DNA from: a virus
IMG/VR virus record: IMGVR_UViG_3300042731_001056
Coordinates: 1-26,952 of that record
Reading direction: 5' to 3' (one strand)
Length of the DNA stretch: 26,952 nucleotides
The translations under genes were made by a program, and so were the position numbers. The notes under the pieces are model-generated. The model saw nothing but the letters and a program-made list of their open reading frames with translations, did not search any database and was not told where the DNA came from. Below, in pieces: positions 1-26,952 of the stretch (position 1 is its first letter; every line of letters starts with the position of its first letter).

Positions 1-3000
1 GATTCGATTAATTTTACAGCGATCTCAAGTGTTCAGTTTGCCAATAGTCAAGGTGCGGAAACAATAACAGTCAACGTGACTCGGATGAAGCCAAACACTC
101 AGCTTTATGTATACTATGACGGTCAAGGTGTAAGTAGCAATGTACCTGGAAGACTTGGTTCTTACATTAAGACAGGTACGAGTAGTGGGTCATCCAATCA
201 CCCACTAAGAACAGATAGTTCTGGGGAATTGCAATGCTATTTCCATATACCAGCGAATCAATTCCCTGTTGGTATGACAGAACTTAAGTTCACAGACGAT
301 GAACTCAATAGAGATACTTTTGCAAGTACTACTGCATCTGTAATTATACCTTCCAGCACATTGAATACAACCTCAGTTGATGTTTCTTTGACTGAGACCA
401 CTGCGAATGTAACAACACAGGACGCAACAGGTAACCGCGAGGTGGTTCTTAGAGAGGAGTCTGGCACGGATGTAGAAACCCGTGTGCGTTTCTATGATCC
501 AATTGCACAGGGATTTACTATTTCTACTCCAAAAATTCCAGAAGATCAGTCGCAAGATACTGTGGCTCCGCACAAATATAGACACGGGGCATATGTAACG
601 GGTTTTGATTTTTGGTTTAAGGACAGAACAAATAACACTAACACAGAAACGGGTGATTACGATGGCGTCATAGTTCAGCTTAGAAACATGGTAAATGGAT
701 ATCCAGGTCCCGTTGTCATGGCAGAAAAGAGAATTCCCAGAAGTGATGTGAACACAACTCCCCCATCTGGTAGTACGTTTACTTTTTCTGGCAACGAAAC
801 GAATGTCACTTTCGATAAACCAGTTTATCTAATTCCTAACACAGAATATTGTGTTGTTCTTATGCCAGAAAATAATAACCCAGATTACAATGCTTGGGTT
901 GCTGAACTTGGTCAGGATAATTTAACAGAGATTTCTACTGAGACCAATCGGGGAGATCGTATTACAAAGGTAGAATCTTCTGGAACGTTCTTTGTTTCAT
1001 CAAACAATACTACTTGGAACGCAGTCCAAAAAGAAGATTTGATGATGAACATAAACATAGCAGAATTTGCTACGGCAGATGAAACAGCTACTTTCCACGC
1101 GAGAGAGCTTGATTTTGTTAACTTTAGGAATGGTACTTCCATAGTATCTGCCGCTCAAGAAGTTGACGGAATTAACATTGAAATAACAGATGTTGGTTCT
1201 GGTTATACCACCGCGCCAACATTAACTTTTAGTGCACCAACTGGTGCTAATGGTGTCACTGCAACCGCCGTTGCTACTATTAACTCAAGCGGTGCGGTAG
1301 ACAGTATCCGCGTAACGGAACCTGGCGTTGGTTACACGGCGGCACCTACATTAACGATTACGGGTACAAATACAACACCCTTGACTGCAAACGTATATTT
1401 GTTGAAATCTACTGTAGACAGAGTTGATATTCAAAACAGAAACCATGTGTTGGATCGTTCTGTTCAAACACACGCAACTGGTGTGAATTCAAATAGAACT
1501 GCATTTACTGTTGCACCGAAATCTACAATTCTTGCCGCAACGATTACTTCTGGTGAGACCGATGCAACAAGACCGTCTGGAACATATTCGAATGTTTCGC
1601 CCACTGGTGGCACAACTGCTGGAACGCCAGACATCGAAGCAACCATGACAATTGTCGTTGGAACTGGCGGTCTCAATACGGGTCAAGCAAGCATTACTCT
1701 TTCAAATCTTGGACTAGGGTACGCTGTTGGTGACACACTAGAATTTGATAGTACGGTTTTGGGCGGCAGTACTCCTCTGGTGGTTACGATTACTAGACTT
1801 CAAAACTCCGCGATTACATCACTACAAGATGATGGTAACGGAAATGATGTCGTTGTTGGAAGAACTAGTGGTTTTGTGAGAACTGAAGATACTCAAGTAT
1901 GGATTGACACAATTCGTGATAGAACTGTCACTGCTTCTCAAGTAAAATATAACCACACGATACAAGAGGGTGCCACGTCACTTGATTTGCAACTCGCTTG
2001 GACGCCATATAATGCAAACTATCAGTCTTCAACAAACAATGCTGTTGGTACAACTTATATTGATCAAGAACAGGGTGATACTACTGAATACAAAGCACAA
2101 TACAATGTAGCATCAAGATCCAATGAGTTGATGTATTTCCAAGGTAATAGAACTTTCACTGGTAAGATTATATTTAAGCATGATGATACTTACTACAGTA
2201 GAGTTTCCCCAAGAGTAGACTTTGAGCTATTTGAGGCGGTAATTGTTCAAAATATGCTCAACAATGATGCTACGGGCGAAGATAGCACAGATGGCGGTAA
2301 CGCAGACTCTAGATGGCTTTCGCAGGTTGTTGCTCTTGCGGAAGGTATGGACGCAGAAGACTTGAAAGTATATCTCACAATGTCTAAGTGGACATCAAAC
2401 ACTGTGAAGGTTTACGCAAAGATGAAGTCTGACGATGATGATTTGGGAACTCTTCAGAGGGATATTCGTTGGACTGAATTGGTCATTGATGAAGCGCCTT
2501 TGCAAGAAGATACTGGCTTTGCTGAGTATGTTTACACTCTTCCAAACTATGGTATTCGTGCCACGGAAATGGTAGCGGGAACTGAATATAAAATTATTAG
2601 TGCAGACTCTTCAGCGGGTAATGATCCCGCGTATTCTTTTGTCACTGCGGGTGCCGCAGACAATAACGCGGATACCGTTTTCACTGCCACTCAATCTATT
2701 CAAGGTGTTGGCACCGTTGTTGAAACTGGCATTTACGCTAGGGGTATTGATATTACTGATAATGGAGACTATGAAGGCGTATTTAAATATGACATTGGAC
2801 GTGTCTACAGCATTCCTGTAGCGGCGGCTGGAAGTGGTTATCTAAATGCTCCCGTAGTAACAATTACTGGTGGCGGCGGCAGACAAGCTAGAGCAGTTGC
2901 AGTGCTTAACGGCTCTGGTGGCGTAGATAGAATTGATGTTATCGATGGCGGTAGAGACTATACTTCTGCACCAACAGTAACACTTTCTGGTGGGGGCGGC

Positions 3001-3147
3001 GTTGGTGCTACTGCTGGCACGGCGACTCTGGCAACCGTACAGTTTAAGTCATTCAAGCAATTCCAGATCAAAGTTGTGTTGCTTGGAGAGAACACTTACG
3101 ATTATCCTGTTATTCAAGACTTGCGAGCAATCGCATTGCAGGTGTAG
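1..3147 (+). CDS. Large virion structural protein, 5' end outside the window
   Basis: The reading frame is open from base 1 to the TAG at 3145-3147, so the true start lies upstream; the GTG at 76 is only an internal codon. About 1048 residues are visible. Near nt 496-1060 there is a domain starting with a DPIAQGF motif, followed by a GYPGP motif and an NTEYCVVLM strand. This arrangement is seen in large tail- or baseplate-associated proteins of T4-like phages. Two pairs of a Gly-rich beta repeat (GSGYTTAP...TLTF type) occur at about 1189-1371 and 2821-3024. The rest is Thr/Asn/Gly-rich and beta-like, with no enzyme motif. It heads a run of closely packed structural genes (next start 2 bases after the stop). 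A peripheral tail or baseplate component is the best inference; the exact T4 counterpart is not clear. Confidence 0.8.
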   Translation, partial: DSINFTAISSVQFANSQGAETITVNVTRMKPNTQLYVYYDGQGVSSNVPGRLGSYIKTGTSSGSSNHPLRTDSSGELQCYFHIPANQFPVGMTELKFTDDELNRDTFASTTASVIIPSSTLNTTSVDVSLTETTANVTTQDATGNREVVLREESGTDVETRVRFYDPIAQGFTISTPKIPEDQSQDTVAPHKYRHGAYVTGFDFWFKDRTNNTNTETGDYDGVIVQLRNMVNGYPGPVVMAEKRIPRSDVNTTPPSGSTFTFSGNETNVTFDKPVYLIPNTEYCVVLMPENNNPDYNAWVAELGQDNLTEISTETNRGDRITKVESSGTFFVSSNNTTWNAVQKEDLMMNINIAEFATADETATFHARELDFVNFRNGTSIVSAAQEVDGINIEITDVGSGYTTAPTLTFSAPTGANGVTATAVATINSSGAVDSIRVTEPGVGYTAAPTLTITGTNTTPLTANVYLLKSTVDRVDIQNRNHVLDRSVQTHATGVNSNRTAFTVAPKSTILAATITSGETDATRPSGTYSNVSPTGGTTAGTPDIEATMTIVVGTGGLNTGQASITLSNLGLGYAVGDTLEFDSTVLGGSTPLVVTITRLQNSAITSLQDDGNGNDVVVGRTSGFVRTEDTQVWIDTIRDRTVTASQVKYNHTIQEGATSLDLQLAWTPYNANYQSSTNNAVGTTYIDQEQGDTTEYKAQYNVASRSNELMYFQGNRTFTGKIIFKHDDTYYSRVSPRVDFELFEAVIVQNMLNNDATGEDSTDGGNADSRWLSQVVALAEGMDAEDLKVYLTMSKWTSNTVKVYAKMKSDDDDLGTLQRDIRWTELVIDEAPLQEDTGFAEYVYTLPNYGIRATEMVAGTEYKIISADSSAGNDPAYSFVTAGAADNNADTVFTATQSIQGVGTVVETGIYARGIDITDNGDYEGVFKYDIGRVYSIPVAAAGSGYLNAPVVTITGGGGRQARAVAVLNGSGGVDRIDVIDGGRDYTSAPTVTLSGGGGVGATAGTATLATVQFKSFKQFQIKVVLLGENTYDYPVIQDLRAIALQV
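1189..1371 (+). repeat. Two GSGYTTAP-type beta repeats in the large virion protein
   Basis: Two copies of a roughly 35-40 residue unit, each with the form (V/P)GSGYTTAPTLT followed by a Gly/Ala-rich turn and a hydrophobic strand. The second copy reads PGVGYTAAPTLTITG. The same unit recurs at 2821-3024 and inside the tail sheath gene at 23442-23687. Confidence 0.75.
2821..3024 (+). repeat. Second pair of GSGY-type beta repeats near the C-terminus
   Basis: The units read AAGSGYLNAPVVTITGGGG and GGRDYTSAPTVTLSGGGG, separated by a VDRIDVID-like strand. They are clearly related to the pair at 1189-1371 but carry a longer glycine run after the last strand. Confidence 0.75.
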
Positions 3148-3149
3148 TT

Positions 3150-3347
3150 GTGAAGACTGATAAATACAAAAGATGCAATTCTAGTGGTGCTTTAGTTAGC
3201 ACAGATTTGGATGGTCTCAGAAGATATAAAGAGGCTAAATTGCAATCCAAAAAAGTTGGTGAGTATGGTAAGGAAATAAATAATTTAAAAACGGAAATGG
3301 AAGACATTAAAGGTGTCCTCAAAGAAATTTTAAATAGGCTGAGTTGA
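3150..3347 (+). CDS. Small coiled-coil protein, function unknown
   Basis: A 65-residue protein starting with GTG two bases after the preceding stop and ending in a TGA that overlaps the next ATG (TGATG). The N-terminal half is basic and polar, with a DLDGLRRYKEAK segment. The C-terminal half (about residues 40-65) has heptad-like hydrophobic spacing (INNLKTEMEDIKGVLKEIL) and should form a coiled coil. There is no signal peptide or membrane segment. Its place between a large tail-type protein and small structural proteins suggests an oligomeric virion or assembly factor, but no family was recognised. The tight packing on both sides and the coherent amphipathic helix support it being real. Confidence 0.65.
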   Translation: MKTDKYKRCNSSGALVSTDLDGLRRYKEAKLQSKKVGEYGKEINNLKTEMEDIKGVLKEILNRLS

Positions 3348-3868
3348 TGGCTACTATACTTTTAAGAAATACATTAGGAAGACCGCTTACTAATACAGAA
3401 GTGGATAATAACTTCATTAATCTGAATACCGATAAGTATGAAGATGGTGATGATATTACCGTTGGTTCTGCTGTTGTAGCGGATGATCTTTCTGTATCTG
3501 GACAAGTAGCATTTAGTACACAGGCCACGATCTCTGCTGGTGGAAATGATCAAACGTCAGCAACGGCCCTTACCGCATCTTTTAACATTATTACAAATGC
3601 AAATGCGAACGAAGGTGTAAAACTGCCAGACGTAAATGGTGGTAGATATGTGATCGTAATTAACGACACAACAACCGATATCACAGTGTATCCATATACT
3701 GGTGAATCTATTGTCACAAACGGAGTTACCTTACCAACAAACACTGGTGTGGAACTACGCGCTGGTAAAGCACTTACCTTGGTTGGTGCGTCTACAACAA
3801 AGTGGAATAGTTTCGCCACTGCTTCAGAGATTGCAATCTATGATTCAACAGGGACGAGGCTTAACTAA
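3347..3868 (+). CDS. Small virion structural protein, paralog of the next gene
   Basis: 173 residues from the ATG at 3347, which overlaps the upstream stop; a TTG one codon earlier is less likely. The N-terminus (MATILLRN, then LTNTEVDNNFINLN) is a signature shared by many fibre or neck-associated proteins of marine T4-like phages. The middle is beta-rich, with a VYPYTGE segment. The last residues, IAIYDSTGTRLN, match the end of the next protein (LAVYDSSGTRLN) and of the protein ending at 18316 (AIYNASGTLLN). It is clearly a duplicate of the gene at 3871: same N-terminal motif, same length class, same C-terminal tag. A virion role is inferred from position and family resemblance; the precise location in the particle is unknown. 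Confidence 0.75.
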   Translation: MATILLRNTLGRPLTNTEVDNNFINLNTDKYEDGDDITVGSAVVADDLSVSGQVAFSTQATISAGGNDQTSATALTASFNIITNANANEGVKLPDVNGGRYVIVINDTTTDITVYPYTGESIVTNGVTLPTNTGVELRAGKALTLVGASTTKWNSFATASEIAIYDSTGTRLN

Positions 3869-3870
3869 GT

Positions 3871-4377
3871 ATGGCTACTATAATCACAAGAAATACTGGC
3901 GGCACTGCTAAGAATAGCCCACTGACCACCACAGAACTAGATAATAATTTTATAAATCTCAACGATGATAAATATGAGGCTGGTGATGATATTGTTGTTG
4001 CAGATTTTACAGCAACAGGAGATATCACTGTCGGTATTACAACAGGAGTAGCCGCCGCAGGTAGTACACAAGGAACCGCCACTTCTCTTACAACCACTGT
4101 AAATGTTGTAACATCGGCTTCTGCAAATGTTACGGACGGAGTTATCCTTCCAGCGGCAGTTGCGGGTTTATATATAACTGTGAAAAATGATACAGCAGAT
4201 AACATTAAAGTGTATCCACCAAGTAGTGGAATTATTGACAACGAATCTACAAATGGTGCTGTAACAGTACCCGCTGAAGGGTCAAGGTCTTTTGTAGGTG
4301 TTTCGACAAGTAAATATAATACAGTTGCGAGTACTGAACTCGCGGTATACGACTCTTCTGGAACGAGGTTAAACTAA
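3871..4377 (+). CDS. Small virion structural protein, second paralog
   Basis: 168 residues from the ATG at 3871, two bases after the previous stop. It shares with its neighbour the LTTTELDNNFINLNDDKYEAGDD start, a KVYPPSSG segment aligned with VYPYTGE, and the C-terminal tag LAVYDSSGTRLN. Central residues are mostly Val/Ala/Thr in beta-like alternation, with no catalytic motifs. The last base of its TAA is the first base of the next ATG (TAATG), so translation of the two is probably coupled. Like its paralog, it is best read as a short structural protein of the tail, collar or fibre region. Confidence 0.75.
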   Translation: MATIITRNTGGTAKNSPLTTTELDNNFINLNDDKYEAGDDIVVADFTATGDITVGITTGVAAAGSTQGTATSLTTTVNVVTSASANVTDGVILPAAVAGLYITVKNDTADNIKVYPPSSGIIDNESTNGAVTVPAEGSRSFVGVSTSKYNTVASTELAVYDSSGTRLN

Positions 4378-5735
4378 TGCGACCATTGCGACTAAAATCT
4401 AGCGCATACCCTGTAGACACAACAAATATGCAGGGATTGCAAGAGATGACTGATTCTGATATTGAACAGTATCTTTCTGCTGTATTGACTGCAAAATTCG
4501 CCGCCGATTATTCGGGAACTCTTACAGGTGATTTAAATGTTTCTACCAATAATGCACAGGCTGGTGCTGATGTTGGTACTTTTACGGATAGCATTCGCAC
4601 AGAATCAATTGGTACTCACCCAGCAACGGGTGCGACTAGTAGTACAACATATTATGTAAAGCAGGCAAATGCCGCAGTAACCGAAAATATTACAAACAGG
4701 CTTGTTGGTTATGATGACACAACCAATGTTGGTATCAACGAGTTTACTGATAACCAATTGGACACAGACGTTCTAGACAAAGTTCTAGATGACATGATAA
4801 ATAGTGCCTACGCTTGTGGCCTTTATTCATTAAACGCAAGCTCTCCTTCTGGTGGTACTTGGACATCAAGAATTACTCTTACAAACACTACGCTCTCTGG
4901 AAACAATAGTGCGTATATCTGGCAAAAGACTTCTCCAAATAGTGGCGCAAACAGCAACCTTAGACCACTGAAGGTTCACAACACTTCAGACATTAAAGAA
5001 ATGTCTGATGCTGAGATTGAGCAAATGTTGCCAAATCTGCGAAATCGCATGATTGATACGGGTGTCGGAACTTATAAGTTGCAAACAAGCTCGCCTTCCA
5101 CTGGAACATGGGTTCAAATGGGAGACGCTGGTGGTCACTCTGACACTCGCCAACAAGTCTCTGGTCAAGCGTATTCTGGTAACTATCAACAAACATATTC
5201 TGGCACTTATGCTAGTTCTTTCACTGGCTCTTATGCTGGTACATACGCTAGAAACTGGGCTGGTGCATACGCTGGATCATACGCACAACCAGTTAACTAC
5301 AGCGGTGCTTATAGCCGAGGATTCACTGGATCTTACTCTGGTGGATATGCGGGTACAGTAAACTTTGCTGGTAACTACAGCGGATCATATACTGGAACAT
5401 ACATTCTTTACTATGCGGGTGTCGTATACGGTTACTACGCAGGTACTTATTCTGGTACGTATACGGGATACTATGCTGGCACTGTTTATTATACTGGCGC
5501 TTATGCTGGCACCTATACGGGAACGTTTGGTGGTGTGTATACGGGACAGCTATATTACACTGGCTCTTATACTGGCTACTACACGGGATACTATACAGGA
5601 ATCTATGCTGGTACTTATACATCATATTATACGGGCGCGTATACTGCTACATATACAGGCGCGTACACTGGTGCAACAGTATTAGGATCTGTTGAGACTG
5701 TAAATACCGTTAAGTTGTGGTTGCGTACTGCATAA
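4377..5735 (+). CDS. Fibre-like protein with Tyr/Gly tetrapeptide repeat tail
   Basis: 452 residues. Residues 3-162 and about 195-247 are two copies of one module: RPL..., then EMTDSDIEQYL or EMSDAEIEQML, then a G-Y-x-L stretch, SSPS-(G/T)-GTW. Residues 265-433 are an unbroken repeat of the form Y-(T/S/A)-G-x, about four residues per unit, very rich in Tyr, Gly, Thr, Ser and Ala. A short non-repeat tail (VLGSVETVNTVKLWLRTA) closes the protein. Similar Tyr/Gly repeat proteins occur among virion proteins of marine T4-like phages. The design (folded head, fibrous repeat, small cap) suggests an extended fibre or surface appendage. It is the last gene of the upstream structural run, directly before the accessory sugar-modification genes. 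Confidence 0.8.
   Translation: MRPLRLKSSAYPVDTTNMQGLQEMTDSDIEQYLSAVLTAKFAADYSGTLTGDLNVSTNNAQAGADVGTFTDSIRTESIGTHPATGATSSTTYYVKQANAAVTENITNRLVGYDDTTNVGINEFTDNQLDTDVLDKVLDDMINSAYACGLYSLNASSPSGGTWTSRITLTNTTLSGNNSAYIWQKTSPNSGANSNLRPLKVHNTSDIKEMSDAEIEQMLPNLRNRMIDTGVGTYKLQTSSPSTGTWVQMGDAGGHSDTRQQVSGQAYSGNYQQTYSGTYASSFTGSYAGTYARNWAGAYAGSYAQPVNYSGAYSRGFTGSYSGGYAGTVNFAGNYSGSYTGTYILYYAGVVYGYYAGTYSGTYTGYYAGTVYYTGAYAGTYTGTFGGVYTGQLYYTGSYTGYYTGYYTGIYAGTYTSYYTGAYTATYTGAYTGATVLGSVETVNTVKLWLRTA
5169..5675 (+). repeat. In-frame 12-bp-period repeat coding Y-x-G-x units
   Basis: About 500 bases of imperfect 12-base units of the type TAT-ACT-GGC-ACT. Codons vary (TAT/TAC, GGT/GGC/GGA/GGG) while the peptide pattern is kept, so selection is on the protein. 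The repeat also leaves other frames open, which creates long spurious ORFs on both strands. Confidence 0.9.
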
Positions 5736-5749
5736 ATTTTTGATATACT
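5721..5749 (+). promoter_or_regulatory. Putative extended -10 promoter for the accessory genes
   Basis: TGaTATACT (TG at 5741, TATACT at 5744-5749) fits an extended -10 element. TTGCGT at 5721-5726 sits exactly 17 bases upstream as a weak -35. It overlaps the end of the fibre gene and lies about 30 bases before the start at 5780. It differs from the TATAAATA late elements seen elsewhere in the window. This is a match by eye only. Confidence 0.4.
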
Positions 5750-5758
5750 GTTAATTAT

Positions 5759-5770
5759 TTTCACGTGAAA
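5759..5770. promoter_or_regulatory. Perfect 12-bp palindrome TTTCACGTGAAA
   Basis: A perfect palindrome lies just downstream of the putative extended -10 element and overlaps the start of the ribosome-binding region of the gene at 5780. It could be an operator or only a chance site; no partner copy was found nearby. Confidence 0.3.
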
Positions 5771-5779
5771 GGTGATGAA

Positions 5780-6238
5780 ATGGAATTAGATATTACAAGA
5801 GCAGAAGAAACTTCTACCCAATCTAAGCGGTGGGAGTTTCCTTATTGGTCTAACAAAGAGAATGCTCATATTACTGTCACTATGATCTCAAAAAGTGGCG
5901 AAAAAAGAATTGCTTCTGTTCAAGGTGAAGAAAATCCAGACTATATTGAAATTATAAACGAGTTTGGTGTAGATCAAATTGACAAAAACACAGAAGATGG
6001 TTTGCGTAGGCGAGAGGATAACATTCGTAAAGCCGCACAGCGCAAAGAAACCGAAAGAATGCGAATGCAACAAGAAACTCTGTTTCAAATTAAGCTTGAA
6101 GCATTTGAAATTCCAGCGGTCAAAAAATCAGAAAATAAAGACCTTAAAAAGCTTATTCGAAAAGCCAAATCTCCAATGGAAGTTCAAGCGTATACTACAA
6201 TTTTGGTGATGAAAGAGCTTGAGAATGAAGAAAGCTGA
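5780..6238 (+). CDS. Conserved-type unknown protein, charged and helical C-terminus
   Basis: 152 residues from the ATG at 5780, chosen over an in-frame GTG at 5765 because AAAGG lies at a good distance (5768-5772). The N-terminal third is beta-like, with an aromatic WEFPYWSNKENAHI segment. Residues from about 75 on are very rich in Lys, Arg and Glu and look helical (RRREDNIRKAAQRKETERMRMQQE). The end, AKSPMEVQAYTTILVMKELE, is an amphipathic helix. There is no signal peptide or catalytic signature. Small charged proteins just after fibre genes are often fibre-assembly chaperones, so that is one possibility, but the family was not recognised. The end overlaps the next gene by 14 bases. Confidence 0.7.
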   Translation: MELDITRAEETSTQSKRWEFPYWSNKENAHITVTMISKSGEKRIASVQGEENPDYIEIINEFGVDQIDKNTEDGLRRREDNIRKAAQRKETERMRMQQETLFQIKLEAFEIPAVKKSENKDLKKLIRKAKSPMEVQAYTTILVMKELENEES

Positions 6239-6923
6239 CACTGGTTTTATCTATGTCGCGACAGTAAAAAAAGGTTTTTATAACGCGGCAGTCAAATCCG
6301 CAGAATCACTCAAAGATTTTTATCCAGACGCACATATAACATTCTTTACACTTGAAGAGTGGGTCACAGAAGATGACTACGATTTGTTTGATAATATCGT
6401 AACTGATATACCAAATGAAGTACGTACAAAACTTTGGGCGCTTGATAAAACTCCTTATGAAGTCACTTGTTATCTTGATTGCGACACTTCAATAGAACAT
6501 GAAGATATCGAATACGTCTTTGATATTTTGCCAGAAGATAACGATATTGTCTTCACAAAGAATAGACCCTACAATTCAAAGATCACAAAACTAAACGAAG
6601 AAGAAGAGATGACGTGTCATTGTGGCTTTTTTGTTTACAGAAAAAACGAAAGAACTTTGAAATTAATGTCTTCATGGTATGAGCAATACGTCAAACAAGT
6701 TCGCAGTGACTATCCGAACACAGAAGGATATCCTAAAGAGGCTCTTGGGTGGGACACTTTCTCAATGTATTATATTCTAACGCATACGTGTCCCGATGTA
6801 AAATGGGGATACATAGAAGAACCCGATGCAAGGTGGAATTTTGTTTGGGGTTATCGCGACGATGAACTTCAAGGCACTGAGCGCGTTGTGTATCACTATA
6901 CGATTCCGAGACATATGTTATGA
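6225..6923 (+). CDS. GT-A type glycosyltransferase-like protein
   Basis: 232 residues from the ATG at 6225, preceded by AAAGAG at 6212-6217; an in-frame TTG lies two codons upstream. The N-terminus (FIYVATVKKGFYNAAVKSAESL) looks like a nucleotide-sugar transferase opening strand and helix. K69-LWALDKTPYEVTCYLDCD follows the pattern of GT-A enzymes in which a Lys and a strand lead into the DXD metal-binding motif, here D85-C-D87. Later residues hold a CHCGFFVYR strand and a GWDTFSMYYIL helix, then a VYHYT segment that could bind the metal or phosphate. Donor and acceptor sugars cannot be read from sequence. It overlaps both neighbours, so it is probably co-translated with the gene at 6920. Confidence 0.75.
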   Translation: MKKADTGFIYVATVKKGFYNAAVKSAESLKDFYPDAHITFFTLEEWVTEDDYDLFDNIVTDIPNEVRTKLWALDKTPYEVTCYLDCDTSIEHEDIEYVFDILPEDNDIVFTKNRPYNSKITKLNEEEEMTCHCGFFVYRKNERTLKLMSSWYEQYVKQVRSDYPNTEGYPKEALGWDTFSMYYILTHTCPDVKWGYIEEPDARWNFVWGYRDDELQGTERVVYHYTIPRHML

Positions 6924-7600
6924 AGTGGACAAATAAAATAAGTGATGAAGTATTAGATATTATTACACCTTATTCTGATTGGTTTTTCTCTCAAGATCTA
7001 ACTCCTTTAGATGAAATTTCTAGAAACAAAGACAGAAAGACTCATGATATTCATAGGGGCTGTGGGGAAGAGTATCTTAAAGAAATTGTAGATAAAGACG
7101 GAGCGCATGAAGGTTACCCAGAAGAAACTTATTCAGTTGACATTGGAATGTTAGACTGTCTGCCCTACGACAATAGGCATATTGACGTTATATTTGAACA
7201 TCAAAAAAAGAGACAAGAAATGTCTTTGGCGCTCACAACAATTTTGGGTGCAAGAAACCAAGCAGTCAACGTGTATTATCCCGCTGGTGGGTTTATGGGC
7301 TGGCATAATAACTGGAATGCGGCTGGTTATAACATTCTACTTACGTATAGCCAAGATGGAGACGGATTCTTTAGATATAGAGATCCCAAGACTCACGAAA
7401 TTATTACGATGGAAGATAGGATTGGCTGGAGTTGTAAAGTCGGATATTATGGTAGGGGAAGAGAGCCAGACAAGGTTTATTATCACTGTGCGGGTTCTAA
7501 CTCTCCACGGCTGACTCTAGGTTTTATCATTCCAGATCTTGAGATGTGGCGTGACATGATAGAAGATATCACTGGTGAAGATGCATCTCACTTTAGTTAA
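6920..7600 (+). CDS. Fe(II)/2-oxoglutarate dioxygenase-like protein with HxN motif
   Basis: 226 residues; the ATG at 6920 overlaps the previous stop (ATGA). The C-terminal half matches the double-stranded beta-helix pattern of 2OG-Fe(II) oxygenases: VNVYYPAGGFMGWHNNWN supplies H129, a second His lies in YYHCA (H189), and R197 in SPRLTLGF is placed like the 2-oxoglutarate-binding Arg. The expected HxD acid is Asn here (H129-N-N131). Canonical family members hydroxylate proteins, sugars or small molecules; whether this variant is active, has altered chemistry, or is only structural is open. It sits next to glycosyltransferases, so a sugar or glycoprotein substrate is plausible. Its stop overlaps the stop of the convergent minus-strand gene. 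Confidence 0.65.
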   Translation: MKWTNKISDEVLDIITPYSDWFFSQDLTPLDEISRNKDRKTHDIHRGCGEEYLKEIVDKDGAHEGYPEETYSVDIGMLDCLPYDNRHIDVIFEHQKKRQEMSLALTTILGARNQAVNVYYPAGGFMGWHNNWNAAGYNILLTYSQDGDGFFRYRDPKTHEIITMEDRIGWSCKVGYYGRGREPDKVYYHCAGSNSPRLTLGFIIPDLEMWRDMIEDITGEDASHFS

Positions 7601-8283
7601 ATCTTGAAAGGTTCTTTTTGTCCGATCACCATGAATCTATCGTATTCCTTTTTACCGTCCCAAGAATAGTAGTTCTGTGTAATCCTGCCGCTAAATCCTA
7701 CGTCTTGAATCCCTACTTGTTCTGTTAGGTCTTCCGCAGACTGAACGCAATTGATTCCATACATTTCCTCAATGATATTGCTATTCTGTACTGCGAAAAT
7801 TGCATGAGGATTCTTTGTCATGAGTTCTTGCAGAGGATAAAGCTGTTCTGTGTTCATACAGATTACCAGATCAACTTCTATTTTGTTAAGATTTTCAAAC
7901 TCAAATGGGATATCTAGATTGTGATGTCGAATGTTCACAAACTTATCTTGTGAATAGTGTTTGTTAAACAGCTTTGAGAGTTCAATCGATTCATCGTCAA
8001 TATCAACCATGTGAATTTGTGAGACATCTATGTTTTCACAGAGAAGAGGAACTATTGGTAACCCGAGCCAAGAGTTTAGAATAAGCACACGCATGGAGCC
8101 TGTCTTGAGATAGTATTCCTCTAGGTAGTTCTTGACTTCTTCAATCATCCAAATCGATGCTTCCATGTGTGTGGGAGACAAGGATTGTCTGAAATCTGAC
8201 AGTTTATGTGGTAGCCTTGTTTCAATCGTTTGTAAGGCTTCACCCCAATATTGCAGGTTGTTTAAAAAATTAAAATTTAACAT
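7597..8283 (-). CDS. SAM-dependent methyltransferase-like protein
   Basis: 228 residues from the ATG at 8283, chosen because AAGGAG (complement of 8289-8294) sits five bases upstream; the frame is open further upstream only inside the previous gene. Residues 64-80 (MRVLILNSWLGLPIVPL) correspond to methyltransferase motif I, although the usual GxGxG is reduced to NSWLG. IHMVDIDDESIELSKLF (90-106) fits motif II with an acidic residue (D94 or D96) for the ribose. VDLVICMNTEQLYP (137-150) fits the strand and loop of motif IV. A QNSNIIEEMYGINC segment follows. This is the last gene of the minus-strand unit, overlapping the upstream gene by 14 bases. The context suggests methylation of a sugar or of the same target as the glycosyltransferases. 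Confidence 0.7.
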   Translation of the reverse strand: MLNFNFLNNLQYWGEALQTIETRLPHKLSDFRQSLSPTHMEASIWMIEEVKNYLEEYYLKTGSMRVLILNSWLGLPIVPLLCENIDVSQIHMVDIDDESIELSKLFNKHYSQDKFVNIRHHNLDIPFEFENLNKIEVDLVICMNTEQLYPLQELMTKNPHAIFAVQNSNIIEEMYGINCVQSAEDLTEQVGIQDVGFSGRITQNYYSWDGKKEYDRFMVIGQKEPFKI

Positions 8284-8944
8284 CTTCACTCCTTCCCATA
8301 GAGTCAAATATACAAATGTATGGTAGCTCTCTGTAAACGTGTTTCTCCACATCGTGCGGAAATATATAGCCATAGTTGAAACTGTATACCCAACCAATCG
8401 GAAACAGCTTCATGTTTATAATTTTTCTATGATGGAAAAAATTGTCGAGACCGCGATAGTACCACAAGATTTGTTTTTGATGTTTGTAGAAATATTTCAT
8501 TAAACTATCATTGTCAAAGCTATCATTCCATCGTAAAACACTAGAGTTCAAATCTGTGAACGTGTGTGGTATGTGTCTAGTGTTTTTGTATTGTGTTTCA
8601 AGATCATGCCACCAAGTTTTTACAAAACACAAATTGTTTTCTGTTTCCCAATCGATGATTGGGTCTATGTCTTTTTGAATAATTACATCAAGATCTAAGA
8701 ATAGTTTTTCTCCTTTTTGAAAAACAATCTCAGAATCAAAAAGGTACATCTTATTCCACCACTTTACTAGCTTATTGTTTGCTGGCAGTGATAAAATTTT
8801 TACATCTGGGTTTATATCTTTACTATTTTCTGTCAAGCAATAGAAATCAAAGTCACACTTTATATGCTTCAGACAGCTTTCGTATAGATGGTTGACGTGT
8901 GAGGCACCATATTTTTCTCCCCACTTCACGCAGTATACGTTCAT
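8270..8944 (-). CDS. Glycosyltransferase, paralog 4 of the minus-strand array
   Basis: 224 residues from the ATG at 8944, which overlaps the upstream gene's TGA (ATGA); a TTG two codons upstream is possible but less likely. The start, MNVYCVKWGEKYGASHVNHLYES, is the array signature, followed by FDFYCLTEN. LFLDLDVIIQ places the DXD motif at D84-L-D86. The later GLDNFFHHRK segment matches the DNYYPW and DNYHSW segments of its paralogs. It is shorter than the paralog at 8941. A GT-A retaining-type fold is likely; the sugar donor is unknown. It is probably translationally coupled to both neighbours. Confidence 0.75.
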   Translation of the reverse strand: MNVYCVKWGEKYGASHVNHLYESCLKHIKCDFDFYCLTENSKDINPDVKILSLPANNKLVKWWNKMYLFDSEIVFQKGEKLFLDLDVIIQKDIDPIIDWETENNLCFVKTWWHDLETQYKNTRHIPHTFTDLNSSVLRWNDSFDNDSLMKYFYKHQKQILWYYRGLDNFFHHRKIINMKLFPIGWVYSFNYGYIFPHDVEKHVYRELPYICIFDSMGRSEDVKF

Positions 8945-9747
8945 CGCCAATGTTTCAACAACTCTGGATCTGCAAGTTCATCTTGTTTTGTTTGCCCACG
9001 ACTAGCATCCTCAAACGGAAGTAGGTCAATATTAAAGACACAAAGTATTGCATTGTCTCTATACTTTTCTATAGACAGATCATCGTCATCCCACGATCTA
9101 CCCCTATTGTATGAGTAGGCATAGTGCGCGGGAAAGTGATCCCAAAGGTCTTTGCCATATCTTCCCCATCGCCAACTATGATAGTTGTCTGTTCCGTCAG
9201 TAAAAGTAAACCAAATTTTTTCTTGATGCTCTATTACATCATCCCATATACATTCACACTGATCATCAGACCAAACTTGACATGATCCGTTTGTATAAGC
9301 CCCGTGAGCAAGCTTGAATTGTCTGGTGGTCATTGGCTTAGGATCTTGCCACCAAGACTTTAGTTTGGTGGGTCTCTCAAAGTTATATGTGAGCAATGGA
9401 GTGATGTCATTCTGAATGATGACATCTAGATCGAAAAAAATAAACCTACCAGTAGGATTATCGGGAGCAAAGTTATGAGTATTAAAGACAAAGGTCTTTG
9501 GTCTGTCCCAGCATCGCGCCATGCCATATTTAAAATTATCGCTACCAAACCAGTACTTAGGATGGATATCAGGAATATCAGGAAAAGGAATGACTTTAAT
9601 GTTATCATCAAGTCCCTCTGGTCTGTCAGTATAGCAATAGAAATGAAGCTCATGCTTACAGTTGCGCTTCACCATATTATATAGCTTGTTTACAAAGTGA
9701 GGCCCATATTTCTCTCCCCACTTACAGCAAATCGCGTTGACTCTCAT
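8941..9747 (-). CDS. Glycosyltransferase, paralog 3 of the minus-strand array
   Basis: 268 residues from the ATG at 9747, which overlaps the upstream stop (ATGA). It opens with VNAICCKWGEKYGPHFVNKLYNMVKRN, continues with FYCYTDRPEGLDDN, and carries the DXD motif in FIFFDLDVIIQ (D106-L-D108). Residues about 55-70 (IPFPDIPDIHPKYWFG) align closely with the same region of the 807-residue fusion (MPIPDVDPLHPKHWFG), so these two are the closest pair in the array. GTDNYHSWRWG is a shared downstream motif. The C-terminus LADPELLKHWR aligns with DTEILIHWKGK in the fusion, the point where the fusion's extra domains begin. Confidence 0.8.
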   Translation of the reverse strand: MRVNAICCKWGEKYGPHFVNKLYNMVKRNCKHELHFYCYTDRPEGLDDNIKVIPFPDIPDIHPKYWFGSDNFKYGMARCWDRPKTFVFNTHNFAPDNPTGRFIFFDLDVIIQNDITPLLTYNFERPTKLKSWWQDPKPMTTRQFKLAHGAYTNGSCQVWSDDQCECIWDDVIEHQEKIWFTFTDGTDNYHSWRWGRYGKDLWDHFPAHYAYSYNRGRSWDDDDLSIEKYRDNAILCVFNIDLLPFEDASRGQTKQDELADPELLKHWR

Positions 9748-12167
9748 TCACATTTTCCACATGATTTTTTACATATTGATAACGGGTTTCTCTTCAAATG
9801 TTCGCTCACATTTGAGAAGTCTTTGTTATATATGATCTCTCCAACAGAGAAATTATTTAGACTATTATACCGCATATTGTATTCATAATCAATTGGATGA
9901 TATGGATACAGCCTATTTTCGGTGACATCTCGCGCAATGTAGAAGCAAGGATATACATTTTTGGTTGCGCTAACATAGAAGTAATTATCTTTTCTCGCAG
10001 AACACCACACGGGATCTCTTTCTTTTCTTTTTGGTACTGCCTTTCTAGTTTCTGGGGATTGCTTGAACGACTTTACAGTTTCCAATGTCACTGCTCTATT
10101 GTCAGACACAATAATATCAACTTCTTTTTCTTCCTTGCTTTTTACATGTGGCTCAACATCTTTAACTGTAATGTTACATCCACGATCTTCAAAATATTTG
10201 TAAATCTTATCGAAATCTTTTGCATTTCTGGGATCAGTTGTTTCCGCAGAAAATATCACCCAATTCAAATGGACATCATCAAACATTCTTTTGATATCAA
10301 TCAAACCTAGTTCATCGTCCGTCACAAAGATATCGTCAAAATCATTTCCAGTATCATTGATTTTTGTAGAAAGCTGTATGATAGCACCCTCTGGCGGGTC
10401 TTCATACAAGCCGTGATATATGTCGCTATAGTTTTCACTGTGCGCGTGGAAGAAATTTATGAGACTTTCGTTGTCACCTTCCTTTTGATTTAGAATCTCC
10501 AGCAATTTATCTTTTGGCATAATGTTGTACAGCTTGTTGAATACCTCTTCATAGTCTTCTTTGTAGAAAAGGTCTTTGATATTTTGTATATAACACGCTT
10601 CATAAAGGTTGCGAACATCATCAAAAGACGCTTCCCAAAATACTCGCTGTATGCCATGCTTTTTAACTTGGTCTAAAATTACTTTCTTTGTATCCTCTAC
10701 GAACAAGCGTTTGTACAGATTTAAGTAATCATCAAGAGAACAGTTCCAAAAATATCTTTCTATCCCGTCTTTCTTAGCTTCTTCCGCTACAACTTGTTCC
10801 TCTTTTAGTATAAATCGATCCTCATAAAAGGCCAGAACAGTTTTTAGTTTGCGATTCCAATAAAGCTTTTCGTCTCCGCGTTGAATCTTATCATCGTTTG
10901 GAAAGTCTGCTAAAAACTTTTTATGAATAGATTTCAAATCTGTTTGCTTAAAGTACTCTTCAACCAGAGTGTATGACTCTTTGGGGATGTTTGATATGAT
11001 TGTTTCGTTTGTTAGCGGCGTCAACTCTGGCAAAAATGCTTTGATCGCTTTTAGATTTTTGTTCTTACGCAAAAACTCGTTCACGCGAGGAAAATCACTG
11101 AGTAGTGTATTGATGAGTGAACTGTAGTCTTGGTTGCCGTACAGAGTCTTAATGTTTTCTAAAACTGTTAAGTCTATGTGATTGTTTACTATCTCTTCAT
11201 CTTCAAAGCAATTGAAGTTTACCCACTCAGACAACAACTCAAATGTTTTGAGACGCTGTTTAGAGTCACGTGAAAATCGTGGAAAGTCTTGTAGGAACTT
11301 TTCTTCTATGCTTTGATAGTTTTTTTCTGATAAAAATCTTTCTAGACGGTCAATGTCTTTTTTATTATAGCTAAAAAAGTCTTCTGGTAGCTTTGGTAGC
11401 CACAGTTTTTCAAATTGATCTTTGCCTTTCCAGTGTATGAGAATTTCAGTGTCTTCTATATCCTCTAATTTTTTGTGATTTGTTTTTTGTTGGACAAGAT
11501 CTGCATTAAACAGGCACAGCTTTGGAAGTGCCTTATAAACTTGGCCTTCTCTGTTGTAAGAATATACCCATTGTTTGGGTAGAAAATTCCAAAAACTGTC
11601 GCCAACTACCATAAACTCTCGCCATGGATAGTAATTGTCAGTGCCTTTATAAAATGTTTTAAACACTGTGTTTTGGTGTGTTAGAAAATCCTCGTATATC
11701 TTTTCACACTGATCACCCCACCACATAACACAACTAGAATTGTGGTAAGTTCCTCGCATAGTGGTAAATTGTCTGTGTTTCTCTTGACCCCTTTCTTGCC
11801 AATGAGAATAGATCATGTGTGGCTGGAATGCCATCTTATAAAAATCATCTATTCTGTTTTGAATGATGATGTCTAGATCAAAGTAGCAGAATGGCCCTTC
11901 TGTTTTCAGCCATTTGTGTGAATTATAGATGAGGATTTTTGATCTGTCCCAGCAATATCGCTCTCTTCCAAACCAATGCTTTGGATGAAGTGGGTCTACG
12001 TCTGGTATCGGCATGACATTCACTGCGGGATCAATCCCTTCTGGATCGTCAGTAAAACACGTCAATTTAAAAGACATGTTATAATTTCTTTTAATCATGC
12101 CGTATAGGTTGTTTACATATTCGGGGGAGTACTTATTGCCCCACTTTATGCAAAGAAACTGCATCAT
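9744..12167 (-). CDS. Glycosyltransferase / helical repeat / degenerate radical-SAM-SPASM fusion
   Basis: 807 residues from the ATG at 12167 (a second ATG follows immediately). Residues 1-255 are a glycosyltransferase domain of the array type: CIKWGNKYSPEYVNNLYGM, CFTDDPEGI, and YFDLDIIIQ with DXD at D97-L-D99. Residues about 262-560 are helical repeats: four segments ending in a Phe-Pro or Met-Pro (near 295, 360, 423, 551) and three Trp-containing units (near 436, 474, 511). Residues about 594-715 resemble a radical SAM core, but where the CxxxCxxC cluster site is expected the residues are I603, G607 and F610. Residues 718-807 look like a SPASM auxiliary Fe-S domain with C722, C741, C799, C803 and C806. 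Glycosyltransferase activity is likely; the C-terminal part probably binds a metal cluster or is structural. Confidence 0.75.
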   Translation of the reverse strand: MMQFLCIKWGNKYSPEYVNNLYGMIKRNYNMSFKLTCFTDDPEGIDPAVNVMPIPDVDPLHPKHWFGRERYCWDRSKILIYNSHKWLKTEGPFCYFDLDIIIQNRIDDFYKMAFQPHMIYSHWQERGQEKHRQFTTMRGTYHNSSCVMWWGDQCEKIYEDFLTHQNTVFKTFYKGTDNYYPWREFMVVGDSFWNFLPKQWVYSYNREGQVYKALPKLCLFNADLVQQKTNHKKLEDIEDTEILIHWKGKDQFEKLWLPKLPEDFFSYNKKDIDRLERFLSEKNYQSIEEKFLQDFPRFSRDSKQRLKTFELLSEWVNFNCFEDEEIVNNHIDLTVLENIKTLYGNQDYSSLINTLLSDFPRVNEFLRKNKNLKAIKAFLPELTPLTNETIISNIPKESYTLVEEYFKQTDLKSIHKKFLADFPNDDKIQRGDEKLYWNRKLKTVLAFYEDRFILKEEQVVAEEAKKDGIERYFWNCSLDDYLNLYKRLFVEDTKKVILDQVKKHGIQRVFWEASFDDVRNLYEACYIQNIKDLFYKEDYEEVFNKLYNIMPKDKLLEILNQKEGDNESLINFFHAHSENYSDIYHGLYEDPPEGAIIQLSTKINDTGNDFDDIFVTDDELGLIDIKRMFDDVHLNWVIFSAETTDPRNAKDFDKIYKYFEDRGCNITVKDVEPHVKSKEEKEVDIIVSDNRAVTLETVKSFKQSPETRKAVPKRKERDPVWCSARKDNYFYVSATKNVYPCFYIARDVTENRLYPYHPIDYEYNMRYNSLNNFSVGEIIYNKDFSNVSEHLKRNPLSICKKSCGKCE

Positions 12168-12780
12168 CGTATTGTTTTCTCAAGTCTTTGAATTTGTCTT
12201 GTCCATTTAGCAAACAAACCGTTTTCTCTGGTTGATATCCTTTTCTAGAGAACATGAAAGAATAAACATCTTCTTCTGTAAAAAAGTTGAAATCAAATCC
12301 TTCATGGTGTAAGAATCGATCATCTCCCGCATATTTTACCATGAAATAATCTGGATCTTTCATGAAGTACTCATATATATGTGAGGCATCATCCCACATT
12401 ATCATGCTTGAGTTATATAAACTCAGGTAATTATAACTCCACCGCTCATCTTTATGCTCTGGGAACCACTCTGGTTTCCAAAAACAATAGATAATTTTTG
12501 GTTTTGAAAGGTCACAATCCCATAAATAATCAAGAGGCTTTTGAATTACAATGTCTAGGTCAAGATATAATGCGTTTTCTATACCACTACCTAGTATTTT
12601 TATTTTTTCCCAATGTCCTTCAATTTCACTATCTAATGACACCGCCTCAATCCCGCGCTCTAAACCAGACGGGTCATCCGTGAAACAATAAAAACTGTCG
12701 GCGTTAGTTTTTTTATAAATAGTGTTAACATCTTGTGAAGAATATTTGTCGCCGTACTTAAGGGTGATGATACTTTTCAT
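12133..12780 (-). CDS. Glycosyltransferase, paralog 1, first gene of the minus-strand unit
   Basis: 215 residues from the ATG at 12780. It carries the array signature in reduced form: ITLKYGDKYSSQDVNTIYKK, then FYCFTDDPSGLERG, and LYLDLDIVIQ with DXD at D74-L-D76. The downstream GDDRFLHHEGFDF segment matches the paralogs' DNYYPW/DNFFHH region. It is the most divergent and shortest N-terminal version. No strong Shine-Dalgarno sequence is visible before the start. The 3' end overlaps the start of the fusion gene by 35 bases, so the genes are tied together in one transcript. A small plus-strand late-promoter octamer lies within its 5' end. Confidence 0.75.
   Translation of the reverse strand: MKSIITLKYGDKYSSQDVNTIYKKTNADSFYCFTDDPSGLERGIEAVSLDSEIEGHWEKIKILGSGIENALYLDLDIVIQKPLDYLWDCDLSKPKIIYCFWKPEWFPEHKDERWSYNYLSLYNSSMIMWDDASHIYEYFMKDPDYFMVKYAGDDRFLHHEGFDFNFFTEEDVYSFMFSRKGYQPEKTVCLLNGQDKFKDLRKQYDDAVSLHKVGQ
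12714..12721 (+). promoter_or_regulatory. TATAAATA late-promoter octamer, antisense inside the minus-strand gene
   Basis: An exact match to the T4 late promoter core, on the plus strand within the first codons of the divergent glycosyltransferase gene. It lies about 100 bases before the GTG at 12818. If used, the transcript would begin inside the oppositely oriented gene and serve the structural genes downstream. Placement inside coding sequence makes a chance match possible. Confidence 0.4.
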
Positions 12781-12788
12781 AAAAACAG

Positions 12789-12807
12789 TTTAACATAATT
12801 TGTTAAA
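12789..12807. promoter_or_regulatory. Inverted repeat in the divergent intergenic region
   Basis: TTTAACA and TGTTAAA are perfect 7-base arms around a 5-base centre (taatt), lying between the divergent starts at 12780 and 12818. It may be an operator or a small RNA hairpin. It overlaps the ribosome-binding sequence AAAGGA (12805-12810) of the plus-strand gene. Confidence 0.35.
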
Positions 12808-12817
12808 GGACACAACT

Positions 12818-13144
12818 GTGGCATCGATATACAACATAGTTATAGACCAAGGAACTACTTTTTCGTTAACGTTCAATTTAACAAATGATGACGGAACGGG
12901 TAAGATTCTTACGGATTACACAGTTACCGCACAAATGAGAAAGAGTTATTATACAAATACCAATACTGCTTTTACAACATCAAAAGTAGATGGTACTGGT
13001 GATATCACAATTTCTTTAACCGCCGCCCAAACTTCCGCAATAAAAGCTGGTAGATATGTATATGACATTGAAATTGCCAGTTCAGTAGAAACTTTGCGCG
13101 TCCTTGAAGGAATTGTTACAGTCACACCAGAAGTGACTAAGTAA
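12818..13144 (+). CDS. Small beta-sandwich virion protein (LtfC-like)
   Basis: 108 residues from the GTG at 12818, chosen because AAAGGA at 12805-12810 is well spaced and precedes it; an in-frame TTG at 12800 has no such support. The pattern IVIDQGTTFSLTFNLTNDDG, LTDYTVTAQMRKS, ISLTAAQTSAIKAGRYVYDIEI, and LEGIVTVTPEV is that of a widespread small phage beta-sandwich found in tail-fibre or adaptor proteins. It is compact, without catalytic residues. It opens the plus-strand structural run after the accessory module. The family match is made from memory of the motif pattern. Confidence 0.7.
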   Translation: MASIYNIVIDQGTTFSLTFNLTNDDGTGKILTDYTVTAQMRKSYYTNTNTAFTTSKVDGTGDITISLTAAQTSAIKAGRYVYDIEIASSVETLRVLEGIVTVTPEVTK

Positions 13145-13154
13145 GGAGAACTCT

Positions 13155-13415
13155 ATGGCATTGAAGGTCACGGTCCCAAATAGTTCACAAAGAGTTACAG
13201 CAACAGTTAGTGATAATAGGGTTGTAACTCAAACAATTCGCAATACAAGCAGAACACAATCAGCTACCACTCTGGACAATTTGGAAGGAGTTGACGTATC
13301 CGATGCTGAAGATGGATACGCACTGGTTTTCAATGAAGATAATGGTCAATGGGAAGCGGCACCAACAAGTTCATTGGCTGTCGCTGTTGATAATATTGAT
13401 GGTGGAACTTATTGA
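13155..13415 (+). CDS. Small structural protein ending in NIDGGTY
   Basis: 86 residues with a clear AAGGAG ribosome-binding site (13143-13148) before the ATG. The N-terminus is beta-like (LKVTVPNSSQRVTATVSDNRVVTQTI). The middle, LDNLEGVDVSDAEDGYALVFN followed by GQWEAAP, resembles the linker modules of fibre proteins, where an annotated DGYALVY..GQW motif precedes the next domain. The last residues NIDGGTY match the ends of the proteins finishing at 14875 (TIDGGSY) and 16369 (AIDCGTY). This suggests a shared terminal docking or capping element. Role in the particle is unknown. Confidence 0.75.
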   Translation: MALKVTVPNSSQRVTATVSDNRVVTQTIRNTSRTQSATTLDNLEGVDVSDAEDGYALVFNEDNGQWEAAPTSSLAVAVDNIDGGTY

Positions 13416-13418
13416 TAT

Positions 13419-13426
13419 TATAAATA
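13419..13426 (+). promoter_or_regulatory. TATAAATA late promoter before the fibre gene at 13490
   Basis: Exact match to the T4 late promoter core in the 74-base gap between two structural genes, about 63 bases before the next start codon. The gap also holds the GAGGA ribosome-binding site at 13475-13479. Confidence 0.65.
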
Positions 13427-13489
13427 ACCCGTTATTCGCAATATTATATGATGTTGTAGTTAACAACCCCAAAACGAGGAATAATAAAC

Positions 13490-14875
13490 ATGGCTACAGT
13501 TATTCAGATTAAAAGAAGCACTGGCTCTACAGCACCCGCCACTACGGATCTCGTAAATGGCGAAATGGCGTATGCCCAAGATGCTTCTAATGATGGCGCT
13601 AGTGCCAAGCTGTATATGGAGTCAGTTGATAGTGGAGGCAATCAAGTCATCCATACTATCGGTGGTAAGTTTTACACTGATGAAGTAGACGCGGCAACTA
13701 ACGCAAGCACAGCAAGCACCATCGTAAAGCGTGATGGCTCTGGAAACTTCTCTGCTGGCACAATTACTGCGGATCTTACTGGTAACGTTACTGGTGATAT
13801 CACTGGTGATGTATCGGCTGGTACAGTTTCTTTCAGCACTTCACTGAGCGATGGAACTATCACGGTCACTGGTTTCGTAGATGAAGATGATATGTCTTCT
13901 GATAGCGCAACCCTGATCCCGACCCAACAATCTGTTAAAGCATATGTTGACACCGCATCTGCCGCCGCGTTCGATCTGGATTTTTCTGGTGACAGCGGTT
14001 CTGGTGTTATTGAGCAGTCAGAAACCCTTGCAATCACTGGTGACACTGGTATCACTACTACCGCTTCTGGTAATGGTCTGAGCATTGACCTTGATGATAC
14101 CGCTGTAACTGCTGGTTCATATGGTTCTGCTACTGCTGTACCAACGTTTACCGTTGACCAGCAAGGCCGAATCACTGCCGCTGGTACTGCTTCAATTAGC
14201 AGTTCTTTTGATCTTGCGGCTGACTCTGGTACGACTGACACCTTTAACAACGGTGAGACTCTTACCATTGCTGGTACTGCAAACGAAGTAGTTACTGCGG
14301 TTTCTAACAATCAGATTACTGTTGGTCTTGCTACCAACCCAACCATTAGCGGAAACTTGACTGTTTCTGGTGATATGACAATCAGCGGTACGACCACTAC
14401 TGTCAACACTTCAACTCTTACTGTTGAAGATCCTCTGATTGCACTTGCTAACGGCAACAACACTTCTGATGCGGTTGACGTGGGTATCTACGGTTTGTAC
14501 GATACTTCAGGCTCACAAGACCTGTACTCTGGTCTGTTCCGTGACGCAAGTGACAGCGGTAAGTGGAAGCTGTTTAAGGACTCTCAAACTGCTCCTACTA
14601 CCACAGTAGACACTGCCGCAACTGGCTACACTGTTGCTACTATGGTTGCTAACATTGAAGGTTCTATCACTGGCGGCACTGTCTCTGGTCTTACTGCGGC
14701 GATTGCGGTAGCGGATGGTGGTTCTGGTGCTACTTCTTTCACTAGTAACGGTATTGTTTATGGCAACGGCACTGGCGCACTTCAAGCAACTGCGGCTGGT
14801 ACTGATGGTTACTTCCTATATTCCAATAACGGTACTCCCGATTGGTCTAACACGATTGACGGTGGAAGTTACTAA
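13490..14875 (+). CDS. Fibre-type virion structural protein
   Basis: 461 residues from the ATG at 13490, with GAGGA upstream. The N-terminal module (VIQIKRSTGSTAPATTDLVNGEMAYA) is of the kind used by phage fibres for attachment, related in pattern to the four small genes further downstream. Short strand repeats (TGNVTGDITGD) follow, then an IPTQQSVKAYVDT linker. A GNLTVSGDMTISGTTTTVNT segment introduces a VEDPLIALANGN module shared in form with the protein at 16997. The C-terminal part has a GGSGATSFTSNGIVYGN motif and ends in TIDGGSY. Cysteine-free and highly beta-rich, it fits an elongated trimeric fibre or whisker component; host-range role is an inference. A TATAAATA element lies upstream. 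Confidence 0.8.
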   Translation: MATVIQIKRSTGSTAPATTDLVNGEMAYAQDASNDGASAKLYMESVDSGGNQVIHTIGGKFYTDEVDAATNASTASTIVKRDGSGNFSAGTITADLTGNVTGDITGDVSAGTVSFSTSLSDGTITVTGFVDEDDMSSDSATLIPTQQSVKAYVDTASAAAFDLDFSGDSGSGVIEQSETLAITGDTGITTTASGNGLSIDLDDTAVTAGSYGSATAVPTFTVDQQGRITAAGTASISSSFDLAADSGTTDTFNNGETLTIAGTANEVVTAVSNNQITVGLATNPTISGNLTVSGDMTISGTTTTVNTSTLTVEDPLIALANGNNTSDAVDVGIYGLYDTSGSQDLYSGLFRDASDSGKWKLFKDSQTAPTTTVDTAATGYTVATMVANIEGSITGGTVSGLTAAIAVADGGSGATSFTSNGIVYGNGTGALQATAAGTDGYFLYSNNGTPDWSNTIDGGSY

Positions 14876-14902
14876 TAGAAGTTGTTGAGAGGAATCGATA
14901 CT

Positions 14903-15502
14903 ATGGAGCAGGCAGAGATTGATGTTATAAACGCATACATCAAGAATCTATCGGAAAAGGTTCAAAATCAAACGGTAGAATTGTTGTATCAAAAAAGTAG
15001 AATGCAGTGTTTAGAGGTTGAACTGACTCAAAAAAATGAAGCAATTAATGAACTTCAAGAGCTATTAGCCGAACGAAAGTCTGCGGTTAATACAGAAGAG
15101 TCAGAGGGGATAGCTACTGGTGGGTTTAGTGCGGAAGAAAGCATTAGTGAGTATTCCATTGTTGAAGAAAGTGTTAGCGAGTATTCATCTGCACCAATTT
15201 CAACGGCATCGATAACACCGAAGCCCGTTGTTACTCCCCCACAAGCACCCAGACCACGGGCGGTACAGCAAGCCCCTAAACCCGCTCCTTCAGTGAGCGC
15301 CAATGAATCACCAAAAATGGCGCAAACTCTGGGAAGTGAGCAGATAACAATTAGCGATGGTGGTGAATATAATACTCCACCAAAGGCTGAACCACCAAAG
15401 GCTGTTTCTCAGCCTGTTGTAGAGGAAAAGCCAGCTAAGGTTCTCTCCACACGCGGAAAGGGTGATAGATCAAAAAGGCGCAGACGAAGAAGAGAGGTTT
15501 AA
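14903..15502 (+). CDS. Coiled-coil protein with Pro-rich linker and Arg-rich tail
   Basis: 199 residues from the ATG at 14903, chosen over the TTGs at 14882 and 14885 because GAGAGGA (14887-14893) precedes it. Residues 1-58 form a clear coiled coil (VINAYIKNLSEKVQNQ, then ELTQKNEAINELQELL). An acidic Ser-rich stretch holds two copies of EES(I/V)SEYS. Next comes a Pro/Ala/Lys-rich linker of about 80 residues, and the protein ends in a strongly basic GDRSKRRRRRREV. The layout (oligomeriser, flexible linker, basic anchor) suggests a tether or assembly protein that contacts nucleic acid or an acidic surface. No family was recognised. It is the only non-fibre-like protein between the fibre genes. 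Confidence 0.7.
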   Translation: MEQAEIDVINAYIKNLSEKVQNQTVELLYQKSRMQCLEVELTQKNEAINELQELLAERKSAVNTEESEGIATGGFSAEESISEYSIVEESVSEYSSAPISTASITPKPVVTPPQAPRPRAVQQAPKPAPSVSANESPKMAQTLGSEQITISDGGEYNTPPKAEPPKAVSQPVVEEKPAKVLSTRGKGDRSKRRRRRREV

Positions 15503-15508
15503 GTTTAA

Positions 15509-15811
15509 ATGTCAAACGTAATTAAATTAAAACGTTCTTCAACTATTAATTCTGCACCAACTACAAGTGATCTTGAAATTGGCGAAGTAGCGGTCAATAG
15601 CGCTGATAAAAAGATCTACATGCGTGATGGTGAAAACTCTATCACAACAATTGCAAATTTTGCAAATGTAGATGCATTTCCTTATGGTGATTATGGTACT
15701 GTCAGCGATTCAATAGTAATCGATGCTTTCGGACAACAAGAATCCGATGGTTGGGACATGCTAGACACGCCTCAAAACGCACTAACCACACACGATTTGG
15801 GCGGTCTGTAA
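15509..15811 (+). CDS. Small fibre-type protein, array copy 1
   Basis: 100 residues from the ATG at 15509. The N-terminal 50 residues (VIKLKRSSTINSAPTTSDLEIGEVAVN, then KKIYMRDGENSITTIANF) are the attachment-type beta module also seen in the three following genes and, in looser form, in the protein at 13490. The C-terminal half, FPYGDYGTVSDSIVIDAFG through DTPQNALTTHDLGGL, aligns along its whole length with the next protein. These two are therefore full-length paralogs. Resembles the N-terminal module of major-tropism-determinant-like fibres, but is too short to hold a receptor-binding domain. Confidence 0.75.
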   Translation: MSNVIKLKRSSTINSAPTTSDLEIGEVAVNSADKKIYMRDGENSITTIANFANVDAFPYGDYGTVSDSIVIDAFGQQESDGWDMLDTPQNALTTHDLGGL

Positions 15812-15822
15812 GGAGAATTTAA

Positions 15823-16134
15823 GTGGCTCAAGTAATTAAACCAAAAAGAAGCGAAACAAGCGCCTCAGAACCTGGATTAAGTGATCTGGCTGTTGGCGAA
15901 ATTGCGATGAACTTGGTTGATAAAAAAGTATTTACTAGAGATTCTAGTAATAACATTATTACTGTTGCTAACTTTTCTGTTGGAGATCCAAATTTAGTTT
16001 TTCCAACGGGTGACTATGGTGATTTGACTAATCCAGATGAAGATCCTTTTGGGGTTGTTATTACAGCATACTTTGACTGTAAGACTACTCCTACAGGCAT
16101 TCTTCAAAATAAAGATTTAGGCTCGCTATCATAG
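15823..16134 (+). CDS. Small fibre-type protein, array copy 2
   Basis: 103 residues from a GTG at 15823, with AAGGAG (15810-15815) upstream. It shares with its upstream neighbour the pattern VIKPKRSETSASEPGLSDL, GEIAMN, KKVFTRDSSNNIITVANF, then FPTGDYGDL, a TTPTGIL segment and the ending NKDLGSLS (compare THDLGGL). The divergence is large at residue level but the order of motifs is the same, so this is an old tandem duplication rather than a recent copy. A short virion protein, probably in the collar or fibre assembly. Confidence 0.75.
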   Translation: MAQVIKPKRSETSASEPGLSDLAVGEIAMNLVDKKVFTRDSSNNIITVANFSVGDPNLVFPTGDYGDLTNPDEDPFGVVITAYFDCKTTPTGILQNKDLGSLS

Positions 16135-16144
16135 GTAAAAAAAT

Positions 16145-16369
16145 ATGTCTACACAAGTTCAGTTCAAAAGAGGAACCACCACGGACCATAGCTCTTTTAC
16201 TGGTGCGAATGGTGAACTGACCATAAATACAACAAAGAAAGCTCTTGTGATACATGATGGAAGTACTCAAGGAGGTATTGAACATCTAAGAGCAGATTTA
16301 AACAATTTAAGTAGTTCAGCGATCATTCCAGGCTCACAAGTTGATGCTATCGACTGCGGAACGTACTAA
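16145..16369 (+). CDS. Small fibre-type protein, array copy 3
   Basis: 74 residues from the ATG at 16145. The first 45 residues (TQVQFKRGTTTDHSSFTGANGELTI, then VIHDGSTQGG) are the attachment-type beta module, nearly the same as the start of the next protein. A short tail then ends in AIDCGTY, matching the NIDGGTY and TIDGGSY ends of two earlier proteins but with Cys in place of the first Gly. This is in effect a bare attachment module joined directly to a terminal tag. Weak ribosome-binding sequence; the start is fixed by homology with the next gene. Confidence 0.75.
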   Translation: MSTQVQFKRGTTTDHSSFTGANGELTINTTKKALVIHDGSTQGGIEHLRADLNNLSSSAIIPGSQVDAIDCGTY

Positions 16370-16388
16370 CAGATAATAGGAACTTATT

Positions 16389-16997
16389 ATGCCAACACAG
16401 GTTCAATTTAGACGGGGTACGTCAACCGAAAATGATGCCTTTACTGGCGCAGTTGGTGAAATCTCTTTTGATACCACAAATAACCGTCTTAGGGTGCACG
16501 ATGGCTCTACCCAAGGCGGTTATGCATTTGCTAGAATAGCAGATTTCACTAGCGGCAGTTTAAGCCCGTCATTTGTTGATGTGACCGCAACAGGAGAGGT
16601 AACACAAGGTAGCGGTAATTATCTTAGCAGAAACTATGTGGTGTATGGAAATACGACAGACGCCACAGAAACGGAGTTATTGATTGGTGGATCTACACGG
16701 ATACCAGTTGCTACTGACAGCACGATATTTTATGAAGTAAATATTGCATGTCGAAGAACAGACCAAACGGGTGAAAGCGCGGCATGGCAGTTAAAAGGCA
16801 TAGCAGACAACTTTAGTGGCTCAGTCAGTGATGTTGGTGACGTGTATGAAATCTCAATTGCACAGGATGATTTAAACTTGGCGGTGGATGTAAGAGCAGA
16901 TGACACCAATAATGCGCTTGGCGTACATGTCACTGGTGTTGCCGCTAAAAGTTACCGCTGGATTGCTCACGTTAAAACAGTAGAGGTTAATCAATAA
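16389..16997 (+). CDS. Fibre-type protein with attachment module plus beta domain
   Basis: 202 residues from the ATG at 16389. Residues 1-50 repeat the attachment module of the previous gene (TQVQFRRGTSTENDAFTGAVGE, then RVHDGSTQGG). Residues about 60-200 form one beta-rich domain with the segments TELLIGGSTRIPVATDSTIFYEVNI and SAAWQLKGIADNFSG, then a DDTNNALGVHVTGV strand. This domain is recurrent in marine phage structural proteins and may be the receptor-facing or packing domain. The TAA stop shares its last base with the next ATG (TAATG), suggesting coupled translation. Confidence 0.75.
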   Translation: MPTQVQFRRGTSTENDAFTGAVGEISFDTTNNRLRVHDGSTQGGYAFARIADFTSGSLSPSFVDVTATGEVTQGSGNYLSRNYVVYGNTTDATETELLIGGSTRIPVATDSTIFYEVNIACRRTDQTGESAAWQLKGIADNFSGSVSDVGDVYEISIAQDDLNLAVDVRADDTNNALGVHVTGVAAKSYRWIAHVKTVEVNQ

Positions 16998-18316
16998 TGT
17001 CACGTAGAACTAGAAGCTTCTTTTTTAACGGCGAAAGTGCCAAGATGGTGGCAGACACCACTGGAGACGCGGCAAACACAACCACGTCTGGATTTGATGT
17101 TGCAGACTTTGCTGATGCCGCTTTGATTGATAGTGGCGAAAGCTTTTCTGATGTTGATACCGTACTGCTAACTGCCGCCGCAATTGATGATAGGATTGTA
17201 GCACGTGCGCCAGACGCAATTAGTGTGACCGATGCTGGTGGCGATGGTAGTCTCGCATACAGTTCTGGTGAGATCACCTACACTGGTCCTTCTGCAACTG
17301 AAGTTCGCGCACACTTTTCTGGTGGCACTGGCGTTACAATCACCGATGGTGCAGTAGCGATTGGACAAGCAGTTGCCACAAATTCTGATGTTCAATTTAA
17401 TGATCTTCAGGTTGATGGTGATGCCGTGGTCACGGGAAACCTAACCGTAAACGGTACGACCACCACGATTGCCACGACGAACCAAGTGGTGTCCGATACT
17501 CTGATTGAGTTGGGTAATGGAACTACGGGTTCACCAGCTAATGATGCTGGTATCGTTATTGAGCGCGGAGACTCTGACAATGCATTTATGGGTTGGGACG
17601 AAAGTTCTGATAAATTTTTGTTGGGTACAGGCTCTTTCACTGGCGCATCTACTGGTAACTTAGCGATTACCGCTGGAACGCTGGTTGCAGACCTTGAAGG
17701 TAACGTAACTGGTAACTTAACTGGTAATGTGACGGGTACTGTTAGCAGTCTTTCTAATCAAGACACAGATGCGCTTGGAGAGGGTTCTACTAATCAGTAC
17801 CACACTGTTGAAAGAGTGCAAGACGCTGTTGGCGATCAATTTGTAACCAACGGAAGTCACACTGGCATTTCATTTTCTTATGATGACGCTGGTGATGGTG
17901 CAATTGATGCTACCGTTAGCCTCTCTGGATTCAGCACTTCAGACTTGAGTGAAGGTACAAATCAGTACTTTACACAGGCAAGGGCGAGGACAGCAATTTC
18001 TGTCACTGACAATGGTGGAGATGGTTCTCTTAGCTACGATGAGGCAACTGGCGCTATTTCATATCAAGGTCCAGTTGCGGCTGATGTTCAAGCACACTTT
18101 TCTGCTGGCACTGGTATTGGGTTGTCTAGCGGCACAATTAGCTTGAGTCACTTGGGATTAGAATCTCTTACAGATCCTAATGCAGACCGCATCTTCATGT
18201 GGGATGACAGCGCGGGTGCCTCTGCGTTTATGGATCTGGGCGCTGGCTTGACGATTACTGGTACAACTATTAAAGGTACTGCAATCTACAATGCGTCTGG
18301 TACATTGTTAAATTAA
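16997..18316 (+). CDS. Fibre/whisker-type structural protein upstream of gp13
   Basis: 439 residues. Two copies of a module ISVTD(A/N)GGDGSL...GP...(R/Q)AHFS(G/A)GTG occur near residues 74-118 and 334-382; they bracket a GNLTVNGTTTTIAT segment and a VSDTLIELGNGTTGSPANDAGIVIERGDS module, related to the module in the protein at 13490. TGNLTGNVTG repeats lie near residue 235. The end, AIYNASGTLLN, matches the tag on the proteins at 3347 and 3871. In T4 the fibritin (whisker) gene wac sits directly before gene 13, so this gene holds the wac position, but the sequence pattern is that of marine phage fibres and not fibritin coiled coils. Function: structural, exact site unknown. Confidence 0.75.
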   Translation: MSRRTRSFFFNGESAKMVADTTGDAANTTTSGFDVADFADAALIDSGESFSDVDTVLLTAAAIDDRIVARAPDAISVTDAGGDGSLAYSSGEITYTGPSATEVRAHFSGGTGVTITDGAVAIGQAVATNSDVQFNDLQVDGDAVVTGNLTVNGTTTTIATTNQVVSDTLIELGNGTTGSPANDAGIVIERGDSDNAFMGWDESSDKFLLGTGSFTGASTGNLAITAGTLVADLEGNVTGNLTGNVTGTVSSLSNQDTDALGEGSTNQYHTVERVQDAVGDQFVTNGSHTGISFSYDDAGDGAIDATVSLSGFSTSDLSEGTNQYFTQARARTAISVTDNGGDGSLSYDEATGAISYQGPVAADVQAHFSAGTGIGLSSGTISLSHLGLESLTDPNADRIFMWDDSAGASAFMDLGAGLTITGTTIKGTAIYNASGTLLN

Positions 18317-18330
18317 TAAGTGGTGAATAA

Positions 18331-19293
18331 ATGGCGTTATCTACAAGAGAGCAACTACAAGATTACTGTCTGCGTAGATTAGGCTGGCCTGTTGTTGAAA
18401 TTAATGTTGATGAAGATCAAGTAACAGACCGCATAGATGACGCACTACAGTTTTTTCAAGAGTATCACTTTGATGGTGTTGAGCGTACATATGTAAAACA
18501 CCAACTCACGGGGTCAACGGTCAGACTAAATCTGTCCGTTGCCTCTAGTTTTACTGTTGGAGAAACAATCACTGGCGCAACGTCTGGTGCAAAAGCTATT
18601 GTCAAGGGTCTTTCTGGCAATCAGATTTCAGTTGAAGAATCTACTGCCGATTGGGTTGGTGGAGAGTCTATAACTGGGTCTGAGTCTGGTTACACAGCGG
18701 CAGTATCCCTTACCACGCCATATGAAAAAGGCGACATTGAGAACGGTTACATTCCTATTGGTAACGGCATCCTTGGAATCAATCGCGTTTTTAACTTTGG
18801 TGGAACTAACAGCTTAGACACCGAAGACATCTTCAACATCGATTATCAATTTCGACTGAACGATCTCTATAATCTGCTTGGCGCGGATATGATTTACTAT
18901 TCCATGGTAAAACAAAACCTTCAGTCGCTAGAACAGTTGTTGATGAGTTCTAGACAAATTCGTTGGAATCGAAAGACAAATCGCTTGTACATTGACACAG
19001 ATTGGGACAAAACTTTCAACATTGGTGATTATATTGTCGCGGAAGCATTTGCTATTGTTGACCCAGAAACATATACCGAAGTTTACGATGATATGTTTTT
19101 GAAGAAGTATGCCACTGCATTAATAAAAAGGCAGTGGGGAGAAAATATGAAGAAGTTTGGTGGCATTCAATTACCTGGAGGCGTAACGTTAAACGGCAAA
19201 GAAGTGTATGATGAGGCAATTGAAGAAATTCGTATGATTGAACAAGAGATGCAATCTAAATACGAACTGCCGCCATCATTCATGGTGGGGTAA
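18331..19293 (+). CDS. gp13: Neck protein gp13 with inserted repeat domain
   Basis: 320 residues, close to the T4 gp13 length of about 309. The opening (STREQLQDYCLRRLGWP, then VTDRIDDALQFFQEYHFDGVE) is the hallmark of T4-like head-completion gp13. Residues 73-127 are an extra Gly/Thr-rich pair of units (FTVGETITGATSGAKAIV and WVGGESITGSESGYTAAV) in the segment that normally links two strands. The rest (YNLLGADMIYYSMVK, RQIRWNRKTNRLYID, and a C-terminal EIRMIEQEMQSKYELPPSFMVG) is typical. gp13 joins the filled head to the tail neck with gp14. It begins the T4-order block 13-14-15-16-17-18-19-20. Confidence 0.9.
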   Translation: MALSTREQLQDYCLRRLGWPVVEINVDEDQVTDRIDDALQFFQEYHFDGVERTYVKHQLTGSTVRLNLSVASSFTVGETITGATSGAKAIVKGLSGNQISVEESTADWVGGESITGSESGYTAAVSLTTPYEKGDIENGYIPIGNGILGINRVFNFGGTNSLDTEDIFNIDYQFRLNDLYNLLGADMIYYSMVKQNLQSLEQLLMSSRQIRWNRKTNRLYIDTDWDKTFNIGDYIVAEAFAIVDPETYTEVYDDMFLKKYATALIKRQWGENMKKFGGIQLPGGVTLNGKEVYDEAIEEIRMIEQEMQSKYELPPSFMVG

Positions 19294-19299
19294 CCACTC

Positions 19300-20043
19300 A
19301 TGCCGACTAACTTTTATTTTCAAAACGGGCTAACATCTGGAACCTCGTCAGAACAACTTCTGATAGAGAGCCTTGTTATTGAAAGTTTAAAAATTTACGG
19401 TCATGATCTTTATTACATGCCTAGAACTTCTGTCAACGAAGACGAAATTCTCACCGAAGATTCCCTAAGTCAATTTACTCAAGCATATCCGCTGGAGATG
19501 TATCTAGAAAACGTCAATGGGTATGACGGTGAAGGGGATATTTTTTCTAAATTTGGTATCGAAGTAAGAGACCAAGCCACCTTTGTTCTTGCCCGTAGGC
19601 GGTGGGATGAAATGGTTCAAACAAGTGGCGGGGAGTTTCAACTAGATGCCCGTCCAGCAGAAGGCGATTTGTTGTATTTTGAAAAAACAAAGTCGCTTTT
19701 TGAAATTAAGAAAGTAGAATTCCAAGACCCGTTTTATCAAGCGGGTAAACTCTATGTGTATAAGCTTATTTGCGAACTGTACGAATATAGCTCAGAGAAC
19801 ATCGACACTGGTATCACAGACATTGATAATGTGGAAAAAGAACTTTCACTTGATTCACTAGAATTCCAGATTTTGCAAGAAGACGGAACTGCTCTGTTGA
19901 TGGAATACGGTGGTGGTACATGGATCAATGAGGCGTATTCGAACATTAAACAAAATTATAGCGATAATTCTGATCTTATAAATGTAAACAACTTAGAAAA
20001 TATTCTAGACTTTACGGAATCAAATCCGTTTGGTGAGATATAA
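19300..20043 (+). CDS. gp14: Neck protein gp14
   Basis: 247 residues (T4 gp14 is about 256). The sequence opens MPTNFYFQNG, with LIESLVIESLKIYGHDLYYMPR and FSKFGIEVRDQATFVLARRRW, matching T4-like gp14. gp14 works with gp13 as the neck that accepts the tail on a packed head. Its position directly after gp13 and before gp15, with a single-base overlap at the 3' end (TAATG), supports the call. Nothing unusual was seen. Confidence 0.9.
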   Translation: MPTNFYFQNGLTSGTSSEQLLIESLVIESLKIYGHDLYYMPRTSVNEDEILTEDSLSQFTQAYPLEMYLENVNGYDGEGDIFSKFGIEVRDQATFVLARRRWDEMVQTSGGEFQLDARPAEGDLLYFEKTKSLFEIKKVEFQDPFYQAGKLYVYKLICELYEYSSENIDTGITDIDNVEKELSLDSLEFQILQEDGTALLMEYGGGTWINEAYSNIKQNYSDNSDLINVNNLENILDFTESNPFGEI

Positions 20044-20861
20044 TGTTTAAAAACACACAGTTTTATCACTCGCATACAAGAAAGGCTATTGTAGCTTTTG
20101 GTATGTTATTCAACAACGTTAAGATATCGCGAAAAGATGCTGACGGTGATATATCACAGGTCATGCGGGTACCTTTAGCATACGCGCCAAAACAAAAGTT
20201 TCTCACCAGAATCGCAACTCTAGCAGATGGTGATACCCGTGGTGAAGTTGCGATAACTCTTCCCCGCATGGGTTTTGAAATTACTAGTTTTGATTACGAT
20301 GCGAGCAGAAAAATTTCGGTAGTACAGAAACATCGGGCTATTGGTGCTGGTGACGATGCAAACACGGTTCGATCTTCTTTCTGTGCCGCACCATACAACT
20401 TAGGCATTGCGTTATACATCATGGCAAAGAATCAAGAAGACGCACTTCAAGTTGTAGAGCAAGTGTTTCCATATTTCAATCCAGATTTCAATGTGACAAT
20501 TAATGACTTGCCAGAGCTTGGTATCAAGAGAGACTTAAAGATCACCCTAGACTCAGTTAACTATGAAGACGATTATGAGGGAGACTTTGAAAGACGTAGA
20601 AGTATTGTCTGGACGCTAAACTTCACCATGCGAATAAATTATTATGGTGATGTTACAAATGTTGGTTACATTAAAGAGAGTGTTGCACAGCTATATAATA
20701 ATTTGGATGATATAGAAGAAAGACTGTCAAAGGTTACAGTAACACCTGGGTTGACTGCTGATGGTAAACCCACAACAAACGCATCAAGTTCTGTTGATTC
20801 AGATTTAATAAACCCAGATGATAATTATGGATTCATTATTGAGCTATTGGAAGACTTTTGA
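20043..20861 (+). CDS. gp15: Tail completion and sheath stabiliser gp15
   Basis: 272 residues, the same length as T4 gp15. The N-terminal FYHSHTRKAIVAFGMLFNNVKISR and the central PRMGFEITSFDYDASRK are characteristic. gp15 forms the hexameric ring that caps the tail tube and sheath and joins the neck. It begins on the last base of the gp14 stop and its own TGA overlaps the following ATG (TGATG), so 14-15-16 are tightly coupled. Confidence 0.92.
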   Translation: MFKNTQFYHSHTRKAIVAFGMLFNNVKISRKDADGDISQVMRVPLAYAPKQKFLTRIATLADGDTRGEVAITLPRMGFEITSFDYDASRKISVVQKHRAIGAGDDANTVRSSFCAAPYNLGIALYIMAKNQEDALQVVEQVFPYFNPDFNVTINDLPELGIKRDLKITLDSVNYEDDYEGDFERRRSIVWTLNFTMRINYYGDVTNVGYIKESVAQLYNNLDDIEERLSKVTVTPGLTADGKPTTNASSSVDSDLINPDDNYGFIIELLEDF

Positions 20862-21304
20862 TGGAAAACAATCCTTTTGATAAATTAGATAAGACCTTCA
20901 ATACAGATCCGTCTGCGGCTCTGGAAAAAAATCTGCGTGAAGTAAAAGAAACCACCATCGTGCCTGTTGACGATGATAAGCAAACAGCGCTACACAATCA
21001 ACAATTAGAAAATGATTTTCAAGATGCCAGAGAAACGTTACAAAAGGCCGCAGAATATAGTCAAGAGGCAATCGAAGGAATACTGCACGTTGCTAAACAC
21101 ACTGACCATCCGAGAGCGTATGAGGTCGCGGGACAGCTAATCAAAGGAATGCAAGAAAACGCCGCCACTCAAATGGCAGTACAAGAAAAGCAAAGAAAAA
21201 TGAAGTACGGTGGCAAAGAGCCAGTAAAAACACAAAATAATGTCTTTGTTGGTAGTACGTCTGAACTATTGAAAGCGTTGAAAGCAGAAAAGCCCGTAAA
21301 TTAA
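20861..21304 (+). CDS. gp16: Terminase small subunit gp16
   Basis: 147 residues from the ATG at 20861, overlapping the gp15 stop; a TTG one codon upstream is less likely. The protein is mainly helical: a variable N-terminus (NPFDKLDKTFNTDPSA), then a long helical middle (NDFQDARETLQKAAEYSQEAIEGIL) as in T4 gp16, and a C-terminal VFVGSTSELLKALK segment that fits the gp17-interacting tail. gp16 recognises concatemeric DNA and stimulates gp17. Identity rests on gene order plus the helical pattern. Confidence 0.88.
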   Translation: MENNPFDKLDKTFNTDPSAALEKNLREVKETTIVPVDDDKQTALHNQQLENDFQDARETLQKAAEYSQEAIEGILHVAKHTDHPRAYEVAGQLIKGMQENAATQMAVQEKQRKMKYGGKEPVKTQNNVFVGSTSELLKALKAEKPVN

Positions 21305-21305
21305 A

Positions 21306-22946
21306 ATGGCAGATACATCATATCATGGCAATTCAAACCTAAAGCCGATAGGTCATGACCATGACTTTACGGAAGAACAGGTAAAAGAAATCCTCAAGTG
21401 TCAGGAAGATCCTGTATACTTCATAGAAAATTACTGTCACATTGTCACGCTGGATCAAGGTCTTCAGTTGTTCAAGCTGTATGAATGTCAAAAAGAAAAA
21501 GTTGACATTATCATGAACAATAGAAAGGTGATACTGATGGAAGGCCGACAGCAAGGAAAGACTGTCACGGCGGCGGCATGTATCCTACACTACACATTGT
21601 TTGAAGCTGATAAAACTGTTGCGATAATGGCAAACAAAAGCACAGCGGCAAGAGAAGTTCTTGGACGATATCAAATCATGTATGAGAATTTGCCTTTGTG
21701 GATGCAACAAGGTGTTCGAACATGGAACAAGGGTGATGTTGAATTGGAAAACAACAGCCGAGTTTTTACTTCTGCAACAACCACATCTGGTATTCGTGGT
21801 AAGTCTGTAAACTGGCTATACATTGATGAGGCGGCTATCATTCCAAACAACATAGCAGAAGAATTCTTTACTTCAGTATATCCGACAATTTCTGCTGGTG
21901 AAACAACTAAAATTCTGCTCACCTCTACGCCATTTGGTTACAATCATTTTTGGAAGTTTTGGAACGAAGCAGAAGAGGGAACGAACGGCTTTGTTAGCCA
22001 CTTCATTCCTTATACGGATATCCCAGGTCGAGATGAAAAGTGGGCAGAAGAACAACAGAAACTTCTTGGTGATGTTAAGTTCACACAGGAAGTTTTATGT
22101 GACTTCTTGGGATCAACAAACACACTTGTATCTGCGTCTACGATTGCAAGACTCAGTTCGCAGATGCCATCGTTTACAAAAAACAATTTAGATATATACA
22201 AAGACCCAGAGGAAGGACACTATTACTGTATTTGTGTAGATACTTCTAGGGGTATTGGTGGAGACTTTTCTGCTTTTACCGTCATTGATATTACCTCAAT
22301 GCCCTATAGGGTGGTAGCAAAATTTAGAGACAACAAAATATCTCCAATGCTGTATCCAGAGATTATAGCAAAGGTTGGCGCGGAATTTAATAACGCATAC
22401 GTGCTGGTAGAAACAAATGATATCGGGCAACAAGTAGTAGACATTCTTCACTCAGAGATAGAATACGACAATATATTCACTTCCGCGACAGAAAAAGGTA
22501 AACAATTCTTAACATCTGGGTTTAAAAAGGTATCCAAGCTGGGAATCATGACATCTCAGCGCGTAAAAAGACAAGGATGTTTGGCATTTAAAAACTTGAT
22601 AGAAGAACAAAAGTTGCTTTTATTTGATGCCGACATCATTCATGAAATATCAACCTTTATTGAAAAAGGAAACACATTCCAAGCGGATGAAGGTTATCAT
22701 GATGATTTGATTATGACATTGGTTTTATTTGGATGGCTAACAACACAACCATTCTTTTCAGATTTGATGGATGTAAACGTAAGAGAGGGGCTTTATAAAT
22801 CCCAAATGCAAGATATTGAGAGCAATTTGGTACCCTATTTGCGTGTTGATGGTCAAGAAGAGGAAACATTTGTCGCCAGTGGAGATCTTTGGTTTACTGG
22901 CGATGGGAAGTTGTTTGAAAGTGAAAAACTTGATATTTATAAATAA
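21306..22946 (+). CDS. gp17: Terminase large subunit gp17 (ATPase and nuclease)
   Basis: 546 residues, a little shorter than T4 gp17 (about 610). The N-terminal packaging ATPase has Walker A G80-RQQGKT86 and Walker B LYIDEAA with D174 and catalytic E175. SATTTSGIRGKSVNW precedes Walker B, and LLTSTPFG fits the coupling motif. The C-terminal RNase-H-like nuclease has D312 (CVDTSRG), E369 (LVETNDIG) and D466/D467 (YHDDLIM), matching the three metal-binding acids of T4 gp17. It translocates DNA into the head and cuts it. The last codons overlap the late-promoter octamer at 22938. Confidence 0.97.
   Translation: MADTSYHGNSNLKPIGHDHDFTEEQVKEILKCQEDPVYFIENYCHIVTLDQGLQLFKLYECQKEKVDIIMNNRKVILMEGRQQGKTVTAAACILHYTLFEADKTVAIMANKSTAAREVLGRYQIMYENLPLWMQQGVRTWNKGDVELENNSRVFTSATTTSGIRGKSVNWLYIDEAAIIPNNIAEEFFTSVYPTISAGETTKILLTSTPFGYNHFWKFWNEAEEGTNGFVSHFIPYTDIPGRDEKWAEEQQKLLGDVKFTQEVLCDFLGSTNTLVSASTIARLSSQMPSFTKNNLDIYKDPEEGHYYCICVDTSRGIGGDFSAFTVIDITSMPYRVVAKFRDNKISPMLYPEIIAKVGAEFNNAYVLVETNDIGQQVVDILHSEIEYDNIFTSATEKGKQFLTSGFKKVSKLGIMTSQRVKRQGCLAFKNLIEEQKLLLFDADIIHEISTFIEKGNTFQADEGYHDDLIMTLVLFGWLTTQPFFSDLMDVNVREGLYKSQMQDIESNLVPYLRVDGQEEETFVASGDLWFTGDGKLFESEKLDIYK
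22938..22945 (+). promoter_or_regulatory. TATAAATA late promoter for the tail sheath gene
   Basis: Exact T4 late promoter core, overlapping the gp17 stop codon and 59 bases before the gp18 start. The sequence around it (TATTTATAAATA) is itself palindromic, so it also reads as a late core on the minus strand, although no minus-strand gene follows. Confidence 0.7.
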
Positions 22947-23003
22947 TATGCGAAATCGTTTTTAAACGAATAAAAAACATCGTAATAACGAAGGAGAAAT
23001 AAC

Positions 23004-24923
23004 ATGGCTTTTCAGCTTTCACCTGGAGTTCTGATTAAAGAAGTTGATTTGACTTCTGTCGTACCCGCAGTAGGTACCTCTATTGGTGCTTTCGCTGGCG
23101 ACTTCCAATGGGGTCCAGCCGAAGAAGTTCGAACCCTGCAATCAGAAAATCAATTAGTAGAAATTTTTGGCAAACCTAACAACACTGTAGCAGACGGATG
23201 GTTTACTGCCGCAAGCTTTTTGGCGTACAGTTCATCTCTGCGCGTTGCACGTGCTGTTGGTTCTGCCGCTCTTAACGCTGGCGTAGCTGGTGGTGTTCTG
23301 ATTAAAAATGATACCGACTACGAAAACAACCATTCCGCTGGATCAAACGGTGTGGGTATGTGGGCGGCAAAGTGGCCTGGTGCACTAGGAAACAGTCTTA
23401 AGGTAGACTTTTGTGACCACGCAACATTCGATGCTGGCTCAGTGCTTTCAATTGCAATTAGCAACTCTGGTTCTGGCTATAACGATGGTGACACTACTGT
23501 AACTATCGCGGCACCACCCGCTGGTGGAACGCAAGCAGAAGCAACCCCAACAATTGTTGCTGGTGCAATCACTGGTATCACTGTAACTAACCCAGGTTCT
23601 GGTTACGCAACTGCGCCTACTATCACTATCACTGATTCAAATGGTACCCCTGGTGCTGGTGCCGCCGCAACTGCTACTCTTTCAGTTGCATGGCAGTATG
23701 CCAATCAGTTTGATGGCTCTCCCACTACTTCAACATATGCATCAAATGTCGGTGCGTCTAATGACGAAATGCACGTAATCGTTATTGATGAAGATGGCTT
23801 GTTTACGGGAACGGCTGGTACTGTACTTGAGAAATTCCCGTTTGTATCCAAGGCCGCTAATGCTAAGGATGACGTTGGCGCTTCAAGTTATTACAAAAAT
23901 GTAATCAACACTCAGTCTGACTACATTTGGTGGACAGATCACCCTTCAACCGACATCACGTTTGGAGACGATGCAGTAAACGGTTTGGTTTATACCTCAA
24001 ACTTTGGAGCAACAGCGCTCTCTCTTTCTAGTGGTGCCGATGCCGCTCCGAATGATGGTGAGATTCAAACAGCATACGATCTGTTTAGCAACGACTATGA
24101 GATCGATGTTAACCTTATTATAACAGGCGCACACACTGCGGCTGTACAGTCATATGTTCAAGACAACATTGCTCTGGTGCGTAAAGATTGTGTGACTTTC
24201 CACTCTCCGCTCAAGGCGTCTGTTGTTAACAATTCTGGTTCAGAAGCTACAGATATTAAGGCTGATCGAGACAACTTGACTGCTACTAGCTACTCAGTAA
24301 TGGACACTGGTTGGAAGTACATGTATGACCGCTACAATGACGTATTCCGATGGGTACCCTGTAACGGTGACACCGCTGGTCTCTGTGTGAACACGGACCA
24401 AGTATCAGATGCATGGTTCTCTCCCGCTGGTTATAACCGTGGTTTGATCAAGAATGCCGCACGTCTTGCTTACAACCCAAGCAAGGCTGATCGCGACGAT
24501 CTCTACCAGTATGGTGTAAACCCAATTGTTGGTTTTGCTGGATCTGGTATCTTGTTGTTTGGTGACAAGACTCTTCAATCCAAGCCTGGTGCTTTTGATC
24601 GTATCAATGTACGCCGACTGTTTATCGTACTTGAGAAAGCAATTGCTACTGCCGCTAAGTTCCAGTTGTTTGAAATCAACGATGAATTTACTCGCGCACA
24701 ATTTACAAGCTTGGTTGAACCCTTCCTCCGTGACGTTCAAGGCCGCCGAGGTATCTTTGACTTTAAAGTAGTTTGTAACGAGAGCAATAACACAGAAGCA
24801 GTTATCGATGGTAATCGTTTCGTTGCTGACATCTTTGTTAAGCCCTATAAGTCAATCAACTTCATTACACTCAACTTCATTGCTACGAGAACTGGCGTGT
24901 CGTTTGAGGAAGTTGGCGGTTAA
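23004..24923 (+). CDS. gp18: Tail sheath protein gp18 with GSGY repeat insert
   Basis: 639 residues (T4 gp18 is about 659), with a strong AAGGAG site at 22991-22996. The N-terminus SPGVLIKEVDLTSVVPAVGTS and the C-terminal FVADIFVKPYKSINFITLNFIATRTGVSFEE are conserved in contractile sheaths. The core (NPIVGFAGSGILLFGDKTL, RLFIVLEKAI) is typical. Residues about 147-228 are an insert of two GSGY-type beta repeats (SNSGSGYNDGDTTVTI and NPGSGYATAPTITIT), the same type as in the large protein at the window start. The sheath contracts to drive the tube into the host; the insert would lie on the outward domain. It has its own late promoter. Confidence 0.96.
   Translation: MAFQLSPGVLIKEVDLTSVVPAVGTSIGAFAGDFQWGPAEEVRTLQSENQLVEIFGKPNNTVADGWFTAASFLAYSSSLRVARAVGSAALNAGVAGGVLIKNDTDYENNHSAGSNGVGMWAAKWPGALGNSLKVDFCDHATFDAGSVLSIAISNSGSGYNDGDTTVTIAAPPAGGTQAEATPTIVAGAITGITVTNPGSGYATAPTITITDSNGTPGAGAAATATLSVAWQYANQFDGSPTTSTYASNVGASNDEMHVIVIDEDGLFTGTAGTVLEKFPFVSKAANAKDDVGASSYYKNVINTQSDYIWWTDHPSTDITFGDDAVNGLVYTSNFGATALSLSSGADAAPNDGEIQTAYDLFSNDYEIDVNLIITGAHTAAVQSYVQDNIALVRKDCVTFHSPLKASVVNNSGSEATDIKADRDNLTATSYSVMDTGWKYMYDRYNDVFRWVPCNGDTAGLCVNTDQVSDAWFSPAGYNRGLIKNAARLAYNPSKADRDDLYQYGVNPIVGFAGSGILLFGDKTLQSKPGAFDRINVRRLFIVLEKAIATAAKFQLFEINDEFTRAQFTSLVEPFLRDVQGRRGIFDFKVVCNESNNTEAVIDGNRFVADIFVKPYKSINFITLNFIATRTGVSFEEVGG
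23442..23687 (+). repeat. GSGY-type beta repeat insert inside gp18
   Basis: Two roughly 40-residue units separated by IVAGAITGITV. They match the repeat pairs at 1189-1371 and 2821-3024 in motif order (GSGY, TAPT, strand, Gly/Ala turn). They lie between the KVDFCDHATFDA and WQYANQFDG segments of the sheath. Confidence 0.8.
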
Positions 24924-24926
24924 TCG

Positions 24927-24934
24927 TATAAATA
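24927..24934 (+). promoter_or_regulatory. TATAAATA late promoter for the tail tube gene
   Basis: Exact T4 late promoter core in the 38-base gap between sheath and tube genes, about 28 bases before the gp19 ATG, with AGGAG (24949-24953) between. High, separate expression of tube and sheath fits their high copy number in the tail. Confidence 0.7.
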
Positions 24935-24961
24935 GACTGAACTCAATTAGGAGAAAAATAA

Positions 24962-25501
24962 ATGGATATCAATGAGTTTAAGACACGATTGGGCGCTGGC
25001 GGTGCACGTCCTAATCAGTTTCAAGTCATTTTGGCATTTCCAAGCTATGTGGCTTCTCCCCCGTTGTCAGATTCAATTCTGGTAACGGGTGCCGCACTTC
25101 CCGCTTCTACTGTTAATCCAGCGATTATTCAGTACCGAGGCCGTGAAGTAAAGCTGGCTGGCGAAAGAATTTTTGATCCGTACACGATTACTATTGTGAA
25201 CGATACAGAGCAGAAGATTCGTCGCGCCATGGAGCAGTGGATGGAAGGAATGAACAATAAGGAGAGCAACGAAGGTCGTTTGACTCCCGCTGACTACCAA
25301 GCTGATTTACGCATCAAGCATTTGGATCGCAATGACAACACTCTCCCTGGTGGAGACTACATCTTGCGTGATGCTTTCCCAATCCAGTTGTCAGAGATTG
25401 CACTTCAATATGGTCAGAATGACATTCTGGAAGAATACACTGTAACGTTCCAGTACCGTCATTATGAAATTCAAGGTGAGAATCTGGTCGCACCAGGTTA
25501 A
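24962..25501 (+). CDS. gp19: Tail tube protein gp19
   Basis: 179 residues (T4 gp19 is about 163). The start MDINEFKTRLGAGGARPNQF and the segments VTGAALPASTVNPAIIQYRGREVKLAGER and TVTFQYRHYEIQ are the conserved tube signature. gp19 hexamers stack to form the channel for DNA. The AGGAG site is well placed. It follows gp18 and precedes gp20 as in T4. Confidence 0.95.
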   Translation: MDINEFKTRLGAGGARPNQFQVILAFPSYVASPPLSDSILVTGAALPASTVNPAIIQYRGREVKLAGERIFDPYTITIVNDTEQKIRRAMEQWMEGMNNKESNEGRLTPADYQADLRIKHLDRNDNTLPGGDYILRDAFPIQLSEIALQYGQNDILEEYTVTFQYRHYEIQGENLVAPG

Positions 25502-25520
25502 TTAGTGAGTTAATTTAATT

Positions 25521-26952
25521 ATGCAAATTTTTGGATACAATATCTCTAAAGCGGAGAAGCCACAGAGCGAGAAATCCTTTGTGGCTCCTACCGCTGAAGG
25601 GGCAATAGAAACGATACGTGCTGGTGGTTATTACGGCACGTATCTTGATATTGAAGGCGTAGCAAATACCGAAGGCGAATTAATCAAGCGCTATCGGGAT
25701 ATTGCTATGATGGCTGATGTTGATGCCGCAATTGAAGACATTGTTAATGATGCAATTGCATATATCGACAATGAAAAACCCGTTGAATTGAACTTAGATT
25801 CGCTTGATTTGTCTGCTTCTGTAAAGAAAGCAATTCAAGCAGAGTTTGAAAAGGTTCAAGAGTTGCTAGATTTTCGTAGCAAGGCGCAAGATTATTTTCG
25901 TCACTGGTACATTGATGGTAGATTGTATTTTCACAAGGTGATTGACGTAGATAATCCACGGCAAGGGATCAAGGATGTTCGTTACATCGATCCGCGAAAA
26001 ATTAGAAAAGTTCGAAACGTCATCAAGGAAAAGAATCCTAATGGCGTTAGTTTTATTAAAGACGTTGAAGAATATTTTATCTACAACGACAAAGGTTTGA
26101 AAACAAAACCTGGTCAATATGCGGGGTCAGAGGACTCAGCGGCATTGAAGATAACAAAAGATGCCATTGCATACTGCCCAAGTGGTTTGGTTGACCAAGA
26201 CAAGAATATCGCTCTTTCATATCTACATAAAGCGATAAGGCCAGCCAACCAGCTTAGAATGATGGAAAATGCTGTTGTAATTTATCGTATTACAAGAGCG
26301 CCCGAGCGTAGAATTTTTTACGTTGACGTGGGTAACTTGCCTAAGATGAAGGCAGAGCAGTATCTTAAAGATATCATGGATAGATATCGAAACAAGTTGG
26401 TTTATGATGCCAACACTGGTGAGATACGAGACGATAAGAAGTTTATGTCTATGTTGGAAGACTTTTGGCTTCCGCGTAGAGAAGGCGGCACAGGTACGCA
26501 GATTGATACCTTGCCAGCGGGTCAAAATTTAGGCCAGATAGAAGACGTAGAATATTTTCAAAAGAAGTTGTATCAGTCTTTGAATATTCCCGTCTCACGC
26601 TTAGAGCAACAGGCTGGTCTAAACTTTGGTCGTGCGGCTGAGATAAATAGAGATGAACTTAAATTTGTAAAGTTCATTAGTAAGTTGAGACGCAAGTTCT
26701 CCGCGCTGTTTAATGATCTCTTAAAGACTCAATTGATTCTTAAGGGTATTATTACAGACGAAGATTGGATCTCAATGAAAGATGATCTCTTTTATGAGTA
26801 TGCTTCTGACGCATACTATTCAGAGTCAAAAGATCAAGAGATCTTGAGAAGTCGCGTTGAAGTATTGCAAGGTTTGGCACCCTTTATGGGACAGTTGTAC
26901 AGCAAGCAATACATACAGAAAGAAGTATTGAAGTTGACGGATGAACAAATTG
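25521..26952 (+). CDS. gp20: Portal vertex protein gp20, 3' end outside the window
   Basis: The frame opens with ATG at 25521 and stays open to the last base, giving 477 residues of a protein that is about 524 residues in T4. Diagnostic segments are RYRDIAMMADVDAAIEDIVNDA, VRYIDPRKIRKVR, the highly conserved RAPERRIFYVDVGNLPK, LEDFWLPRREGG, TLPAGQNLGQIEDV and NIPVSRLEQQAGLNFGRAAEI. The portal dodecamer forms the head vertex through which gp17 packages DNA, and later the head-tail joint. The upstream ribosome-binding sequence is weak (GTGAG region), so translation may depend partly on gp19. Confidence 0.96.
   Translation, partial: MQIFGYNISKAEKPQSEKSFVAPTAEGAIETIRAGGYYGTYLDIEGVANTEGELIKRYRDIAMMADVDAAIEDIVNDAIAYIDNEKPVELNLDSLDLSASVKKAIQAEFEKVQELLDFRSKAQDYFRHWYIDGRLYFHKVIDVDNPRQGIKDVRYIDPRKIRKVRNVIKEKNPNGVSFIKDVEEYFIYNDKGLKTKPGQYAGSEDSAALKITKDAIAYCPSGLVDQDKNIALSYLHKAIRPANQLRMMENAVVIYRITRAPERRIFYVDVGNLPKMKAEQYLKDIMDRYRNKLVYDANTGEIRDDKKFMSMLEDFWLPRREGGTGTQIDTLPAGQNLGQIEDVEYFQKKLYQSLNIPVSRLEQQAGLNFGRAAEINRDELKFVKFISKLRRKFSALFNDLLKTQLILKGIITDEDWISMKDDLFYEYASDAYYSESKDQEILRSRVEVLQGLAPFMGQLYSKQYIQKEVLKLTDEQI

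Follow-up and report, generated by a model that had tools for sequence, protein, structure and literature searches.

Structure of the locus

The window (the whole stretch of DNA analysed here) is IMG/VR record IMGVR_UViG_3300042731_001056, positions 1-26,952 (26,952 bases), and it comes from an ocean-type virus of bacteria. Its genes run in the order VrlC-like baseplate protein, island, gp13, gp14, gp15, gp17, gp18, gp19 and gp20, which is the order of marine T4-like phages, several of the names being given by order alone. The gene of interest is gp18 (23004-24923, plus strand, as are all features below), which encodes a contractile tail sheath protein of 639 amino acids. It is a T4-type sheath, matching PHROG 23 at E 2.3e-126, and two Pfam families that cover domains III/IV score above their curated cut-offs: Phage_sheath_1 (PF04984, E 7.8e-12) and Phage_sheath_1C (PF17482, E 2.3e-15). 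The match to PF22671 lies below its cut-off. The order gp17-gp18-gp19-gp20 is present in the window and in loci L084-L086; window gp17 and gp19 are named by it, and gp20 is identified by Portal_T4 (E 2.1e-174). An Rfam search of the window gave no match, and a tandem repeat search gave one array only, an unrelated one.

Residues 145-228 of gp18 (23436-23687; profile envelope E 1e-25) form a pair of GSGY repeats, referred to here as the module, at a place called site B. The original prediction had drawn the pair at 23442-23687, or residues 147-228. Repeat 1 (residues 145-187, 23436-23564) has the hallmark NSGSGY and repeat 2 (residues 188-228, 23565-23687) the hallmark NPGSGY; the two are 43% identical over 44 columns (E 1.8e-6, blastp-short with filters off). 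An AF2 model of the insert alone (94 rows, pLDDT 93.3, pTM 0.82) has six strands in a 2 x 3 pattern, those of repeat 1 at 5-12, 22-26 and 37-43, and the same strands recur in the insert when the full protein is modelled (45 rows, pLDDT 82.3). As had been predicted, the repeats sit amid conserved sheath segments: PGALGNSLKV...FDAG before the insert (23376-23435; residues 121-140 are 100% identical to those of sheath L005) and WQYANQFDGSP after it (23691-23723; aligned across the surveyed sheaths). Two other sites that hold the module in related sheaths are empty in the window: site A, between residues 93 and 94 (23280-23285), which is the place of T4 domain I and carries GSGY in L106, L138 and others, and site C, between residues 314 and 315 (23943-23948), which carries it in Xanthomonas phage X1 and Variovorax phage V45v66. 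The gp18 of another isolate, Synechococcus phage S-CAM1, bears the module as well. Together the two GSGY repeats make up a self-contained beta domain of 80 residues, in a loop of the part equivalent to T4 domain II.

The module as an insert at three sites

The GSGY segment of gp18 is a true insert. A first scan with window gp18 relied on peptide patterns that lie outside the module. It retained 80 of 162 loci, and these yielded 62 distinct sheaths including the window, 61 of them classed at sites A-C. The original prediction had proposed an alignment with relatives lacking the insert, and these are plentiful: 35 of the 61 have no insert at any of the three sites, so the segment is not part of an ordinary sheath domain in all relatives. 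The remainder have GSGY at site B (7/61), another insert at B (9/61), another insert at A (5/61) or others at two or three sites (5/61). A clean empty site is seen in L334 (69% core identity), in which the flanks join directly (VSFADSATFS-TWTYAGNF).

Scans run with the L106, L138 and X1 sheaths as queries, together with other scans and isolates, brought the collection to 250 distinct sheaths of at least 480 amino acids. Whole-length hmmalign misplaces known inserts (e.g. that of Melnitz), and the site classes were taken from another procedure. It classed 237 sheaths and failed for 13; T4 and the majority of T4-type sheaths are among the failures, and the five T4-type rows inspected gave no match to the segment that links sites B and C. 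Among the 237, GSGY stands at A only in 93, at B only in 28, at C only in 2, at both A and B in 2, and at A with another insert at B in 1; 49 are empty at A-C and 62 have other inserts at one or more sites. The resulting GSGY totals (96 at A, 30 at B, 2 at C) are not natural frequencies, because several scan queries carried modules.

The sites can be placed on T4 gp18. Site A is the place of T4 domain I: the T4 segment before A ends at about residue 91 and the segment after it lies at 223-238. Site B corresponds to about T4 residues 245-250 by phmmer alignment (a MAFFT window-to-T4 residue map was left unused, since it placed T4 domain I against the wrong region). The available text of PMC3004832 gives domain II of T4 gp18 as residues 88-97 and 189-345, and sites A and B therefore fall within it. 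Site B also holds several unrelated beta-like inserts (L016/L018, L085, L348, L033, L082 and others), of types such as VGDIVxFxGxxTEYEVTAVSTNTLTI and AWIYSWDxxxxKLAIIN, and is therefore an insertion hot spot. At site A, the gp18 genes of contigs L363-L370 have inserts of several hundred residues unlike every other class. In L006, gp18 is in two frames (941-2452 and 2456-2866), split near residue 501-504, the split being due to a misassembly or to a genuine frameshift.

Module copies in other virion genes

The first open reading frame of the window (1-3147) encodes the C-terminal part (1048 amino acids, the 5' end being outside the window) of a VrlC-like baseplate protein: its tblastn matches are genes annotated VrlC or adsorption-associated tail protein, and it matches PHROG 358 and 877. 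In marine T4-like phages, VrlC apparently replaces T4 gp7 in the baseplate, and an island, often with glycosyltransferases, lies between VrlC and gp14 (PMC7029224, in the part available). When the gp18 module region was searched against its own record, two other places were found, 2764-3039 (E 2.4e-8) and 1171-1383 (E 3.8e-8), both within this first reading frame. The profile delimits them as pair 1 (residues 384-472, 1150-1416) and pair 2 (residues 931-1015, 2791-3045), which are 44% and 41% identical to the gp18 pair, and the claim that related pairs occur twice in this protein is borne out. Both pairs align at the same places in the related VrlC-like protein L174.

The sharing of the module between gp18 and other genes is real and extends beyond the window. 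The family also occurs in proteins named tail fibre, baseplate wedge and hub lysozyme (PHROG and BFVD matches), and GSGY modules follow the conserved part of gp14 (head closure Hc2) in L153 (3131-4465); the profile found no GSGY module in the window's own gp14. A second sheath lineage, comprising Bradyrhizobium phage BDU-MI-1 (L096) and contig L120 and identified as sheath by Pfam and PHROG, bears the module as well (iE 6.6e-18 in BDU-MI-1). Modules were found in 246 of 5,041 ORFs of at least 80 amino acids from the fetched loci (155 matching the gp18 core profile and 91 other), which is no census, since the loci were picked for the module and partly overlap.

Transfer from gene to gene, which the original prediction took this sharing to suggest, fares less well. 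In a tree of 148 modules there are 25 switches between sheath and other genes, against 40-59 with shuffled labels, and modules therefore cluster by gene; a single clade of all gp18 modules was not rejected (AU p 0.523). For these labels three modules without an assignable site were dropped, and labels by simple position, which confuse tandem copies with site B, were replaced.

Several other repeats were seen in and around these genes. The gp13-like neck protein (18331-19293) is, at 320 amino acids, longer than its HTVC008M counterpart (828 bp gene). It contains an additional beta repeat at residues ~64-130 (VGETITGATSGAKAIVKGLSG...) with a second copy, and this region has PHROG matches to tail fibre families. 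A 452-amino-acid protein at 4377-5735 ends in a long run of short Tyr-Thr-Gly/Tyr-Ala-Gly repeats (SGSYAGTYARNWAGAYAG...) and had no notable Pfam or PHROG match. A different repeat type occupies gp18 site B in L297 (FVSGQTYKIATVGTTDFTLIGSANNTVGTSFTATGTGTG), and by eye a divergent-looking copy of it lies at residues ~885-930 of the VrlC-like protein, directly before GSGY pair 2. Some island proteins are apparent paralogues: small neighbouring proteins at 3344-3868, 3871-4377 and 15509-16369 share N-termini (RNTxGxPLTxTExDNNFxNLN; QVQFxRGT).

Probable exchange between sheath lineages and sites

Within gp18, module and sheath core vary independently of one another. A tree was built from 169 cores with the insert regions excluded (quick IQ-TREE, LG+G4; several branches weakly supported); on it, site A and site B states each need a minimum of 15 changes, compared with shuffled means of 64 and 48, so site states are inherited yet often change. 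The clade that contains the window (29 members, SH-aLRT 96) needs at least six changes at site B and two at site A: at B its members have GSGY in 19 cases, nothing in 7 and another insert in 3, and at A three of them have GSGY. Modules are on average less alike than cores at core identities of 60% or more. Of 5,863 pairs compared, those with core identity of 60-70% have modules that average 44% identity at the same site and 49% at different sites, values that the strong low-complexity, glycine-rich consensus of the module may inflate.

Individual pairs of sheaths illustrate both directions. The window and L005 are 87% identical in the core and 52% in the module, and the identity of residues 121-140 continues up to the module edge, the far edge being less sharp; judged from these alignments, the difference could reflect either recombinational exchange or fast divergence. 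The reverse is seen with L106, which has its module at site A and an empty site B: the core is 59% and the module 64% identical to the window's (over profile columns; 57/84 by BLAST). Similarly, L007 (module at B) and X1 (module at C) share 49% of the core and 71% of the module. Such similarity of modules at different sites, as in L106 and X1, argues for exchange, although the glycine-rich consensus raises these identities too. Exchange between gp18 lineages and between gp18 sites is thus more strongly supported than transfer from gene to gene.

Resemblance to domain I of T4 gp18

The nearest solved structures to the modelled insert are T4-type sheath domains. In a VIA-align search the top three rows were domain I of gp18 from T4 or KP1, with matching ends: 3foa (T4 residues 99-192, Z 6.7, rmsd 3.2, 74 aligned, 24% identity), 3fo8 (T4 97-192, Z 6.1) and 9ev2 (KP1 96-191, Z 5.5). 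The next row, an unrelated filamin, had Z 3.1. The best Z falls below 8, under which the tool warns of a mere common arrangement, and Foldseek gave E 1.3 for the insert model against T4 gp18. In sequence there is a shared G-S-x-Y turn, with T4 G107 aligned to the first G of GSGY. A GSGY profile scored T4 domain I at 12.3 bits, third among 5,001 sequences (5,000 of them shuffles, two of which scored as high), and an earlier version of the profile hit T4 101-172 at iE 0.008 among sheaths.

Other sequence searches were not significant. With a T4 domain I profile, no GSGY module was significant among the 5,041 ORFs (best module-overlapping domain iE 0.044); outside T4-type loci it gave 52 domain rows, 20 of them overlapping a module. 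A comparison of module and T4 domain I by hhalign gave a probability of 3.7% (E 0.012). The Pfam family of this domain, PF22639 (Gp18_dom_I), had no match to window gp18 up to E 10 and matched 2 of 94 modules, at best with E 0.046 and below the curated score. Searching solved structures by sequence with the insert alone returned nothing useful, and the 94-row module profile returned tailspike Dpo31/Dpo36 (E 0.0093) and HPr proteins (0.17 or worse). The case for homology to T4 domain I therefore rests on fold, boundaries and place, and with the sequence support this weak, homology is likely but unproven.

Could the resemblance be convergent? The GSGY modules would then be a separate phage repeat family that by chance occupies the same loops with a common six-strand arrangement. 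The low profile and Foldseek scores and the VIA Z below 8 are what such a coincidence would produce, but it seems rather unlikely to us given that the boundaries match those of T4 domain I, the gap to unrelated folds is clear, the GS.Y turn of T4 aligns with the module, and GSGY occupies the position of T4 domain I in 96 of the 237 classed sheaths. The module is probably a relative of T4 gp18 domain I, though not a member of PF22639, and its resemblance to that domain at a different site suggests that phage tail knobs are swappable parts.

Possible roles of the module

The reading that best accommodates these observations is one to which we give about an even chance: the module would be a mobile relative of T4 domain I, transplanted to a second site (B) in the same gp18 layer, where it may be an outward-facing knob on which, perhaps, folded tail fibres dock. 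Each sheath subunit would project one module outward from the tail, and the module would be dispensable for the sheath's own contacts. The tail might thereby gain a repeated docking surface, chiefly for the fibres that the phage itself folds back or for parts of its baseplate, in the manner of T4, and module exchange would retune that docking. The surface exposure of the repeat, part of the original prediction, is made plausible indirectly, by inference from the position of sites A and B in the domain II part and from the best structural match, T4 domain I; in T4 this domain protrudes and takes no part in sheath-sheath contacts (PMC3004832, available part).

Docking of fibres or baseplate appears the likeliest role from two published descriptions. 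First, the same source describes T4 domain I as a site of fibre and baseplate docking, and lists mutations that block fibre retraction at G106, S175 and A178 (PMC3004832); these are G107, S176 and A179 in the numbering of NP_049780, which is one higher. S176 and A179 both fall in the stretch SSSSGLAAV; judged by eye, this stretch, which is outside the profile alignment, matches the glycine-rich loop of repeat 2. Second, in phage A-1(L), whose sheath has 24 hexamer rings, the fibre is folded back and its arm follows a groove on the sheath (PMC10966104, as far as available).

Alternatively, the module may serve as an adhesin for host surfaces: an Ig-like beta domain that binds weakly but is repeated along the sheath would keep the virion attached to glycans or particles, a role proposed for phage Ig-like domains. 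Adhesion or stabilisation has been proposed for extra sheath domains (PMC9230969, in its available part), and both the presence of the family in tail fibre, baseplate wedge, hub-lysozyme and other virion proteins and the average divergence of modules relative to cores would suit an adhesin. Among 94 modules, however, no Pfam match was significant and therefore none to a carbohydrate-binding family either; Ig and Fn3 families were likewise not significant (Fn3_arc in 2 members, best E 0.051), though such a fold may escape Pfam. Column entropies also show the hallmark loops to be the conserved part of the module, not a variable one, and we consider an adhesin unlikely. Equally improbable is a neutral or stabilising ornament. 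In that case domain II loops would simply accommodate beta inserts, and recombination between similar stretches would spread the glycine-rich repeats, which would have no selected binding function and could at most stiffen the tail. Several unrelated inserts also use site B and 49 of the 237 classed sheaths do without any at A-C, but the same few sites are reused and the hallmark residues are kept, which drifting filler would lose.

The docking-knob reading can be carried one step further, tentatively and at somewhat less than even likelihood. T4 gp18 domain I may itself be one captured copy of the mobile GSGY module, the outer knob being an exchangeable cassette that would move between at least three sheath sites, between sheath lineages, and among sheath, neck, baseplate and fibres, resetting what the tail surface holds or touches.

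Comparison with known systems

Descriptions of T4 gp18 domain I treat it as belonging to that sheath type. Were it one of a family of mobile modules, myovirus tails would have an outer face built from swappable parts, and the roles assigned to domain I (fibre folding, baseplate contact, host contact) would become testable across relatives filled at A, at B, at C or at none. It would also account for one repeat being shared by so many virion proteins in marine T4-like phages. Until the structure of a module-bearing tail is solved, the practical gain stays modest. A search of the open-access literature found no description of a GSGY sheath insert or of its link to domain I.

The closest known counterpart is T4 gp18 domain I (PF22639; 3foa, 3fo8), which like the module is a six-strand beta domain of 80-90 residues inserted in domain II. 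The two differ in that T4 domain I has an additional helix and stands at site A (residues 98-188 in the available text of PMC3004832), whereas the window module stands at B with A empty. Evseev et al. (2022; PMC9230969) described extra beta domains in varying number on a conserved sheath core, away from the tube, to which the module conforms; the available part of their paper does not include a recurrent module at several fixed sites, exchange between sites, or a link between repeat and domain I. Outside the sheath, virion proteins of T4-like phages (PHROG 5342, 701, 708, 2885, 460 and others) have the same module by profile and predicted fold, and in these fibre, baseplate, neck and unnamed virion proteins the GSGY repeats often form longer tandem arrays. 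The sheaths of BDU-MI-1 and L120 resemble window gp18 in having GSGY inside the sheath itself; unlike window gp18, the BDU-MI-1 sheath is shorter (478 amino acids) and stands outside the gp18 set.
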